Shown: piece after piece, positions 1 to 64,000 of the stretch
Numbering within the stretch: the first letter of the stretch is position 1
How the letters are laid out: the number at the start of each line of letters is the position of its first letter
Origin: Neoroseomonas oryzicola
Lineage (GTDB): Bacteria; Pseudomonadota; Alphaproteobacteria; Acetobacterales; Acetobacteraceae
Assembly: GCF_012163135.1 (NCBI RefSeq)
Contig: NZ_JAAVUP010000013.1
Location: 1 to 64,000, forward strand
Length of the DNA: 64,000 nucleotides
Reading direction: 5' to 3'
Made by a program: the position numbers and the translations under genes
Notes under the pieces: model-generated
What the model was told of the DNA's origin: nothing
The model's input: the letters and a program-made list of their open reading frames with translations, nothing else
Databases searched by the model: none

Positions 1-431
1 ACCACGCGGTGGCCGCAGGACTCGACCACGCGCCGGATGTCCATGGCGGTCACCGGTTCGTCCTCGATGACGATCACATCAGTCGCCGATACGGCACGGA
101 GGGCGGACCGTGCCACCTCGAGCTCGAACCCCGCCTCCTCGGCACCGATGCCGATCACCAGGGCGACCTCGGCCAGGCTCAGGTTCTCGAGTGCGGTGAG
201 GAGGAGCAGCTGCCTCTGACGCGCGGAGAGGTTCGTCGTGTCGCGCGGTGTCGGCGCGGCCCGCGTGACCGCGGCGTAGAGCGCCAGCTGGGGCGCCATG
301 TCCGGCAGGTCTGCGCCCAGCACCGCGGCGACGAGTGCGTCGCCCTCCGCCTGCGTCCCTGTCAGGGCGCGGGCGTAGCGCCGCGCGAAGGGCACGGCAT
401 GCATGAGGTCCCGCTGTCCTGAATTCTTCAC
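1..431 (-). CDS. phyR: PhyR-type general stress response regulator, partial (C-terminus off window)
   Basis: The visible 143 codons read as an EcfG-like sigma-factor domain (FARRYARALTGTQAEGDAL near the start, then LSARQRQLLLLTALENLSL as the region 4-like part) followed by the start of a receiver domain (VIVIEDEPVTAMDIRRVVE, with the acidic pair ED). This fusion order is diagnostic of PhyR, which when phosphorylated sequesters the anti-sigma factor NepR. The phosphoacceptor Asp lies beyond the window edge. I chose the GTG at 431 because GGAGG lies 7 nt upstream; an in-frame ATG at 404 is the alternative. It is divergent from the sigma genes and nepR of the same pathway. Confidence 0.9.
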   Translation of the reverse strand, partial: MKNSGQRDLMHAVPFARRYARALTGTQAEGDALVAAVLGADLPDMAPQLALYAAVTRAAPTPRDTTNLSARQRQLLLLTALENLSLAEVALVIGIGAEEAGFELEVARSALRAVSATDVIVIEDEPVTAMDIRRVVESCGHRV

Positions 432-481
432 TCTGTCGCCTCCGGTGAGTTCGCGCCTATGGTTGGTGACGCAGATCGAAT

Positions 482-988
482 GTGGCGCCACTTCGCATGC
501 CGCGCGTGCCGTCCGAGTTCCGCAAAGCCCTGGCCGCACTGCTGCCGCAGCTGCGCGCCTTCGCGCGTTTCCTGATCCGGGATCCGGCGCGTGCGGACGA
601 CCTCGTGCAGGACGCCATCCTGCGGGCCATGACGGAGGAGCAACGCTGGGAACCCGGCACGAATCTTCGCGCCTGGGTGTTCCGCATTCTCCGCAACGGC
701 TTCCTCATGCAGCTGCGCAGGGGCGGGGCGGAGCAGCGCGCACTGGAACGGTTCGACGCGCGCGCTTCCTCGGCACCGGCGCAACTGGCCACGGCTGAGC
801 TGCATGAACTCGACCGCGCTCTCGACGACCTGCCCATGGCGCAGAGGGAATCCCTCACGCTGGTCGCCGCCCTGGGCTTCTCGATCGAGGAAGCGGCCGC
901 GATCTGCGGTGTTCCGCCCGGCACGGTGAAGGCGCGCGTCTCCCGCGCCCGCGCGGTCCTCGCGCAGCGCTTCGCCGACAAGACGTGA
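482..988 (+). CDS. ecfG: EcfG-type (ECF15) RNA polymerase sigma factor, first copy
   Basis: A 168-residue two-domain ECF sigma factor. Region 2 is seen in DDLVQDAILRAM and NLRAWVFRILRN (about residues 38-72); region 4 is seen in LPMAQRESLTLVAALGFSIEEAAAICGVPPGTVKARVSRAR. The PGTNLRAW signature is typical of the EcfG group that drives the alphaproteobacterial general stress regulon. It lies divergent from phyR, 51 bp away, and upstream of a second EcfG gene and nepR. The GTG at 482 is used; ATG at 497 is possible because neither has a strong ribosome site. No clear GGAAC-N17-CGTT stress promoter was found in the short divergent gap. Confidence 0.88.
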   Translation: MAPLRMPRVPSEFRKALAALLPQLRAFARFLIRDPARADDLVQDAILRAMTEEQRWEPGTNLRAWVFRILRNGFLMQLRRGGAEQRALERFDARASSAPAQLATAELHELDRALDDLPMAQRESLTLVAALGFSIEEAAAICGVPPGTVKARVSRARAVLAQRFADKT

Positions 989-1052
989 TAGGTGAACGCG
1001 ATCGCGGATCAGGTGGATTTGCATCCAACGGTAATGCGCGAAGCCATCACAA

Positions 1053-1110
1053 GGTTGCATCGCCCGGTCACGCTTGTGCCCCGCGCCGGCGCGCAGGATC
1101 CGATGCAACC
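1053..1110. repeat. 10-bp inverted repeat between the two sigma genes
   Basis: GGTTGCATCG at 1053-1062 is matched by its exact complement CGATGCAACC at 1101-1110, with 38 nt between. Related TTGCATC words occur at 1019 and 1135. It lies in the probable leader of the second sigma gene. It could be a regulator site or an RNA stem; function unknown. Confidence 0.45.
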
Positions 1111-1138
1111 GTTTCGGGGGCTCGTGCATTGGACTTGC

Positions 1139-1786
1139 ATGCCCCTCGACACCCGTGCGCGCGCCCTGGCGCGGAGCCCCCCAACCCTCATCGCAGGAGA
1201 AGTCCGGCGATCCTTCGCCGATGATCTTGTGGCGTTACTGCCGCGCCTCAGGATTCAGGCCCTGGCCCTGACCCGCAACCATTCCGACGTCGACGATCTG
1301 GTGCAGGCGGCGGTCACCAGCGCCCTTGCCGCGAAGGCAAGCTTCACCCCCGGTACGAACTTCGGCGCCTGGATGTACCGCATCCTGCGCAACCGGTTCC
1401 TGTCCGATCGCCGTGGCACGCACGATACAGTAGGCCTGGACGACGCCACCGCGGATGCCCTGCAGCGGCCCGCGAGCCAGGAGCACGACATCGCGCTCGA
1501 GGAACTGCACGCGCATCTCGCCCGGCTGTCGCCGGACCAGCGCACCGCGCTGATCATGGTGTCGGTGCAGGGCCTCAGCTACCAGGACGTGGCCGATGCC
1601 ATGGGCTGTGCGGTCGGCACCGCGAAATGCCGTGTCTTTCGTGCGCGGCGGCAGCTCGAGCTGTGGCTGCTTGGCACGGACGGCGCACGGCGCAGCAAGC
1701 CTGCACCGGTTTCGGCTGGCGTCAGGCGCGGCACGACGGATAGTCTGCCGCAGGTCGCCAACGGCCCGCGTTCCGCCGCAGCGTAG
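1139..1786 (+). CDS. EcfG-type RNA polymerase sigma factor, second copy
   Basis: A second ECF15-like sigma factor directly downstream of the first. Region 2: DVDDLVQAAVTSAL, PGTNFGAWMYRILRNRFLSD. Region 4: LSPDQRTALIMVSVQGLSYQDVADAMGCAVGTAKCRVFRARRQL, followed by a basic/Ala-rich tail of about 35 residues that the first copy lacks. The frame is open back to a GTG at 992, but homology begins only near LVALLPRLR, so ATG 1139 is preferred; the true start is uncertain because AGGAG at 1195 has no start codon behind it in this frame. nepR follows 6 bp later, so this copy sits in the canonical position next to its anti-sigma factor. Confidence 0.85.
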   Translation: MPLDTRARALARSPPTLIAGEVRRSFADDLVALLPRLRIQALALTRNHSDVDDLVQAAVTSALAAKASFTPGTNFGAWMYRILRNRFLSDRRGTHDTVGLDDATADALQRPASQEHDIALEELHAHLARLSPDQRTALIMVSVQGLSYQDVADAMGCAVGTAKCRVFRARRQLELWLLGTDGARRSKPAPVSAGVRRGTTDSLPQVANGPRSAAA

Positions 1787-1792
1787 GACCTG

Positions 1793-1999
1793 ATGGACCA
1801 GAGCGAAGACCCGAATCAGGATGTCGCGGCGCGGATGCCGAACGCTGTGCTCCGTGGGCGAGCGTATCATCGCGCGATGCCGGACACGGCCTTCGATATC
1901 TGGCTGCGGCGCGGCCTTCGCACGATGTACGACGAGGTCGCGCGCGAGCCCATCCCGGACGATCTGCTCCGGCTGATCGAGGCGGATCGGGAGAAGTGA
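1793..1999 (+). CDS. nepR: NepR anti-sigma factor
   Basis: A 68-residue protein whose C-terminal half carries the NepR signature (FDIWLRRGLRTMYDEV, then EPIPDDLLRLIE). NepR binds EcfG in unstressed cells and is titrated by phosphorylated PhyR. The first 30 residues are not conserved, and later starts such as ATG 1877 would retain the whole core. It follows the second sigma gene by 6 bp and overlaps the kinase start by 4 nt (GTGA), implying one transcript. In most alphaproteobacteria nepR precedes ecfG; here it follows two ecfG copies. Confidence 0.9.
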   Translation: MDQSEDPNQDVAARMPNAVLRGRAYHRAMPDTAFDIWLRRGLRTMYDEVAREPIPDDLLRLIEADREK

Positions 2000-3720
2000 C
2001 GGCGGGTGGCGCCGCAAGGGCCGCCCGCTTGCCAGAGTTCCGACGTCTGATGACCGGCCTGCGCCGACGGCTCCTGCTCATCCTTCTCGTACCCTTCGTT
2101 GGGATCTACGGAGCGATCGCCTGGAGGGACTATGCGCGCGAAGTGGCCGCGGACCGGACGGCCGCCCTCGTGCTGCACCAGGCGACTGCCGCGCACGCCA
2201 GCGCCGAGATGGACGTCGTCGAGGAGATGCTGCTCGCCGTCGCAGGGCGCACGGAACTGTTGGCGATGACGCCAGAGGCCTGCGATGCGGCCCTGCGCGC
2301 GGCGCATGACCTGTTCGGACAGCGCTATGCGGATGTCTGGATCCTCGATGGCGACGGGCGGCTGCTCTGCAGCGCAGCGCCAGTTCAGCACGGGATCGAT
2401 CCTCACGATCTGCCGGTTCTTCGCGACGTCCAGGCCATCCGTCCGCACACCGTGAGCTGGTTCAGCATTGGGCTCCTATCCGGCCGTCCCGTGCTTCGGG
2501 CTGCCACGCCGGTCCTCGCGCCCGATGGCGGCCTGCGCGCGGTGGTCGGCGCCTCAGTCGTCCTGGACCAGGTCTTCAGGCCACAACACGCGGCATCGAT
2601 CACTGGCGCACAGCACAGCTGGCTGATCGACCGGACCGGCACCGCGGTGAGCGTGACCGGGGGGGCGGCGGCCGCCCTGCCGGACGTCGGCACCCTGGAA
2701 CGGATGCTCTATGGTGGGGTCCGGACAGCCGAGGGCAATGCGCGGTCGGGCGAGCCTTATGCCTCGACGGTCGCTGTCCTGCGTCCAGATTTGCTGCTGT
2801 TGGCCGGCGTGCCGATGGACGGTCTCCGCCCCGCGGCGCGCGCGGCACTGCGGGTCCGATGGATCGAACTCGGCGGCGTCATGATCGGTTGTCTGATCGT
2901 GGTGCTGATCGGACTCGAGATCGGCGTCGTCAGGCCGTTGTGTCGCCTCGCCGCGCGGGTCCGCGCCTGGTCGCCGGGACAACCGTTCGCGGCGACTGGC
3001 GACGGCCACAGATTGCCGGAGGTGAGGGAGATCGACACCGCCATGCTGGCGGCGAGCGATGCGATCATCGCCAGGGAAGCGGCACTGCGGGATGCACGGT
3101 GGCAGCATGACCTTGCGATGGAGGCCGTGAACCATCGGGTTCACAACAACCTCCAGATCGTCGCCTCGCTGTTAAGCATGCAGGCCAATGGCCGTGTTCA
3201 GCCGGAGGTGCGGACGGAACTCATCGTCGTGCGGGACAGGGTGCGGGCGCTTGCGGCGCTCTATCGGCACCTGTCCCGGGCTTTGGATCCGAGGGGCATC
3301 ACGCTCGGCCCGTACATCGAGGAGTTGTGCCGGCAACTCGCGCCGATCGTCTGCGTCGCGTCGAACGCTGATGTGGCGACGGCGATCGAGATCGACGACA
3401 TGGACCTGAGGGCCGATCAGACCGGTTCGCTCGTCCTTCTGATCACCGAGGCCGTGACCAATGCCCTGCAGCACGCGTTTCCTGCGGGGAGGCCCGGGAC
3501 GATCACGGTCTCCCTGAAGCAGCAGCGCGAAGGCGCGCAGCTTGTTGTTGCCGACAACGGCGTGGGTCTGCCGAAGGAAATGGAGTGTCGAAAGTCTCTC
3601 GGGCTGAAGCTTATCCGGGCTTTCGCAGAGGACCTCGGCGGCGCCGCCCAAATCTCTAGCGATCATGGTACGCTGATCAGCGTGCGGTTCGCAGTCAATC
3701 ATAGTCCGGCCCGAAGGTAG
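1996..3720 (+). CDS. Membrane sensor histidine kinase, HisKA_2 family (PhyK-like)
   Basis: A 574-residue kinase. A first membrane segment (about residues 24-42) and a second (about 290-312) enclose a roughly 245-residue periplasmic sensor region. After a linker comes the HisKA_2 box EAVNHRVHNNLQIVASLL with phosphoacceptor His near residue 380. The ATPase domain follows with N box EAVTNALQHAF and G1 box ADNGVGLP. Its place in the PhyR-EcfG-NepR locus suggests that it phosphorylates PhyR, as HisKA_2/HWE kinases such as PhyK do. GTG 1996 overlaps the nepR stop; ATG 2050 is an alternative start just before the first membrane helix. Confidence 0.88.
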   Translation: MTAGGAARAARLPEFRRLMTGLRRRLLLILLVPFVGIYGAIAWRDYAREVAADRTAALVLHQATAAHASAEMDVVEEMLLAVAGRTELLAMTPEACDAALRAAHDLFGQRYADVWILDGDGRLLCSAAPVQHGIDPHDLPVLRDVQAIRPHTVSWFSIGLLSGRPVLRAATPVLAPDGGLRAVVGASVVLDQVFRPQHAASITGAQHSWLIDRTGTAVSVTGGAAAALPDVGTLERMLYGGVRTAEGNARSGEPYASTVAVLRPDLLLLAGVPMDGLRPAARAALRVRWIELGGVMIGCLIVVLIGLEIGVVRPLCRLAARVRAWSPGQPFAATGDGHRLPEVREIDTAMLAASDAIIAREAALRDARWQHDLAMEAVNHRVHNNLQIVASLLSMQANGRVQPEVRTELIVVRDRVRALAALYRHLSRALDPRGITLGPYIEELCRQLAPIVCVASNADVATAIEIDDMDLRADQTGSLVLLITEAVTNALQHAFPAGRPGTITVSLKQQREGAQLVVADNGVGLPKEMECRKSLGLKLIRAFAEDLGGAAQISSDHGTLISVRFAVNHSPARR

Positions 3721-3861
3721 GCCTTCCTCACGGAATGGGGCTCCGGCAGCATGACGTGGCTGCCGTTCGAAGTGATAGGGGCGCTAGCCGGCAGCGTATT
3801 GAACCAACGCTTGGAAACTAGTCCGGCGATGAACTGTAGGGCAGGACTGCCGGTGAAGAGG
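3721..3861. other. Gene-free junction sequence before IS remnant
   Basis: About 140 bp between the kinase stop and the first recognisable transposase fragment. The minus frame gives an open peptide without recognisable motifs. It probably belongs to a decayed mobile element; I see no gene in it. Confidence 0.4.
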
Positions 3862-4031
3862 CAGATCGCGCGAGACGAACTCCGTGCCCTGGTCGACCCG
3901 GATCGTCTTCGGATAGCCCAGCGCCGCGCAGGCTTGCTCCAGCGCCGCCACGACATTCTCGGCCCGATAGCTGACCGAGGATCGATCACTGGCGAGCAGC
4001 GGGAGCAGGTGTCCACCGCCGTCATGACCCT
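3862..4031 (-). pseudogene. Degenerate internal fragment of IS3-family transposase OrfB
   Basis: About 170 bp match the middle of the adjacent intact OrfB (4443-4615) at high identity: both read VVAALEQACA and GYPKTIRVDQGTEFVSRDL on the minus strand. The similarity stops abruptly on both sides (after SRDL and before VDT), and the reading frame shifts within the fragment, since the SPVID part is in another frame than the DQGTEF part. It is therefore a dead internal remnant of a second, closely related IS copy and not a gene. Confidence 0.8.
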
Positions 4032-4077
4032 GCCCCCCCTGGATGTCCCCGCCCTGAGCTAGAGTCCGTCGAAGGGA

Positions 4078-4179
4078 TGCTCCGAGCCCCAACGTTGGAG
4101 CGCCCGATGGTGGAGTTTTCGGGCCTTGTGCTCCGAGCCCCATCGTTGGAGCGCCCCATGGTGGAGTTTTCGGGCCTTG
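4078..4179. repeat. Two tandem 51-bp copies of an IS end
   Basis: Units 4078-4128 and 4129-4179 differ at only a few positions. Each begins TGCTCCGAGCCCC and ends GGAGTTTTCGGGCCTTG. The opening resembles the complement of the other IS end (TGATCCGAGCCC at 5365 reading leftwards), so each unit looks like an IS terminus. The duplication may mark insertion of one IS against the end of an older one. Confidence 0.75.
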
Positions 4180-4180
4180 A

Positions 4181-5026
4181 TCACGGTGACGGGCTGGTGA
4201 TGCCACCGGGATTTTGCAACGAAATGGGCGGCTTCTGCCCGATCGCCCCATGCGGGCGATCCTCGTTGTAGTACTTGCGCCAAGCCTCCGACTTTTCCTG
4301 CGCATCGGCAAGCGTCAGGAACCAGTGCGCGTTCAGGCATTCCGCCCGGACGCGCCCGTTGAACGCTTCCGCGAAGGCATTGTCCGTCGGCTTGCCGGGT
4401 CGCGAGAAGTCGAGCGTCACCCCCTTCGCGTACGCCCACAGGTCCAGATCGCGCGAGACGAACTCCGTGCCCTGGTCGACCCGGATCGTCTTCGGATAGC
4501 CCAGCACGGCGCAGGCCTGCTCCAGCGCCGCCACGACATCCTCGGCCCGATAGCTGAACCGCGGATCGATCACCGGCGAGTAGCGCGAGAACGTGTCGAC
4601 CACCGTAAGCACCCGGATCTTCCGCCCCGTCGCGAGCTGGTCGTGGATGAAGTCCATCGCCCAGGTCTCGTTCGCCTGGCTCGCTGCCCGGCGATCGTCG
4701 CGCAGCTTCGCCCTGACCCTTCGCTTGGGCGTCTTGTTCCGCAGTTGCAGGCCGAGTTCCCGGTAGATCCGGCATGTCCGCTTATAGTTCACGCGCCATC
4801 CCTCCCGCCGCAGCAGCACATGCACGCGCCGATAGCCGTAGCGCACGCGCGTCGCGCAGATCTCCCTGATGCGCCCTTCGAGGCCGGCCTGGTCGGGTCG
4901 ACGTGAGCGGTAGTGGTGGGTCGACGTGTCCACCTCCAGAACCCGGCACGCGCGCCGGATCGACACGTCCCACTCCCGCCGCACCGCGTCGACAAGTTGG
5001 CGCTTGCGACCAGGCCTCAGATTTTT
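4181..5026 (-). CDS. IS3-family transposase OrfB (DDE integrase domain, made by frameshift)
   Basis: The frame carries an HTH-like start region (RRACRVLEVDTSTHHYR), then the rve integrase core: TWAMDFIHDQ, VVDTFSRYSPVID, IRVDQGTEFVSRDL, and FNGRVRAECLN with YYNEDRPHGAI. These give the D-D-E triad of the IS3 family. The domain appears full length. OrfB is expected to be expressed as an OrfAB fusion by a -1 shift at the A5 run (5022-5026 on this strand), just upstream of the orfA stop; the frame remains open upstream inside orfA to 5164. No internal stop is seen, so the element could be active. Confidence 0.85.
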   Translation of the reverse strand, partial: KNLRPGRKRQLVDAVRREWDVSIRRACRVLEVDTSTHHYRSRRPDQAGLEGRIREICATRVRYGYRRVHVLLRREGWRVNYKRTCRIYRELGLQLRNKTPKRRVRAKLRDDRRAASQANETWAMDFIHDQLATGRKIRVLTVVDTFSRYSPVIDPRFSYRAEDVVAALEQACAVLGYPKTIRVDQGTEFVSRDLDLWAYAKGVTLDFSRPGKPTDNAFAEAFNGRVRAECLNAHWFLTLADAQEKSEAWRKYYNEDRPHGAIGQKPPISLQNPGGITSPSP

Positions 5027-5283
5027 CGGCGGATGACGTCTTGCAGCATCTCGCGATCCAGCGACAGGTCCGCCACCAGCTTCCGCAACTTGCCGTTCTC
5101 GTCTTCCAGCTGCTTCAGCCGCCGCATCTCCGGCGGCGTCATCCCGTCGTACTTCTTCTTCCAATTGAAGTAGGTCGCCTGGCTGATACCCGCCTTGCGG
5201 CAGATCTCCGCCACCGGCATTCCCGCCGCACCCTGCTTCAGGATGAACGCCTTCTGGGCATCACTGAACTTCGAGGCCTTCAT
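5017..5283 (-). CDS. IS3-family transposase OrfA (HTH_Tnp_1)
   Basis: An 88-residue helix-turn-helix protein (FSDAQKAFILKQGAAGMPV, ICRKAGISQATYFNWKKKY) followed by a leucine-zipper-like stretch (LKQLEDENGKLRKLVADLSL), the standard IS407-type OrfA layout. It binds the IS ends and, fused to OrfB by -1 frameshifting in the A5 run before its TGA, makes the transposase. The ATG at 5283 is the family start. Confidence 0.88.
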   Translation of the reverse strand: MKASKFSDAQKAFILKQGAAGMPVAEICRKAGISQATYFNWKKKYDGMTPPEMRRLKQLEDENGKLRKLVADLSLDREMLQDVIRRKI

Positions 5284-5365
5284 CGGCTCCGCTCCTCCCA
5301 GCCCAGGGAAAACCCGGCACCGAAAACTCTACCTCCAACCGATCCAGTTTTCCGGGCTCGGATCA

Positions 5366-5908
5366 ACCGGCTACCGCGATCGCATCGTCCACATTGCGCA
5401 GAGGCCGGGCGAGGGCGGCCTGAGCCTCGGCATGGACAGCGCCACCATCCTGAAGCTCTCGGCGCGCGGCGCCGCGGCCGCTCAGCTCCTAGTGGACAGG
5501 TTCCATCCCAGGGGTCCGGCGGCGCGCCTTGTCGATTTCCCGATGGACTGGGACAATCATCCGTGGGTCCGCTACCGCACGCTGATGGCTGCTGTTGAGC
5601 GGCTGCTGTCCGGGATCCTACGCGGGGCGGGCGATCTGCCAGAGAGCCTGTCGAGCTATCGGTGGCCCTCCGAGGCCGCGGCAGAACGCGCCGCAAAGGC
5701 ACATTCGGCTCTGATGGAACTGGCAGAGGCATTCGAGAAGGCCGCTCATGCGCAGGCATCCGCCACCGGCGATGCCCCAAGCCTGTTCGACCGCCTGACG
5801 CCCAATGGGGCGCGTTCTCCCCATGGCGGGAACAGCCCCCGCCCGAAGATGGGCCTGACCCTGCAGCCTATCGGGCGGGACCCGGCGCGCAGCCTGCCCT
5901 ATCCGTGA
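5366..5908 (+). pseudogene. C-terminal fragment of a patatin-like phospholipase, truncated by the IS
   Basis: The frame starting exactly at the IS boundary reads GYRDRIVHIAQRPGEGG, then SARGAAAAQLLVDRF and DNHPWVRYRTLMAAVE. This pattern is known from the C-terminal part of bacterial patatin-family proteins. The catalytic GXSXG and DGG parts are absent, so about 180 residues of the C-terminus remain with no start of their own. The IS insertion at 5365 probably removed or separated the N-terminal part, which is not found elsewhere in the window. Confidence 0.65.
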
Positions 5909-6057
5909 CTCGCTCTTGCGATGTGGCAGGACGTCACGCGACACCTGAGCTGACTCTGGGGGGGCGGCGCTCCGGCGCCATCACGCCAGGCGCGATGGCC
6001 CTGAACCCGGAAACTGATCCGCTGGGAGGCCAGACTTTTCGGGCACTTTGACCGAAG

Positions 6058-6159
6058 ATGGACGGCGCCAAGAAGACGTTCCGCTTCACGGAGGAGCAGG
6101 TCCCGTTCGCGCTACTGCAGGCTCACACAACGTCGGCGCGTCGCCCGTCGCTAGGATAG
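6058..6159 (+). pseudogene. Remnant of another IS3-type OrfA
   Basis: A 33-codon frame begins MDGAKKTFRFTEEQVPFALL, which matches the N-terminus of IS3-family OrfA proteins (K-RFTEEQI-ALR pattern), and then loses similarity and stops. About 40 bp upstream, TGATCCGC followed by ACTTTTCGGGC at 6014-6042 resembles an IS terminus. The surrounding 5909-6213 holds no other gene that I can support. Confidence 0.55.
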
Positions 6160-6213
6160 AGCCGCTCGTAACGTCATCAGCGGCAGCCACACATCGCTAA
6201 TCCCAGGGTGGCG

Positions 6214-6861
6214 CTACGGAAAACGCACCGCGATGACCTTCGCCAGTTGAACATCCTTGGCGGGAAATTTCCGCGGCTTGTCCTCCGCATCGCGGATCGC
6301 GACGACGCTATCGGCCGACACGAGCGTCCCGAGTGCCACGACACGCCGCTCCGCCAACGCCAACGCGGTGTCGCCCACACGCGGCGGCTGCAACATGTGG
6401 ACGTAAGCCAGGTCGCCAGGCTGCAGGCGACCGCGGGTGCCGGTGATCCACAGGGCAATGTAGATCCCGCCATAGGCCGTGGATTTCAGGCCCGTGGTCC
6501 ACTCCGCGGCCTGGGCCGGATCAATCACACCATCGTCGCGGAACACGGGCACGTCGCGCAGTTCCCCGCCGCTCCTCGCCCCGCCACCGGGCGCCTCGGT
6601 GTCGCCGACGATGCTGGCGAGGCTCGGCTCGCCCGGCGGACTCAGCGAATCCACCGGCATGTCCAGCGCCTTGGCCACTTGGATGCGGACCGCCAAGGGG
6701 AGTGACTTCGGCGCGCCCTTCCAGATGAACTGGTGGACGTAGCTCAGGTTCTTTCCGGCTGCCCGACTCAGATCCGCCAAGGTCACGCCCTTCGCGCGGG
6801 CCCGCTCGACCAGCCTGCGGCGAACCGGATCCAGGTCATCCTCTGACGTCACCTTGGCCAT
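6214..6861 (-). CDS. CI-like phage/element repressor (HTH_XRE plus S24-like C-terminal domain)
   Basis: A 215-residue protein. Residues about 15-70 form an XRE helix-turn-helix (ARAKGVTLADLSRAAGKNLS then YVHQFIWKG). The C-terminal half (GIYIALWITGTRGRLQPGDL, AYVHMLQPPRVGDTALAL) looks like the S24/LexA fold of phage repressors, but I cannot identify a convincing catalytic Ser/Lys pair, so SOS self-cleavage is doubtful. ATG 6861 is chosen at the start of the conserved region although the frame is open to 7005. It is divergent from the excisionase and recombinase genes, with two operator-like palindromes between, and presumably represses them and itself. Confidence 0.8.
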   Translation of the reverse strand: MAKVTSEDDLDPVRRRLVERARAKGVTLADLSRAAGKNLSYVHQFIWKGAPKSLPLAVRIQVAKALDMPVDSLSPPGEPSLASIVGDTEAPGGGARSGGELRDVPVFRDDGVIDPAQAAEWTTGLKSTAYGGIYIALWITGTRGRLQPGDLAYVHMLQPPRVGDTALALAERRVVALGTLVSADSVVAIRDAEDKPRKFPAKDVQLAKVIAVRFP

Positions 6862-6887
6862 TTCGTTGGGTTCCAGCTGCCAGTTGT

Positions 6888-6901
6888 TAGGAAATTTCCT
6901 A
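6888..6901. promoter_or_regulatory. Operator-like palindrome O1 for the CI-like repressor
   Basis: TAGGAAATTTCCTA is a perfect 14-bp palindrome 27 bp upstream of the repressor start. Its 12-bp core AGGAAATTTCCT recurs with one change at 6950-6961. The position between divergent genes and the repetition suggest a repressor operator; this is inference. Confidence 0.55.
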
Positions 6902-6949
6902 GTTAATTTCGCGCATGTATGCAAGTGAGTTTGCGCGCTAGGTGAAAAG

Positions 6950-6961
6950 AGGATATTTCCT
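6950..6961. promoter_or_regulatory. Operator-like palindrome O2
   Basis: AGGATATTTCCT matches the O1 core at 11 of 12 positions, 61 bp away centre to centre (about six helical turns), next to the start of the rightward small ORF. It is well placed to control the excisionase-recombinase direction. Confidence 0.5.
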
Positions 6962-6968
6962 CGCTTGC

Positions 6969-7184
6969 ATGGTATTGAGCCAAGGGCGCTTAGCGCCGTC
7001 CGCACCGCCGCCCGCCGACCCTCCGAGCGAGACCGCCGGCGATCGGGGCGATCGCTGCGTGTCAGACGCCCCTTCCAGCACGCTTCTCCTGGGCCTCGTC
7101 CGTGCCATCGCGCGGCAGGCGGCCGCGGATGCGTGGGTCAATGCCATGGCACTGCAACCCGAAGGATCGGAGATCCCAGCGTGA
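6969..7184 (+). CDS. Small hypothetical protein upstream of the excisionase-like gene
   Basis: About 71 residues with a Pro/Ser-rich first half and a helical second half (LLLGLVRAIARQAAADAWVN). I do not recognise a family. An in-frame GTG at 6942 would place operator O2 inside the gene, so ATG 6969 is used; a later start is possible. Its stop overlaps the GTG of the next gene (GTGA), which argues that it is translated and coupled to it. Confidence 0.45.
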   Translation: MVLSQGRLAPSAPPPADPPSETAGDRGDRCVSDAPSSTLLLGLVRAIARQAAADAWVNAMALQPEGSEIPA

Positions 7185-7381
7185 TCGATTCCTATACCAA
7201 TCCCAGCTGCGCCAGCGGGCGCCTCCTCTCCATCGGGAAGGTCGCAGAGTTGCTCGACCTCTCGATCAAGACGGTCCGCCGCATGATCAAGCGCGGGGAA
7301 CTGCGCGTGCATCGCATCGGCCGCCAGATCCGGATCGCCGAGGACGATTTCACGGTGTTCCTCCGCCATCGCCGCCAGTAG
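7181..7381 (+). CDS. Excisionase-family HTH protein (HTH_17/MerR-like)
   Basis: A 66-residue protein almost entirely made of an excisionase-type winged helix: LLSIGKVAELLDLSIKTVRR, then MIKRGELRVHRIGRQIRIAE. Such proteins bind near attachment sites and set recombination direction, or act as small regulators. GTG 7181 overlaps the preceding stop. It lies before the recombinase operon, separated by a 160-bp AT-richer stretch with inverted repeats, fitting a directionality factor for this element. Confidence 0.78.
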   Translation: MIDSYTNPSCASGRLLSIGKVAELLDLSIKTVRRMIKRGELRVHRIGRQIRIAEDDFTVFLRHRRQ

Positions 7382-7451
7382 CGCCGAGGCCTCCGCAATT
7401 CGGATCGCATGTCCGCCAAAGTCCAATTAATTCCTGAGTACTAATCCGTAT

Positions 7452-7524
7452 CGTGACTGCGTCTTTCGCGAATTAAGGAACATTATACAGCAAACGCAGT
7501 CACGTTTTGGCGGTATGTACCGCC
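7452..7524. repeat. Inverted repeats upstream of the recombinase operon (candidate recombination or control site)
   Basis: CGTGACTGCGT at 7452-7462 and its exact complement ACGCAGTCACG at 7494-7504 flank 31 bp of AT-richer DNA. Six bp on, GGCGGTATGTACCGCC at 7509-7524 is a perfect palindrome. The 7382-7544 interval is otherwise gene-free. The layout resembles arm or core sites of site-specific recombinases or an operator cluster. Function is inferred from position only. Confidence 0.55.
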
Positions 7525-7544
7525 TTGTCCATGGGAGTCATTCT

Positions 7545-9272
7545 GTGAACATGTCTGTATCCTTGCATAAGGCCGCCTCGGCGGCCACGGTTCCTTCGAT
7601 GGCTGACGTTCGGCAGCGCATCCTGGCGGACGAGGCGGTGCCGCCCGGCCGTCGTCGCGACATGGCCTCGGCCCTGATGTCGCTGGCCAAGGCAGTGGGC
7701 CGACCGGCGGAAGTGCTGCCCGCGGATCCCCAGGTGCTGCGCCCGCTGCTCGCGGGGCTGACCCCCGCCATGGTCGGGCAGAAGCCCGGCCGCTGGCGCA
7801 ACATTCTGTCCCTGTCGAGCACCGCGCTCGCGCATGCCGGGATCGTCGCCATCCAGGGCCGCATCCGAGAGGAACCCTCGCCCGCCTGGGTCGCGATCCT
7901 CGACCTGCTGGCAGACGGTCAGCACCGGCACTTCAATCTCTGGCGGCTGGCGCGCTACGCCACCCAGCAGGGGATCGAGCCGGACGCGGTCGACGACGCC
8001 ATGATCGAGCGCTACCGCCTCGATCTCGCGACGCGCAGCCTGGTGTCGGAGCCGGATCGCGCGGCGCGCGATGCGGCGCGCTACTGGAACATGGCGGTGG
8101 AGGCGTGCCCCGAATGGCCGCAGCAGCGCCTGTCCATCCCCGACAACCGCGATACCTACTCGCTGCCGTGGGATCGCTATCCGGACAGCCTGCTCCAGGA
8201 GGTGGAGGCGTGGGCGGCCAAGCTCTCCGATACCAGCCCGTTCGGGGATCGCGGCCTCAAACCGTTGCGGCTGACCTCGGTCAGCACGCGCCGATGCCAA
8301 CTGCGCCTGTATCTGGGCGCCTTGGTGCAGAAGGGCATCGAGCCGAGCGCGATGGTGAACCTGGCCACGGTCGTCGCCCCCGCCATGGCGGCTCGTGGCT
8401 TACGCTACATTTGGGAGCGTGCCGGCGAGAAGTATTCCCACCACCTCTTTCAGATGGCCGGCATGGTGCAGATGATCGCGCGGCACTGGTGCAAGCTGCC
8501 GACGTCGGACGTTGACCAACTGGCGGAGATGGTGAAGCAGTGCCGTCCGGAGCGCGCCGGCATGTCCCTGCGCACCAAGGAGCGGGTGCGCGCGGTGGCG
8601 GAGAACCCCGAGCGTCTGCGGCAGCTCCTCCTGCTCCCCACCACCCTGATCGACGAGGCACGGGCGATGCCGCCGTGCGAGCAGACGGCGCAGCAGGTGC
8701 AGACCGCCATCGCCCTCGAAATCCTGCTGTTCGCGCCGATTCGGCTCCGCAACCTCCAGAATCTCCGGCTGGGCGTGCACTTGCTGCCGAGGCAGGCGAA
8801 GGGGTTCGACATCTCGATCCCCGCGTCGGAGACGAAGAACGGGGATCCCTACGATGCGGTGCTGCCGCCGGAGGTCGCGCGGCACATCACGCTCTACCTG
8901 GAACGCTACCGTGCATTCCTGATGCCTGCGCCCAGCGACTGGCTGTTCCCGGGCCAGGTGCTGGGCAAGGCCAAGACGGACGACGGCCTGCGCAGCCAGA
9001 TCCGCAAGGCGATCGCGATCCGCTGCGGCCTCGTACTGACGCCGCACTGCTTTCGCGCGCTGGCCGGGTGGATGGTGCTGAAGAAGAATCCCGGTGCGCA
9101 CGGGCTGGTGCAACGCCTCCTCGGGCACAAGTCGACCACCACGACGATGGCGTACTACACGGGCCTCGAGCAGGTGCTCGCGGTCCAGCACTATGACGAG
9201 ATGCTGCGGGAGGAGCGCGAGAAGGCCGCAGCGTCGTTCGATCGCGCCGGCCGCCGCCGGAAGGCGCGCTGA
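7545..9272 (+). CDS. Tyrosine recombinase/phage-type integrase, first of pair
   Basis: About 575 residues, longer than a typical integrase owing to a roughly 390-residue N-terminal region of unknown fold. The catalytic set is complete: Arg400 (FAPIRLRNLQNL), His501-x-x-Arg504 (PHCFRALAG), His528 (LLGHKSTTTT) and nucleophile Tyr537 or Tyr538 (MAYYTG). GTG 7545 is preferred because GGGAG lies 9-10 nt upstream; ATG 7515, inside the palindrome, and ATG 7551 are alternatives. It overlaps the next recombinase by one base (TGATG), implying coupled translation. Confidence 0.85.
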   Translation: MNMSVSLHKAASAATVPSMADVRQRILADEAVPPGRRRDMASALMSLAKAVGRPAEVLPADPQVLRPLLAGLTPAMVGQKPGRWRNILSLSSTALAHAGIVAIQGRIREEPSPAWVAILDLLADGQHRHFNLWRLARYATQQGIEPDAVDDAMIERYRLDLATRSLVSEPDRAARDAARYWNMAVEACPEWPQQRLSIPDNRDTYSLPWDRYPDSLLQEVEAWAAKLSDTSPFGDRGLKPLRLTSVSTRRCQLRLYLGALVQKGIEPSAMVNLATVVAPAMAARGLRYIWERAGEKYSHHLFQMAGMVQMIARHWCKLPTSDVDQLAEMVKQCRPERAGMSLRTKERVRAVAENPERLRQLLLLPTTLIDEARAMPPCEQTAQQVQTAIALEILLFAPIRLRNLQNLRLGVHLLPRQAKGFDISIPASETKNGDPYDAVLPPEVARHITLYLERYRAFLMPAPSDWLFPGQVLGKAKTDDGLRSQIRKAIAIRCGLVLTPHCFRALAGWMVLKKNPGAHGLVQRLLGHKSTTTTMAYYTGLEQVLAVQHYDEMLREEREKAAASFDRAGRRRKAR

Positions 9273-10414
9273 TGACCGGCACCGCAATTCGACCCCACGC
9301 CGCATTGCCGGTCGCGGCCTGGCCCGCGGCGGACCAAGCCGCCTGGCAAGCCGCGCACCGGCAGGGCGACTTCCTGGTCAAGGCCGGTCACGCCACGACG
9401 TGGCGTGCCGCCAGCCAGCGCTCCGCCGCGGGCGCCTACGGACGCTGGCTGGGCTGGCTCCAGTCCCGGGATGTCGCTCTATCGAACGAAGCTCCGTCAG
9501 ACCGGTTCACCGAAGAACGCACGCGGGCCTATGTCGCGTTCCTGCAGCACGGGCGCTCCCCGGTCACCGTGGCGAGCTACCTGGGCCTGTTGTGCATGAC
9601 CGTCGTCGCGCTGTTCCCCGACCGGGACTGGGCCTGGCTGCGCGGGACGCAGGCCCGTCTGGCCCGCCGGGCAAAGCCGGTGCGCGACAAGCGCTCTCGC
9701 TTGGTGCCGGTCGGCGGCTTGGAGCAGCTCGGCCTCGATCTCCTGGAGCGGAGCGGATCGGAGCTCGACAAGCCCCGCACCGGCGAAGCCGACCGGCGCC
9801 GTGTGCTGGCGGCCGCGCGGGACTATCGGGACGGACTCATGATCGCGCTGCTCGCATCGCGCGCGCCGCGGCTGAAGAACCTCCTCGGCATCGAGATCGG
9901 CGTTCAACTGCGGGACACCGCCGGCCTGGCGACGCTGCACTTCGCGGCGTCGGAGATGAAGGACAAGAAGGCCAGGACCATGAGCTGGCCGCGCAATCTG
10001 CTGGCAGGGCTGGAACGTTACCTGACGGTCGTGCGGCCGATGCTCATCGCGGCGACGGCCCCGATCGACCCGAAGCGCCCGGCACGGCCGGCCGGCGCCA
10101 TGCTCTGGGTCGCCCAGGGCGGTACGCCGTTGACCGCAGGTGGCCTGCAGAAGGCACTGCGTCGTCACACCGCCCCCCGGTTCGGCCACGCGATCAACGC
10201 CCATCTGTTTCGCGATTGCGCCGCGACGACCTACGCGAACGAAAGGCCCGCCCATATCCGCGGCGCGAGTGCCCTGCTCGGCCACAGCCGCGCGAGCACG
10301 ACGGCCCGCAACTACATTGCCGTCGATACGCGTCCCGCGGTGGCGCAGCACCAGGAAGTCATGCTCGCCTTGCAGCGGGCTGCACGTCGGCGCCGGCGGA
10401 CCGAAAAGGAGTAG
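9272..10414 (+). CDS. Tyrosine recombinase, second of pair
   Basis: A 380-residue recombinase with an N-terminal SAM-like core-binding region (SAAGAYGRWLGWLQ, VTVASYLGLL) and a complete catalytic domain: Arg200 (SRAPRLKNL), His311-x-x-Arg314 (AHLFRDCAATTY), His338 (LLGHSRASTT) and Tyr348 (ARNYIA). It is clearly different in sequence and length from the first recombinase, so it is not a recent duplicate. It is translationally coupled to the upstream gene and followed 5 bp later by a serine recombinase. Confidence 0.87.
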   Translation: MTGTAIRPHAALPVAAWPAADQAAWQAAHRQGDFLVKAGHATTWRAASQRSAAGAYGRWLGWLQSRDVALSNEAPSDRFTEERTRAYVAFLQHGRSPVTVASYLGLLCMTVVALFPDRDWAWLRGTQARLARRAKPVRDKRSRLVPVGGLEQLGLDLLERSGSELDKPRTGEADRRRVLAAARDYRDGLMIALLASRAPRLKNLLGIEIGVQLRDTAGLATLHFAASEMKDKKARTMSWPRNLLAGLERYLTVVRPMLIAATAPIDPKRPARPAGAMLWVAQGGTPLTAGGLQKALRRHTAPRFGHAINAHLFRDCAATTYANERPAHIRGASALLGHSRASTTARNYIAVDTRPAVAQHQEVMLALQRAARRRRRTEKE

Positions 10415-10419
10415 GGGAC

Positions 10420-12309
10420 ATGGCTCGCTGCGTCATCTACGCCCGCTATTCCTCGGACAACCAGCGCGAAGCGTCCATCGAGGATCAGCTGCGCATCTGC
10501 AACGTGCGCGCCGAGCGTGAGGGCTGGTCGGTGACGGCCACCTACACGGATGCGGCGATCTCGGGCGCGACGACGCAGCGGCCGGGCTATCAGGCGATGC
10601 TGGAGGTCCTGCGGAAGGGTCAGGCCGACATCGTCCTGGCGGAGAGCCTGGATCGGTTCTCCCGCGACCTCGAGCACGTCGCCGCGTTCCACAAGCTGTC
10701 GATCTTTGCCGGCGTGAAGATCGTCACCCTCGCCGAGGGCGAGATCTCTGAACTGCATGTCGGACTCAAGGGCACCATGGGGGCGCTGTACCTCAAGGAC
10801 CTGGCGCAGAAGACCCACCGAGGTCTGGAGGGCCGTGCCCGTCAGGGGTTCGGGACCGGGCGGTTGGCCTATGGCTATCGGGCAATCCGTCAGTTCGGCC
10901 CGGACGGCGAGCCGGTGCGGGGGTTGCGCGAGGTCGATGAGGCCTGCGCCGTCGTCGTGCGGCGGATCTTTCGCGACTATGTCGGCGGCGCCAGCCCGCT
11001 GGCGATCGCCCGGGCGCTGAACGCCGAGGGCGTTCCGGGCCCCGATGGCCGGCCCTGGCATGACTGGACGATCCGTGGCCGGCCGGGGCGGGAGAACGGC
11101 CTGCTGCGCAATCCGCTCTATGTCGGCCTCCAGGTCTGGAACCGCACCACCCGCCGGCGTGATCCCGTTCGCGGTGGCTGGGTAAGGCGCGCCCATGCCA
11201 AGGAGGCCATGGTCGAGACGCCGGTGCCGGCCTTGCGGATCATCGATGATGAGCTGTGGCAGCAGGCCCAGCGGCGGCTGGCCGCCGAGGCGTCACCCGC
11301 CGATCAGAACCGCGGCAATACCTTCTGGGACCGGCGACGGCCAAAGCACCTGCTGAGCGGCAAGGTATTCTGCGGCTGCTGTGGGAGGGCGTTCTCGGCG
11401 GTCGGGCAGGACTATCTGGCCTGTCTGGCGGCCCGCAACCGGCAGGGCTGTCCCAACCGACGGACGGTCCGGCGGTCAACGCTCGAGGCGCGGGTCCTGG
11501 ACGCGCTCGGCCGGCGTCTCATGCGGCCTGATCTGGTCGAGGCGTTCTGCAAGGCATTCATCGCGGAATGGAACCGCCTGTCGGCGGAAGCCTCATCGGG
11601 GGCCGAAATGCGCCGGCGGGAACTCCAGGCCGTCGAACGCAAGATTGAGAACCTGGTCGAGGCGATCTCCGACGGCCTCAAGGCCGCCGGTGTGCAGAAG
11701 AAGCTGTCGGATCTGGAAGCGCGTCGGGACGAGTTGGCGGCAGCGCTCTCGACGGGGCCGGCGTCTCCGCCCGCCCTACTGCCGAACCTCGCGCAGGTCT
11801 ACGCCGCGAAGGTCGCCCAGCTGCAGTCAGGCCTGGAGGCCGGCAAGGGCCAGGAGGTACTGGAGGCCGCGCGGGCGCTGATCGACAAAATCATCATCAC
11901 CCCCGGCGCCGGGCCGGACGACCCTCCTGGAATCGAGCTGATCGGGCACCTCATGGCCATGCTTCAGGCGGGCGGGGCCTTTGCATACGGAGCTGATGAG
12001 ACCAGTCGCGGACTCATCAACGCCGTATCCAGCGGTTCGGCAAAGGGGGCTATGAGGGGGCGGCGCCCCTCCGCCGTCACGCAATGCGTAGCGCCATCCG
12101 CCGTTCCGCCACGCGCCGCCCCCATTGCTCCGCCGCGACCTCCTCGGTCACGCGGAACCCCGCCTGTTCATACAGATGCGTCGCCGCATCGAGCCCCGCG
12201 AGGGTCCAGAGGTAGACCTCCGGCACGCCCAGGCGACGCGCCTGGTCCACCGCCTCCGCAAGCCATCGCCGCCCCAGCCCCTGCCCGCGCAGCGCGGGGT
12301 CGAGGATGA
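10420..12309 (+). CDS. Large serine recombinase (resolvase plus recombinase plus zinc ribbon)
   Basis: The N-terminal resolvase domain has the catalytic Ser (IYARYSSDNQREASIEDQ, Ser11) and SLDRFSRD. The Recombinase domain follows (GRLAYGYRAI, VVRRIFRDYVGG, GLLRNPLYVG), then a zinc ribbon (CGCCGRAFSAV with later Cys) and a coiled coil (RRRELQAVERKIENLVEAI). GGGG precedes ATG 10420. Homology fades near residue 525 (about 11990), yet the frame runs on to 12309 across the hairpin and antisense to the GNAT gene. The last 100 or so residues are thus probably junction read-through. It forms an operon with the two tyrosine recombinases. Confidence 0.87.
   Translation: MARCVIYARYSSDNQREASIEDQLRICNVRAEREGWSVTATYTDAAISGATTQRPGYQAMLEVLRKGQADIVLAESLDRFSRDLEHVAAFHKLSIFAGVKIVTLAEGEISELHVGLKGTMGALYLKDLAQKTHRGLEGRARQGFGTGRLAYGYRAIRQFGPDGEPVRGLREVDEACAVVVRRIFRDYVGGASPLAIARALNAEGVPGPDGRPWHDWTIRGRPGRENGLLRNPLYVGLQVWNRTTRRRDPVRGGWVRRAHAKEAMVETPVPALRIIDDELWQQAQRRLAAEASPADQNRGNTFWDRRRPKHLLSGKVFCGCCGRAFSAVGQDYLACLAARNRQGCPNRRTVRRSTLEARVLDALGRRLMRPDLVEAFCKAFIAEWNRLSAEASSGAEMRRRELQAVERKIENLVEAISDGLKAAGVQKKLSDLEARRDELAAALSTGPASPPALLPNLAQVYAAKVAQLQSGLEAGKGQEVLEAARALIDKIIITPGAGPDDPPGIELIGHLMAMLQAGGAFAYGADETSRGLINAVSSGSAKGAMRGRRPSAVTQCVAPSAVPPRAAPIAPPRPPRSRGTPPVHTDASPHRAPRGSRGRPPARPGDAPGPPPPQAIAAPAPARAARGRG
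12054..12071. terminator. GC-rich hairpin at the GNAT 3' end (type 1 stem of the dispersed repeat)
   Basis: GAGGGGGCGGCGCCCCTC forms a near-perfect stem a few bases past the GNAT stop codon (minus strand). It is the same stem type as at 28807, 39065 and 62113, so it is chromosomal sequence and marks the right limit of the island. A terminator role is likely although a U-tract is absent. Confidence 0.5.
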
Positions 12310-12562
12310 ACCAGCGCAGATGCGCCGAGCCCGGGTCCTCCCCGCAATCCAGCGCGATCGACCCGAGCACGCGGCTGTCGGCCGCGCAGCGGAACAGGTC
12401 GCGCGCCGGATCGAAGCGCAGCAGGAAATCGCCGAGCTCGCGGGCCACCTTGGCCTCGAAATACGCCCCGAAGCCGTGGCTCACGGCGTAGGTGCGGGCA
12501 TGGAGCGCGGCGATGTCCCCGATCGCGCCGGGGATCCAGGCGCTGTGCAGCGTGATGTCCAT
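12077..12562 (-). CDS. GNAT-family N-acetyltransferase
   Basis: About 161 residues. The acetyl-CoA binding motif A is visible as LRWFILDPALRGQGLGRRWL (R/Q-x-x-G-x-G/A), followed by AVDQARRLGVPEVYLWT and LYEQAGFRVTEE, the usual GNAT order. The substrate cannot be told. ATG 12562 is preferred over ATG 12571 because AGGA lies 8 nt before it. It diverges from the phosphatase gene. Its 3' half is overlapped antisense by the run-on end of the serine recombinase frame, presumably because the island inserted just downstream. Confidence 0.85.
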   Translation of the reverse strand: MDITLHSAWIPGAIGDIAALHARTYAVSHGFGAYFEAKVARELGDFLLRFDPARDLFRCAADSRVLGSIALDCGEDPGSAHLRWFILDPALRGQGLGRRWLAEAVDQARRLGVPEVYLWTLAGLDAATHLYEQAGFRVTEEVAAEQWGRRVAERRMALRIA

Positions 12563-12620
12563 GGCTGCCATCCTGGCACGGGCCTCGTCAGCCCGCGCGG
12601 GGTGCGGTAGAGCGCCCGGC

Positions 12621-13259
12621 GTGACCCCGACCCGCTTCTTCCTTGTCCGCCACGCCCTGGTGGAACCCTCGGCCCGCGCCGTGCTCTACGGCTCGATGGA
12701 CGTTTCGCTTTGCGACCTCGCGCTCCGGCAGGAGGCGGCGTCCTATCGCTGGCTCGCGCATCGCCTGCCGCAACCGGCGCGCTGGTTCGTCACCAACCTG
12801 TCGCGCACGCGGGCGACCGCTGCGGCGATCTTCGCGGCCGGCTATCCGGAAGCGGAGCTCGACGCGGAATCGGACCTGGCCGAGCAGCACCTCGGCGAAT
12901 GGCAGGGCATCCCGCACGAGGCGCTGCCCGCCCTGCTGCGCCACCCGCCGCACCCCTTCTGGCCGCATGGCGGCGAGGAGCATCCGCCCGGGGGCGAATC
13001 CTTCCGCGAGGTCCAGGCCCGCGTCGCCGCGGTAATGGAACGGATGGCGACGCTGCTCGAAGGCCAGGACGTGGTGATCGTCGCGCATGGCGGGTCGATC
13101 CGCGCCGCGCTGGCCCATGCGATGGGGCTGACGCCGGACCAGGCGCTGGTGTTCAGCATCAAGAACCTCTCGCTGACCCGCATCGAGAAGCACGGCCGCG
13201 ACTGGCGCGTCGCCGCGGTGAACGAGGAACCCTGGACCCCGCCGCCCGTCGAGGGCTGA
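12621..13259 (+). CDS. Histidine phosphatase family protein (phosphoglycerate mutase-like)
   Basis: A 212-residue protein starting at GTG 12621. It has the phosphohistidine motif variant FFLVRHALVEP (RHA instead of the usual RHG), a second arginine in NLSRTRATA, the acid region EQHLGEWQG, and the distal VIVAHGGSIRAAL with the second His. This is the branch that includes CobC-like and general acid phosphatases; the RHA variant is also known there. There is no cobalamin gene nearby, so the substrate is open. Confidence 0.85.
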   Translation: MTPTRFFLVRHALVEPSARAVLYGSMDVSLCDLALRQEAASYRWLAHRLPQPARWFVTNLSRTRATAAAIFAAGYPEAELDAESDLAEQHLGEWQGIPHEALPALLRHPPHPFWPHGGEEHPPGGESFREVQARVAAVMERMATLLEGQDVVIVAHGGSIRAALAHAMGLTPDQALVFSIKNLSLTRIEKHGRDWRVAAVNEEPWTPPPVEG

Positions 13260-13585
13260 CGCGTCCAGGGCGGCGGCACGCGCCTCGCCGCGCGACTCCG
13301 GGGCCGGCGCGGCGTCCGAGGGCACAAGACAATCCGGCCCGCGGGGCCGAGGCCGCGACTGCGACCCGCCGCGAGTGCGGCGAAGCCAAGGACCGCGGAT
13401 GCGGTCCGCCCGGCGTCCGAGGACACAACACAACACCGCCCGCCCGGCGCTTGAGGGCGCGGCACCACCACCGCCCGCGGCCCCCGACACCCCCCTCCTC
13501 ACGCTTTCGCCATCGCGAAACCTTTGTGTTGCCCGAGAAGCACGGTTAGAAGGACGGACATTCAAAGGCTTGGGAGGTTCGCTTC
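13260..13585. other. Long GC-rich intergenic region
   Basis: 326 bp without a supportable gene. Two imperfect copies of CGGCGTCCGAGG followed by CACAA lie at about 13311 and 13403. Near 13540-13580 the sequence becomes less GC-rich and ends in GGGAGG before the next start, so a promoter for the SYLF gene is likely there, but no clear -35/-10 pair stands out. Confidence 0.4.
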
Positions 13586-14410
13586 ATGCGCCGTCTCGCC
13601 CTTTTCGCCCTTGCGCTCTGCGCCTTGGCCCTTGGCGGACGGGACGCCCGCGCCCAGTCGGAGGAGCAGACGCTCGTCGACCGGGCCGCGCTGTCCCTGC
13701 GGGAAGTCTTCGACATCGGGGATATGAGCGCCGATGCGCGCTCGCTGCTCGGCCGCGCGCGGGCGGCGGTGATCTGCCCGCAGGTCATCCGCGGCGGCTT
13801 CGTCATCGCGGGGCAGGGGGGCGATTGCGTGCTGGTGGCGCGCGACGGCAGCGGATCCTGGTCCTCGCCCGCCTTCTACACCATGGGCGGCGCCTCGGTC
13901 GGGCTGCAGATCGGCGTTCAGGACGCGCAGGTCGTCATGCTGATCATGAACGACAAGGCGCTGGACGCGGTGCTCGACAGCCAGTTCCGGGTCGGCGCGG
14001 ACGCCAATGTCGCGCTCGGCACGCTCGGGCGCGGGATCGCGGGGTCGACGACGGCGGCGGTGGGCGGCGACATCGTCACCATCGCCCGCGCGCGGGGGCT
14101 CTTCGCGGGCATCTCGCTCGACGGCGCGATCCTGTCCGCGCGCAGCCAGTACATGCGGAACTACTTCGGCCGCGACATCTCGCCGCGCCAGGTCGTGGTG
14201 GGGATGGAGGCGCACAACCCGGCCTCCGACCCGCTGCGCGCGGAGCTGATGCGGATCGCGCAGGCTCCGGCGGCCAGCGCGGCGACGCCGGCCCCGGCGC
14301 CCCAGGGTTCGGCCGCGCCGCAGGCGGTGATCACGCCCGGCCCCGGTACGACCACGGGCCGCGTGCAGACCGAAAGCCTGTCGGCCCCGCCGCGCAGCGG
14401 CACGCGCTGA
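13586..14410 (+). CDS. Secreted SYLF (Ysc84-type lipid-binding) domain protein
   Basis: A 274-residue protein with a clear signal peptide (MRRLALFALALCALALGG then DARAQS). The SYLF domain occupies about residues 60-215: ARAAVICPQVIRGGFVIAGQ, WSSPAFYTMGGASVGLQIG, VVMLIMNDKALDAVL, GVQ- and A-rich strands, and ARGLFAGISLDGAIL. SYLF domains bind phosphoinositides in eukaryotes; the bacterial role is unclear. The last 50 residues are Ala/Pro-rich and probably disordered. GGGAGG about 10 nt upstream supports the start. It converges on doxX with a shared terminator. Confidence 0.87.
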   Translation: MRRLALFALALCALALGGRDARAQSEEQTLVDRAALSLREVFDIGDMSADARSLLGRARAAVICPQVIRGGFVIAGQGGDCVLVARDGSGSWSSPAFYTMGGASVGLQIGVQDAQVVMLIMNDKALDAVLDSQFRVGADANVALGTLGRGIAGSTTAAVGGDIVTIARARGLFAGISLDGAILSARSQYMRNYFGRDISPRQVVVGMEAHNPASDPLRAELMRIAQAPAASAATPAPAPQGSAAPQAVITPGPGTTTGRVQTESLSAPPRSGTR

Positions 14411-14443
14411 TCGCAGCGTCATGCCGTGTCCCTGAACAAACGA

Positions 14444-14469
14444 AGCGGGGGAGGTTGCCCTCCCCCGCT
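14444..14469. terminator. Bidirectional terminator hairpin between SYLF gene and doxX
   Basis: AGCGGGGGAG at 14444-14453 pairs perfectly with CTCCCCCGCT at 14460-14469 around a 6-nt loop. It lies between two convergent stop codons, the expected place for a shared terminator. No U-run follows in either direction. Confidence 0.65.
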
Positions 14470-14494
14470 CCCATCTCGGTAATGTGAAGGGCGG

Positions 14495-14929
14495 TCAGGC
14501 CGCCGCTTCGACGCTCCGCCGGCCCGTGAGGCGGCCGAGGTCGAGGGCGAAGGCGCCCGCGCCGAGGCCCGCCTGCACCAGCAGCAGCACGGTCCAGAAG
14601 GCGGGGAATTCCCAGCCGCCGCCGCGGGCGCTGAACACCCAGCCATTGGGCAGGTGCTGCAGGGTCGCGCCGATCATGATCGGCAGGGCCAGCAGGCTGA
14701 CCGCCCGCACGCCGACGCCGAGGATGAGGGCGATGCCCGCGCCGATCTCGGCGGCGATCACGATGGCGCCGAAGAAGGGCGGGTAACCGAGCGAGCCGAA
14801 ATAGCCCATCGTGCCGGTGATGCCGAAGGTGCCGAGCTTCAGCAGCGCGCCATGGGCAAGGAACAGCAGGCCCATGCTCACGCGCAGCAGGAAGGCCGCA
14901 TAGGGGGTGGTGGTCCGGGTGTCGATCAT
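14495..14929 (-). CDS. DoxX family membrane protein
   Basis: A 144-residue protein with four hydrophobic segments and the DoxX pattern: LLRVSMGLLFLAHGALLKLG, FGAIVIAAEIGAGIALILG, VGVRAVSLLALPIMIGA and FWTVLLLVQAGLGAGAFALD. DoxX/DoxD-like proteins are quinone- or redox-linked inner membrane proteins; the precise role here is unknown. ATG 14929 has GGGA 9 nt upstream; ATG 14944 is an in-frame alternative. It is divergent from a LysR regulator 113 bp away, which is its likely controller. Confidence 0.85.
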   Translation of the reverse strand: MIDTRTTTPYAAFLLRVSMGLLFLAHGALLKLGTFGITGTMGYFGSLGYPPFFGAIVIAAEIGAGIALILGVGVRAVSLLALPIMIGATLQHLPNGWVFSARGGGWEFPAFWTVLLLVQAGLGAGAFALDLGRLTGRRSVEAAA

Positions 14930-15042
14930 CGTCGTGGATCCCATCTGGTGAAGGCCCGCGGCCTTCGATTGGCGGGGAACATGCCTCCGCAGGCCCCCCG
15001 GCTTCCAACGGGGCTTCCGAACGTCCATCATCACCGGCGCCA

Positions 15043-15993
15043 ATGGCGGACCTTGCGACCCTCGACCTCAACCTGCTGCGCGTCTTCGACGCGGTGGCGC
15101 GCGAACGGCACGTCACGCGGGCCGCGCGGCGGCTGAACCTGTCCCAGCCGGCGGTGTCGAATGCACTCGCGCGATTGCGCGCGGCGCTGAACGACGAGTT
15201 GTTCCTCCGCCGGCCCGGCGGGGTCGAACCGACGGAACTCGCCCTGGCGCTGGCCGGCCCGGTCGCCGAGGTGCTCGACCGGCTGCGCGATACGCTCGCG
15301 GTCCATGCGCCCTTCGATCCCGCGACCTCGGACCGCGTCTTCCCCGTCGCCTTCAGCGAATATGCCGAGGCGGTGCTGGTGCCGCGCCTCGTGCAGCGCC
15401 TGGCGCGCGAAGCGCCGGCCTGCCTGCTGACGGTCCGCCATGCCGACCGCACCAACTGGCAGCAGCTGCTCGAACGCGGGGAGGCCGAGCTCGCCCTCGG
15501 CGTGCTGCCCGAGCCGCCGGCGATCTACACCCGCATCCGCCTGCTGCCCGAGGGCTTCAAGACGCTGATGCGCGAAGGCCATCCGCTCGCCGAGGGCGTG
15601 CTGACCGAGGATCGGCTGATCACCTTCCCGCACCTGCTGCATTCGCCGAACGGATCGCGCAACGGCGCGGTGGATGTGGCGCTCGCGACGCGGGGGAAGC
15701 AGCGGCGCCTCGGCGCGGTGGTGGCGCATCTCTCGGCGGTGCCGGAGATACTGCAGCGCACCGACATGGTGATGACGCTGTCCGCGCGGCTCGCGCTGGC
15801 GCTGGCCGAGGCGCACGGGCTCAAGGTGCGCGAGAGCCCCGTCGAGATCCGCCACACCCGCCTGTCGATGCTGTTCCACCGCCGCTTCGAGAGCGATGCC
15901 GGGCATGCCTGGCTGCGGCGCCTGATCCTCGCCGTGGCGCGCGAAGTCCCGGCGGTGGAGCAGGGAGAAGCGCCGCGCGGCGACGATGATTGA
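15043..15993 (+). CDS. LysR-type transcriptional regulator
   Basis: A 316-residue LTTR with N-terminal winged helix (LDLNLLRVFDAVARERHVTR, AARRLNLSQPAVSNALARLR, ELFLRRPGG at about residues 5-65) and a periplasmic-binding-like effector domain to about residue 300. The NodD/PcpR-like phrase DLNLLRVFDAV is typical. Divergent orientation to doxX suggests regulation of it. I did not find a convincing T-N11-A box in the gap. The C-terminal 15 residues are poorly conserved. Confidence 0.87.
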   Translation: MADLATLDLNLLRVFDAVARERHVTRAARRLNLSQPAVSNALARLRAALNDELFLRRPGGVEPTELALALAGPVAEVLDRLRDTLAVHAPFDPATSDRVFPVAFSEYAEAVLVPRLVQRLAREAPACLLTVRHADRTNWQQLLERGEAELALGVLPEPPAIYTRIRLLPEGFKTLMREGHPLAEGVLTEDRLITFPHLLHSPNGSRNGAVDVALATRGKQRRLGAVVAHLSAVPEILQRTDMVMTLSARLALALAEAHGLKVRESPVEIRHTRLSMLFHRRFESDAGHAWLRRLILAVAREVPAVEQGEAPRGDDD

Positions 15994-16125
15994 ACGTGTT
16001 TGTACGAAGGCGTTGCCTTCGTGCCCCTCAGACGCCGGGCGCCGCGCGTCCGCGCGGCTTGGCTTCGCGGCACTTGCCGCGGGCCGCGTTCGCGGCCTCG
16101 GCTCTGCGGGCCGCAGGATGCAGTG

Positions 16126-17736
16126 GTGAACCCGATGCAGGACAGTTTCGACCACGTCATCGTCGGCGCCGGCAGCGCCGGCTGCGTGCTGGCCAACCGC
16201 CTCTCGGCCGATGGGCGGTCGACCGTCGCGGTGATCGAGGCCGGGGGCAAGGACCGCCACCCCTACATCCACATCCCCGCCGGCTATGCCCGCATCCTCA
16301 ACCACCCGAAACTGACCTGGGGCTTCCGCACCGAACCGGATGCCGCGACGGGCAACCGCGCGCTGGATTACCCGCGCGGGCGCGTCTGGGGCGGGTCGTC
16401 CTCCATCAACGGGCTCGGCCATGTGCGCGGCGATCCGTCGGATTACGACCTCTGGGCGCAGAAGGGCTGCACGGGCTGGGGGTGGGACGACCTGCTGCCC
16501 TACTTCAAGCGCCACGAATCCTTCGCCGGCGGCGGGGAAGGGCGCGGCACGCAGGGGCCGCAGCCGGTCGAGCACTTGGCCGAACGCCCCGAGTTGCTCG
16601 ACCGCTTCGCCGCGGCGGCGGAAGCGATCGGCCTGCCGGTGAATGCCGACATGAACGGTCCGCGGCGCGAAGGCTTCGCCACCTTCCAGCAGACGCGGCG
16701 CGGGCAGCGGCGGATCTCGGCGGCGCGCGCCTATCTCGTGCCGGCGCTGTCGCGGCCAAACCTGACGGTGATCGACGACTCCCTCGCGCTGCGCATCGTG
16801 GTCGAGGACGGCCGCGCCGCCGGCGTGCTGATCCGTCGCGGCGGGGAGGAACGCCTGGTCCGCGCCCGCTTCGGCGTGGTGCTGGCCGCCGGCGCGATCG
16901 GATCGCCCCACCTGCTGCTGCTCTCGGGCTTCGGCCCGGCGGAGGAGGTCGCGCGCCACGGCATCGCGCCGCTGATGGACATCCCCGGCGTCGGGCGGAA
17001 CCTGCAGGACCACTACATCGTCCGGCTGACCTATCGCCTGACCGACCATCGCTGGTCGGCCAACCGCCGCATCGTCTGGCCGCGGCTGGGGCTCGAGGTG
17101 CTGCGCTGGATGACCACCGGCAAGGGCGTGCTGACCTGGTCGCCGGGGATGATGTCGCTGTTCGCGCGAACGGAACCGGGGCTCGAGGCGCCCGATGTCC
17201 AGATCAACGGCGGGCCGCTGTCCTGGCAGGACGGCCGCATCGGCGTGCCGGAGACCGAGCCCGGCTTCACCCTCGGCGTCTGGCAGTGCCGACCGCACAG
17301 CCGCGGGTCCGTCACGCTGAAATCCCCCCGCCCCGAGGACGCACCCGCGATCAACCCGCGCTTCCTGACCGAACGCGCGGACGAGGCCTGCGTCGTGCGC
17401 GGCCTGCGCCTGGCGCGCCGCTGGATGGCGGCCGCGCCGCTGCAGGGCGTCGTCGCGCACGAAGTCCGCCCCGGCCTGCAGGCCGAGAGCGACGAGGCGC
17501 TGCTCGCCGTCGCCAAGGCGACAGGCGGGACGGTCTATCACCCGTCCTGCACCGTGCGGATGGGGGCCGATGCGGCGGCGCCGCTCGATGCGCGGCTGCG
17601 CTTCCGCGGCATCGAGGGGCTGCGGGTGGCCGATGCCTCGGTCTTCCCGGACATCCCGGTGTGCAACATCAACGCGACGGTGCTGAGCGTCGCCGAGAAG
17701 GCCGCCGACCTGATCGCCGAGGACATGCGTCGCTGA
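16126..17736 (+). CDS. GMC-family FAD-dependent oxidoreductase (choline dehydrogenase-like)
   Basis: A 536-residue flavoprotein. The ADP-binding motif VIVGAGSAGCVLANRLS lies at about residues 9-25, the GMC signature 1 region in GRVWGGSSSINGLGHVRG, and signature 2 in GAIGSPHLLLLSGFGPA. The catalytic His is in GTVYHPSCTVRMG and the C-terminal FAD contact is DASVFPDIPVCNINATVLSV. It oxidises an alcohol, substrate unknown. GTG 16126 is preceded by AGGA with 7-nt spacing; ATG 16135 is possible. No alcohol-related partners are adjacent. Confidence 0.9.
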   Translation: MNPMQDSFDHVIVGAGSAGCVLANRLSADGRSTVAVIEAGGKDRHPYIHIPAGYARILNHPKLTWGFRTEPDAATGNRALDYPRGRVWGGSSSINGLGHVRGDPSDYDLWAQKGCTGWGWDDLLPYFKRHESFAGGGEGRGTQGPQPVEHLAERPELLDRFAAAAEAIGLPVNADMNGPRREGFATFQQTRRGQRRISAARAYLVPALSRPNLTVIDDSLALRIVVEDGRAAGVLIRRGGEERLVRARFGVVLAAGAIGSPHLLLLSGFGPAEEVARHGIAPLMDIPGVGRNLQDHYIVRLTYRLTDHRWSANRRIVWPRLGLEVLRWMTTGKGVLTWSPGMMSLFARTEPGLEAPDVQINGGPLSWQDGRIGVPETEPGFTLGVWQCRPHSRGSVTLKSPRPEDAPAINPRFLTERADEACVVRGLRLARRWMAAAPLQGVVAHEVRPGLQAESDEALLAVAKATGGTVYHPSCTVRMGADAAAPLDARLRFRGIEGLRVADASVFPDIPVCNINATVLSVAEKAADLIAEDMRR

Positions 17737-17794
17737 CGCAGGGCCGCCACGATCGCGTAGCATCATCGCCGAACCGTCCTGCCCGAGGCCGCCG

Positions 17795-18451
17795 ATGGTC
17801 CTTCGCGTCGCCGCGCTGCTGCTGATCCTCCTCGCCGCGCCCACCCGCGCCGAGACGCCGCCCGATCCCTTTGAGGAGGCGAACCGTGGCATCCACGCCT
17901 TCAACGACCTGCTGCGGCAGCATGTGCTGGGGCCGATGGCGTCCTTCTACGTCGAAACGACGCCGCAGCCCGTTCGGGCGGGTATCGCACGGGCGCTGTC
18001 CAATCTCGGCGAGCCGGTCACGGCGGTGAACGCGCTGCTGGCCGGCGAGGTGGAGATCGCCCGCAACGCCGCGATGCGCTTCGGCATCAACACGGTGCTC
18101 GGCTATGGCGGCGTGCAGGATGCGGCGGCCGAGCGGGGCCATGTGCCGCGTCCCTTCACGCTCGGCGATGCGGCCTGCCGCTGGGGCGTGCCCGCCGGCC
18201 CCTACCTGGTGCTGCCCGTGCTGGGCCCGTCCTCGCTGCGCGATGCCGTGGCGCAGATCGTGACCGGCGCCGCGCTGTCGCAGGCCGTGGGCTCGGAGGC
18301 CGTGACCGCCTGGGCCTCGGGCCTTGGCTTCACCGACTATGCCGAGATCCACCGCGACCTGACCCAGGCCGAGGCGTTTTCCCTCGATCCCTACGCCCTG
18401 CACCGCGCCGCCTGGTCCCAGCGCCGCGCCGCGACCTGCCCCTCGGACTGA
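17795..18451 (+). CDS. mlaA: MlaA/VacJ family protein without a lipobox
   Basis: A 218-residue protein matching MlaA: DPFEEANRGIHAFNDLLRQH, the P-x-P-V-R-x-G region, LNNL-like LSNLGEP, RFGINTVLGYGGVQDAA, and CRWGVPAGPYLVLPVLGPSSLRDA. MlaA is the outer membrane part of the Mla phospholipid retrograde transport path. The signal peptide (MVLRVAALLLILLAAPTRAE) lacks the lipobox Cys, so it would be secreted as a soluble or integral protein and not a lipoprotein. No mlaBCDEF genes are adjacent. Confidence 0.87.
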   Translation: MVLRVAALLLILLAAPTRAETPPDPFEEANRGIHAFNDLLRQHVLGPMASFYVETTPQPVRAGIARALSNLGEPVTAVNALLAGEVEIARNAAMRFGINTVLGYGGVQDAAAERGHVPRPFTLGDAACRWGVPAGPYLVLPVLGPSSLRDAVAQIVTGAALSQAVGSEAVTAWASGLGFTDYAEIHRDLTQAEAFSLDPYALHRAAWSQRRAATCPSD

Positions 18452-18478
18452 CGGTTCCTGTGTCCCGAAGTCCCCAAG

Positions 18479-18536
18479 TGGCAAAGAAGGTTGGGGGGCG
18501 CGGGGGGAAGTTCCCTTCCCCCCGCCCTTCCTCATG
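18479..18536 (+). repeat. 58-bp dispersed leader repeat, copy 1
   Basis: A 58-bp sequence that recurs at 47167-47224 with about five changes. It opens GGCAAAGAAGGTTGGGGGG and contains a 9-bp GGGGGGAAG/CTTCCCCCC stem. It ends at an ATG (18534) that opens a 5-codon frame whose TAG directly abuts the ATG of the penicillin-binding protein gene at 18552. Confidence 0.7.
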
Positions 18537-18551
18537 CTAAGCACGTCCTAG

Positions 18552-20390
18552 ATGCCCCGTGCCGTCGCGCCGCGGGTGCGGCGTGCCCCCCTTGCCGCGC
18601 CTGTCCGACCAGCACCCCCCGCCCCGCCGCGTCGCCGCGGCCTGCTCTCGCGCCTGTTCGGCTGGGCGGCGATCCTGGTCGCCTGGGGTCTCGTCGCCGG
18701 TTTCGTGGCGCTGGTGGTCATGGCCTGGGACCTGCCGCGGCCCGAGGATGCGCTGGCCGCGACGCGCCGGCCCTCGGTGACGCTGCTCGCCGCCGACGGC
18801 GCGCTGCTGGCGACCAGCGGCGACCTCTATGGCGAGACGGTGCGGCTGCGCGACCTGCCCGCGCATGTCCCGGCGGCCTTCATCGCCATCGAGGACCGGC
18901 GCTTCCGCGACCATCTGGGCCTCGACCTGATTGGCCTGGTGCGCGCCGCCGTCGTGAACGTCACCGCGGGCCGGGTGGTGCAGGGCGGGTCCACCATCAC
19001 GCAGCAATTGGCGAAGAACCTGTTCCTGACGCCCGAGCGCAGCCTGCGGCGCAAGGTGCAGGAGGCGCTGCTGGCGCTGTGGCTCGAGAGCCGCTTCACC
19101 AAGGACGAGCTGCTGACGATCTACCTGAACCGCGTCTACCTCGGCGCCGGAACCTTCGGCGTGGATGCGGCGGCGCGGCTCTATTTCGGCGTGCCGGCGA
19201 CGCGGCTGACGCCAGGCCAGGCGGCGGTGCTGGCGGGGCTGCCGCGCGCGCCCTCGCGGCTCAACCCGCGGGTGAACCCCTCCGCGGCGGTGCGCCGCGC
19301 GGTCGAGGTGCTGGACGCCATGGTCGAGACCGGTGCGCTGACCGCCGCCGTCGCGATGCAGGAAGCCGAGCGCCTTCGCTTCCCGCCCGCGCCATCCCGC
19401 GACGCCGGCTGGTTCGCCGACTGGGTGCGGGAGGGCCTGGCGGAACGCGCCCCGCCGGGCCGCGACCTGACCCTGCGCACGACGCTCGATTCCCGCCTGC
19501 AGGCGGCGGTGGAGGCGCGGCTCGAGGCGCTGCTCGCCGGCCCCGGCCGCGCCGCCGGCGTCAGCCAGGGCGCGGTGGTCGCGATCGATGCCGAGACCGG
19601 CGCCGTGCGCGCCATGGCGGGCGGGCGCGACTACCGCAGCAGTCCCTTCAACCGCGCGACGCAGGCGCGGCGCCAGCCGGGATCCGCCTTCAAGGCCTTT
19701 GTCTACCTCGCGGCGATCGAGGCCGGGGCGTCGCCCGACGACCTGGTGGGCGACGGGCCGGTCAGCCTCGGCGGCTGGTCGCCGGGCAACGGCAATTGGC
19801 GGACACGCGGCGAGATCAGCATCGAGGACGCCTTCGCCCATTCGGTGAACACGGCGGCCGTGCGGGTGATGCAGCGCGCCGGCGGGCCCCGCGCGGTGGC
19901 CGCGGCCGCGCAGCGGGTCGGCCTGCCGGGGCCGTTTCCGCGGGAGGCCTCGATCGCGCTCGGCACGTCCGAGGTCACGCTGCTCGACCTCGTCACCGCC
20001 TATGCGCCCTTCGCCAATGGCGGCACCCGCGTCGCGCCCTTCGGCGTGGCGGAAGCCCGCGCCGAGGGTCGCCCCGTCGCCTGGCTGCCGCCGGCGCCGA
20101 GCCCCGCGATCTCGCCGGCCCAGGCCGCGGCGATGCGGCGGATGATGGGCGCGGTGGTGGCGCGCGGCACGGGCCGCGCGGCGGCGGTCCCCGGACTCCA
20201 GGTGGCGGGCAAGACGGGCACCACGCAGGACAACCGCGACGCCTGGTTCATCGGCATGGCGGGCGGGCTCGTCATGGGCGTCTGGCTCGGCAACGACGAC
20301 GCGACGCCGATGGAAGGGGTGGCCGGCGGCGGCCTGCCGGCGCGGCTGTTCCGCGACATCCTGGAAGCGGCGCGCGCCGGGCGGGGCTGA
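18552..20390 (+). CDS. Class A penicillin-binding protein (glycosyltransferase plus transpeptidase)
   Basis: A 612-residue bifunctional peptidoglycan synthase. A Pro/Arg-rich cytoplasmic tail is followed by one membrane helix (about residues 37-58). The GT51 domain has IEDRRFRDHLGLD (catalytic Glu), GGSTITQQLAKNLFL and the IYLNRVYLGAGTFGV motif. The transpeptidase domain has SxxK in QPGSAFKAFVY, SxN in HSVNTAAV and KTGTTQDNRDAWF. It has no OB domain of PBP1a type and is short, like PBP1-type enzymes of related alphaproteobacteria. The start follows the 58-bp leader repeat. Confidence 0.92.
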   Translation: MPRAVAPRVRRAPLAAPVRPAPPAPPRRRGLLSRLFGWAAILVAWGLVAGFVALVVMAWDLPRPEDALAATRRPSVTLLAADGALLATSGDLYGETVRLRDLPAHVPAAFIAIEDRRFRDHLGLDLIGLVRAAVVNVTAGRVVQGGSTITQQLAKNLFLTPERSLRRKVQEALLALWLESRFTKDELLTIYLNRVYLGAGTFGVDAAARLYFGVPATRLTPGQAAVLAGLPRAPSRLNPRVNPSAAVRRAVEVLDAMVETGALTAAVAMQEAERLRFPPAPSRDAGWFADWVREGLAERAPPGRDLTLRTTLDSRLQAAVEARLEALLAGPGRAAGVSQGAVVAIDAETGAVRAMAGGRDYRSSPFNRATQARRQPGSAFKAFVYLAAIEAGASPDDLVGDGPVSLGGWSPGNGNWRTRGEISIEDAFAHSVNTAAVRVMQRAGGPRAVAAAAQRVGLPGPFPREASIALGTSEVTLLDLVTAYAPFANGGTRVAPFGVAEARAEGRPVAWLPPAPSPAISPAQAAAMRRMMGAVVARGTGRAAAVPGLQVAGKTGTTQDNRDAWFIGMAGGLVMGVWLGNDDATPMEGVAGGGLPARLFRDILEAARAGRG

Positions 20391-20445
20391 CTCCCGCTTT
20401 GGATGCCTTCACGCCGCCACGCAGGGCGGCGATGGTAGGGGCCCG

Positions 20446-21312
20446 ATGCAATCGCGCCTTGCCGGTGTCGCGCTGCAGCTCGCAGCGCTCGCGACCTTCG
20501 TCGCCATGGACACCATCATCAAGCTCCTCACCGAGGGCTTTCCCGTCGTGCAGGTCATGTGGGCGCGCTTCTTCTTCGGCGTGCTGACCGTGACGCTGGC
20601 GATGAAGCTGATCACCGGCCAGGTGCCCTGGCGGTCGCGCGCGCCGGGGCTGCAGACGCTGCGCAGCCTGACGCTGGCCTTCTGCAACCTGCTGTTCACC
20701 ACGGCGCTGGTGCACATCCCGCTCGCGGATGCGACGGCGGTGGGCTTCGCCTCCCCGCTGCTGACCATCGCGCTGGCGGCGGTCTGGCTGAAGGAACCGG
20801 TCGGCTGGCGGCGCTGGGTCGGCGTCGGGATCGGGCTGCTCGGCGTGGTGGTGCTGCTGCGCCCGCCCTTCATATTCGGGGCCGCGCCGGTGCACTGGGC
20901 GATGCTGCTGCCGCTCGGCACCGCGGCGCTGTTCGCGGTCTACCAGATCCTCACGCGCAAGCTCGCCGGCGTGGACGATCCGCGCACCACCATCCTGCAC
21001 ACCAGCTTCGCGGCGTCGCTGGTGACCTCCGCGACGCTGCCCTTCGACTGGGTGTGGCCGTCCGCCGGCGGCTGGGGCGCGCTGGCGATGCTCGGCGTGC
21101 TGGGCGGGCTCGGGCACGGGTTGCTGGTGCTCGCCTATGCCCGCGCGCCGGCGAGTCTGCTCGCGCCCATGTCCTACACCCAGATGATCTGGGCGGTGCT
21201 CGCCGGCGTGCTGGTCTTCGGGGACGTGCCGGACCTGCTGACGCTGGTCGGCATGGCGGTGATCGCGGCGGGCGGCGTGCTCGTCGCGCTGCCGGACCGG
21301 ACCCGCCGCTGA
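20446..21312 (+). CDS. EamA/DMT-family transporter
   Basis: A 288-residue protein with about ten hydrophobic helices in two EamA repeats (for example LADATAVGFASPLLTIALAA in the first half and APASLLAPMSYTQMIWAVLA in the second). The RhaT/SAM-type pattern is typical of drug/metabolite exporters with unknown substrate. The start at ATG 20446 lies 55 bp after the penicillin-binding protein stop, so they may be cotranscribed. Confidence 0.87.
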   Translation: MQSRLAGVALQLAALATFVAMDTIIKLLTEGFPVVQVMWARFFFGVLTVTLAMKLITGQVPWRSRAPGLQTLRSLTLAFCNLLFTTALVHIPLADATAVGFASPLLTIALAAVWLKEPVGWRRWVGVGIGLLGVVVLLRPPFIFGAAPVHWAMLLPLGTAALFAVYQILTRKLAGVDDPRTTILHTSFAASLVTSATLPFDWVWPSAGGWGALAMLGVLGGLGHGLLVLAYARAPASLLAPMSYTQMIWAVLAGVLVFGDVPDLLTLVGMAVIAAGGVLVALPDRTRR

Positions 21313-21423
21313 CCGGACCGCCGAGGCGCTTGCGCCGCCGACCCCGCTGCGTTACCGAAAGCCGTCGCTCCGGCCGCCCTCCCGCGCCCGGCGACTCGCG
21401 GCCCCTTCCTCCCGGGATCGCGC

Positions 21424-22140
21424 ATGAGGGACACGATGGCTGACATCGGACTGGCCAAAGGGGCCGAGGAACGCGGGCACGCCCGGGCGGCGCTCGACGC
21501 CGACAGCGTGCGCGAGGCGTATCGCCGCTGGGCGGGCGTCTACGACACCGTGTTCGGCGGCGTTTCGGGCTTCGGCCGGCGGCGCGCCGTCGCCGCGGTC
21601 AACCGGCTGACCGGCCCGCGCGTGCTGGAAGTGGGGGTCGGCACCGGCCTTGCCCTGCCGCAGTACCGGCGGGACCTGCAGGTGGTCGGCATCGACCTCT
21701 CCCGCCACATGCTCGAGCTCGCGAAGCAGCGCGTCGAGACCGAGAAGCTCGCGAATGTCCGCGGCCTGCTCGAGATGGACGCCGAGCACATGGCCTTCGC
21801 CGACGGGTCCTTCGACATCGCGGTGGCGATGTTCACCGCCTCGGTCGTGCCGGACGCCAAGAAGCTGTTCGCCGAGATGTCGCGCGTCGTGCGCCCCGGC
21901 GGGCACCTGCTCTTCGTCAACCACTTCGCCGCCGAGGGCGGGCCGCGCTGGTGGATCGAGCGCGCCATGGCGCCGTTGTCGCGCCGGCTCGGCTGGCATC
22001 CCGACTTCGCCCTGCGCGACCTGCTCGACCCCGAGGCGACCAAGGTCGAATCGATCGAGGCCTGCCCGCCGGCCGGCATCTTCACGCTGGTGCAGCTGCG
22101 CAACCCGGCGGCGGCGGAACAGCTCCTCGCCGCCGAGTAG
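21424..22140 (+). CDS. PmtA-like phospholipid N-methyltransferase (class I SAM)
   Basis: A 238-residue SAM methyltransferase with YRRWAGVYDTVFGGV near the N-terminus, motif I RVLEVGVGTGLALPQY, acidic residue in VVGIDLSRHMLELA, and MAFADGSFDIAVAMF then RVVRPGGHLLFVNHF. This is the layout of Rhodobacter-type phosphatidylethanolamine N-methyltransferases, which make phosphatidylcholine. Assignment to PmtA is by pattern and could be another UbiE-like enzyme. ATG 21424 or 21436 may be the start; GGGA lies before each. Confidence 0.75.
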   Translation: MRDTMADIGLAKGAEERGHARAALDADSVREAYRRWAGVYDTVFGGVSGFGRRRAVAAVNRLTGPRVLEVGVGTGLALPQYRRDLQVVGIDLSRHMLELAKQRVETEKLANVRGLLEMDAEHMAFADGSFDIAVAMFTASVVPDAKKLFAEMSRVVRPGGHLLFVNHFAAEGGPRWWIERAMAPLSRRLGWHPDFALRDLLDPEATKVESIEACPPAGIFTLVQLRNPAAAEQLLAAE

Positions 22141-22146
22141 GGCGGG

Positions 22147-22794
22147 TCAGCCCCGCCGGGCGCGGGGCTCGCGCGCCTGCGCCGCGCCGGACGACCGTCC
22201 GGCGTCGAATCCCAGGAACCCGACATCCGGCCGCGGCGCGCCGCCGTCGTTGGCGAACAGGCGCGGCCGCGTCGACGGCGCGGGGCCGAGGCGCGTCGGT
22301 CCCGCCCCGCGGACGCCGGCGGCGGCGCGGGCCGACCGTTCGGCTTCCTCGCGGATCGCACGGTCGCGCGCCGCGCGCTGGGCGGGGGTCAGCGCGGCCT
22401 CGGGCGGCGGGGCCGGGCCGCGCGCCGCGGTGCGGGCCGCCAGCAGGTAGAACAGGATCTCGTTGCGCCCCTGGTCGACCGCCGAATCGATCGCGGTCAT
22501 GCCGAGCACGTTGCGTTCCTCGAGGCTCGCGCCCCGGCCGACCGCATCCCGCGCCGCGGGGAGGTCGCCGCGGTTCACCGCGTCGAACAGCGCGGCGGTG
22601 GGGGAGAGGTTGGCGTTGGGGTCGGCCGGGATCGGCTCGGGCGCGCGGCGCGCGGCGAGGCCGGGCAGGCCCGGGGGCGGCGGCTGCTGGGTCCGGGTCG
22701 AGTTCGGCGCCGCCGGGCCGGCGAACTGCGCCTGGGCCGGAAGGGCGCCGAGGGCCAGGAGGCCGGCGGCGAGGAGGGGGATGGACCTTCTCAT
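22147..22794 (-). CDS. Secreted ankyrin-repeat protein
   Basis: A 215-residue protein with signal peptide (MRRSIPLLAAGLLALGALPA then QAQ), a Pro-rich linker, and about two ankyrin repeats (ALFDAVNRGDLPAARDAVGR, GASLEERNVLGMTAIDSAV, ILFYLLAA) at about residues 67-120. The remainder is Ala/Arg/Pro-rich. Ankyrin units mediate protein contacts; partner unknown. It is convergent with the methyltransferase and starts 71 bp after the stop of the upstream minus-strand gene. Confidence 0.78.
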   Translation of the reverse strand: MRRSIPLLAAGLLALGALPAQAQFAGPAAPNSTRTQQPPPPGLPGLAARRAPEPIPADPNANLSPTAALFDAVNRGDLPAARDAVGRGASLEERNVLGMTAIDSAVDQGRNEILFYLLAARTAARGPAPPPEAALTPAQRAARDRAIREEAERSARAAAGVRGAGPTRLGPAPSTRPRLFANDGGAPRPDVGFLGFDAGRSSGAAQAREPRARRG

Positions 22795-22865
22795 GGACGC
22801 GCTTCTACGCCGGATCGGCCGCGAGGGAAAACACGGCGTTCGGCAGGCCTGAAGCGCGGCGCCCG

Positions 22866-24953
22866 TCAATGCCCCTCGCGCCGCCACGCCATGACGGCCG
22901 CCCCCATCACCAGCGCGAGCGCCAGCCAGGGCGGCAGCAGCGGCAGGGCGCTGATCCCGGTCACCGTATGGTCCCCGTTCCGCCGCAGCCCGATCCAGCC
23001 CGGCCCCGCGACGTCCCGCCCCGGCGCGACCCGGCGCAGTTCGGGCAGGGCCGGCGCCGCGCCGTCGCCCATGAAGCGCGCCGCCCCGCCGGTGCCGGCC
23101 AGCAGCGGCCGCAGCCGCTCGGGGTCGGCGCGCAGGTCCGCGACCTCGAGCGGATTGGTCGCCGCCGAGGCCGCGAAGGCGGTCCGCCGCCCGTCGGTGG
23201 CCTGCCAGACGCCTGGCTGCGTCGCGGGCATGGACAGCGTCGTGCGCCCGCCACCGGCTTCCTCCGCCCGCGCGCGCGTCACGCCGCCGTCGGGCGCGGT
23301 GACGGTGATCTCGGGCGGCGGCCCCTCGGCCAGGCTGCGCCGCGTCACGGTCAGGCGCCCTCCCTCGATGCGCGCGGTCAGGTCCTCTTCCTCGAGCTCC
23401 GTCTCCCGCATCAGCCAATGGGCGATGCGGCGGAGCAGTTCCTGCTGCGGCCCGCCCCCGTCATGGCCGCGCGACCACAACCAGATGTGATCGGACAGCA
23501 GCAGCGCGACGCGCCCTTCGCCGACGCGGTCCAGCACCAGCAGCGGTGCCCCGTCGGGCCCTTCCATCACCGTCGACCCGCTGCGGGCGTCGGCGCGCAG
23601 CCAGCGATACCAGCGGCCCCATTGCGCCTCGGCCTGCTGTTCGGTGTTGGCGCCCGAAAGCCCCTCGGTCACCGGGTGGCGGAACCCAAGGCCCGAGACG
23701 CGCGGGCGGAACGCCCCTTCGGCCACGATGTTCTGCCGCCCCGAAGGCCGCGCCGGCAGCACCTGGCCGAGCGGCGTCAGCGCCAGCGAGACCGGCCCGC
23801 TGAATTCCGGCCCCGTCGACATCAGCAGCGCCCCGCCCCCGCGCACGTAGTCGGCGATGTTGCGCAGGTAGGCGACCGGCAGGATGCCGCGGTTGCTGAA
23901 CCGGTCGAAGACGATCAGGTCGAATTCGCGCAGCTTCACCTGGAACAGCTCGCGCACCGGGAAGGCGATCAGCGCGAGCTCGTTGAGCGGCGTCAGGTCG
24001 TCCTTCTCCGGCGGGCGAAGGATGGTGAAGTGCACCAGGTCGACATTCGGGTCGGCCTTGAGCAGCCGCCGCCAGGTGCGTTCGCCGGCATGGGGTTCTC
24101 CCGACACCAGCAGTACGCGCAGCCGGTCGCGCACGCCGTTGATGGTCACGACCTGGCGGTTGTTGCGGGTGCTGACCTCGCCGGGCCGCGCCTCGGCGTC
24201 GATCTCGACGACGGTCGGCCCGCCGCGCTGGATCGGCACGGCGATGCGGTGGTCGCGGCCGATCGGCACGCTTTCGGTCCGCGGCGCCTCGCCGTCGCGG
24301 CGGATGGTCAGGCGCGCCGCACCCTGCGCGTTCGGCACGCCGAGGTCGTCGACCGCGACGCGGATCTCGACCTCGCGTCCGACGATGCCGAAGCCCGGCG
24401 CCTCGATGACGCGCAGCCGCCGGTCGGTCTCGCCCGCCCGGCCCGGCATCAGCGCGTGGAAGGGCGCATCGAAGGGCGAGGCGGCGGGGATGTCGTGCGC
24501 CTGCCCGTCCGTCAGCGCGATGACGCCGGCGAGGCGCGCGCGCGGGATCTCGGCCAGCGCGCGCTCGATCGCGGCGAACAGCCGGGTGCCCTGGTTGCCG
24601 GCCTCCGGCACCTCGACCGTGCGCAGTTCCAGTTCGGGCAGGCGGCTGGCGCGCGCCTCGATCTCGCGTCGTGCGGCTTCGATCTGCGCGGTGCGGGTGC
24701 CGACCGTGGTGGAATCGCTGTGGTCGACGACCAGCAGCGCGATGTCGGGGCGCGTCTCGCGCGATTCCTCGACCAGTCGCGGATTGGCGAGCGCGAGCAG
24801 CACCAGCGCGAAGGTCACGGCGCGCCAGATCGTGCCGCGCGCACGGCGCCACGCAGCCGGCGCCAACGCCAGAACCGCGAGGACCGCGGCTGCCGCGAGC
24901 AGCCAGAGCGGCAGGACGGGGGCGAAGTCGATGCCGGCGATGGTCTGGGTCAT
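22866..24953 (-). CDS. Membrane protein with VWA-like and glutamine-amidotransferase-like regions (MoxR cluster)
   Basis: A 695-residue protein. Two N-terminal helices (PLWLLAAAAVLAVLALAP, VTFALVLLALANPRL) are followed by a VWA-like region with a MIDAS-like DHSDST and GVIALTDGQAHD. A class I glutamine-amidotransferase-like part follows (VLLVSGEPHAGERTWRRLL, FDLIVFDRFSNRGI, YVRGGGALLMSTGPEF), then a C-terminal helix (LPPWLALALVMGAAVMAW). It is the last gene of the moxR-DUF58-BatA/DUF4159 series. The function is unknown; such clusters are linked to chaperone-assisted assembly and envelope stress. ATG 24953 is used. Confidence 0.78.
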   Translation of the reverse strand: MTQTIAGIDFAPVLPLWLLAAAAVLAVLALAPAAWRRARGTIWRAVTFALVLLALANPRLVEESRETRPDIALLVVDHSDSTTVGTRTAQIEAARREIEARASRLPELELRTVEVPEAGNQGTRLFAAIERALAEIPRARLAGVIALTDGQAHDIPAASPFDAPFHALMPGRAGETDRRLRVIEAPGFGIVGREVEIRVAVDDLGVPNAQGAARLTIRRDGEAPRTESVPIGRDHRIAVPIQRGGPTVVEIDAEARPGEVSTRNNRQVVTINGVRDRLRVLLVSGEPHAGERTWRRLLKADPNVDLVHFTILRPPEKDDLTPLNELALIAFPVRELFQVKLREFDLIVFDRFSNRGILPVAYLRNIADYVRGGGALLMSTGPEFSGPVSLALTPLGQVLPARPSGRQNIVAEGAFRPRVSGLGFRHPVTEGLSGANTEQQAEAQWGRWYRWLRADARSGSTVMEGPDGAPLLVLDRVGEGRVALLLSDHIWLWSRGHDGGGPQQELLRRIAHWLMRETELEEEDLTARIEGGRLTVTRRSLAEGPPPEITVTAPDGGVTRARAEEAGGGRTTLSMPATQPGVWQATDGRRTAFAASAATNPLEVADLRADPERLRPLLAGTGGAARFMGDGAAPALPELRRVAPGRDVAGPGWIGLRRNGDHTVTGISALPLLPPWLALALVMGAAVMAWRREGH

Positions 24954-24980
24954 GGCGCTGCCTTCCCCGGACCCCATCCG

Positions 24981-25002
24981 CCAAAGGCCGGAAGGCCTGT
25001 GG
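24981..25002. repeat. Degenerate type 2 hairpin of the dispersed repeat
   Basis: CCAAAGGCCGGAAGGCCTGTGG is a near-palindrome in the short gap between two minus-strand genes of the MoxR cluster. It is preceded by CCTTCCCCGGACCCC, as in the copy at 28626, so it is a decayed member of the family described at 28616 and 62113. Confidence 0.55.
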
Positions 25003-25020
25003 AAACCGTGACGTCAGCCA

Positions 25021-27753
25021 TCAGTTCCCGAGCCTTTCCAGGATGGCCGGCACATGCACCTGGTCGCCCTTGTAGTTGCCGGTCAGCGCGTACATCACGA
25101 GGTTCACGCCGAAGCGATAGGCCAGCACGCGCTGCCGCGCCCCGCCGGGAATCGTCGCGTAGGGATTCTGCCCGCGGCTGTCGATCGCCCAGGCCGCCGC
25201 CCAGTCATGGCCGCCGATGATCACCGGGCTGACGCTGTCATTCGCCCGGTCCTGGTCGCGCGCCACCCAGACCTGCCCGCCGCTGAACCGCCCCGGCAGA
25301 TCCTGCAGCAGGTAGAAGGCGCGCTTCAGGACGTGGTCCTCGGCGACCGGCGCGAGCGGCGGGACGGCCAGGTCCCGCGTCACCCGCCGCAGCGCCGCCC
25401 GCGCGCCGGGGTTCATGCCCTCGCCCGTCCCCTCGTCGCGGGTGTCGAGCAGGATGATCCCGCCATTCCGCATGAAGGTGTTCAACGCCGCGACCATCGC
25501 CGCATCCGGCTGCGGCGCATCCGCCAGCACCGGCCAGTAGAGCAGCGGGTAGAAGGAGAGATCGTCCCGCCCCGGCACCACCGCCGCCGGCTCCGCCAGC
25601 CCCGCCGCCGTGCGCCGGTTCACGAAATCCGACAACCCCAGCAGCCCGAGCCGCGAGACCTCGTCCACCTGATTGTCGCCGGTGACGACATAGGCGAGCC
25701 GCGTCGCATTCGCCGCCGCGCCGTCCGGTTCCTGCGCCATGGCCGGGGCGGTCAAGCCCAGCGCCAGCACCAAGGCGGCCGCCCGCGCCCAGCGCGGCCC
25801 GATCAGCCCGCGCTGGACCAGGGAGATCACCAGGTCCGCCGCCAGCAGCAGCAGCGCCAACGCCAGCAGCCAGGGCCCGAGGTCACGTTCGCCCGGCACC
25901 CCGCCCACGCTCTCGATCCGCGCCGAGGCCGGCGGCGGCGCCGATGCGCGCGGCGCCGGCAGATGCGCCGTCAGGTTCAGCGCCCGCCGCCAGGCGGCGT
26001 CCTCCGCCTGTCCCGGCGTGCCGTACCAGCCCGGCGGATGACGCGGGGAGGCCACCGTCTCCTCCACCTTGTTCGCCGGAATGGGCGCCGCCGCCGGCGT
26101 CGCGGGCCCCAGCCGCCCGAAGCCGTCCAGCATCTCGAGCGGCGCCAGCGGTGCCTCGCTCTCCGCCCCCTGCACGCCGGCCGACAGCGCGACCAGCCGC
26201 CGCAGCATGTCCACGAACAGCCCCGACAGCGGCAGGTTCGACCACTCCGCATTCGCCGTCACATGGAACAGCACGATCCGCCCCTGGCCGCGCGACACCG
26301 CGGTGACCAGCGGCGTCCCGTCCGCCAGCCGCGCCCAGGACCGTTCGGTCAGCCGCGGGGACGGCTCGGCCAGCACCTGGCGTTCGATCGTCACCTCCGC
26401 CGGCGGCACCAGACCCGCGAAGGGAGACCCGTCCGGGAAGGGTGCCAGCGTCTGCGGCCGGTCCCAGGACAGCGCGCCGCCCAATTGCCGTTCCCCCGCC
26501 CGCAGCCCGACCGGCAGAAGCGGGTCGGGGCGTTCCGCGAGGCGAGGACCGGCAAAGCGGATCAGCATCCCGCCCTGTTCGACCCAGCGGGTCAGCGCCT
26601 CGCGCTCGCGCCCCTCGGGCACCTCGCGGTCCGCGAGGATCATCACCGCGAGCCGCCGGCCCAGCAGCGCCTCCGGCGTGCCGCGCCGCACCTCGGCATA
26701 AGGCGCGAGCGCGCGTTCCAGGTAATAGAGATCGCCGGTCAGCGGCGCATCGGCCGAGGTCTCGATCGCCGCGGCGAGGCCCACCGGCCGCCGGCGGAAC
26801 CGTTCATCCAGCAGCACCGTCCCCGCCGCGCCCGCCTCGGGCTCCAGGTCCAGCCGCACGACCTGGTTGCGGATCTCGATCGGCAGGTCGAGCGACGCCT
26901 CGGCCTCCGTCGCACCCGCCGGGAAAGCGAGCGTCGCCGAGGCGATTGCCCGCCCGTCGCTGGTCCGCGCCAGGACGTTCGCCTCGCTCGGCACCGCGAC
27001 CGGGGTCTGCAGCGCGCGCACCACCAGCCGGTCGGCCTCGGCGCGCGGCGGGGGCAGCATCCGCGCCGGGCGCGCCTCGGCCCGCGCCACCGTCAGCGGC
27101 CCGGCATCGGCCAGCGCGCCGGCGAAGGGGCTGAAGGCGCTGCCCTCGGGTGCATGTTCCACGCCATCCGCGACGTAGAAGGTTGCGAAGGGGCCGGGAT
27201 GGGCGGCCCTGAACGTCGTCAAAGCCGCCTGCGCCGCCACCCGGTCCGGCGCCCAGGCGCGCGGCCGCAGGGCCGCGAGGCGCGCCCGCGCTTCCTCGGC
27301 CGGCACCAGCCCGGTCGCGGCGATCGGCTCGCCCGTCTCCGGCGGGGCGGTGGCGAGCAGCGCCACCCGCCGCCCCTCCCGCGCCGCCGCATCCAGCGCC
27401 GCCGAGGCCGAGGCGACCCGCGCCGGCCAATCGGGCGCGGCCGCCCAGCCATTGTCGACCACCAGCAGCAGCGGCCCCGACCCGCCGCCGCCCGCCTGCG
27501 GCTGCCAGACCGGCCGCGCCAGGCCGATGATCACCAGCGCCGCCGCCACCAGCCGCAGCAGCAGCAGCCACCAGGGCGTGCGGTGCGGCGTCTCCTCGGT
27601 CGGCGGCAAGTCCCGCAGCAGCCGGATCGCCGGGAAGGCCTGCGTCCGCGGCGCCGGCGGGCTCACCCGCAGCAGCCACCACAGGACGGGCAGCGCCGGC
27701 AGGGCCAGCAGCAGCCAGGGCGCCGCGAAGGCCAGGGGACCGAGATGCCACAT
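25021..27753 (-). CDS. BatA-N-terminal/DUF4159 membrane protein
   Basis: A 910-residue protein. The N-terminus is the BatA anchor (PWLLLALPALPVLWWLLRV, TPWWLLLLRLVAAALVIIGL ARP). A VWA-like region and an amidotransferase-like section follow (REALTRWVEQGGMLIRFAGP). Two further helices lie near residues 645-690. The C-terminal 210 residues are DUF4159 (RLAYVVTGDNQVDEVSRLGL, FYPLLYWPV, FMRNGGIILLDTRDEG, VNLVMYALTGNYKGDQVHV). Its ATG overlaps the DUF58 stop by one base, so the two are coupled. It is part of the MoxR AAA+ cluster; exact role unknown. Confidence 0.85.
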   Translation of the reverse strand: MWHLGPLAFAAPWLLLALPALPVLWWLLRVSPPAPRTQAFPAIRLLRDLPPTEETPHRTPWWLLLLRLVAAALVIIGLARPVWQPQAGGGGSGPLLLVVDNGWAAAPDWPARVASASAALDAAAREGRRVALLATAPPETGEPIAATGLVPAEEARARLAALRPRAWAPDRVAAQAALTTFRAAHPGPFATFYVADGVEHAPEGSAFSPFAGALADAGPLTVARAEARPARMLPPPRAEADRLVVRALQTPVAVPSEANVLARTSDGRAIASATLAFPAGATEAEASLDLPIEIRNQVVRLDLEPEAGAAGTVLLDERFRRRPVGLAAAIETSADAPLTGDLYYLERALAPYAEVRRGTPEALLGRRLAVMILADREVPEGREREALTRWVEQGGMLIRFAGPRLAERPDPLLPVGLRAGERQLGGALSWDRPQTLAPFPDGSPFAGLVPPAEVTIERQVLAEPSPRLTERSWARLADGTPLVTAVSRGQGRIVLFHVTANAEWSNLPLSGLFVDMLRRLVALSAGVQGAESEAPLAPLEMLDGFGRLGPATPAAAPIPANKVEETVASPRHPPGWYGTPGQAEDAAWRRALNLTAHLPAPRASAPPPASARIESVGGVPGERDLGPWLLALALLLLAADLVISLVQRGLIGPRWARAAALVLALGLTAPAMAQEPDGAAANATRLAYVVTGDNQVDEVSRLGLLGLSDFVNRRTAAGLAEPAAVVPGRDDLSFYPLLYWPVLADAPQPDAAMVAALNTFMRNGGIILLDTRDEGTGEGMNPGARAALRRVTRDLAVPPLAPVAEDHVLKRAFYLLQDLPGRFSGGQVWVARDQDRANDSVSPVIIGGHDWAAAWAIDSRGQNPYATIPGGARQRVLAYRFGVNLVMYALTGNYKGDQVHVPAILERLGN

Positions 27754-28601
27754 CAGCCGGGCGCCAGCCTGCGATGCAGCGCCAGCAGCGCCGCCTCCGG
27801 CGGCTGGTCTGTCCGGTGCGTCGCGAAAGACCAGCCCGATGCCGAGGCCAGCGCCGCCAGCCCCTCCCGGTGCCGCGCCAGCCGTTCCTCATAGAGCGCG
27901 CGCACGCCCTCCACCCGCGGCACCAGCGCGTGCTCCGTCACGCCCAGCGCTTCGAAGCGCACGCGGCCAGTGAAGGGCAGGGTCTCTTCTGCGGGATCAA
28001 GCACCTGCAGCAGATGGCCCCGCACGGCCCGCGCCGCCAGTTGCGCCACCACCCGCTTCGTCTCCTCGAGCGGCGCGAGGAAATCCCCGATCAGCACCGC
28101 CCGCGCATGGCGCGGAATCCGCCCGTCATCCGCCACCTCGGCCGCCGCCGGCAGCGACTGCGCGATGGTCTGCAAGGCCCCCCGCCCGGCAAAGGCCCGC
28201 GGCAGGCCGAACAGCCGCACCCGCTCCCCGCCCCGCAGCAGCAACGCCGACAAGGCCAGCAGCAGCAACTCCGCCCGCACCCGCTTGGTCGGCAACTCCT
28301 TGCCGCTCCGCCAATCCATCCCCGGCCCGCCCTGGCACCAGAGCGCGACCGTCTGCGCCGCCTCCCACTCCGTCTCGCGCACGAACAGCCGGTCCGACTT
28401 GGCCGACTGCCGCCAATCCACCCGCGCCGCCGCATCCCCCGGCAGATACGGCCGGAACTGCCAGAAGGCATCGCCCTGCCCCGGCCGCCGCCGCCCATGC
28501 ACCCCCTGCATGACCGTCGCCGCCACACGCTCGGCCTGCACGACGAGCGGGGGGAGCGAGGCACCAAGGGCCTCGGCCCAGGGGACGGGAACGGTGGTCA
28601 C
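27753..28601 (-). CDS. DUF58 domain protein (MoxR partner)
   Basis: A 282-residue protein with the DUF58 core: RPGQGDAFWQFRPYLPGDAA, RVDWRQSAKSDRLFVRETEW, and a VWA-like C-terminal part (VLIGDFLAP, GHLLQVLDPAEETLPF). DUF58 proteins pair with MoxR ATPases, which lie just upstream here. GTG 28601 is the best start ahead of the conserved part, though its ribosome site is weak and the frame is open to 28775 through repeat DNA. Translational overlap with the next gene is seen at 27753. Confidence 0.85.
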   Translation of the reverse strand: MTTVPVPWAEALGASLPPLVVQAERVAATVMQGVHGRRRPGQGDAFWQFRPYLPGDAAARVDWRQSAKSDRLFVRETEWEAAQTVALWCQGGPGMDWRSGKELPTKRVRAELLLLALSALLLRGGERVRLFGLPRAFAGRGALQTIAQSLPAAAEVADDGRIPRHARAVLIGDFLAPLEETKRVVAQLAARAVRGHLLQVLDPAEETLPFTGRVRFEALGVTEHALVPRVEGVRALYEERLARHREGLAALASASGWSFATHRTDQPPEAALLALHRRLAPG

Positions 28602-28615
28602 GGGCGCGCGCCGGT

Positions 28616-28829
28616 GAGGGCGCTGCCCTCCCCGGACCCCTCCCGCCAAGGGCTTAAGGCCCTTGGAACCCTCGACTTGATCGGGGTGGAGAGGGAGGGG
28701 GCGTGGCGCGCCTGCGATCGAGGGCGCGCGCGTGACGCCCCCTCCCTCTCCACCCCGATTGAAACTGGTTTCCAAAGGCCCTTCGGCCTTTGGCGGGGAG
28801 AGGTTTGGAGAGGGGCGGCGCCCCTCTCC
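28616..28829. repeat. Mirror-image composite of the dispersed double hairpin with a 25-bp perfect inverted repeat
   Basis: The order is hairpin 1 (28616-28630), hairpin 2 CCAAGGGCTTAAGGCCCTTGG (28646-28666), a 25-bp arm (28680-28704), its exact complement (28735-28759), hairpin 2 again (28772-28793) and hairpin 1 again (28807-28829). The whole 214 bp is thus an imperfect palindrome of nested hairpins. It fills the gap between moxR and the DUF58 gene and could attenuate read-through. Confidence 0.8.
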
Positions 28830-28852
28830 AACGCGACCTGTGCCACCGTCCC

Positions 28853-29860
28853 TTACCCCAGGCTGGCCTTGAGTGCGTCGATCACTTCGCTCAGTCGCAC
28901 GCCGTCCGCGCGGGCGGCGAAGGTCAGGGCCATGCGGTGGCGCAGCACGGGTTCGGCGAGGGCGATGACGTCGTCGATGGACGGTGCCAGGCGGCCGTCG
29001 AGCACGGCGCGGGCGCGGGTGGCGAGCATCAGGGCCTGGGCCGCGCGCGGGCCGGGGCCCCAGGAGAGGTTCTGGCGGACGGTCTCGAGGCTGGTGGTCT
29101 CGGGGCGTGCGCTGCGCACCAGTTTCAGGATGGCGTCGAGGACCTGTTCGCCCACCGGGATGCGTCGGATCAGGGCCTGGGCGGCGATGAGTTCGGCGCC
29201 GGTCATGGCCTGGACGGGCTTGGCTTCGCGGGCGCCGGTGGTGGCGAGCAGCATGGCGCGCTCGGCGGCTTCGTCGGGGTAGCCGACCTCGATTTCCAGC
29301 AGGAAGCGGTCGAGCTGGGCTTCCGGCAGGGGGTAGGTGCCTTCCTGCTCGATCGGGTTCTGGGTGGCGAGGACGTGGAAGGGGGCGGGCAGGGGGTGGA
29401 TCTCGCCGCCGATCGCGACCCGGTGTTCCTGCATGGCCTGGAGGAGGGCGGACTGCGTGCGGGGGGAGGCGCGGTTGATCTCGTCCGCCATCAGCAACTG
29501 GCAGAAGATCGGGCCCTTGATGAAGCGGAAGGCGCGCTTGCCGTCGGCCGCTTCCTCGAGGACTTCGGAGCCCAGGATGTCGGCCGGCATCAGGTCCGGG
29601 GTGAACTGGACGCGGCGCGGATCGAGGCCGAGGACGGTGCCGAGCGTGTCGACCAGCTTGGTCTTGCCCAGCCCCGGCACGCCGACGAGCAGGACATGCC
29701 CGCCGGACAGCAGGGTGATGAGCGTCCGCTCGATCACCAGGTCCTGGCCGAAGATGACGCGGCCGACGGACTCGCGCACCCGGGCGAGGCGGGCGCCGAG
29801 CGCCTCGACCTCCGCGACGAGAACGGAAGGGTCCTGTGTCGTCTCGGCCACTTCACTCAT
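28853..29860 (-). CDS. MoxR-family AAA+ ATPase
   Basis: A 335-residue ATPase. Walker A is GVPGLGKTKLVDTL, Walker B LLMADEINRASPRTQSALLQ, and sensor 1 LATQNPIEQEGTYPLPEAQL DRF; the C-terminal lid is present. MoxR proteins act as chaperones for maturation of complexes with VWA-domain partners, which are encoded just downstream. ATG 29860 is 106 bp from the divergent DUF1285 gene, so the shared gap holds both promoters. Confidence 0.92.
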   Translation of the reverse strand: MSEVAETTQDPSVLVAEVEALGARLARVRESVGRVIFGQDLVIERTLITLLSGGHVLLVGVPGLGKTKLVDTLGTVLGLDPRRVQFTPDLMPADILGSEVLEEAADGKRAFRFIKGPIFCQLLMADEINRASPRTQSALLQAMQEHRVAIGGEIHPLPAPFHVLATQNPIEQEGTYPLPEAQLDRFLLEIEVGYPDEAAERAMLLATTGAREAKPVQAMTGAELIAAQALIRRIPVGEQVLDAILKLVRSARPETTSLETVRQNLSWGPGPRAAQALMLATRARAVLDGRLAPSIDDVIALAEPVLRHRMALTFAARADGVRLSEVIDALKASLG

Positions 29861-29966
29861 GCGGGCAAGGCTCCCTATATGTCGGGCGGAGGCGCACCGT
29901 CCGGTGCCGCCCGGGACATGGATTACCTCGCATCGGCGACGCTGAGTGCAAGGGCGACGATTGGCA

Positions 29967-30566
29967 ATGACGCTCCAGCGCGTGGAAAGCACGGAAAAGC
30001 ACGCAGCAAGGACCATGCCGGCCCCCGGCACCGTCCTGGCGCGGGCGAAGATGGAATGCGGCGACTACGCGATTCGGATCGCGCGGGACGGCACCTGGTA
30101 TTACCGGGACAGCCCGATCCAGCGGAAGCCGCTGGTCTGCCTGTTCGCCTCGGTGCTGCGGCGGGGGGAGGACGGCTCCTATTGGCTCGAGACCCCGGCT
30201 GAGCGCGGCAGGATCGAGGTCGAGGACGCGCCCTTCATGGCGGTCGAGCTGTTCTGGCGCGATTGCGAATGCGGCTGCGCGACGAAGCAGCAATGCCTGA
30301 CCTTCCGCACCAACCTCGATGAGATGGTGACCGCCGGCGCGGCGCACCCGATCCGGGTCGCGATCTGCCCCGTCACGCGCGAACCGCGCCCCTACATCAC
30401 GGTGCGCCCGGGCCTCGAGGCGCGGATCAGTCGCGCGGTGTTCTACGAACTGGTGGCCCTCGCCCAGCCCGAGACGGTGGATGGGCGCGAGGTGCTGGGC
30501 GTCTGGTCCGAGGGGGTGTTCTTCCCGATCGACGAGTCGCCCGCGATCGACATGGCGGCGGATTGA
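29967..30566 (+). CDS. DUF1285 family protein
   Basis: A 199-residue protein with the DUF1285 features: DYAIRIARDGTWYYRDSPIQ, RKPLVCLFASVLRRGEDGSY, WLETPAERGRIEVEDAPFMA and IRVAICPVTREPRPYITVR. It is a small beta-rich protein of unknown function. An unusual insert contains Cys (RDCECGCATKQQC), which might bind metal. Its stop overlaps the TTG start of the NUDIX gene by 4 nt, so they form an operon. Confidence 0.83.
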   Translation: MTLQRVESTEKHAARTMPAPGTVLARAKMECGDYAIRIARDGTWYYRDSPIQRKPLVCLFASVLRRGEDGSYWLETPAERGRIEVEDAPFMAVELFWRDCECGCATKQQCLTFRTNLDEMVTAGAAHPIRVAICPVTREPRPYITVRPGLEARISRAVFYELVALAQPETVDGREVLGVWSEGVFFPIDESPAIDMAAD

Positions 30567-31189
30567 GCGCCGCCCCGCTTTTCGCGCTCGATCCGGACGA
30601 TCTCCGGGCGCGCCTCGCCGATCCTGATCGCCTGCCGCGCGACCGGCCGACGCCGGAGGACGACCTCGACCGCGTGGCGCGCACCGGCGGGACGGTGGTG
30701 CCGGCCGCGGTGCTGGTGCCGCTGGTGATGCGCCCCGAACCGACGGTGCTGCTCACGCTGCGCTCGGCGCGGCTGAAATCCCATTCCGGCCAGGTCTCCT
30801 TCCCCGGCGGCCGCATGGAGGAAGGCGAGACCCCCGAGGAAGCCGCGCTGCGCGAGGCGGAGGAGGAGGTCGGCCTGCACCGCTCCCTGCCCGAACTGGT
30901 CGGGCGGCTGCCCTCGCTGCTGACCGGCACCGGCTTCGCGGTGACGCCGGTGGTCGCCCTGCTGCGCCCGCCCTTCGCGCTGCGCCCCGATCCGGGCGAG
31001 GTGGAGGAGCCCTTCGAATACCCGCTGGCGCGGCTGCTCGATCCCGCGGCGCCGGAGCGCCGGCGGCAGGAATTCCGCGGCCGCATGCGCGAATTCTGGG
31101 TCTGGCCGCATGACCGGCACTACATCTGGGGTGCGACGGCCTCGATGCTGGTGACGCTGGCCGCGGTGCTGCGCGGCGAGGGCGACTAA
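30563..31189 (+). CDS. NUDIX hydrolase, CoA pyrophosphatase-like (NudL)
   Basis: A 208-residue enzyme starting at TTG 30563 (TTGA overlap with DUF1285). The NUDIX box reads GGRMEEGETPEEAALREAEE then EVGL, preceded by LKSHSGQVSFPGG, which is the UPF0035 signature of coenzyme A pyrophosphatases. The DUF1285-NUDIX pairing is common in alphaproteobacteria; the usual third partner, a CCA-adding enzyme, is missing here. Confidence 0.88.
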   Translation: MSAAPLFALDPDDLRARLADPDRLPRDRPTPEDDLDRVARTGGTVVPAAVLVPLVMRPEPTVLLTLRSARLKSHSGQVSFPGGRMEEGETPEEAALREAEEEVGLHRSLPELVGRLPSLLTGTGFAVTPVVALLRPPFALRPDPGEVEEPFEYPLARLLDPAAPERRRQEFRGRMREFWVWPHDRHYIWGATASMLVTLAAVLRGEGD

Positions 31190-31905
31190 CCCAGCCGGAA
31201 ACTCGGCAGGTAGCGCATCACCCGGCCCTGCCCGTCCACCACGCGCTTGTGGTGGATGGCGGGCGCCATCTCCGGTGGTAGTTCCACAGCGAAGCGGGCG
31301 GTCGAGACGAGCCGCGACAGGAAGGCGGCCCGCGTTCCCCCGGCGCCGCGGCGCGCGAGCACATAGGTCGCGAAGGCCTCGGCGTTCAGCGCCAGGATCT
31401 CGAAGCCCGAGCGCTTGATGAATTCCGTCACCCCGCCGACCACGCCGAAGCCCATGCGCCGCGTGTCCGCGTGGCTCGAGAAGTCATGCCCCCAGAGCAG
31501 CCCGTCCGGCTTCAGCTTCGGCGCAAAGGCGAGCAGGTCGGCGAGCACCGCGTCATGCGTGTGCATCGCATCGACATAGACGAGGTCGAGGCTGCCGTCG
31601 GGAAGGTCCGCCGCCGCCTGGGCCGAGAAGGCGCGGTGGATGCGCACGGCCGGCACGCCGGCGAAGCGCGCGGTCACGGCGCGGAACCGTCCCTCCTGGT
31701 CGTCGTCGGCGACGTTGTTGAGGTCGCGGACGTAGTCCTCCCGCGGCTGGTGCACCCAGGGATCGATCAGGTGCAGCGCGGAAGGCTGCACGCGCGCCAG
31801 GATCTGGGCCGAGAAATCGCCCGTGGCCACGCCGATCTCGGCGCAGGCCAGGCCCTTGGGCAGGCAGTCGAGGAGGTCCTCGCGCCGCGTGTCGACGAAG
31901 TACAT
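31186..31905 (-). CDS. Class I SAM-dependent methyltransferase (Methyltransf_24 type)
   Basis: A 239-residue protein. Motif I is CAEIGVATGDFSAQILAR, the next acidic position LHLIDPWVHQP, and the later strand DLVYVDAMHTHDAVLADLLA then LKPDGLLWGHDF. This is the caffeoyl-CoA/cephalosporin hydroxylase-like branch, often tied to glycan or small-molecule methylation. The substrate is unknown. ATG 31905 has AGGG 9 nt upstream. Its stop overlaps the NUDIX stop tail-to-tail by 4 nt. Confidence 0.8.
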   Translation of the reverse strand: MYFVDTRREDLLDCLPKGLACAEIGVATGDFSAQILARVQPSALHLIDPWVHQPREDYVRDLNNVADDDQEGRFRAVTARFAGVPAVRIHRAFSAQAAADLPDGSLDLVYVDAMHTHDAVLADLLAFAPKLKPDGLLWGHDFSSHADTRRMGFGVVGGVTEFIKRSGFEILALNAEAFATYVLARRGAGGTRAAFLSRLVSTARFAVELPPEMAPAIHHKRVVDGQGRVMRYLPSFRLG

Positions 31906-32019
31906 GGGGCCGACCCTGGCAGCCGCGCGGCGCGCTGTCACCGGGGCCTCGTCTGGCCTTCACGGTTCGGGCGCTATATCTGGGAGGTCACGAAGACTCA
32001 CCGGGAGAAAGCAACGTCC

Positions 32020-32997
32020 ATGAGCACCACACGCCGCACCATGCTGGCCGCCGGCGCCGGCCTCCTCGCCGCGCCCGCCGTCCAGGCCCAGGGCGAATGG
32101 CCCAACAAGCCGGTCCGCATCATCGTGCCGTGGCCGCCCGGCGGGTCGACCGACGTGCTGGTGCGCCTCTATGCGGAGCTGCTGCAGCCGATCCTCGGCC
32201 AGCCCTTCGTGATCGAGAACCGCCCGGGCGCGGGCGGCAACATCGGCATCGACGCGACCGCCAAGGCGACGCCGGACGGCTACACGCTCGGCATCGCCTC
32301 GGTCGGCCACCTGGTGATCAACAACTTCCTCTATGCCCGCCTGCCCTACGACCCGGCGAAGGACCTGATGCCCGTCGGCATCGCCTGGGACCTGCCGAAC
32401 GTCGTGGTGGTCAGCAGCCAGCACAACCCGTCGCGCAGCCTGGCGGACTTCATTGCCTGGTGCCGCGCGAAGCGGGGCGGCTTCACCTATGGCTCGCCGG
32501 GTGTCGGCACGACCGGGCACCTGACCGGTGCGCTCTTCGCGAGCCGCATCAACGTGGAAGGCACGCATGTGCCCTTCCGCGGCGCGGCGCAGATCATCCC
32601 GGCGATGCTGTCGGGTGATCTCGATTCCGCGCTCGACAACCTCGCCTCCTACGTGCCGGTGATCCAGGAGGGGCGGATGCGCGCGCTCGCCGTCACCTCC
32701 GCCGCGCGCTGGCCGACCATGCAGGACGTGCCGACCATGGCCGAGGCGGGGATGCCCAATTTCGTCGTCTCCTCCTGGCAGGGCTTTGTCTTCCCCGCCG
32801 GGACGCCGCGCGCGGCGATCGAGCGGCTGAACGGCGCGCTGCGCCGCGTGGTGTCCGACCAGGCGGTGAAGGACCGCTTCATCCGCATCGGCGCCGAGGC
32901 GGTGTGGTCCACGCCGGAGGAAATGATCGCCCGCGCCCAGGCCGAGCGCCCGATGTGGCAGGAGGCGGTGCGGGTGTCGGGCGCGCGGCTCGAATAG
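32020..32997 (+). CDS. Tripartite tricarboxylate transporter substrate-binding protein (Bug family), orphan
   Basis: A 325-residue periplasmic receptor with signal peptide (MSTTRRTMLAAGAGLLAAP then AVQAQ). Bug signatures: WPNKPVRIIVPWPPGGSTDV, VIENRPGAGGNIGIDATAKA, DGYTLGIAS, and FTYGSPGVGTTGHLTGALFA with FRGAAQIIPAMLSGDL. Such proteins bind carboxylates or other small acids. No TctA/TctB membrane genes are present, so it is one of the orphan receptors that are abundant in Acetobacteraceae. GGGAG precedes the ATG. Confidence 0.9.
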   Translation: MSTTRRTMLAAGAGLLAAPAVQAQGEWPNKPVRIIVPWPPGGSTDVLVRLYAELLQPILGQPFVIENRPGAGGNIGIDATAKATPDGYTLGIASVGHLVINNFLYARLPYDPAKDLMPVGIAWDLPNVVVVSSQHNPSRSLADFIAWCRAKRGGFTYGSPGVGTTGHLTGALFASRINVEGTHVPFRGAAQIIPAMLSGDLDSALDNLASYVPVIQEGRMRALAVTSAARWPTMQDVPTMAEAGMPNFVVSSWQGFVFPAGTPRAAIERLNGALRRVVSDQAVKDRFIRIGAEAVWSTPEEMIARAQAERPMWQEAVRVSGARLE

Positions 32998-33031
32998 CGC
33001 CCGGCGGGCCTCCGGATAGGGGCGCGCGCCG

Positions 33032-34111
33032 CTACTTCTCGCAGCGGATGAAGACGGTGCTGGGGTGGACCTGCTCGCCCACCTCGGCCGCCGGCCGTTC
33101 GGCCGAGGCGCTTTCGCGCATCTGCGGCGTCACGCCGTTGCGGCGCAGGAAATCGACCGCCTCGGTCCCCTTCACCGCGAAGTTCACGTTCTGCGGGATG
33201 TCGCCGGTGCGCTGCGCGATGCGCGCGGCATTCAGTTTCGACACCACCACGCCGATCACGTTGCCCTGCCGGTCGAGCAGCGGCCCGCCGGAATTGCCCT
33301 GCTGCACCGGCGCGCTGATCTGGAACTGCTGCTGGTTGTCGCCGAGCCCCGAGAGCGCGCTGACCTCCCCGGTCGTCAACGTCGGGCCCGACGACAGAAG
33401 GCCCGCGAGCGGGAAGCCGTAGGTCACCACGCTCTCGCCCCGCCGCACCGGGTTCGAGCGGAAGGAGAGGACCGGCCCGGCCTCCCCGGTCACGCGCACC
33501 AGCGCGAGGTCGCGCCGCGCATCCGCGGCCGGCACCTGGGCCGGCAGGGTGCGATTATCCGCCGTGCGGACGAAGACGCGCTGGCAGCCGTCGATGACGT
33601 GGTGGTTGGTCAGCACCGCACCGCCGCCGACGACGAAGCCGGTGCCGGTGGTCACGCGCGCATTGGGGTTGGGCCGCGCGGTGCCGGCGGGCGGCGGCGG
33701 CAGGGCGCCGGCCACGCCTTCGGGTGCCGGCTTGCGGTCGGGCAGTCCGGGCAGGCCCGGCATCGCCAGGACCGGCGGCGGGGCGGCCATCACCACTGTG
33801 CGGTTGGCGCAGATGTCGACGTTGCGCTGCACGACGTCCTGCCCGCCCTGCAGCACCAGGCGCAGGTCGAAGGCGCAGCCCGCGCCTTCGGACGGGCGCA
33901 GCGCGAAGGTCTGCCCGGGCCCGAGCGGGCCCCGGTTCAGCAGGTTCGCCCCCCATTCCGCCCGCCCGCTACGCACCGCATAGAGCCCGACCGCCGTGCC
34001 CGGCGTGCGGTTGACGATGCGGAAGGGTTCGTTCTGCGCCAGCGCCGGCGATGCGGGGACACCGGAGGCAAGCAGGGCGGCGGCGATGACGAGGCGCATG
34101 GAACGATTCAT
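33032..34111 (-). CDS. Secreted trypsin-like serine protease with an N-terminal accessory domain
   Basis: A 359-residue protein. After a signal peptide (to about residue 25, PALAQ) comes a roughly 90-residue domain (NEPFRIVNRTPGTAVGLYAV, EWGANLLN, ALRPSEGAGCAFDLRLVLQG, VVQRNVDIC). A Pro-rich linker leads to a trypsin fold with triad His (VLTNHHVIDG), Asp (DARRDLALVRV) and Ser (QGNSGGPLLD). The accessory domain also exists alone in the next gene. There is no PDZ domain, so it is not classical DegP. Substrate and role of the accessory domain are unknown. Confidence 0.87.
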   Translation of the reverse strand: MNRSMRLVIAAALLASGVPASPALAQNEPFRIVNRTPGTAVGLYAVRSGRAEWGANLLNRGPLGPGQTFALRPSEGAGCAFDLRLVLQGGQDVVQRNVDICANRTVVMAAPPPVLAMPGLPGLPDRKPAPEGVAGALPPPPAGTARPNPNARVTTGTGFVVGGGAVLTNHHVIDGCQRVFVRTADNRTLPAQVPAADARRDLALVRVTGEAGPVLSFRSNPVRRGESVVTYGFPLAGLLSSGPTLTTGEVSALSGLGDNQQQFQISAPVQQGNSGGPLLDRQGNVIGVVVSKLNAARIAQRTGDIPQNVNFAVKGTEAVDFLRRNGVTPQMRESASAERPAAEVGEQVHPSTVFIRCEK

Positions 34112-34174
34112 GCCCGCAGCGCCCCCGCGCCTGTCAATCGGCATTGCCATGTCCCGGCGCGACCTGCGTCACGC

Positions 34175-34579
34175 TCATCGCGGCGCGGGCGCGATGCTGG
34201 GCAGCAGGCGGTCGCTGCCGCCGACCTGCGGCAGCGCGCCGGCGCGCGGCGCCGGGGCGGGACCGCCCGCGAGCTCGATGTTGCGCTGCGTGCAGATGTC
34301 CGCCTCGCGCTGGACCAGTTCCTGCCCGTTCTGCAGCACCAGGCGGATGTCGAAGAGGCAGCCCGCGCCTTCGCCGGGACGCAGCGCGAAGAAGGTGCCC
34401 GGGGCCAGCGGATCCCGCAGCAGGTTTGCCCCCCAGGGCTGCCCCGTGCGCGAGACATAGAGCCCGGTCGCCGGCACCGCGGCGCGGTTGGTGACGCGAA
34501 AGGGCTCGTTCTGGGCGGAAGCCCCCGGCGCGATGGCGAGGAACGCCAGGACGGCGAGGCAGGCGACGGTCCGGATCAT
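34175..34579 (-). CDS. Small secreted paralogue of the protease accessory domain
   Basis: A 134-residue protein with signal peptide (MIRTVACLAVLAFLAIAPGA then SAQ) and one domain closely matching the N-terminal domain of the neighbouring protease: NEPFRVTNRA, WGANLL, ALRPGEGAGCLFDIRLVLQN and ELVQREADICTQRNIEL align along the whole length, including two Cys. It lacks the protease. It lies 63 bp upstream of the protease gene and is probably cotranscribed. I do not recognise the domain. Confidence 0.82.
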   Translation of the reverse strand: MIRTVACLAVLAFLAIAPGASAQNEPFRVTNRAAVPATGLYVSRTGQPWGANLLRDPLAPGTFFALRPGEGAGCLFDIRLVLQNGQELVQREADICTQRNIELAGGPAPAPRAGALPQVGGSDRLLPSIAPAPR

Positions 34580-34629
34580 CGCCTTTGCATGTCGGCAGTC
34601 GCCATCGCGGAGTCAATTGCGGAGCGCCC

Positions 34630-34652
34630 TTGACCTTCCCATTATGGGAAAC
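34630..34652 (+). promoter_or_regulatory. CueR-type copper promoter/operator upstream of copA
   Basis: TTGACC (34630-34635) is followed by the dyad TTCCC-ATTAT-GGGAA (34636-34650), which sits in an elongated spacer. This matches the CueR/MerR design in which the operator lies in a 19-bp spacer of the promoter (consensus half-site CCTTCC). A good -10 is not obvious (CATCTG region). The cueR gene is in the operon it would control. Confidence 0.75.
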
Positions 34653-34678
34653 CCCATCTGGGCGGCGAGAGGTTGACC

Positions 34679-37047
<2,369 letters not shown>

Positions 37048-37051
<4 letters not shown>

Positions 37052-37437
37052 ACATCGGCGACGCGGCCGCGGCCTCCGGCGTCTCGGCCAAGATGATCCG
37101 GCACTATGAATCGATCGGCCTGCTCAAGGCCCTGCGCAGCACCAACGGCTACCGCGTCTATGCCGAACGCGATGTCGCGCTGCTGCGCTTCATCCGCCAC
37201 GCGCGCGACCTCGGCTTCCCGCTCGAGGATGTGCGCCGGCTGCTCGCCCTCTGGCAGGACCGGGACCGGGCGAGCAAGGAGGTGAAGCGGCTTGCGCTGG
37301 CGCATGTCGCCGCCCTCGAGACCAAGGCAGAATCGCTGCGAACGATGGCGGCGAGCCTGCGCCACCTGGCCGCGCACTGCCACGGCGATGCGCGCCCCGA
37401 CTGCCCGATCCTCGACGACCTCGCACGGAAGGAATGA
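37048..37437 (+). CDS. cueR: CueR-like MerR-family copper-responsive regulator
   Basis: A 129-residue MerR protein: the wing-helix [20 protein letters not shown] then [23 protein letters not shown], a dimerisation helix (about residues 80-110), and the C-terminal metal loop [16 protein letters not shown]. The two Cys correspond to Cu(I)/Ag(I) ligands of CueR, and the loop lacks the extra ligands of divalent-metal sensors. It lies between copA and copZ and likely acts on the operator at 34630, giving autoregulation. Confidence 0.9.
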
Positions 37438-37442
37438 GACCC

Positions 37443-37670
37443 ATGGCCAAGACCGAGAACGCCCCCGCCCTGATCACGCTGAAGGTGGGCGGCATGTCCT
37501 GCGGCCACTGCGTCAGCGCCGTGACCGCCGCCATCCAGGCCAAGGACCCGACCGCGAAGGTCGTGGTCGACCTGACCGAGGGCACCGTGAAGTCCGAGAC
37601 CGTGCTGCCGCGCCACGTCGTGTCGATGGCGGTGGAGGAGGAAGGCTACGAGGTGAAGTCCTCGGACTGA
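37443..37670 (+). CDS. copZ: CopZ-like copper chaperone (HMA domain)
   Basis: A 75-residue single heavy-metal-associated domain with the ligand motif GGMSCGHCVSAVTAAI and a conserved C-terminal EEEGYEVK. It would deliver Cu(I) to CopA and CueR. It lies 5 bp after cueR. ATG 37443 is preferred over ATG 37434 because GGA is 9 nt upstream and the domain begins right after it. Confidence 0.9.
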   Translation: MAKTENAPALITLKVGGMSCGHCVSAVTAAIQAKDPTAKVVVDLTEGTVKSETVLPRHVVSMAVEEEGYEVKSSD

Positions 37671-37684
37671 GGCCGCGCGCCACG

Positions 37685-37698
37685 TTGATCTGAATCAA
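37685..37698. promoter_or_regulatory. Perfect FNR-type box
   Basis: TTGATCTGAATCAA matches the FNR/ANR/DNR consensus TTGAT-N4-ATCAA in all ten defined positions. It lies 51 bp upstream of the start codon of an FNR-family regulator gene, a position that allows activation or autoregulation. Confidence 0.85.
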
Positions 37699-37749
37699 CC
37701 TGGATCCGCGCCGCTCCTGCGATGGTGCGGCCATGCGGATACCAGGCCC

Positions 37750-38454
37750 ATGCCGGCGATACGCAGCGCCAACGGCGTGAAGGACGCCGGCCCCCTCCTC
37801 GCGGCGGCGACGCCCGAGGTGCGTGCGCGGCTCCTCGCGGAGGCGAAGCCCCTGATGGTGCCGCGCGGGGGCACGGTGCTCGCGCAGGATGCGCCGGCGG
37901 ATTTCCTCTATGTGCTGACCCAGGGCTCGATCGGCCTCAGCACCGCCGAGGAAGGCAACAGCGGCACGATGGTCGAGATCCTCGCCCCCGGCGAGGCCTT
38001 CGTCATCGCCGCGGTGATGCTGCGCATGCCGAGCCCGGTCGCCGCCACGGCGCTGGCGCCCACGCGGCTCATCGCCATCGAGGCCGAGCGCCTGCGCGCC
38101 GCCGCCGCCGGCGATCCCGGGCTGATGCGCGCGGCGATGGAACAGATGGCGCGCCAGTGGCGGCTGATGATCGACCAGGTGGTCGACCTCAAGACGCGCG
38201 ACGCGACGCAGCGTGCGGCGCGCTTCCTCGCGCGCCGGCTGCCGGCCGCGCGCGGGCCGGTCGACCTGCCCGAACCGCGTGCGGCGATCGCCGCGCGGCT
38301 CGGCATGACGCCCGAGAGCCTGTCGCGCGCGCTGCATGGGCTCGAGGCCGCCGGGCTGCTGCGCCTGCACGGCCGGCGCGTCGACGTGCCCGACCGCGCG
38401 GCGCTGCTGCGCGTGACGCTGCCGAGGACGGAAGCGCGCGCCCGGTCCGCCTAG
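37750..38454 (+). CDS. Crp/Fnr-family regulator, DNR-like (no Fe-S cysteines)
   Basis: A 234-residue regulator: cyclic-nucleotide-binding-like beta roll (LMVPRGGTVLAQDAPADFLY, VLTQGSIGLS, VEILAPGEAFVIAAVML), dimer helix, and a C-terminal HTH with AARLGMTPESLSRALHGLEA. The ESLSR in the recognition helix is the E-x-x-S-R code that reads TTGAT, agreeing with the perfect box upstream. There are no Cys in the N-terminus, so it is not an oxygen-sensing [4Fe-4S] FNR; a NO-sensing DNR/NNR type is a reasonable guess. No denitrification genes are nearby. Confidence 0.85.
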   Translation: MPAIRSANGVKDAGPLLAAATPEVRARLLAEAKPLMVPRGGTVLAQDAPADFLYVLTQGSIGLSTAEEGNSGTMVEILAPGEAFVIAAVMLRMPSPVAATALAPTRLIAIEAERLRAAAAGDPGLMRAAMEQMARQWRLMIDQVVDLKTRDATQRAARFLARRLPAARGPVDLPEPRAAIAARLGMTPESLSRALHGLEAAGLLRLHGRRVDVPDRAALLRVTLPRTEARARSA

Positions 38455-38511
38455 GGACTTTCCAGCCTGCCCGTCGCATGGTGCCATACCCCCGAAGCAT
38501 CGAAGGGGGAA

Positions 38512-39066
38512 ATGCCGATGGCTCGCGTGCCCGACATGACGGTCGCCGACCTCAAGGAAGCCGATCGCGACCTGCTCAAGCGCAACATCGCGCTGCATCG
38601 CGCGCTGACCAACAGCCCCAACGGGGCGCGGGCCTTCTCGGGCCTCGGGCAGTTCATCCGCTACGGATCGACGCTCGACCCGCGCCTGCGCGAGCTCGCG
38701 ATCCTGCAGGTCGGCTGGCTCGCGCGCTCGGCCTATGAATGGTCGCACCACGTCAAGATCGGCTTCGACTTCGGCGTGAGCGAAGCCGACATCCACGCCC
38801 TGATCGCCGAGACCGAGGGCCGCGACAGCGCGCTCGAGCCGCTGGCGAAGCTCGTGCTGCTCGCGGCGCGGGAGGCCTATGCGGGGCCTGGCGTCAGCGA
38901 GGGGACCTTCGAACGCCTGCGCGCGTATTTCGACAATGAGCGCCTGGTCGACCTGGTGCTGGTCATCGGCTTCTACTGCGCGGTGGTGCGCGTGCTCGCC
39001 TCGCTCGATATCCAGGTGGAGCCGGACTACCAGCCCTATCTGGACCGGTTTCCGCTGCCGACCTGA
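38512..39066 (+). CDS. Carboxymuconolactone decarboxylase/AhpD-like protein
   Basis: A 184-residue helical protein of the CMD family: RALTNSPNGARAFSGLGQFI, LDPRLRELAILQVGWLARSA, YEWSHHVKIGFDFGVSEADI. It has EWSHH in place of the E-x-x-x-C-x-x-C thiol motif of AhpD, so it is not a peroxidase partner of the thiol type. Such proteins are common and of uncertain reaction. GGGGGAA lies upstream of ATG 38512. Confidence 0.85.
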   Translation: MPMARVPDMTVADLKEADRDLLKRNIALHRALTNSPNGARAFSGLGQFIRYGSTLDPRLRELAILQVGWLARSAYEWSHHVKIGFDFGVSEADIHALIAETEGRDSALEPLAKLVLLAAREAYAGPGVSEGTFERLRAYFDNERLVDLVLVIGFYCAVVRVLASLDIQVEPDYQPYLDRFPLPT

Positions 39067-39118
39067 GGAGGGGCGCCGCCCCTCCTCGCCGCCCCGCCAG
39101 AGGCCGAAAGGCCTCTGG
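39065..39118. repeat. Dispersed double hairpin, single copy
   Basis: Hairpin 1, an 11-bp stem starting GAGGAGGGGCG (39065-39087), is followed by hairpin 2, CCAGAGGCCGAAAGGCCTCTGG (39097-39118). It sits between convergent genes and overlaps the last base of the CMD stop codon, fitting a shared terminator. Confidence 0.75.
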
Positions 39119-39138
39119 ACACCATCACCTGGGTCGTC

Positions 39139-41355
39139 TCAGAGCGTGAAGGGAGCGGGATCGGCGAAGCGGCGGACCACGTTGCGGATCAGTTGCGCCG
39201 TCGCATTGGCGTAGCCATCCACCGGCAGCGCGCCGATGAAGTTCATCGACCCCACCGAGAAGACGGCGCCGCCATTCGGCGTCTCGAAGAAGGTCACGTC
39301 GGAGCGGATCAGATCCTCCCGCGTGCCGGGCCAGGTGTGGTCGCGGCGTTCCTCGTTGACCGGCTGGTAGCTCGCTTCGTGCACCACGGCGCGGGCGACG
39401 ATCAGCGCATGGTGCGGCGTGCCGAGGCTGACATCGGCGCGGTCGAGTTCATGCCCCGCCGCGCCGCCGCCCATCAGCCCGCGATCGCCGAAGATGCCGC
39501 CGGGCGTCGCGGTGGCTTCCATGCCTTCGCGCAGGAAGGCGACGCGCGGGTCGAGCACCGCATCGGTGAAGGTATAGGGATGCCCGTTGTAGTTGCCCTG
39601 CGTGCTGAATCCGACGCCGACGAGGGCCTGCGGCGGCCGCCCGAGCCGGCGCCACAGCCCGCCATAGCCGCCGTCGAAGGCGTGGTAGCCCTCGCCGGGC
39701 AGCGTCTCCCACAGGCGGATGCCGCCCTCGGCGCGGCGCAGCTCGAAGGCCCAGGGGCCGCTGCGATGCGGCGCGACGCGCCAGTAGAAGCCGTTGCCGC
39801 CGAGGTAGACGAAGCGCCCGCCATTCGCGAGATACCAGGCGATGGCGTCGAGCGTCTCATGCGTGTGGTATTCGGGATGCTGTCCGGTCAGCACGACGGC
39901 GTAGCGCGACAGCAGCGCCGCGCCCTCGGCATGGACGTCGTGGTCGGTGATGACCTCGACCTCGATCCCCGCGCGGTCGAGCATGTCGAGGATGTAGCTG
40001 TCGGCCGCGATCCAGTAGGTGCCTGACCCTGTCGGATCAGGATCCATCAGGTGGAACTGGTTGACGCGCTTGTCGATCATCGGCCGGCGCATCGTGGACA
40101 TCACGACGCCCGATCCGTCCGCATGATGGTTGTAGGGCGACAGCCCATATTCCGGATGCCCGTCCGGCGCCTGCGGCAGCGCGCCCCAGGCGGCGGCGCG
40201 CGGTGCGATCTGCGCTTGGCGCCCGGCGCGCACGAACTGGCTGTACACCGTGTAGGTCATGGTCGGCGCGAGGAAGGCGACGCGCGCCTTCCGCCCTGGA
40301 TCCTTTGCCCGCACGAAGAAGGGGATGTTGTCCCGCCCGCCCTCGGTCTCGAGGTGCAGGGCGTAGAGGCCACTCGGCCAATCCGCCGGCACGTCGAGCG
40401 TGAGCGACGGCGACCATCCCGCGTCGCCGATGTCGTCGGAGTGGAAGTGGATGGCGTCGTAGTGGCGCGGCGCCTCGGTCCAGCGATGCACGGCGCCGGT
40501 CCAGTCCGGCCCGGTCATGGCGCGCGTCGGCAGGTTGTGGCAGCGGCCATGCCAACGGCCTGGCCCGATGTCGGCGACGTCGTCGGTCGGGATGCCGATG
40601 GCGAAGTCCCAATCGGCCAGCACCTCCGCCGGCGGCGGCGCGGCGCTGCCGGCCTGCGCGCAGAGCCGTTCGCCGATACTCTCGTCGCCACGCAGGATGC
40701 GCGGCCGGGCGATCTTGCCGTCGAAATGCAGATGCGCGGCGCGCTCGGCCGCGATGGCGGCGCTGCCGATACCGGAGGGGCGCGCATCGCGCGTCGTCGC
40801 CTGCGCGACGGCGGCCTCATCCACATCGAGGCGCTTCGCCCGCGGCACCTGCGCCACCTCCAGCACGCCGCTCGCCGGGTCGATCCGGCAGGCGATGTCG
40901 TGCCAGGCGCGTTCGGTCAGCGGCACGCCGGCCTCGACGATCGTCGTCGCGCCGCCCGACGTCAGCCGCGCGAAGGCGCCGCGCGGCCCGATGCCGAGCG
41001 TCAGCATCGCCCCGCCGCCCGCGCAGGACAGCACCGGCTGCGCACCGCGCCCCGGCAGCGTCGGCCAGATCGTCGCCGCCAGCGTCAGTGGCGCGTCGCC
41101 CGCGCCGAGGTCCACCGCCGGCACCTCGACCCAGGAGCCAAGGCGCATCGCCTGCTCGGTGCCTTCATGCTCGCCCGCGATGCCGCAGGGCATCGGGATC
41201 TCGCGATACCCCGGGCCGGCCGGGTTCGGATCGCCGCAGAGGATGCGGGCGACGCGCGCGCGATAACGCCCGCCCCCCGCCACGCCGATCATGAATCGGA
41301 GTGCATCGCCCTGGCGCACGCTCCAGCGCTCGGCATAGCCGGTGACGGGCAGCAT
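39139..41355 (-). CDS. N,N-dimethylformamidase large-subunit-like protein with LamG-like N-terminus
   Basis: A 738-residue protein. The N-terminal 250 residues look like a concanavalin/LamG sandwich (SWVEVPAVDLGAGDAPLTLA, WHDIACRIDPASGVLEV). The rest matches the dimethylformamidase beta subunit: ADWPSGLYALHLETEGG, VLTGQHPEYHTHETLDAIAW, YLANGGRFVYLGGNGFYWRV and GTREDLIRSDVTFFETPNGG. The known enzyme uses an Fe(III) centre held by Tyr/Tyr/Glu; equivalents cannot be assigned here. The small alpha subunit gene is not adjacent. It lies 4 bp downstream of an SBP gene. The amide substrate is unknown. Confidence 0.78.
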   Translation of the reverse strand: MLPVTGYAERWSVRQGDALRFMIGVAGGGRYRARVARILCGDPNPAGPGYREIPMPCGIAGEHEGTEQAMRLGSWVEVPAVDLGAGDAPLTLAATIWPTLPGRGAQPVLSCAGGGAMLTLGIGPRGAFARLTSGGATTIVEAGVPLTERAWHDIACRIDPASGVLEVAQVPRAKRLDVDEAAVAQATTRDARPSGIGSAAIAAERAAHLHFDGKIARPRILRGDESIGERLCAQAGSAAPPPAEVLADWDFAIGIPTDDVADIGPGRWHGRCHNLPTRAMTGPDWTGAVHRWTEAPRHYDAIHFHSDDIGDAGWSPSLTLDVPADWPSGLYALHLETEGGRDNIPFFVRAKDPGRKARVAFLAPTMTYTVYSQFVRAGRQAQIAPRAAAWGALPQAPDGHPEYGLSPYNHHADGSGVVMSTMRRPMIDKRVNQFHLMDPDPTGSGTYWIAADSYILDMLDRAGIEVEVITDHDVHAEGAALLSRYAVVLTGQHPEYHTHETLDAIAWYLANGGRFVYLGGNGFYWRVAPHRSGPWAFELRRAEGGIRLWETLPGEGYHAFDGGYGGLWRRLGRPPQALVGVGFSTQGNYNGHPYTFTDAVLDPRVAFLREGMEATATPGGIFGDRGLMGGGAAGHELDRADVSLGTPHHALIVARAVVHEASYQPVNEERRDHTWPGTREDLIRSDVTFFETPNGGAVFSVGSMNFIGALPVDGYANATAQLIRNVVRRFADPAPFTL

Positions 41356-41359
41356 CGGC

Positions 41360-42949
41360 TCACCCGCGCTTCACGTTCCAGAACAGCGGCAGCCCCTTCA
41401 GCACGCCCTGCAGGTCGTCGCGATAGGCCGTCGGCTGGTAGAACTGGCCGAGCGGCACATAGGGCACGTCGATGAAGGCCTGGCGCTGCATGTCGCGGCC
41501 GATGCGCGCGCGCACCTCGTCGCTGGTGGATTGCAGCCACTCGTCGCGCAGCTCCTCGAGCTTCGCGCTCGTGGACCAGCCGAAGGTCGCATTCAGCCCG
41601 CTGCCGCGGATGAAGTTGTGCGCGGCCGGATTGAACTGGTTCACCCCCGCCGTGTAGGTGCAGTAGGCGTTGTAGCCGCCGCGTTCCGGCACTTCCCGGT
41701 TCGCCTGGCGGCGCAGCGCGGACGCCCAGTCCATCGCCGCGTAGTCGAGGTTGATGCCGATCCGCCGGAAGGTGTCGGAGACCACCTCGCTCATCGCGGT
41801 GATGGCGGGGAAGTCGGTCGGGCCCATCATCAGGACCTTCTCGCCCTTGTAGCCCGCCTGTTCGAGCGCGCGGCGCGCCGCGGCGAGGTCGCGCGGACCG
41901 TTCAGCGCCTCCATCCCCACGTCGCTCGCCATCAGCGATCCCGGCGCGAAGAAGCCGACGCCGGCGCGCCACAGCGACCGGTCGGTGCCGGCGACCGCCG
42001 TCATCACGTCCTCCTGGCTGATGGCGCCGAGCACCGCGCGGCGGATCGCCGGATTGTCGAAGGGCGGATGCAGGTGGTTGAAGCGCAGCATGGCGATGGC
42101 GCCGGTGGGATCGAGCACCTCCACCTTCAGCCCGCGCTGGCGCTGCAGCCTCGGCAGCAGGTCCGAGGTCGGCTGCTCCCACCAATCCACCTCGTTCCGC
42201 TGCAGCGCGGCCGAGGCCGTGCTGGCATCGGGGATGGTCAGCCATTCCACGCGATCGAGGTTCACGATCTTCGGGCCCGCGAGCAGGCTGGTGGTGCCAC
42301 TTGCGCGCGGCACGTAGCCGTCGAACTTCGCATAGACCGCGCGCGATCCGGGTACGCGCTCGCTCGCGACGAAGCGGAAGGGGCCGCTGCCCACCATCTC
42401 GCTGATCGGCAGGGCGGGATCGGAATTGGCCAGGCGCTCAGGCATGATGAAGGCGACGTTGGCGCCGATCTTGCCGAGCGCATCGGGCAGCAGCGGGAAG
42501 GGCCGCTTCAGCCGCCAGCGCACCACGCGGTCCGAGGTCGCGGTGATCTCGTCCGTCACCGCCATCGCGGCGATGCCGAACTGGTCGCGCACGCCCCAGC
42601 GGCGTAGGCTCGCGACCACGTCGCGCGCGCGCACCGGCTCGTTGTCGTGGAACTTCAGCCCTTCGCGCAGCGTCATGATCCAGGTGCGGCCGTCATCCTC
42701 GACGACATGGCCTTCGAGCATCTGCGGATGCGCGCGGTACTGCTCGTCCCAGCCATAGAGCGTGTCGAAGACGAGGAAGCCGTGGTTGCGCGTGACGAAG
42801 CCGGTGGTCGCGATCGGGTCGAGGATCGCGATATCCGCCTGCGGCACGAAGCGCAGCACGCGCTGGCCCTGCGCCGCGGCCAGGCGCGGCGAGGCGATCG
42901 CACCGGCGCCGATGGCGGCGGTGGTCTGCAGGAAGGAGCGTCGTTGCAT
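41360..42949 (-). CDS. ABC transporter substrate-binding protein, dipeptide/oligopeptide (SBP_bac_5) family
   Basis: A 529-residue protein with a Tat-like signal (MQRRSFLQTTAAIGAGAIAS, RR-x-F-L). Family 5 features: LRFVPQADIAILDPIATTGF, VVEDDGRTWIMTLREGLKFH, MVGSGPFRFVASERVPGSRA, LRFNHLHPPFDNPAIRRAVL and YKGEKVLMMGPTDF. It binds peptides or other large solutes in the periplasm. No permease or ATPase genes are linked in the window. It sits between a serine hydrolase and a formamidase-like gene, all on one strand. Confidence 0.88.
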   Translation of the reverse strand: MQRRSFLQTTAAIGAGAIASPRLAAAQGQRVLRFVPQADIAILDPIATTGFVTRNHGFLVFDTLYGWDEQYRAHPQMLEGHVVEDDGRTWIMTLREGLKFHDNEPVRARDVVASLRRWGVRDQFGIAAMAVTDEITATSDRVVRWRLKRPFPLLPDALGKIGANVAFIMPERLANSDPALPISEMVGSGPFRFVASERVPGSRAVYAKFDGYVPRASGTTSLLAGPKIVNLDRVEWLTIPDASTASAALQRNEVDWWEQPTSDLLPRLQRQRGLKVEVLDPTGAIAMLRFNHLHPPFDNPAIRRAVLGAISQEDVMTAVAGTDRSLWRAGVGFFAPGSLMASDVGMEALNGPRDLAAARRALEQAGYKGEKVLMMGPTDFPAITAMSEVVSDTFRRIGINLDYAAMDWASALRRQANREVPERGGYNAYCTYTAGVNQFNPAAHNFIRGSGLNATFGWSTSAKLEELRDEWLQSTSDEVRARIGRDMQRQAFIDVPYVPLGQFYQPTAYRDDLQGVLKGLPLFWNVKRG

Positions 42950-43056
42950 CGGGGATCCCTCACCTCGGCTTCGGGCCTGCGCGGGGATGCGCAGCGCCGC
43001 CGGTCGTGACGGGCGGAGCCTGCGACGCACGCCGCAGGCTGGCAAGGGGGCGCGCG

Positions 43057-44598
43057 CTACACGCGCTGGAAGTCGATCACGCGGCTGCGGTTCGTCGCGA
43101 TGCGCAGCACGCCCGGCGCACGCAGCCAGAGGCAGGCACGCCCGGGCCAGGGCAGCGCGCCGACCGGCATGATCGCGCGATCCGCCGCGAGCGGCGTGAG
43201 CGGCACGACGCGATGCAGCGGCCCGCTGCCCATCGACGCCGTCGCGCCGCCATCGGCGGCGATGGCGATCGACAGCTCCGCGTGCATCGCCGCGGCGCGC
43301 CATGTGCCGGCGAGGCCGGCATCGAGCCGCGCATCCGCCGCGACGGGATGGAAGCGCCGCGCGGCGTGGCCCACCTCGCCCACGATGTCCGCGCCGTCGC
43401 GACGCAGCCGCATCGGCAGGTAGGGCGACAGCGCGACGGCCTCGCCCTCCGTCGCGCCGGGCAGCAGCGTGTCGCGCGATCCCATGAAGGTCGCGCTGCC
43501 CTCGCCCAGTTCGAGCCAGGTCGGCCCGCTTGCCTCGACGAACAGACCGCGCGGCAGTGCCGGCGCATCGAGGCACGGCGGCGCGATGCCGAGCAGCCGC
43601 GCCATGACGCGCAGCGCGGGAAGATAAGGCTCGGTCTCCTCGCGGTTCGACAGCAGCACGACGCCGCTGCCTGTCGCCGGATCGAGCAGGACGTGGTTCT
43701 TGAATCCCGGCAGGTGCCCGCCATGCCCGACGAGCCGCACGCCGTCGATCCCGGTCACATGCATCCCGAGCCCGTAATGCGACGCGCGGCCATCCGCGAG
43801 CGTCGCCGGCGTCGCCAGCCGCGCGAGCACGTCGCCGGCCGGCCCGTCGCCGCGCAGCAGCGCGCGCAGCCAGGTCGCGAGGTCCTCCGCGCTGCCGGCC
43901 AGCGCGCCCGAGCCCGACAGCGCCATGCCGTAGGATCCGACGCGCCAGGGCGCATCCGGCCCCTCGCGCCAGTATCCGTCGGCAAGCCCGGCGAGCGGCC
44001 GGTCCCAGGCGGTCGGAAAGCGGAAGCCGGTGCCGAGCGCCGCGTTCAGCGGTACTTCCACCCAGGCGGCGAAGGCGCCGCCCTGCCGCGCGAGCGCGTG
44101 CTCGACCAGCCGGTAGCCGGTGTTGCTGTAGGACATCTCGCTGCCCGGCGCGAAGTCGAGGCCGGGCAGCGCCGCCGTGAAGGCATCGAGCGCCGCCGCA
44201 TCCACCGCGGCGGAGGCCGGCACGCCGCAGAGCATGTAGCTCTGCAGCAGGTCGGGGATACCCGAGGTCATCGACAGCGCGCGCACCACCGGCACCGACC
44301 CGATCGCGTCCGGAAGGCCGGGAACCAGCGCGCCGAGCGGCGCGGCGAGGTCGATCCCGCGATGCAGCGCATAGGCGCACAGCAGGTGCTTGGTGATGGA
44401 GGCGAAGCGGCTTGGCGTGCGCGGCGTGAAGGGGATGCCGTGCTGCAGGCTCGCCAGCCCGGCGGAGGCCTGGCCGCGGATGCCGTCGCGGTCGAACAGC
44501 AGGATGGTCCCGCCCGGCGCTGCCTCGCCGGGTGCGGCCCAGGCGGCGACGATGGCCTCGGCCTCAACGAGGGCGGCCGTCCAGTCGGGTGGGGTCAT
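43057..44598 (-). CDS. Serine hydrolase, beta-lactamase/D-aminopeptidase family
   Basis: A 513-residue enzyme of the class C beta-lactamase fold: nucleophile S-x-x-K in RFASITKHLLCAYAL, the Tyr motif MSYSNTGYRLVEHAL, and the HGG in LVGHGGHLPGFKNH (equivalent of KTG). The last 150 residues form an extra beta domain similar in size to those of D-aminopeptidases. No signal peptide is seen, so it is probably cytoplasmic. It is upstream of the peptide-type binding protein, suggesting hydrolysis of imported peptides or amides; this is inferred. Confidence 0.83.
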   Translation of the reverse strand: MTPPDWTAALVEAEAIVAAWAAPGEAAPGGTILLFDRDGIRGQASAGLASLQHGIPFTPRTPSRFASITKHLLCAYALHRGIDLAAPLGALVPGLPDAIGSVPVVRALSMTSGIPDLLQSYMLCGVPASAAVDAAALDAFTAALPGLDFAPGSEMSYSNTGYRLVEHALARQGGAFAAWVEVPLNAALGTGFRFPTAWDRPLAGLADGYWREGPDAPWRVGSYGMALSGSGALAGSAEDLATWLRALLRGDGPAGDVLARLATPATLADGRASHYGLGMHVTGIDGVRLVGHGGHLPGFKNHVLLDPATGSGVVLLSNREETEPYLPALRVMARLLGIAPPCLDAPALPRGLFVEASGPTWLELGEGSATFMGSRDTLLPGATEGEAVALSPYLPMRLRRDGADIVGEVGHAARRFHPVAADARLDAGLAGTWRAAAMHAELSIAIAADGGATASMGSGPLHRVVPLTPLAADRAIMPVGALPWPGRACLWLRAPGVLRIATNRSRVIDFQRV

Positions 44599-44688
44599 GG
44601 AAAAGGGTCTCGCCTCGCGGCTGCGGCAGGGGCGCGCAGCATGGACGAGGCGGGGAGGCGTGCGAAGCCGTGGGCAGGTCGGGAAAAC

Positions 44689-44763
<75 letters not shown>

Positions 44764-44887
44764 CCCTGGCCGCCGCGCGTCGCCGCACGGTCCGGGCGGC
44801 GCGTCATACCCGCGCGCGGCCCCGCCTGCAACCGGGTGTTTCCCGCCCAAGCCAATCGGCCGGTTCCATGCTATTCCATGCCCAGCC

Positions 44888-45880
44888 ATGCGCCGCCGCG
44901 CCCTCCTCATCCTCGCCATCCTCCTGGCCGCCGGCGGCGCATGGGGCTGGCACTCCCTGCCGCCCTCCGTCGCGATCGCCGTCGCAACGACCGGCCCCGC
45001 GCTGCGCGCCGTCTATGCCACCGGCAGCGTCGAGCCCGTCCACTGGGCCAAGGTCGGCCCCGCCGTGCGCGCGCGCATCACCGCCGTCATGGTCGACGAA
45101 GGCCAGCGCGTCACCGAAGGCCAGCCCATGGCCCGGCTCGACGACCGCGAGGCCCTGCACCGCGTCGAGGAAGCCGACGCCCGCGCCCGCTTCGCCGAGG
45201 ACGAGCTCGCCCGCACCCGCACCCTGGTGACGCGGGAAGTCGCCTCCCGCTCCGCCCTCGACCGCGCCGAATCCGAGGCCCGCGCCGTGCGCGCCGTGGC
45301 CGACGCCGCCCGCCGGCGCCTCGACGACTACATCGTCCGCGCGCCGTCCGCCGGCCTGGTCCTGCGCCGCGACGCCGAGGTGGGGGAGGTCGTCGACACC
45401 CCCGCCGCGCTGTTCTGGATCGGCGAACCCCGCCCGCTGCGCGTCACCGCCGAGGTGGACGAGGAGGACATCGCCCAGGTCCGCGAAGGCCAGCGCGCCC
45501 TGCTGCGCGCCGATGCCTTCCCCGGCCAGGTGCTGCCCGCCACGGTCGGCCAGATCACGCCCAAGGGCGATTCCACGCGCAAGGCCTACCGCGTGCGCCT
45601 CAACCTGCCCGAGGACACCCCGCTGCTCATCGGCATGACGGTCGAGGCGAACATCGTCCTCCATCAGTCCGACAACGCCGTGCTGGTCCCGCCGTCGGCG
45701 GTGCGCGACGGCCGCGTCTTCGTCATCCGCCGCGAACGGGTCGAACCCCGCCGCGTCGAGCTCGGCGTGCAGGGTGCCCGCTCGGTCGAGGTGCTGCGCG
45801 GCCTCGCGCCGGGGGAGATGGTGGTGCTCGATCCGCCCGCGGGCCTCGCGGCCGGCCAGCTCGTCAGGCTGCGGTCGTGA
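44888..45880 (+). CDS. Periplasmic adaptor (HlyD/MacA-like) of an ABC exporter
   Basis: A 330-residue membrane fusion protein. One N-terminal helix (ALLILAILLAAGGAWGW) precedes a biotinyl-lipoyl half (ARITAVMVDEGQRVTEGQPM ARL), a short alpha-hairpin (HRVEEADARARFAEDELART), the second lipoyl half (YIVRAPSAGLVLRRDAEVGE VV) and beta-barrel/membrane-proximal parts (PLLIGMTVEANIVLHQSDNA). It is the adaptor for the permease and ATPase that follow; the GTG of the permease overlaps its stop. Confidence 0.88.
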   Translation: MRRRALLILAILLAAGGAWGWHSLPPSVAIAVATTGPALRAVYATGSVEPVHWAKVGPAVRARITAVMVDEGQRVTEGQPMARLDDREALHRVEEADARARFAEDELARTRTLVTREVASRSALDRAESEARAVRAVADAARRRLDDYIVRAPSAGLVLRRDAEVGEVVDTPAALFWIGEPRPLRVTAEVDEEDIAQVREGQRALLRADAFPGQVLPATVGQITPKGDSTRKAYRVRLNLPEDTPLLIGMTVEANIVLHQSDNAVLVPPSAVRDGRVFVIRRERVEPRRVELGVQGARSVEVLRGLAPGEMVVLDPPAGLAAGQLVRLRS

Positions 45881-47121
45881 GGCTGCTGCTCGACCTGGCG
45901 CGTGGGATGCTCGCGCGGCGGCGGCGGCAGACGCTGGTCAGCGTCACCGGCGTCGCGCTCGGCGTCGCCTTCTTCATCGCCATTGCCTCCCTGATGCGTG
46001 GCTTCCAGACCTATTTCATCCAGCAGGTCATCGACGTTCAGCCGCACATCGTCATCAAGGACGAAACGCGCACGCCACCCGCCCAGGCCGCAGAACTCGC
46101 GATCACCGACGGCGCCGTCTCGATCAACGGCGTGAAGCCGCGCGACCGTGTGCGCGGCATCCGCGCCTCGGGCGAGAAGCTCGACATCCTCGAGGCCATG
46201 CCCGGCGTCGCCGCCGCGCCCATTCTCACCGGCCCGGCGCTGCTGCGCTATGGCGCGCGTGACCTCAGCGTGACGATCACGGGCATCGACCCGCAGCGCT
46301 ACCGCCGCGTCGCCAATCTCGAGAAGGACATGATCCAGGGCCGGCTCGAGGACCTGCGCTCGGCGGCGAACGGGCTGATCATCGGCTCGACGCTCGCGTA
46401 TCGCCTCGGCGTGCAGCTGGGCGATACCGTCATCGCCGTCTCGCCCCGCGGCGTGACGCTGCAGATGAAGATCGTGGGCATCTTCCACACCGGCCTCGTC
46501 AGCCTCGACCAGACCCAGGGCTACGCGCTGCTCAAGGTCAACCAGGTGCTGCAGGACCGCAGCAACGTGGTGAACCAGATCCTGCTGCGCCTGGACGACG
46601 TGACCCAGGCCGAACCGCTCGCCCGCCGGATCGAGGCCCGCTTCGGCGACCGCACCGAATCCTGGGAGGAGCAGAACCGCAACATCCTCACGGTCTTCGT
46701 CATCCAGAACGCCATCATGTACAGCGTGACCGGCGCCATCCTGCTGGTCGCGGCCTTCGGCATCTACAACATCATCTCGACCGTGGTGTTCGAGAAGACG
46801 CGCGACATCGCCATCCTGAAGTCGCTTGGCTTCACCGAGGGCGACATCCAGGCGCTGTTCCTGCTGCAGGGCGCGATCGCCGGGCTGCTCGGCGCGGTGC
46901 TGGGCTGCCTGCTCGGCCAGGCGATGATCGAAGGCCTGGCGCAGGTGCGCTTCGCGACCGAGACGCCGGCCGGCAACGACCGCTTCATGCTGGCGCAGGA
47001 CTGGCGGATCTTCGCCGTCGCCTCGGGCTTCGCGGTGGTGTCGGCGGGGATTGCGGCGGTGATCCCGGCGCGAAGGGCGGCGCGGCTCGATCCGGTGCAG
47101 ATCGTCAGGGGGGCGGCATGA
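45877..47121 (+). CDS. ABC exporter permease (MacB/LolC-type FtsX fold)
   Basis: A 414-residue protein with one N-terminal helix (TLVSVTGVALGVAFFIAIAS), a periplasmic MacB_PCD domain (about residues 45-270) and three C-terminal helices (YSVTGAILLVAAFGIYNIIS, LFLLQGAIAGLLGAVLG, VASGFAVVSAGIAAVIPA). The cytoplasmic coupling phrase EKTRDIAILKSLGFTEGDI is typical of FtsX/LolC permeases. With adaptor and separate ATPase this resembles DevBCA or MacAB-like exporters. GTG 45877 overlaps the adaptor stop. Confidence 0.88.
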   Translation: MRLLLDLARGMLARRRRQTLVSVTGVALGVAFFIAIASLMRGFQTYFIQQVIDVQPHIVIKDETRTPPAQAAELAITDGAVSINGVKPRDRVRGIRASGEKLDILEAMPGVAAAPILTGPALLRYGARDLSVTITGIDPQRYRRVANLEKDMIQGRLEDLRSAANGLIIGSTLAYRLGVQLGDTVIAVSPRGVTLQMKIVGIFHTGLVSLDQTQGYALLKVNQVLQDRSNVVNQILLRLDDVTQAEPLARRIEARFGDRTESWEEQNRNILTVFVIQNAIMYSVTGAILLVAAFGIYNIISTVVFEKTRDIAILKSLGFTEGDIQALFLLQGAIAGLLGAVLGCLLGQAMIEGLAQVRFATETPAGNDRFMLAQDWRIFAVASGFAVVSAGIAAVIPARRAARLDPVQIVRGAA

Positions 47122-47125
47122 CAGG

Positions 47126-47150
47126 GCGGGGGAGGGGAACCTCCCCCCGC
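47126..47150 (+). terminator. GC-rich hairpin after the permease gene
   Basis: GCGGGGGAGG and CCTCCCCCCGC pair over at least 8 bp around GGAA, 5 bp past the permease stop. It resembles the hairpin at 14444. It may reduce read-through or separate the ATPase transcript. Confidence 0.45.
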
Positions 47151-47166
47151 CGCGGCCTGCGCCCAT

Positions 47167-47221
47167 TGGCAAAGAAGGTTGGGGGGCTCGGGGGGAAGTT
47201 CCCTTCCCACCGTCTTCCTGC

Positions 47222-47224
<3 letters not shown>
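47167..47224 (+). repeat. 58-bp dispersed leader repeat, copy 2
   Basis: Near-identical to 18479-18536. Here its terminal ATG (47222-47224) is itself the start codon of the ABC ATPase gene, so the repeat forms the whole proximal leader of that gene. The GGGGGGAAG stem of copy 1 is disrupted by a C-to-A change in the right arm. Confidence 0.7.
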
Positions 47225-47879
<655 letters not shown>

Positions 47880-47899
<20 letters not shown>

Positions 47900-48743
47900 C
47901 GCCGTCCCGCGCGGTCGCCGCCAGCAGCCCGCCGCCCGCGACCAGCAGCGCCGCCAGCCCCACGCGCCAGTCGAGCGCGCCTTCGCCCGCGACCACCAGC
48001 AGCAGCGTGGAGGCCACCGGCACCGCATAGGCGAGCGTGCCGAGCAGCCGCGGATCGCCCCGCTTCATCCCCGCATCCCACAGGAAGAAGGCGGCCCCCA
48101 GCGGCCCCGGGCCGAGCAGCAGGATCGCGATCCATTGGCGCGCATCGGGCATGACCAGCGTCTCGAAGGCCAGCGACGTCACGCCGGCCAGAAGCGCCGT
48201 TGCGATGCAGAACCCCGCCACGGCCTCGGTCGGCACGGCGGCCATGCGCTTCGAGGTGACGGAATAGACCGCCCAGACCACCGCGCAGCCGACAGCGCAG
48301 GCGAAGCCCCAGAAGGCCCCCGCGGGAAAGGATGCGCCCGCGCCGACCAGCAGCGCGCAGCCGAGGAAGCCGAGCCCCACGCCCGCCAGCCGACGCGGCC
48401 CGAGGTGCAGCCCCAGGATCGGCCCCGACAGCAGCACGATCAGCAGCGGCCAGAGGTAGTTGAGCAGGTTCGCCTCGACCGCCGGCGCCAGCGCCAGCGC
48501 GGCGAAGTACAGCGCGTGGTAGCCGAACAGCCCGCCCACGCCATGCGCCCAGGCGAGCGGCCCCTGCCGCAGCGCCCCGAGCCGCCCGCGCGCCGCGACG
48601 ACGCCGAGCGCCATGACCCCGCCCGCGGCGAAGGCGAGCGCGGTCAGCTCGAGCGGCGGAATCCCCGCCGCCATGCGCGCGAGCAGCGCAAGGAAGGCCC
48701 AGAGCAGCAGCGCGCCGCATCCGGCCAGACTGGGCAAACCCAT
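47880..48743 (-). CDS. EamA/DMT-family transporter (YddG-like)
   Basis: A 287-residue protein with ten hydrophobic helices in two EamA units (GLFGYHALYFAALALAPAVE, ANLLNYLWPLLIVLLSG in the first; LGTLAYAVPVASTLLLVVAG in the second). The NYLWPLLIVL phrase resembles aromatic amino acid exporters of the YddG group, though the substrate is unproven. It is convergent with the ABC ATPase gene, with a 20-bp coding overlap. Confidence 0.85.
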
Positions 48744-48799
48744 CGCCTCGTCACCATCTGGGGGATGCAGCGCACTAACCCAGGAAGGACTGTCAGGGA

Positions 48800-49156
48800 A
48801 TGGCCGGCTTCGTCATCCGCACCCTCGTCACCGCCGGGGCCCTCTGGGTCGCCGTCGCCATCGTGCCGGGGCTCGCGGCGCGGGACATGGGCGCGCTGCT
48901 CATCGCCGCGATCGTGCTCGGCCTGGTGAACGCCATCGTCCGGCCGGTCGCGGTGATCCTGTCGATCCCGCTGACCATCCTTACCCTCGGGCTGTTCCTG
49001 CTGGTGGTGAACGCCGGGATGCTGGCCCTGGTCGCAGCGCTGGTGCCCTCCTTCACCGTCGCGGGATTCTGGTCGGCGCTGTTCGGCGCGATCGTGGTCT
49101 CGATCGTCTCGGGGCTGATCAACGGGGCGCTGGCGGAAGGCAGTCTGCGAGGCTGA
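48800..49156 (+). CDS. Phage holin family 4-like/YvlD membrane protein
   Basis: A 118-residue protein with four helices and the YvlD/DUF360 layout: FVIRTLVTAGALWVAVAIVP, LIAAIVLGLVNAIVRPVAVI, LSIPLTILTLGLFLLVVNAG ML. The NAIVRPV and LPLTILTLGLF-type phrases are diagnostic. It is not evidence of a prophage despite the family name. The 3' end overlaps the convergent Rrf2 gene by 38 bp. Confidence 0.85.
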   Translation: MAGFVIRTLVTAGALWVAVAIVPGLAARDMGALLIAAIVLGLVNAIVRPVAVILSIPLTILTLGLFLLVVNAGMLALVAALVPSFTVAGFWSALFGAIVVSIVSGLINGALAEGSLRG

Positions 49157-49529
49157 CCGCGTCCAACGCCCGGTAGAAGGCGAACTCCGCCCCCGCGAGG
49201 GCGGATTTGAGCCGGCAGCGCGGCGTCAGCGTGCAGGCGCCGCCATCGGCGCGGAAGCATTCGACCAAGGCCTGATCGCGCTCCATCCGGCGCACGACCT
49301 CCCCGATGCGGATCTGGTCGGGCGGCTGGGCGAGCGTCACGCCGCCCTGCGCCCCGCGTTGGGTCGCGACGAGCCCCTCGGCCGCCAGCGCCTGCACGAG
49401 CTTGTGCAGGTGGTTGCGCGACAGGCCGAGCTCGCGGGCCAGTTCTTCCGTGGACATCCGCCGCTCCGGCTCGGCGGCGAGGCGCATCAGCGCGCGCAGC
49501 GCGAAATCGGTGGCGGCAAGGAGGCGCAT
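49119..49529 (-). CDS. nsrR: Rrf2-family regulator, NsrR-like ([2Fe-2S]/[4Fe-4S] cysteines)
   Basis: A 136-residue Rrf2 protein: RLLAATDFALRALMRLAAEP, STEELARELGLSRNHLHKLV, GGVTLAQPPDQIRIGEVVRR, then the cluster ligands ECFRADGGACTLTPRCRLKS (C-x7-C-x5-C, with the NsrR-type C-x-L-T-P-x-C). NsrR senses nitric oxide and represses detoxification genes. Those appear to be the divergent truncated haemoglobin and Fe-S repair genes here, with two palindromes in the gap. Confidence 0.87.
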   Translation of the reverse strand: MRLLAATDFALRALMRLAAEPERRMSTEELARELGLSRNHLHKLVQALAAEGLVATQRGAQGGVTLAQPPDQIRIGEVVRRMERDQALVECFRADGGACTLTPRCRLKSALAGAEFAFYRALDAVSLADCLPPAPR

Positions 49530-49545
49530 CGGTCGGGTCCCTGAA

Positions 49546-49564
49546 TTGGTATTGACGATACCAC
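49546..49564. promoter_or_regulatory. NsrR operator candidate 1
   Basis: TTGGTATTGACGATACCAC is an imperfect copy of the palindrome at 49583 (two half-site mismatches), 17 bp upstream of the nsrR start. It would allow autoregulation of nsrR. Confidence 0.6.
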
Positions 49565-49582
49565 AATTGGCGTGGCAGTTAA

Positions 49583-49601
49583 TTGGTATCGGAGATACCA
49601 A
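49583..49601. promoter_or_regulatory. NsrR operator candidate 2
   Basis: TTGGTATCGGAGATACCAA has perfect 8-bp arms around GGA and ends one base before the haemoglobin ATG at 49603. Binding here would block transcription or translation initiation of the operon. Centre-to-centre distance from candidate 1 is 37 bp. Confidence 0.7.
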
Positions 49602-49602
49602 T

Positions 49603-50064
49603 ATGCAGCCCCCGAGCGTTCCGCATCCCGAAACCCCCGCCCGCCGCGCCGCGGCCGCCGCCGCCATCGCGGCCGAGACGGGGCTCAGCGAGGCCCTGAT
49701 CGCCGAGACGCTGCGCGACTTCTACGCCCGCGCCCGCGCCGACGACCTGCTCGGCCCGGTCTTCGCGAAGGTCGGCGACTGGGAGGCGCATATCGGCACC
49801 GTGACCGACTTCTGGTCCTCGGTGGCGCTGATGACCGGCCGCTACCACGGCCAGCCGATGCGCGCGCATTTCGGGCTCGGCCTGGACCCCGCGCATTTCG
49901 CCCGCTGGCTCGAACTCTTCGAGGCGACGGTCGCCGAGCGCTGCCCGCCCGCCGGCGCCGCGCTGCTCGCCGCCCGCGCCCGCACCATTGCCCGCAGCCT
50001 GGAAATGGGCATCGCCGTCGCCCGGGGCGATTTGCCGGGCCGCACTCCAGGAGCACCCGCATGA
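49603..50064 (+). CDS. Group III truncated haemoglobin
   Basis: A 153-residue globin. LIAETLRDFYARARADDLLG PVF, WEAHIGTVTDFWSSVALMTG, YHGQPMRAHFGLGLDPAHFA RW with the proximal His (MRAHFGL) and W-x-x-L-F match the trHbIII group, linked to NO or oxidative chemistry. The start abuts operator 2, so the leader is very short. It overlaps the RIC gene by 4 nt (ATGA). GGAG at 49590-49594 lies inside the operator and can serve as ribosome site. Confidence 0.88.
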   Translation: MQPPSVPHPETPARRAAAAAAIAAETGLSEALIAETLRDFYARARADDLLGPVFAKVGDWEAHIGTVTDFWSSVALMTGRYHGQPMRAHFGLGLDPAHFARWLELFEATVAERCPPAGAALLAARARTIARSLEMGIAVARGDLPGRTPGAPA

Positions 50065-50723
50065 CCGCCACCGCCTTCGCCGACCGCAACCTGTCGGACA
50101 TCGCCGCGACGCTGCCCGGCGCCACCGCCGTCTTCCGCCAGCGCAAGATGGATTTCTGCTGCGGCGGCGCCGTGCCGCTGTCCGAGGCCGCCGCGGCCCG
50201 CGGCCTCGACCTCACCGCGATCGAGGCCGACCTCGCCGCGCTCGCCGGCCGGGCCGGCGTGCCCGACACGGAACTCCCGACCGAGGCACTGATCGGCCGC
50301 ATCCTCGAGCGCTACCACGCCGTCCATCGCCGCGAGCTGCCCGAGCTCATCCGCCTCGCCCGCCGCGTCGAGGCCGTGCACCGCGGCGTCGAGGGCGCGC
50401 CCGTGGGCCTCGCCGACGCGCTCGAGGAGACCGAGCTCGCGCTCGCCGACCACATGGCGAAGGAGGAAGGCGTGCTCTTCCCGATGATCCTCGCCGGCCG
50501 CGGCGGCATGGCGGGCGCGCCGATCTCGGTCATGCGGCACGAGCACGACGACCATGGCGAACGCCTCGCGCAGCTGCTGGCGCTGTCGAACGACGCCACG
50601 CCGCCCGCCGGCGCCTGCACGACCTGGCGCGCCCTCTGCGCCGGCCTGCGCAAGTTCGCCGACGACCTGCAGGACCATGTCCACCTGGAGAACAACGTCC
50701 TCTTCCCCCGCTTCGGGGCCTGA
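50061..50723 (+). CDS. Iron-sulfur cluster repair di-iron protein (RIC/YtfE/ScdA)
   Basis: A 220-residue protein: the N-terminal ScdA domain has MDFCCGGAVPLSEAAAARGL; the hemerythrin-like part has the His/Glu iron ligands in YHAVHRRELPELIRLARRVE, ALADHMAKEEGVLFPMI, RHEHDDHGERLAQLL and HVHLENNVLFPRF. RIC repairs Fe-S clusters damaged by NO. AGGAG lies 8 nt before ATG 50061. It forms an operon with the truncated haemoglobin under the NsrR-like regulator. Confidence 0.9.
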   Translation: MTATAFADRNLSDIAATLPGATAVFRQRKMDFCCGGAVPLSEAAAARGLDLTAIEADLAALAGRAGVPDTELPTEALIGRILERYHAVHRRELPELIRLARRVEAVHRGVEGAPVGLADALEETELALADHMAKEEGVLFPMILAGRGGMAGAPISVMRHEHDDHGERLAQLLALSNDATPPAGACTTWRALCAGLRKFADDLQDHVHLENNVLFPRFGA

Positions 50724-51038
50724 CCCTCGGGGGGCGCCCCTGGCGGGCGCCTCCCCAAGGCGGCATCGGCGCGTCGCCGCCGCCCGGGCGGCGCGAGGGA
50801 GGGCGCGCCGGTGCCGCCGGTTGTCCTTGGCGAAGGCGCTTGAAATGGCCGGCACCGGCCGGCCACCCATCCGGGGCGCGGTCGTCGGCTGGCCGGTTGG
50901 GGACGCGGCCCGATGCCGGGCGACGGAATGCTCCGATCGGCGCATTCCCGAAGGGTAGCCGACCGCTCCGCCGCCGCATTGAACCCGGCGCCGCCTTCCG
51001 GCAGGGTGCAGCGCAGCAACCCCCGGGAAGGTTGGCAG
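50724..51038. other. GC-rich intergenic region after the RIC gene
   Basis: 315 bp without a supportable gene. The first 100 bp contain several overlapping GC-rich dyads (for example GGGGCGCCCC near 50732 and GCGCC-rich stems near 50750-50810), which probably end the RIC transcript. GAAGG about 9 nt before ATG 51039 serves the DUF808 gene. Confidence 0.4.
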
Positions 51039-51947
51039 ATGAGCACGGGCCTCTTGGCGCTGCTGGACGACGTCGCGGCCATCGCGAAGGTCGCCGCCGC
51101 CTCCATCGACGATGTCGCCGCGCAGGCGGCCAAGGCGGGCGCCAAGGCCGCGGGGGTCGTGATCGACGACGCCGCCGTCACGCCGCGCTACGTGGTGGGC
51201 TTCGACGCCTCCCGCGAGTTGCCGATCATCGGGCGCATCGCCCTCGGGTCGCTGAAGAACAAGTTCGTCATCCTGCTGCCCGCGGCGCTGCTGCTCTCGG
51301 CCTTCGCGCCCTGGCTGATCACGCCGCTGCTCGTGCTCGGCGGCATCTACCTGTGCTTCGAGGGGGCGGAGAAGGTCCTCGAATGGGTCCGCCCGCATCC
51401 CGAGCAGGCGCAGTCCTCCGCCGTACCCACCGATGCGAAGCAGCTCGAGGACACGCGCGTCGCCGGCGCGATCAAGACCGACTTCATCCTCTCGGCCGAG
51501 ATCATGGCCATCGCGCTCGCGACCATCCCCGAGGCAGGCATCGCCACCCAGGCCGCGACCCTCGCCATCGTCGGCGCGGTCATCACCTTCGCGGTCTATG
51601 GCGTCGTCGCGCTGATCGTGAAGGCGGACGATGCCGGCGTGGCCCTGGTCCGCCGCGGCTACGGCGCCGGCGCCATCCTCGTGCGCGGCATGCCGGTGGT
51701 GCTGAAGGTGCTCTCGGTGGTCGGCACGCTCGCCATGGTCTGGGTCGGCGGCGGCATCATCCTGCATGGGCTCGAGGCCTTCGGCCTCGGCGCCCTGCCG
51801 CACTGGGTCCACGACATCGCCGTCGCGGCGGGCCATGGCGGGGGCGGGGCGGTCGTCGAATGGCTGGTCGGCGCGATGCTCGCGGGTGTGGCGGGCCTCA
51901 TCGTCGGGGCGGCCGCGATGCCGGTGCTCGGCCGCCTGCTGCATTGA
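51039..51947 (+). CDS. DUF808 family membrane protein (YedI-like)
   Basis: A 302-residue protein with the DUF808 start STGLLALLDDVAAIAKVAAA SIDD, QAAKAGAKAAGVVIDDAAVT PRYVVGF, ELPIIGRIALGSLKNKFVIL, then several membrane helices (TLAIVGAVITFAVYGVVALI, VVLKVLSVVGTLAMVWVGGG, AMLAGVAGLIVGAAAM). Function unknown; it is widespread in proteobacteria. Confidence 0.88.
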   Translation: MSTGLLALLDDVAAIAKVAAASIDDVAAQAAKAGAKAAGVVIDDAAVTPRYVVGFDASRELPIIGRIALGSLKNKFVILLPAALLLSAFAPWLITPLLVLGGIYLCFEGAEKVLEWVRPHPEQAQSSAVPTDAKQLEDTRVAGAIKTDFILSAEIMAIALATIPEAGIATQAATLAIVGAVITFAVYGVVALIVKADDAGVALVRRGYGAGAILVRGMPVVLKVLSVVGTLAMVWVGGGIILHGLEAFGLGALPHWVHDIAVAAGHGGGGAVVEWLVGAMLAGVAGLIVGAAAMPVLGRLLH

Positions 51948-52055
51948 CGCCCGGCCCGGCCTGACGGCCGGCGCCATCCGTCCAGGATGCCGTCGCCGGG
52001 GTGGGATTAGGGGCGGCGCCGTGCCGTCGACGACGGTCCTAGCGGCCGCGCCGCG

Positions 52056-53711
52056 TCACTCCTCCGCCGTCGCCGGCCCCGGCATCGACACGCGAGTGAT
52101 CGCCCATTGGATCGAGGCCTCGCCCTCCTCGGCGATCAGCACGACCTGGTTCGACCGCCGCGGCTCGCCGCCCAGGTAGACGCTGTCCTCCAGCGCCACC
52201 CGCGCGCCCTTGGCGCGGATCTTCCACCCGATGCCCGATGGCAGGCGCAGCAGCGCCGCGCTCTCGTCCTGCAACAGGGAGGCGCTCACGCCCGGATGCA
52301 GGTGGAAGCGGATGGCGAAGCCGGGGACGGCGACGTCGCCCGGCACCTCCACCATGTCCTCCCCGCGCAGGTCGTCCCCCGATTCCGCGAGGTACAGCCG
52401 CCGCCGGTGCAGCGCGCCGAAGCCCCGCCGCCAGCCGTCATGGCTCGCTTCCAGCCACTGCGCGCCGGCCGCTTCGTGCCGCGCGGTCTCGACCTGCTCG
52501 GGCCGCCGGCCCAGGCCTTCCGGCCGCAACTCCGAGGAATTGGTGTCCGACAGCACCAACGTCGAATGCGCCGCGGTGGCGCGCAGCGCGTCGCGCCAGG
52601 CCTCCTCGGCCGCCGGCGCCGCGCCGCAATTCACGATCAGCCGGTCACGCCCGACCGACATCTCGAAGGCCAGCGTCCCGGCATGGGCGAAGCGATCCGC
52701 CCCCGCCGGCAGCCCGCCTTCGGCCGCCGCCACGGCGCGCCCGGCCGGAGGCGCGCCAGTATCGACGATCACCAGGGTCCGCCCGGCCTGCAGCCGCTCG
52801 AACCCCGTCTCCGGCAGCTCCGCCGGCGCCCGCCCCCGCGCCTGGCCCTGCGTCAGCACCAGGTCCAGCAGCGCCGAGGTCTCGTCCCGCGTCCCGTTGA
52901 ACAGCGCGAGCCCGCCATCCCCATGCCGGAACAGCCGCAGCGCCGGTGCGGCGCGATCCAGCACGGCCGCGAGATGCGGCGGCGGCTCCACCCCCGCCCC
53001 ATGCAGCAGGTTGCGGATCTCGATCAGGTCCTGCAGCGCCAGCAGCTGCATCGACGGCGAGCGTTCCACATGCCCGCCATCGGGGTGGAACTGCCGCTCG
53101 ATCTCCGCCGGCAGGAACCGCACCGCGCGCTGGAGATAGGCGTCCTCCTCCAGCGCGATCGCCGCGGCCAGCGCGCCCTTCAGCGCCACCAGCGCGCCGC
53201 GGTGCTCGGCCTCGGCCGGCAGCGCCGCCGACAGGTCGCGCGCATCCTGCGCCAGCCGCGTCATGATCGCCTTGCGGAACACGTCTTCCGACGTCGCGGC
53301 GAAGAAATCCCAATGCCCGAGCCAGGCCGAGATCCGCGCCCCCGTCACCTCCGGCGCATCCGCGATCGGCTCGTCGGACCCGCGGTTCAGCCAATCCGCG
53401 CTCAGCGCCCGCGCATGCAGCCGCGCCGCATCCGTCCCGAGCGCCCGCAGATCCCGCATCCAGGCGAAGCCATGCGCCGCGGCACGCCAGGCGGCGCTGC
53501 CCGACGGCGCGTCCCACCCTTCCGCCCCCGCCGCGCCGGGGCGCAGGGTCCGCGCCGTGCCGGCGATCTCGAACTCCCCGCGCAGCAGCCTGGCGCCGCG
53601 CGCGGCATCGCCCGGCCAGAGGTCGCGGAACGCCCGCGCGGGCGCCTCCGGAACCTTGACGGGACGCAGCCGCGCGAGCTTCTGCCGGGCACCGCGCAGG
53701 ATGTTGATCAT
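52056..53711 (-). CDS. Heparinase II/III family protein
   Basis: A 551-residue protein with an alpha/alpha barrel N-terminal half ([40 protein letters not shown]) and a beta-sandwich C-terminal half ([53 protein letters not shown]). The H-x-E-R-S-P-S-M motif is typical of alphaproteobacterial members found beside rpe. No signal peptide is present, so the natural substrate is doubtful. Its ATG overlaps the rpe stop by 4 nt (ATGA), implying an operon. Confidence 0.85.
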
Positions 53712-54376
53712 GCGGCGGCCCTGACCGGCGCCCGCAGGGCGGAAATCGCCGCGGCATAATCCTTCTGGCCGAACACCGCCGTGCCCGCGACCAGCACGTC
53801 CGCCCCCGCCTCGACGCAGAGCGGCGCGGTCTTCGCCGTCACCCCGCCATCCACCTGCAGCCGGATGTCGCGGCCCGAGGCATCGATCATCCGACGCAGC
53901 GTCGCGATCTTCGACAACTGGCTGTCGATGAAGGACTGCCCCCCGAAGCCCGGGTTCACCGACATCACGAGAATGAGGTCCGTCAGGTCCAGCACATGCG
54001 CCACCGCATCGACCGGTGTCGCCGGGTTCAGCACCACCCCGGCCTTCTTGCCGAGCGCGCGGATGGTCTGCAGCGACCGGTGCAGGTGCGGCCCGGCCTC
54101 CGGATGCAGGGAAATCCAGTCCGCCCCCGCCTCGGCGAAGGCAGCGAGATACGGATCGGCCGGCGCGATCATCAGGTGGACGTCGAAGGGGATCGCGCTG
54201 CGCCTGCGCAACGCCTTCACCACGATCGGTCCGAAGGAGATGTTGGGCACGAAATGCCCGTCCATGATGTCGAGGTGAAGCCAGTCGGCGCCGGCGGCGG
54301 CAACGGCCTCGACCTCGTCACCGAGGCGGGCGAAATCGGCAGCGAGAAGGGAAGGGGCAATCAGCGGTTCGGGCAC
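53708..54376 (-). CDS. rpe: Ribulose-phosphate 3-epimerase
   Basis: A 222-residue TIM barrel: [39 protein letters not shown] (metal-binding His and Asp), [30 protein letters not shown] (catalytic loop), and [17 protein letters not shown] (second Asp). It interconverts ribulose-5-phosphate and xylulose-5-phosphate in the pentose phosphate pathway. GTG 54376 places the N-terminus as in characterised Rpe proteins; the frame is open further upstream through repeat DNA. Confidence 0.93.
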
Positions 54377-54437
54377 GCTGCGTTTGTAGCCCTTTGCGAC
54401 AAAGCGCGACAACACGGAGGAACCGGGGCGCCGACGG

Positions 54438-54491
54438 CCGGGAGGGCGCCGCCCTCCCGGACCCACCCGCCGAGGGCCGAAAGGCCCTCGG
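54438..54491. repeat. Dispersed double hairpin, single copy upstream of rpe
   Basis: Hairpin 1, with stem CCGGGAGGGCG (54438-54460), and hairpin 2, CCGAGGGCCGAAAGGCCCTCGG (54470-54491), lie in the 289-bp gap between rpe and the Lrp gene, both of which read leftwards. It may terminate the Lrp transcript. The remainder of the gap holds no gene. Confidence 0.75.
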
Positions 54492-54665
54492 AACCCGCAA
54501 CGCGAGGGCGCCGCGACCTCGAGCGCCCCCCCCTGCGGCCCGAGGCCACGGCCTCGGGCCGGGAGCCCGAAGGGCGACCGCGCCCAGACCAGCCGCCGCG
54601 CCGGGTCCGCCAGTGCACGGCGCGCAAGCCAAGCGCGCGGATGCGCGCGCCGGCGCCTGAGGCCA

Positions 54666-55136
54666 CTAGATGGGCAGGGCGGTGGTGCTCTTCACGCGCT
54701 CCATCGCGAAGCGCGACGTGACCTTCCGCAGGCTCGGCACCTGCGCCGTGAGGCGGCGGTAGAAGGAATCGAAGGCCTGCATGTCCGGCACGACGACCCG
54801 CAGCAGGTAATCCACGTCCCCGCCGAGCCGCCAGCACTCCACGATCTCCGGCATCTTCGCGACCGTCGTGGCGAAGGCCTCGATCCAGGGCGCCGAATGG
54901 TCGCCCGTCTCGATGGCGACGAAGACCGATACGCCCAGCCCGACCTTCTCCGGGTCCAGCAGCACCACGCGCCCGGTGATCACCCCCTCCTGCTCCATCT
55001 TGCGGATGCGCTTCCAGCAGGGGGTCGGCGTCAGCCCGACTTCCTTGGCGATGTCGGCCAGCGACAGCGCGGCATCCTTCTGGATCAGGCGCAGGATCGC
55101 GCGATCGGTGGCGTCAGGCTCGAAACTGCGGGTCAC
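54666..55136 (-). CDS. Lrp/AsnC-family transcriptional regulator
   Basis: A 156-residue regulator: [46 protein letters not shown] (winged helix, residues 5-65) and the RAM ligand domain ([38 protein letters not shown]). GTG 55136 has AGGA 8 nt upstream. It is divergent from a Bug receptor gene 111 bp away; dyads such as GGAAAATCTTTC in the gap may be its site, so it may control uptake of an amino-acid-like solute. Confidence 0.88.
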
Positions 55137-55247
55137 GGGCAAGTCCTTGGTCGGTGTTGCGGGGCGTGTAGAAGGAAAATCTTTCTGTTGCAAGTTTTCG
55201 CGGCATTGGGAGAACAGATTTCCAATCCAGTGCCGGGACTCCTGCCC

Positions 55248-56240
55248 ATGACCTTCCGCCGCGACCTCCTCCTCCGCACCGCGCTGCTCGCCGGGTCCGC
55301 CCTCGCGCCGCGCCTCGCCGCCGCCGGGTCGGCCGTCCCCGCCTGGGCACCGGACCGGCCGGTGCGCATCGTCATCCCGGTCGCGCCCGGCGGCAGCCTC
55401 GACATCCTCGGCCGGATCCTGGCGCGCCACCTGGCCCCGCGCCTCGGCCAGCCCGTGGTGGCCGAGAACCACCCCGGCGCCGGCAGCAACCTCGCCTTCG
55501 AACTGGCGGCGCGGTCCCGGCCGGATGGGCTGACGCTCGTGGTCGGCTCCGACCCGCTCACCATCAACCCCGCCCTCTACCCCCGTATCGGCTTCGACCC
55601 GGTGCGCGACTTCGCCCCGATCGTCGAGGCGGTGCGCGCCCCGCAGGTGCTGGTGGTCAACCCGCGCTCCCCGGCGACCGACCTCGCGACCTTCCTCGCC
55701 TGGGCGAAGGAGGCCGACGGCCGCCTGACCGTCGCCTCCCAGGGCAATGGCTCGATCGGGCACCTGGCCGGGGCGCTGTTTGCCCAGCAGGCGGGGGTGG
55801 CCTTCACGCACGTCCCCTATCGCGGCGGCGGGCCGGCCGTGGTCGACCTGGTCGCGGGCCATGTCGAAGCCCTCTTCGTCACCCTGCCGGCGGCCATCGA
55901 GCACATCCGGGGCGGCCGCCTGCGCGCGCTCGCGGTGACCGGCGCCGACCGCGCCGCGGCGCTGCCGGACGTCCCCACGGTCGCCGAGGCGCTGCTGCCG
56001 GGCTTCGACGTCGTGACCTGGCAGGGCATCCTCGCCCCGGCGGGCACGCCCTCGGCCGCCATCGCCCGCCTCGCCCAGGACCTCCAGCAGATCCTTACCC
56101 TGCCCGAGATCGCCGGCGACCTCGAGCGCCAGGGCTTCACCGTGACCGGCCATGGCCCGGACCGCTTCGCCGCCCTGGTCCGCGCCGAGGCCGCCCGCTG
56201 GCCCGATGTCGTGCGCCGCGCCGGCGCGCGCCTCGAATAG
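55248..56240 (+). CDS. Tripartite tricarboxylate transporter substrate-binding protein (Bug family), second orphan
   Basis: A 330-residue receptor with signal peptide (MTFRRDLLLRTALLAGSALA). Bug features: WAPDRPVRIVIPVAPGGSLD, VAENHPGAGSNLAFELAARS, DGLTLVVGSDPLTINPALY, LTVASQGNGSIGHLAGALFA and HVPYRGGGPAVVDLVAGHVE. No transporter membrane genes accompany it. The divergent Lrp-type gene is its probable regulator. It shares only family-level identity with the first Bug protein of this window. Confidence 0.9.
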   Translation: MTFRRDLLLRTALLAGSALAPRLAAAGSAVPAWAPDRPVRIVIPVAPGGSLDILGRILARHLAPRLGQPVVAENHPGAGSNLAFELAARSRPDGLTLVVGSDPLTINPALYPRIGFDPVRDFAPIVEAVRAPQVLVVNPRSPATDLATFLAWAKEADGRLTVASQGNGSIGHLAGALFAQQAGVAFTHVPYRGGGPAVVDLVAGHVEALFVTLPAAIEHIRGGRLRALAVTGADRAAALPDVPTVAEALLPGFDVVTWQGILAPAGTPSAAIARLAQDLQQILTLPEIAGDLERQGFTVTGHGPDRFAALVRAEAARWPDVVRRAGARLE

Positions 56241-56277
56241 ATGGACAGGCGGGCCCTTCGCATGGTGATGGCGCGGC

Positions 56278-56874
56278 ATGCCGTTCCGCCGCGCCGTCCT
56301 GGCTGCCGCCCTCGGCGGCTGCGCGGTCCCGCCTGCGCCGCCGCCGCGCCCGCACGGGCGCGAGACCGTGATCGTCTCAGCCGAATCCTGGCACACCGAC
56401 CTCTGCCTGCCAGGCGGGGCCCTGGGCGGGACGTCGCTGGCGCCGCTCGGCGCGGCGCCCCTCGCTTTGGGCTTCGGCCTCGAATCCTGGATGCGCGCGG
56501 CCCGGCCGGGATCGGGCGACGCCCTGGCGGCGCTGGGCGGCGGCCCGGCGGTGGTCTGGCTGCGCGCCCTGGCCGGCCCGGTGCCGCCGGGGGCGGAGGA
56601 AACCCTGCCCCTGCGCCTGCCCGAGGGCGGGATATCGGCCATCGCGGCCTTCGTCGCGGATCAACTGGCCGAGCCGTTGCCCGTGGCGCTGCCCATCGGC
56701 GGCTCGGCCCTTCTGGCCTCGCGCCTCGCCTATGCGCCGGGCTTCACCTGCAACACCTGGGTCATGCGCGCCCTGGCCGAGGCCGGCCTGCCCGTCCCGG
56801 TCGCGGGCATACGCCTGCGCGGGGAGGCCATGGCGGCGCTGCGCGCCGAGGCCGCGCGGCAGGCGGGGGGCTGA
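56278..56874 (+). CDS. DUF2459 family lipoprotein
   Basis: A 198-residue protein. The N-terminus (MPFRRAVLAAALGGC) ends in a lipobox-like LGGC. DUF2459 features are ESWHTDLCLP near residue 35 and YAPGFTCNTWVMRALAEAGL near residue 155; the Cys and His of these motifs suggest a papain-like or transglutaminase-like hydrolase, unproven. It lies 37 bp after the Bug gene. Confidence 0.75.
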   Translation: MPFRRAVLAAALGGCAVPPAPPPRPHGRETVIVSAESWHTDLCLPGGALGGTSLAPLGAAPLALGFGLESWMRAARPGSGDALAALGGGPAVVWLRALAGPVPPGAEETLPLRLPEGGISAIAAFVADQLAEPLPVALPIGGSALLASRLAYAPGFTCNTWVMRALAEAGLPVPVAGIRLRGEAMAALRAEAARQAGG

Positions 56875-56911
56875 CCCGCGCATTGCGCGTGTGGAATGTC
56901 ACGGTCCTGCC

Positions 56912-57178
56912 ATGGTGAAAGACTTCATCTGCAACCGTGGGCGGGTTGAACACGTTGCGCCCGGAACTCTGGATTCGGAATTCGAGTTGATGTCGATCCG
57001 CCGCGACCTGTTGCTGCGTTCTGCCCTGCTTCGCCTGCCCGACCTCGCGGAGATGCGCGCCTCCATGCCCTCCGCTCCGGCACCGTCGGCGCCGGCGCCG
57101 AAGCGCCGTGCGGTCACGCTGCGCCCTGGCCGTCGCGTCGCCTCGGTCGCCGCGCAGCCGGCGCAGCGGGCGGAATGA
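56912..57178 (+). CDS. Small hypothetical protein with an arginine/leucine leader motif
   Basis: 88 codons, low confidence. From an internal ATG at 56990 it reads MSIRRDLLLRSALL, nearly the same as the MTFRRDLLLRTALL start of the nearby Bug receptor, then turns Ala/Pro-rich without a hydrophobic core. It may be a recombined leader fragment or a small real gene. A perfect 10-bp hairpin lies 107 bp downstream. Confidence 0.35.
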   Translation: MVKDFICNRGRVEHVAPGTLDSEFELMSIRRDLLLRSALLRLPDLAEMRASMPSAPAPSAPAPKRRAVTLRPGRRVASVAAQPAQRAE

Positions 57179-57284
57179 CGGCGCGCCGCGGCTGCACCGG
57201 CCTGGCGCCACGCCCTGAGAGCCGTTTCCATTCGCCACGGCTCACGGCAACACCTCCAGGCTTCTGTTTTCGCGAGCCTCTTTG

Positions 57285-57312
57285 CCCGATCAGGTGATTC
57301 CGCCTGATCGGG
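57285..57312 (-). terminator. Terminator hairpin downstream of rsmB
   Basis: CCCGATCAGG (57285-57294) and CCTGATCGGG (57303-57312) form a perfect 10-bp stem with an 8-nt loop, 7 bp past the rsmB stop on the minus strand. CTGCTTT follows on the plus strand, so it may also serve the rightward side. Confidence 0.75.
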
Positions 57313-57319
57313 ATCTGCT

Positions 57320-58570
57320 TTATGCGCGCCGAAAGCGCGCCGCGAAGAACCCGTCCATGCCGCCCCGTTCCGGCCAGAAATCCGGCCGGGTCCGCAGGCA
57401 GCCCGCCGGGGTGATGGCCTCCGGCAAGCCAGGCAGCTCGGCCGCCGTGAAGGGGTCGTGCACCAGCCCCAGGCCCGCCGCGCGGGCGAGGTGCGCCTCC
57501 CCTTCCTCCGGCTGCAGGGAGCAGGTGGCGAAGACCAGCCGCCCGCCCGGCGCCAGCATCTTCGCCGCCGCGCCGAGCAGCCGCGCCTGCGCCTCCGCCG
57601 CGCCCTGCACGTCCCGCGCCCGCTTGGTGTGCGCGACGTCGGGGTGGCGGCGGATGGTCCCCGTCGCGGTGCAGGGGGCGTCGAGCAGGATGGCGTCGAA
57701 GGGCGCCGGCGGCGTCCAGGTGGCGGCATCGGCCTGCACCACGGTCGCGGGCAGGCGCAGCCGCGCGAGGTTCTCGGCCAGCCGCGCGACGCGCCCGGCG
57801 TCGCGCTCAACCGCCGTCACCTCCGCCCCCGCGGCGGCGAGCTGCGCCGTCTTGCCCCCCGGCGCGGCGCAGAGATCGGCGATCCGCTCCCCCGCGCGCG
57901 GCTTCAGCAGCAGCGCGGGCAGGGCGGCGGCGGCGTCCTGGACCCAGAAGCGGCCCTCGGCGAAGCCGGGCAGGTCGGTCACCCGCGTCCCGGCGGCGAG
58001 GCGCCAGGAGCCGGTGGGCAGCACCTCGGCCCCCGCCGGGGGCTCCGCGCCCGGCGCGGGCGTCAGGTCGAGCGGCGCGGGGCCCCGATGCGCCTCGGCG
58101 ATCGCGCGCACCGCCGGCCCATAGGCGGCATGCCAGGCGGTCCAGAGCCAGGCCGGCGTGTCGAGGCGCGGGGCGTCCAGCCCCTCCAGCGCCGCCGGGC
58201 CTTCGGTCGCGACCTTGCGCAGCACGGCGTTCACCAGCCCGGCGAAGGCGCGCGGGGCCAGGGCGACCGCGGTCGCGACCGCGGCATGCGGCGGCGTCTC
58301 GAGCAGCAGCAGCTCCGCGGCCCCGATCTGCAGCGCGTGGCGCGCCGGCGGCGGGGGTTCCTTGCGGAGGTAGGGGCTCAGCACCTCGTCGATGCTGCCC
58401 AGCCGCCGCAGCACCATCGCGGCGATGCGGTGGGCCGCGGCGCGGTCGCGCGGGTCGAGCCGCCGGGGCAGCGCCTCCAGCGCCTCCTCGAGCGGGCGGC
58501 GGTCGTCGAGGGTCGCGGCGATCAGGTCGCGCGCGGCCTTGCGGGTCGGAAGTCCGGGCGGTGGGGTCAA
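57320..58570 (-). CDS. rsmB: 16S rRNA m5C967 methyltransferase (RsmB-like)
   Basis: About 416 residues: an N-terminal NusB-like RNA-binding domain (ARDLIAATLDDRRPLEEALE, AELLLLETPPHAAVATAVAL) and a Fmu methyltransferase domain. The latter has FWVQDAAAALPALLLKPRAG, IADLCAAPGGKTAQLAAAGA, DAILLDAPCTATGTIRRHPD (catalytic PC) and LVFATCSLQPEEGEAHL (second Cys). The start is uncertain: TTG 58570 precedes the conserved part, while the frame is open to 58750, overlapping the divergent ArnT-like gene. Confidence 0.88.
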   Translation of the reverse strand: MTPPPGLPTRKAARDLIAATLDDRRPLEEALEALPRRLDPRDRAAAHRIAAMVLRRLGSIDEVLSPYLRKEPPPPARHALQIGAAELLLLETPPHAAVATAVALAPRAFAGLVNAVLRKVATEGPAALEGLDAPRLDTPAWLWTAWHAAYGPAVRAIAEAHRGPAPLDLTPAPGAEPPAGAEVLPTGSWRLAAGTRVTDLPGFAEGRFWVQDAAAALPALLLKPRAGERIADLCAAPGGKTAQLAAAGAEVTAVERDAGRVARLAENLARLRLPATVVQADAATWTPPAPFDAILLDAPCTATGTIRRHPDVAHTKRARDVQGAAEAQARLLGAAAKMLAPGGRLVFATCSLQPEEGEAHLARAAGLGLVHDPFTAAELPGLPEAITPAGCLRTRPDFWPERGGMDGFFAARFRRA

Positions 58571-58646
58571 GGGTCTCTGCGGGTCCGGGGGCGGGCGGCC
58601 CGCTTCATGGCACCCCGCGCCCCTGCGTGCTAGACGCGCCCGCATC

Positions 58647-60335
58647 ATGCGCCTTGCCGCCTTCCTCGACCGGCTGCCCGAGACGCGTCGGCCAGCCCCC
58701 TGGCTGATCGCGCTCTGCCTCCTGCTCTGGCTGCCCGGCTTCTTCACCATCCCCGCCGGGGACCGGGACGAGAGCCGCTTCGCCCAGGCCTCCCGCCAGA
58801 TGGTGGACAGCCACGACTACGTGCGCATCCGCCTCGGCGAGGTCGAACGCAACAAGAAGCCCGCCGGCATCCACTGGGCGCAGGCCGCGGTGGTCCATGG
58901 GCTCGAGGCCGTGGGCATCCCGGCCCGGACGCAGATCTGGGCCTACCGGCTGCCCTCCCTGATCGGGGCGATGATCGCGGTGCTGGCGACCTGTCTGCTC
59001 GGCCGCGCGCTGGTGGGGCGACGGGCGGCCTTCGTCGCGGCGGCGATGCTCGCCCCCTGCATGGTGCTGGTGGTCGAGACGCACATCGCCAAGACCGATG
59101 CCGCGCTGCTCGCGGCCATCACCGTCGCCATGGGCCTGTTCGGCCGCGCCTACCTCACGCCCGATTCCTTCACGCCGCGCCAGGCGGCGGCCTTCTGGGC
59201 CGTGCTCGGCCTCGGCGTGCTGCTGAAGGGGCCGATCGCGCCGATGGTGCCGCTGCTCGCCGGCGTCACCCTCGCGGTGATGGACCGGCCGCAGGGGGCG
59301 CCCCTGTGGCGGCTGTCGGCGCCCTGGCTCCGGTCGCTGCATCTCGGCTGGGGCCTGCCGCTGATGGTGCTGGTCTCCGCCCCCTGGTTCGTCGCCATCG
59401 GCATCGCGACCGAAGGGCGCTTCTTCAGCGAGGCGCTGGGCGGGGACATGCTCGACAAGGTCTCCTCGGGCGAGGAGGCCCATTGGGGGCCGCCCGGGAT
59501 GTATGCCGCGATCTTCGGCATCACCGCCTTCCCCTCCGCCTGGATCGTGCTGCGATCCCTGCCGGGGTCCTGGGCCGACCGCATGCAGGCGCCGGTGCGC
59601 TTTCTGCTGGCCTGGGCGGTGCCGACCTGGCTGCTGTTCGAGGCGGTGCAGACCAAGCTGCCGCACTACGTCCTGCCGGCCTTCCCGGCGCTGATGCTGC
59701 TCGGCGCGCGCTGGGCGATGGACCCGCTGCGGCAGGAGGCGCCGGCCTGGATGCGCTGGCTCGGCTACGTCGCGCTCGCGGGCGTGGCGGTCGGGTTGCC
59801 GGCGGTCGCCCTCGGCGCCGGGCTGTTCGTCGAGCGCATCGTCCTGCCCGGGGCGGCGATCGGCGTCATCGCCGGCATGGCCATGGCCTGGCTGCTGCTG
59901 CGCATGGCGCGCCAGCAGGCCTGGGGCCGCGCGGCGCTCGCGGGCGCCATCCTCGCCATCCCGGTTTATGCCGCGGTGCTCGAGGGCGTGATCCCGCGCC
60001 TCACCTCGGTCTGGGTCTCCTCGCGCCTCGCCGCCGCGGTCGCCCAGGTCGCGCCCGGCCTGCCCGCGCGGAACTTCGGCGTGGCCGGGCATCACGAACC
60101 CTCCCTGCAATTCGCCATGGGCGGGGAGATCCGCCTGCTGACCACGGGCGAAGCCGCGGCTGCCTTCCTTGCGGAGGGTTCCGGCCGCATTGCCGCCATC
60201 GGCGACCGCCAGGAAGCCGCCTTCCGGCGGGCCGCGGCGGAGCGGGGGCTGACCCTTCGCGAACTCGGCTCGGTGACGGGTCTCAACTATGTGCGCGGGC
60301 GGTGGATCACCCTCTCGCTGTTCAAGGTGGAGTAG
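58647..60335 (+). CDS. ArnT-like glycosyltransferase (PMT/GT83 family)
   Basis: A 562-residue polytopic protein with about 11-12 helices. The first periplasmic loop has the D-E motif of GT-C enzymes (FFTIPAGDRDESRFAQASRQ) and NKKPAGIHWAQAAVVHGLEA. Further marks are THIAKTDAALLAAITVAMGL and VQTKLPHYVLPAFPALMLLG. ArnT-type enzymes transfer sugars such as aminoarabinose from undecaprenyl phosphate to lipid A; the donor here is unknown. The dedA gene starts directly after its stop, so both are probably one operon for envelope lipid work. Confidence 0.87.
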   Translation: MRLAAFLDRLPETRRPAPWLIALCLLLWLPGFFTIPAGDRDESRFAQASRQMVDSHDYVRIRLGEVERNKKPAGIHWAQAAVVHGLEAVGIPARTQIWAYRLPSLIGAMIAVLATCLLGRALVGRRAAFVAAAMLAPCMVLVVETHIAKTDAALLAAITVAMGLFGRAYLTPDSFTPRQAAAFWAVLGLGVLLKGPIAPMVPLLAGVTLAVMDRPQGAPLWRLSAPWLRSLHLGWGLPLMVLVSAPWFVAIGIATEGRFFSEALGGDMLDKVSSGEEAHWGPPGMYAAIFGITAFPSAWIVLRSLPGSWADRMQAPVRFLLAWAVPTWLLFEAVQTKLPHYVLPAFPALMLLGARWAMDPLRQEAPAWMRWLGYVALAGVAVGLPAVALGAGLFVERIVLPGAAIGVIAGMAMAWLLLRMARQQAWGRAALAGAILAIPVYAAVLEGVIPRLTSVWVSSRLAAAVAQVAPGLPARNFGVAGHHEPSLQFAMGGEIRLLTTGEAAAAFLAEGSGRIAAIGDRQEAAFRRAAAERGLTLRELGSVTGLNYVRGRWITLSLFKVE

Positions 60336-60965
60336 ATGTTCGAGTGGGTGCGGAGCCTCGTGGAGGCTGGCGGCTATGGCGGCATCTTCCTGCTGATGGT
60401 GCTGGAGAACCTGTTCCCGCCCATCCCGTCGGAACTGATCATGGCGGCTGCCGGCTTCCACGCCGGCGAGCCGGGCGCGACCATCTCGCTGCCCGGTATC
60501 ATCGTGGTCGCCGTGCTCGGCACGCTGGCCGGCAACCTCTTCTGGTACGAGCTCGGCCGCTGGCTCGGCGTGGAGCGCTTCCGCCCGCTGGTGCAGCGCT
60601 TCGGCAAGTGGTTCGCGGTGGAGGAGGAGGACCTCGACCGCGCGACGGACATGCTGCGCCGCTGGGGGCCCTTCGCCATCTGCATCGGGCGCATGTTCCC
60701 CGGCGTGCGGACGCTGATCTCGGTGCCCGCGGGCATGGTCGAGATCCCGCGCGGGGTCTTCTACCTCTGGACCGCGCTGGGTTCGGGCGTGTGGCTCACC
60801 TTCCTCGCCGTCGCAGGCTACTTCCTGCAGGACCACTACGCGCTGGTGGAACGCTGGGTCGAACCGCTGGCCTGGGTGGTGGTGGGCGTCGCCGCCGGCG
60901 GCTACGCGGCGCACCTCGCCTACGCCTTCCGGCGGTCGCGGCGGCGCCGGCAGCAACAGGGCTGA
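60336..60965 (+). CDS. DedA family membrane protein
   Basis: A 209-residue protein: LLMVLENLFPPIPSELIMAA AGF, VLGTLAGNLFWYELGRWLGV, and ICIGRMFPGVRTLISVPAGM VEIP, the E/R motifs of the DedA/VTT superfamily. DedA proteins flip phospholipids or undecaprenyl phosphate, which fits its neighbour, a lipid-linked sugar transferase. ATG 60336 abuts the upstream stop, with GGAG just before it. Confidence 0.9.
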   Translation: MFEWVRSLVEAGGYGGIFLLMVLENLFPPIPSELIMAAAGFHAGEPGATISLPGIIVVAVLGTLAGNLFWYELGRWLGVERFRPLVQRFGKWFAVEEEDLDRATDMLRRWGPFAICIGRMFPGVRTLISVPAGMVEIPRGVFYLWTALGSGVWLTFLAVAGYFLQDHYALVERWVEPLAWVVVGVAAGGYAAHLAYAFRRSRRRRQQQG

Positions 60966-61089
60966 CCCCAGCCCAGCGCGGGTCCCGGCCGACGCTTTTC
61001 CTTGACCCGCGCAGGGGCCGCCAGCGATAGCCGGCGCAAGATCGCGCCGGAACCGATCCGGCGCGCAGCAACGAGCAAGCCGCACGCGC

Positions 61090-62106
61090 ATGAGCACGCT
61101 GGTCTTCTCCACCCGGGCCCTCCCCGCGCGCGACCAGCGCGAGGCCTGGTGCGCTTGGTTCGATCCGGTGTTCGGCCTCGACTTCTCGGGCGAGCCTCTC
61201 AATTCCGGCTTCGCGGCCGAGAGCATCGTCTGGCAGGCGGGCGGCGCCGCCTTCAGCCGCGTCAGCGCGCCGCGACTGCGCGCGGTCCGCAAGGCCGTCC
61301 ACATCCGGCGTGACCCGACCGACCATTGGGTGATCGGGCTCGGCGTGCAGACTTCGCGGATCTCCCTCGAGGGCGGGCGACTGGTCGTGCCGGCCGGGCA
61401 GCCCTTCATCCTCTCGCTCGGCGAACCGTCCGAGAGCGAGCGCGAGGCCGATGAGCGGCTGCACCTCTACCTGCCGCGCGATCGCTTCGCGTCGCTGGCC
61501 CCGGAGCTCGACCGCGTGCGCGGGCGCGGCATCGAGGGCGCGCCGGGGCGGCTGCTGGCGGATTATCTGCGGCTGCTCGCGGACGCCATGCCGCGGCTGA
61601 CCGAGGATGAGCGCGTCCGCATGCCCGAGGCGATCAGCGCCATGGTTGCGGCCTGCGTCGCGCCGACCGCCGCGCGCATCGCCGATGCCGCGGCGCAGTC
61701 GGACCTCACGCGGCTCGAGCGCGTGCGCCAGGTGATCCGGCGGCGGCTCGGCTCGGCGACGCTGACGCCGGCGACGCTGTGCCGCGAGGTCGGCATGTCG
61801 CGCTCGCAGCTCTATCGCCTGCTGGAAGGGGAGGGCGGCGTGACGCACTACATCCAGCGCCACCGCCTGCGCGCGAGCTACGCGGCGCTGACCGACCCGC
61901 GGGACGACCGGCCGGTGGCCGCGATCGCCGAGGCCTGCGGCTTCCACGAACCGTCCACCTTCAGCCGCACCTTCCGCCGCGCCTATGGCGTGAGCCCGAG
62001 CGACGCGCGCGCGGCGGCGCGGGCGGGATCGGCGCCGGGGCCGCGGCTGTCCCCGGCGATGGGCGCGGAGACGCGCAGCCTGAGGGCGTGCCTGCAGGGG
62101 TTGTGA
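61090..62106 (+). CDS. AraC-family transcriptional regulator
   Basis: A 338-residue regulator. The N-terminal part is AraC_binding_2-like (FSTRALPARDQREAWCAWFD PVFGLDF, VIGLGVQTSRISLEGGRLVV). The C-terminal double HTH is at about residues 215-315 (LTPATLCREVGMSRSQLYRL, RLRASYAALTDPRDDRPVAA IAEACGF, EPSTFSRTFRRAYGVSPSDA R). The target is unknown; no adjacent gene is clearly controlled. The last 30 residues are variable. Confidence 0.88.
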   Translation: MSTLVFSTRALPARDQREAWCAWFDPVFGLDFSGEPLNSGFAAESIVWQAGGAAFSRVSAPRLRAVRKAVHIRRDPTDHWVIGLGVQTSRISLEGGRLVVPAGQPFILSLGEPSESEREADERLHLYLPRDRFASLAPELDRVRGRGIEGAPGRLLADYLRLLADAMPRLTEDERVRMPEAISAMVAACVAPTAARIADAAAQSDLTRLERVRQVIRRRLGSATLTPATLCREVGMSRSQLYRLLEGEGGVTHYIQRHRLRASYAALTDPRDDRPVAAIAEACGFHEPSTFSRTFRRAYGVSPSDARAAARAGSAPGPRLSPAMGAETRSLRACLQGL

Positions 62107-62112
62107 CGGGAT

Positions 62113-62236
62113 CCGAGAGGGGCGCTGCCCCTCTCGGGCTCACCCCGCCAAAGGCCGAAAGGCCTTTGGAGACCGATCCGGGTTCCGAGGGCCTTTCGGC
62201 CCTCGGCGGGGTGGTTTGGAGGGGCAGCGCCCCTCC
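62113..62236. repeat. Mirror-image composite of the dispersed double hairpin
   Basis: The order is hairpin 1 (62113-62137, stem CCGAGAGGGGCG), hairpin 2 CCAAAGGCCGAAAGGCCTTTGG (62148-62169), a 15-bp spacer, hairpin 2 in mirror form CCGAGGGCCTTTCGGCCCTCGG (62185-62206), and hairpin 1 (62218-62236). It separates convergent genes, so each half can act as a terminator for one side. The arrangement equals that at 28616-28829. Confidence 0.82.
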
Positions 62237-62240
62237 AATC

Positions 62241-62690
62241 CTATTGCTGCTGGTTCTGCGGCCTGCGGCGCTGCTGCTGCTGCGTCGTGCCGCGCTGCTG
62301 CGCCGGCGCGGTGCTGCCGCGGCGCTGCTGGTTCTGCGTGCCGCCGTGGCGCGTGGACTGGCGCGTGGTCGTGCTGCGGCCGCGCGCGGCGGGCCGCGCC
62401 GGCGCAGGCGGCGGCGGGCGGCGGATCATGAAGCGCTGCTGCGCCGGCGACATCGTCATCCAGCGGGCCTGCAGGGTGTCGTCGTCGGGCACCGATTCGC
62501 CCATCCGGGTCAGCGCCTGGCGAGCGCGGCGCTTGTGCTCGTCCGTCAGGTCCGCCCAGGAGATCGGGCCGGGGCGGTAGACCTGCTCGGGGTCCGGATC
62601 GGGGTCGGTGACGACCGGCGCGGGCGCCTCGGGCGCGGCGCAGGCGCCGAGGGAGGCGAGCAGGGCGAGCAGGAGGGCGCGGCGCCCCAT
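62241..62690 (-). CDS. Small lipoprotein with Gln/Arg-rich tail
   Basis: About 149 residues with a lipoprotein signal (MGRRALLLALLASLGAC). A short conserved-looking middle follows (ISWADLTDEHKRRARQALTR MGE, WMTMSPAQQRFMIRR). The tail of about 60 residues is low-complexity Gln/Arg/Thr, ending in a run of Gln. A GTG at 62705 overlaps the xth stop (GTGA) and is an alternative, coupled start. I do not recognise a family. Confidence 0.65.
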   Translation of the reverse strand: MGRRALLLALLASLGACAAPEAPAPVVTDPDPDPEQVYRPGPISWADLTDEHKRRARQALTRMGESVPDDDTLQARWMTMSPAQQRFMIRRPPPPAPARPAARGRSTTTRQSTRHGGTQNQQRRGSTAPAQQRGTTQQQQRRRPQNQQQ

Positions 62691-62701
62691 GGTCCGATCG
62701 G

Positions 62702-63532
62702 TCACGGGGCGATCTCCACCATCACCGGGACATGGTCGGAAGCCTTCGGCCAGTCCCGCGCATCCTTCAGAACGGCATGGCGCGTCAGCGCGCCGGCGAG
62801 GTCGGGGCTGACCCAGACATGGTCGAGCCGCCGACCGCGATCCGAGGCGCGCCAGTCGGCCGCGCGATAGGACCACCACGTGTAGAGCTTCTGGTCCGCG
62901 GGCACGAAGTGGCGCAGCGCGTCGTACCAGCCGCCGGCGCGCTGCCACGCGGTCAGCGCCTCGACCTCGACCGGCGTGTGGGACACGACGTCGAGCAGCT
63001 GCTTGTGCGACCAGACGTCGTGTTCGAGCGGCGCGATGTTGAGGTCGCCGACCATGACGGCGCGCCTGGCCGGGCGCGCGGCCGACCAGGCGGTGCCCTC
63101 GGCGACGAAGTCGAGCTTGTGGCCGAATTTCGGGTTCTTCTCACGGTCGGGGATGTCGCCGCCGGCCGGGATGTAGAAGTTGTGCAGCTCGATCGGCCCG
63201 CCGGGGGCGTCGATGCTGGCGCCGAGGTGGCGGCAGTCGCCCTTGCCGCACCAGTCGGGATCCTCCGCGCGCAGCAGCAGCGGCCGCTTCGAGAGGATCG
63301 CGACGCCGTTGTAGCCCTTCATGCCGCGGACGAGGCGGTGTTCGAAGCCGAGGGCGGCGATGCCCTCATGCGGGAACAGCTCGTCCGGGCACTTGGTCTC
63401 CTGCAGGCAGAGCACGTCGGGCTCGAGCGCCGCCACCAGGTCGGTCAGCAGCGGCAGCCGGAGCCGCACGCTGTTGATGTTCCAGGTGGCGATGCGCAGC
63501 GGCGCGCGTCCTGCGGCGGCCTTGCGGGCCAT
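62702..63532 (-). CDS. xth: Exodeoxyribonuclease III
   Basis: A 276-residue AP endonuclease/exonuclease: LRIATWNINSVRLRLPLLTD, LCLQETKCPDELFP (metal-binding Glu), YNGVAILSKRP, VGDLNIAPLEHDVW (Asp/Asn pair), RRLDHVWVSPDL and the distal KASDHVPVMVEI with catalytic Asp-His. It acts in base-excision repair. Its ATG overlaps the stop of the FAH gene by one base (TGATG), and its stop overlaps a possible start of the lipoprotein gene, so all three form one operon. Confidence 0.93.
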   Translation of the reverse strand: MARKAAAGRAPLRIATWNINSVRLRLPLLTDLVAALEPDVLCLQETKCPDELFPHEGIAALGFEHRLVRGMKGYNGVAILSKRPLLLRAEDPDWCGKGDCRHLGASIDAPGGPIELHNFYIPAGGDIPDREKNPKFGHKLDFVAEGTAWSAARPARRAVMVGDLNIAPLEHDVWSHKQLLDVVSHTPVEVEALTAWQRAGGWYDALRHFVPADQKLYTWWSYRAADWRASDRGRRLDHVWVSPDLAGALTRHAVLKDARDWPKASDHVPVMVEIAP

Positions 63533-64000
63533 CAGACGATCTTCGTGCGGACCTCGCCCACGCCCTCGACGAAGCCTTCGAGCACGTCGCCCTTCACCAC
63601 CGCGGCGACGCCTTCCGGCGTGCCGGTCATGATGAGGTCGCCCGGGACGAGTTCCACGAGTTCCGAGAGGTTCGCGATGACCTCGGCCACCGACCAGATC
63701 AGCTTGGACAGGTCGGAGGTCTGCACGACCTTGCCGTTCACCTTGAGCTCGATCTTGCCCTTGGTGGGGTCGATGCCGGCGGCGGGGACGAGGGCGCCCA
63801 TCGGCGCGGACTTGTCGAAGCCCTTCCCCATGTCCCACGGACGGCCGGTCTTCTTCGCCTCGTTCTGGATGTCGCGGCGCGTCATGTCGAGGCCGCAGCA
63901 GTAGCCCCAGACATGGCTCAGCGCTTCGGCGACCGGGATGTTCTTCCCGCCCTTACCGATGGCGACGACGAGTTCCATTTCGTGGTGCAGCGACTTGGTG
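63532..64000 (-). CDS. Fumarylacetoacetate hydrolase family protein, partial (N-terminus off window)
   Basis: The C-terminal 155 residues of an FAH-fold enzyme: [79 protein letters not shown]. The E-x-E-like metal position (HEMEL) and the late GTPEGV loop are as in fumarylpyruvate or acylpyruvate hydrolases. The start and full substrate pocket are beyond the window. It is first in an operon with xth. Confidence 0.88.

Follow-up and report, generated by a model that had tools for sequence, protein, structure and literature searches.

The window analysed here is a stretch of 64,000 nucleotides of Neoroseomonas oryzicola DNA and corresponds to contig C5 of the source genome from base 1. Near its left end lie two genes for tyrosine recombinases (TR1 and TR2), followed by one for a large serine recombinase (SR). 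The features of the locus are as follows.

1..6216, no strand: probable rest of the island on the window contig (empty-site ends, Pfam).
992-1786, plus strand: ECF sigma-like ORF (Pfam), inside the putative island.
1996-3720, plus strand: histidine kinase ORF (Pfam), inside the putative island.
~3784-5283, minus strand: IS3-type transposase remnants (Pfam), inside the putative island.
~6217..6861, minus strand: divergent putative regulator, no family match.
7181..7381, plus strand: HTH_17 / excisionase-like small protein (Pfam HTH_17 1.1e-13, TIGR01764 excise 1.9e-12).
7452..7504, no strand: 53-bp inverted repeat CGTGACTGCGT-(31)-ACGCAGTCACG, putative candidate site for TR1/TR2.
7515..9272, plus strand: TR1, 585-aa tyrosine recombinase with a long N-terminal region (Pfam Phage_integrase, catalytic residues).
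9272..10414, plus strand: TR2, 380-aa tyrosine recombinase (Pfam Phage_integrase, catalytic residues).
10420..12056, plus strand: SR, large serine recombinase (Pfam; right end by empty-site comparison).
12035..12056, plus strand: right terminal arm GTTCGGCAAAGGGGGCTATGAG, attP half-site, which matches the left arm.
12057..12072, no strand: remainder of the host palindrome, GGGGCGGCGCCCCTCC, right part of the target; G104 homology starts here.
12077..12571, minus strand: host GNAT-like ORF (named by eye), outside the island.

The original prediction, made from the sequence alone, had described three recombinase genes in this order, with a 1-bp overlap between TR1 and TR2 and a 5-bp gap between TR2 and SR, behind an excisionase-like gene. 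Coordinates and Pfam domains agree with the order and spacing, and the HTH_17 and TIGR01764 matches at 7181-7381 agree with the excisionase-like gene. SR has the Resolvase, Recombinase and Zn_ribbon domains (Pfam) and the catalytic serine of a large serine recombinase. Catalytic residues were counted as residues aligned to those of the window proteins. In TR1, R, K, R and Y are each kept in 72 of 72 sequences, and the two H in 70 and 69 of 72. In TR2, R, K and R are kept in 71 of 71 each, Y and H in 69 of 71 each, and the last H in just 46 of 71. The SR serine is kept in all 42 aligned sequences. 

Two points need correction. The divergent gene at ~6217-6861 had been called a CI-like repressor and the cassette CI-regulated; neither Pfam (E≤0.1) nor PHROG (E≤0.001) gave a match for the gene, so that its CI-like nature is unconfirmed, and it is not conserved: of the 84 other sequences searched, just L086 and L091 contain a homolog. 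The cassette and SR had been ended at 12053. The SR frame has no stop before 12309; it passes the right end of the island (~12056) into host DNA, where it is antisense to the host GNAT-like ORF.

An empty site in the congener G104 shows the boundaries of the island. Alignment of empty and occupied sites, which the original prediction had proposed as a check, defined both ends (C17:5444 and window ~12056). The DNA right of the cassette, from 12057, is 93% identical in G104 and is preceded there by chromosome without the cassette. The homolog of the G104 left flank in the source genome is C17:2991-5441 (94%). The G104 left flank joins C17 at 5443/5444, and the right junction lies at window position 12057. 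The empty site reads CCGGAGG-GGCGGCGCCCCTCC, the left junction on C17 CCGGAGG-CTCATACCC... and the right junction in the window ...CTATGAG-GGGGCGGCGCCCCTCC. Since both junctions were mapped, the island consists of C17:5444-21271 and C5:1-12056, at least 27.9 kb. The C17-C5 join does not lie within one contig; we infer that nothing lies between them, and a further unseen stretch is possible. No left island end was found on searching inside the window. Judged from sequence comparison, the three recombinase genes are the right end of a mobile DNA island.

Ten ORFs of the island were analysed with Pfam. They include a P-type cation ATPase, a Na+/H+ antiporter, an HlyD-type protein, an ABC ATPase, the ECF sigma factor, the histidine kinase and transposases; one ORF had no match. 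We take the adjacent ECF sigma factor and HisKA_2-type histidine kinase (992-3720) to resemble general stress response genes.

The ends of the island form a 22-bp imperfect inverted repeat. The left arm CTCATACCCAACTACACCGAAC (C17:5444-5465) agrees with the reverse complement of 12035-12056 at 16 of 22 positions, the sole placement with so high a score among 127,956 in the window. In the putative attP (46 bp), the 22-bp dyad arms flank a G-run, whose exact core is probably GG; the putative attB is GGAGGGGCGGCGCCCCTCC. At the crossover the window's element shares just ~4-5 bp. The ends resemble half-sites of a serine enzyme with a short core between them, and ends defined against an empty site, a short core and dyad-symmetric attP arms are what is expected of a serine-integrase island. 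The hairpin after SR was considered as part of the element and rejected, as it is host DNA according to the G104 empty site. The window contains 5 occurrences of the host palindrome GGAGGGGCNNNGCCCCTCC at ≤2 mismatches, cassette junction included, against 0.17 expected, and the repeat around it accounts for most of 54 match rows in the source genome. An intergenic G-rich repeat with nested palindromes, which contains the target palindrome, is scattered over window positions 24954-62242 and the genome.

Left arms directly after GGAGGG were also found in two other elements, C23 of the source genome (~17.9 kb) and G104:C26 (~28.7 kb). The G104:C26 arm matches at 17/22, the best in its scan; the C23 arm matches at 15/22, tied with two other places, and was picked by its GGAGGG prefix. 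On the right flank of C23, homology to a second G104 site begins at the same kind of hairpin, and its left flank has no homology at that site beyond a short repeat. The arm scan did not find the left end of the C32 element.

The source genome holds five copies of the cassette including that in the window, one of them decayed. C14, C16 and C32 carry all three genes and C23 a TR1 fragment. Identities to the window of 30-42% for TR1 and 46-61% for SR indicate that these copies are old divergences. A 46-bp match between C14 and C16 was rejected as an element feature because by eye it is an IS-like end.

Recurrence was assessed with whole-genome searches, the contig pattern scan yielding 3 loci only. 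The TR1 profile (E≤1e-15) matches 74 of 397 genomes of the bacterial family and 15 of 385 of the class, own genome included; the SR family is present in 108 of the 397 family genomes. We examined 75 TR1 loci: 60 hand-picked family matches, 10 from the class (14 other class genomes had TR1 matches, and 10 of them supplied one locus each) and 5 own. They comprise 35 trios with SR after TR2, 29 pairs without SR (with 2 kb or more of DNA downstream, and no SR of the family within 2 kb), 10 loci too short to classify and 1 without TR2. L085, L111 and L112, whose SR matches are weak or unrelated, were counted as pair only, and the TR2 profile includes one wrongly framed seed row (C23, 5 X). Gene order and orientation are constant across the 35 trios. 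In profile coordinates, SR starts at most 143 bp from TR2 in 32 of them and 964-1490 bp from it in 3. Six of the 10 class loci are trios. The ordered set thus recurs in other genomes, the original prediction having proposed such a search as a check. The original prediction had also weighed that SR might normally occur without the tyrosine pair and that the adjacency might be unique to this strain. The former is true: 28 of the 150 SR places listed have TR1 within 3 kb upstream and one more within 8 kb (150 listed SR rows compared with 104 TR1 rows, which come from 72 of the 74 matched genomes). The latter is false, with trios in other genomes of the family and class. An HTH-type gene lies upstream of TR1 in 37 loci and was not found in 27 with >1.5 kb upstream, misses that are expected because the profile was built from two sequences. 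G088:C3, a contig of 183 kb, carries two copies of a 17.7-kb segment with a tyrosine pair (L083 and L092), 99.9% identical to each other.

The targets of the 35 trios were sorted by eye. Nineteen end at tRNA-fMet sequence (some cut short), 8 at a hairpin, 3 have the tRNA-end core with no tRNA, and 5 have no assigned target. At loci with a tRNA called by ARAGORN, the SR frame mostly terminates within tRNA-fMet, antisense to it; in L084, which has a broken SR, the profile match stops 25 bp before the tRNA. The end of the tRNA is repeated over 13-14 bp at a distance of 17.8-30.3 kb upstream in four of five long elements, and in the fifth (C16) the contig ends before such a copy could appear. Six tRNA-type junctions have 6-9 of 10 pairs in dyad. 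In G322a and G216, SR remnants lie just outside the upstream tRNA-end copy, a pattern that tandem insertions would leave. In genome G322, trio elements occupy both of the tRNA-fMet matches found (C1, 739485 and 3737484). Among 10 SR-only loci hand-picked from well-assembled genomes, 9 end at tRNA-fMet (ARAGORN) and the tenth, L219, has just part of the tRNA-end core. The SR-only locus L215 has the same end motif as the hairpin elements, yet sits at tRNA-fMet. At L085 (G240:C19:14500-24836), a distant serine recombinase lies ~1 kb beyond the tyrosine pair and ends near tRNA-Arg(cct), which may be a third type of target.

Quick trees show an association of target with SR. With target labels assigned by us (L219 labelled tRNA on its partial core), the trees of 24 elements need one target change for SR (0 of 500 shuffles as low), four for TR1 (39-42 of 500 as low, the label being somewhat clustered) and six for TR2 (500 of 500 as low). 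A tree of 42 SR, 36 of them labelled, also needs one change (0 of 500 as low). The test is not fully independent because the hairpin label overlaps the 3' end of the SR gene. In 29 trios the distance correlations are 0.88 for TR1-TR2, 0.35 for TR1-SR and 0.23 for TR2-SR. After removal of near-copies (28 loci), the Mantel values are 0.84, 0.20 (p 0.006) and 0.09 (p 0.10), respectively. TR1 and TR2 thus co-evolve, and SR barely tracks them, its weak correlation with TR1 being above zero. On the quick TR1 tree the trio label changes 16 times against a shuffled mean of 20.9 (12 of 500 as low), so that SR presence is clustered but modular. A mobile element that mixes both recombinase chemistries, as first proposed, is supported. 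That one chemistry integrates is also supported, with the serine enzyme as the probable integrase, by the target changes on the three trees and the half-site-like ends. A stable fusion of two elements is not supported, given the 16 changes and the weak TR-SR correlations.

Upstream of TR1, inverted repeats of 52-59 bp in total with arms of at least 8 were found 13 times against ~2.4 expected in 68 loci, in a length range chosen after the data were seen. Sixteen plasmid records match TR1, and ten were read. All ten stretches hold HTH, TR1 and TR2 by profile and nine lack SR after TR2; ParA or Rep genes are annotated in 6 of these nine. H7 (L204, plasmid p03 of Azospirillum sp. TSH58, an 837-kb replicon) has a split TR2 and, 3 bp after it, a broken unannotated SR in two frames (10692-12120), a decayed trio. 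No TR1 relatives were found in phage records. The plasmid context suggests a role of the tyrosine pair in replicon maintenance, perhaps as a multimer-resolution system, and the plasmid copies without SR fit such a resolution role. On several Roseomonas plasmids (L202, L238, L239, L241 and L242), DUF4214 and hypothetical genes follow HTH-TR1-TR2, as if HTH-TR1-TR2-DUF4214 were part of a shared backbone.

We consider it likely that the cassette belongs to an integrative island with SR as the integrase and HTH-TR1-TR2 as an exchangeable second recombination module. SR would carry out a predicted strand exchange between a host site and the dyad-symmetric attP where its own gene ends. SRs of the window clade use the dispersed G-rich palindrome, and the other relatives examined mostly the 3' end of tRNA-fMet. 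HTH-TR1-TR2, as a co-evolving module, has been joined repeatedly to SR islands, ahead of the SR gene. The inverted repeat ahead of TR1 would be the site on which TR1 and TR2 act, and their job would be to resolve multimers of the excised circle. More tentatively, the full scheme may be that an exchangeable serine integrase sets the target, a plasmid-type tyrosine pair processes or monomerises the excised circle via the 53-57 bp inverted repeat, and one SR branch switched from tRNA-fMet to dispersed terminator-like palindromes.

A purely serine view is opposed by the 13-14 bp shared at tRNA-fMet, which would also suit a tyrosine enzyme, as would a 7-bp inverted repeat around 6 bp at some attP-like junctions. 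Together with the intact pair and xis-like gene, and with the statement in the accessible part of PMC4383910 that tyrosine integrases usually target tRNA genes, this shared core favours a Tn554-like integration of the island by the tyrosine pair, with SR serving as resolvase or being an unrelated neighbour and the mark of an older insertion. We regard this as improbable: elements with SR alone occupy the same place in tRNA-fMet (9 of the 10 fetched), the target tracks SR more closely than either TR1 or TR2, bounded elements have the SR gene right at their end, and the window element has just its few shared bases at the crossover. The constant gene order, the closeness of SR to TR2 in 32 of 35 trios and the overlapping window genes, which suggest one transcript, would instead fit one machine of three recombinases, in which the serine integrase depends on the tyrosine enzymes for excision or directionality. 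This too is unlikely, as SR without nearby TR1 is commoner among the SR places listed, the pair lacks SR in 29 of 64 classifiable loci, and SR and TR histories are weakly linked. Chance adjacency or a decayed hybrid in the source strain could account for C23, which lacks most of TR1, and for broken genes at some loci (TR1 in L097; SR in L071, L084, L102 and L207). It is very hard to reconcile with the ordered set in own copies, other family genomes and six other class genomes, and with the kept catalytic residues.

At most of the loci checked the SR family uses tRNA-fMet; the targets of a sister branch are dispersed palindromes, and att sites were mapped. The palindrome switch, if true, gives many sites per genome. 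The repeated association with a tyrosine module raises the question of why an island with a presumably self-sufficient integrase carries a second recombination system. New att-integrase pairs may be useful tools.

In Tn554 the short gene comes first. Its third gene is TnpC, whereas here the third gene encodes a serine recombinase. According to the accessible text of PMC3414803, Tn554-like pairs resemble TR1/TR2 in that a long tyrosine recombinase lies next to a short one, on plasmids as well as on chromosomes. RIT elements, in the same text, share three tightly spaced recombinase genes with the cassette; all three are tyrosine recombinases, whereas the third protein here is a serine recombinase, so the cassette is not a RIT element. 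Against plasmid records (tblastn E≤1e-5), TR1/TR2 gave alphaproteobacterial matches only, with none in Actinobacteria or Novosphingobium and none in Cupriavidus plasmids; the collection may lack Tn554-like plasmids and RIT-bearing Cupriavidus plasmids.

The accessible parts of PMC4383910 and PMC3218068 describe tRNA genes as an unknown or rare target of serine integrases. Such integration is rare and already published; a trio of a tyrosine pair and a serine recombinase was not found described in the open PMC literature, subscription papers being outside the scope of the search. Paracoccus phage Pami6 has a serine integrase at tRNA-Met(CAT) (PMC6536676), and mycobacterial AICEs and phage RSM1 integrate by serine recombination at tRNA-Leu and tRNA-Ser, respectively (PMC3218068). 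Like SR, these enzymes use a tRNA gene, in one case tRNA-Met(CAT); the likeness noted is one of target, and the accessible parts of both sources mention no tyrosine pair or palindrome branch. The ssrA islands of Dehalococcoides carry the large serine recombinase DsiB (PMC3146451). As described in the accessible part of that source, the DsiB gene, like that of SR, lies at the island end with its frame running through the att site into an RNA gene, and direct repeats of the RNA 3' end and tandem islands occur as in SR islands. DsiB islands differ in their target, tmRNA rather than tRNA-fMet or palindromes, and in the partner named, a second serine recombinase, DsiA, rather than a tyrosine pair. 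DsiB is the closest working analogue found.
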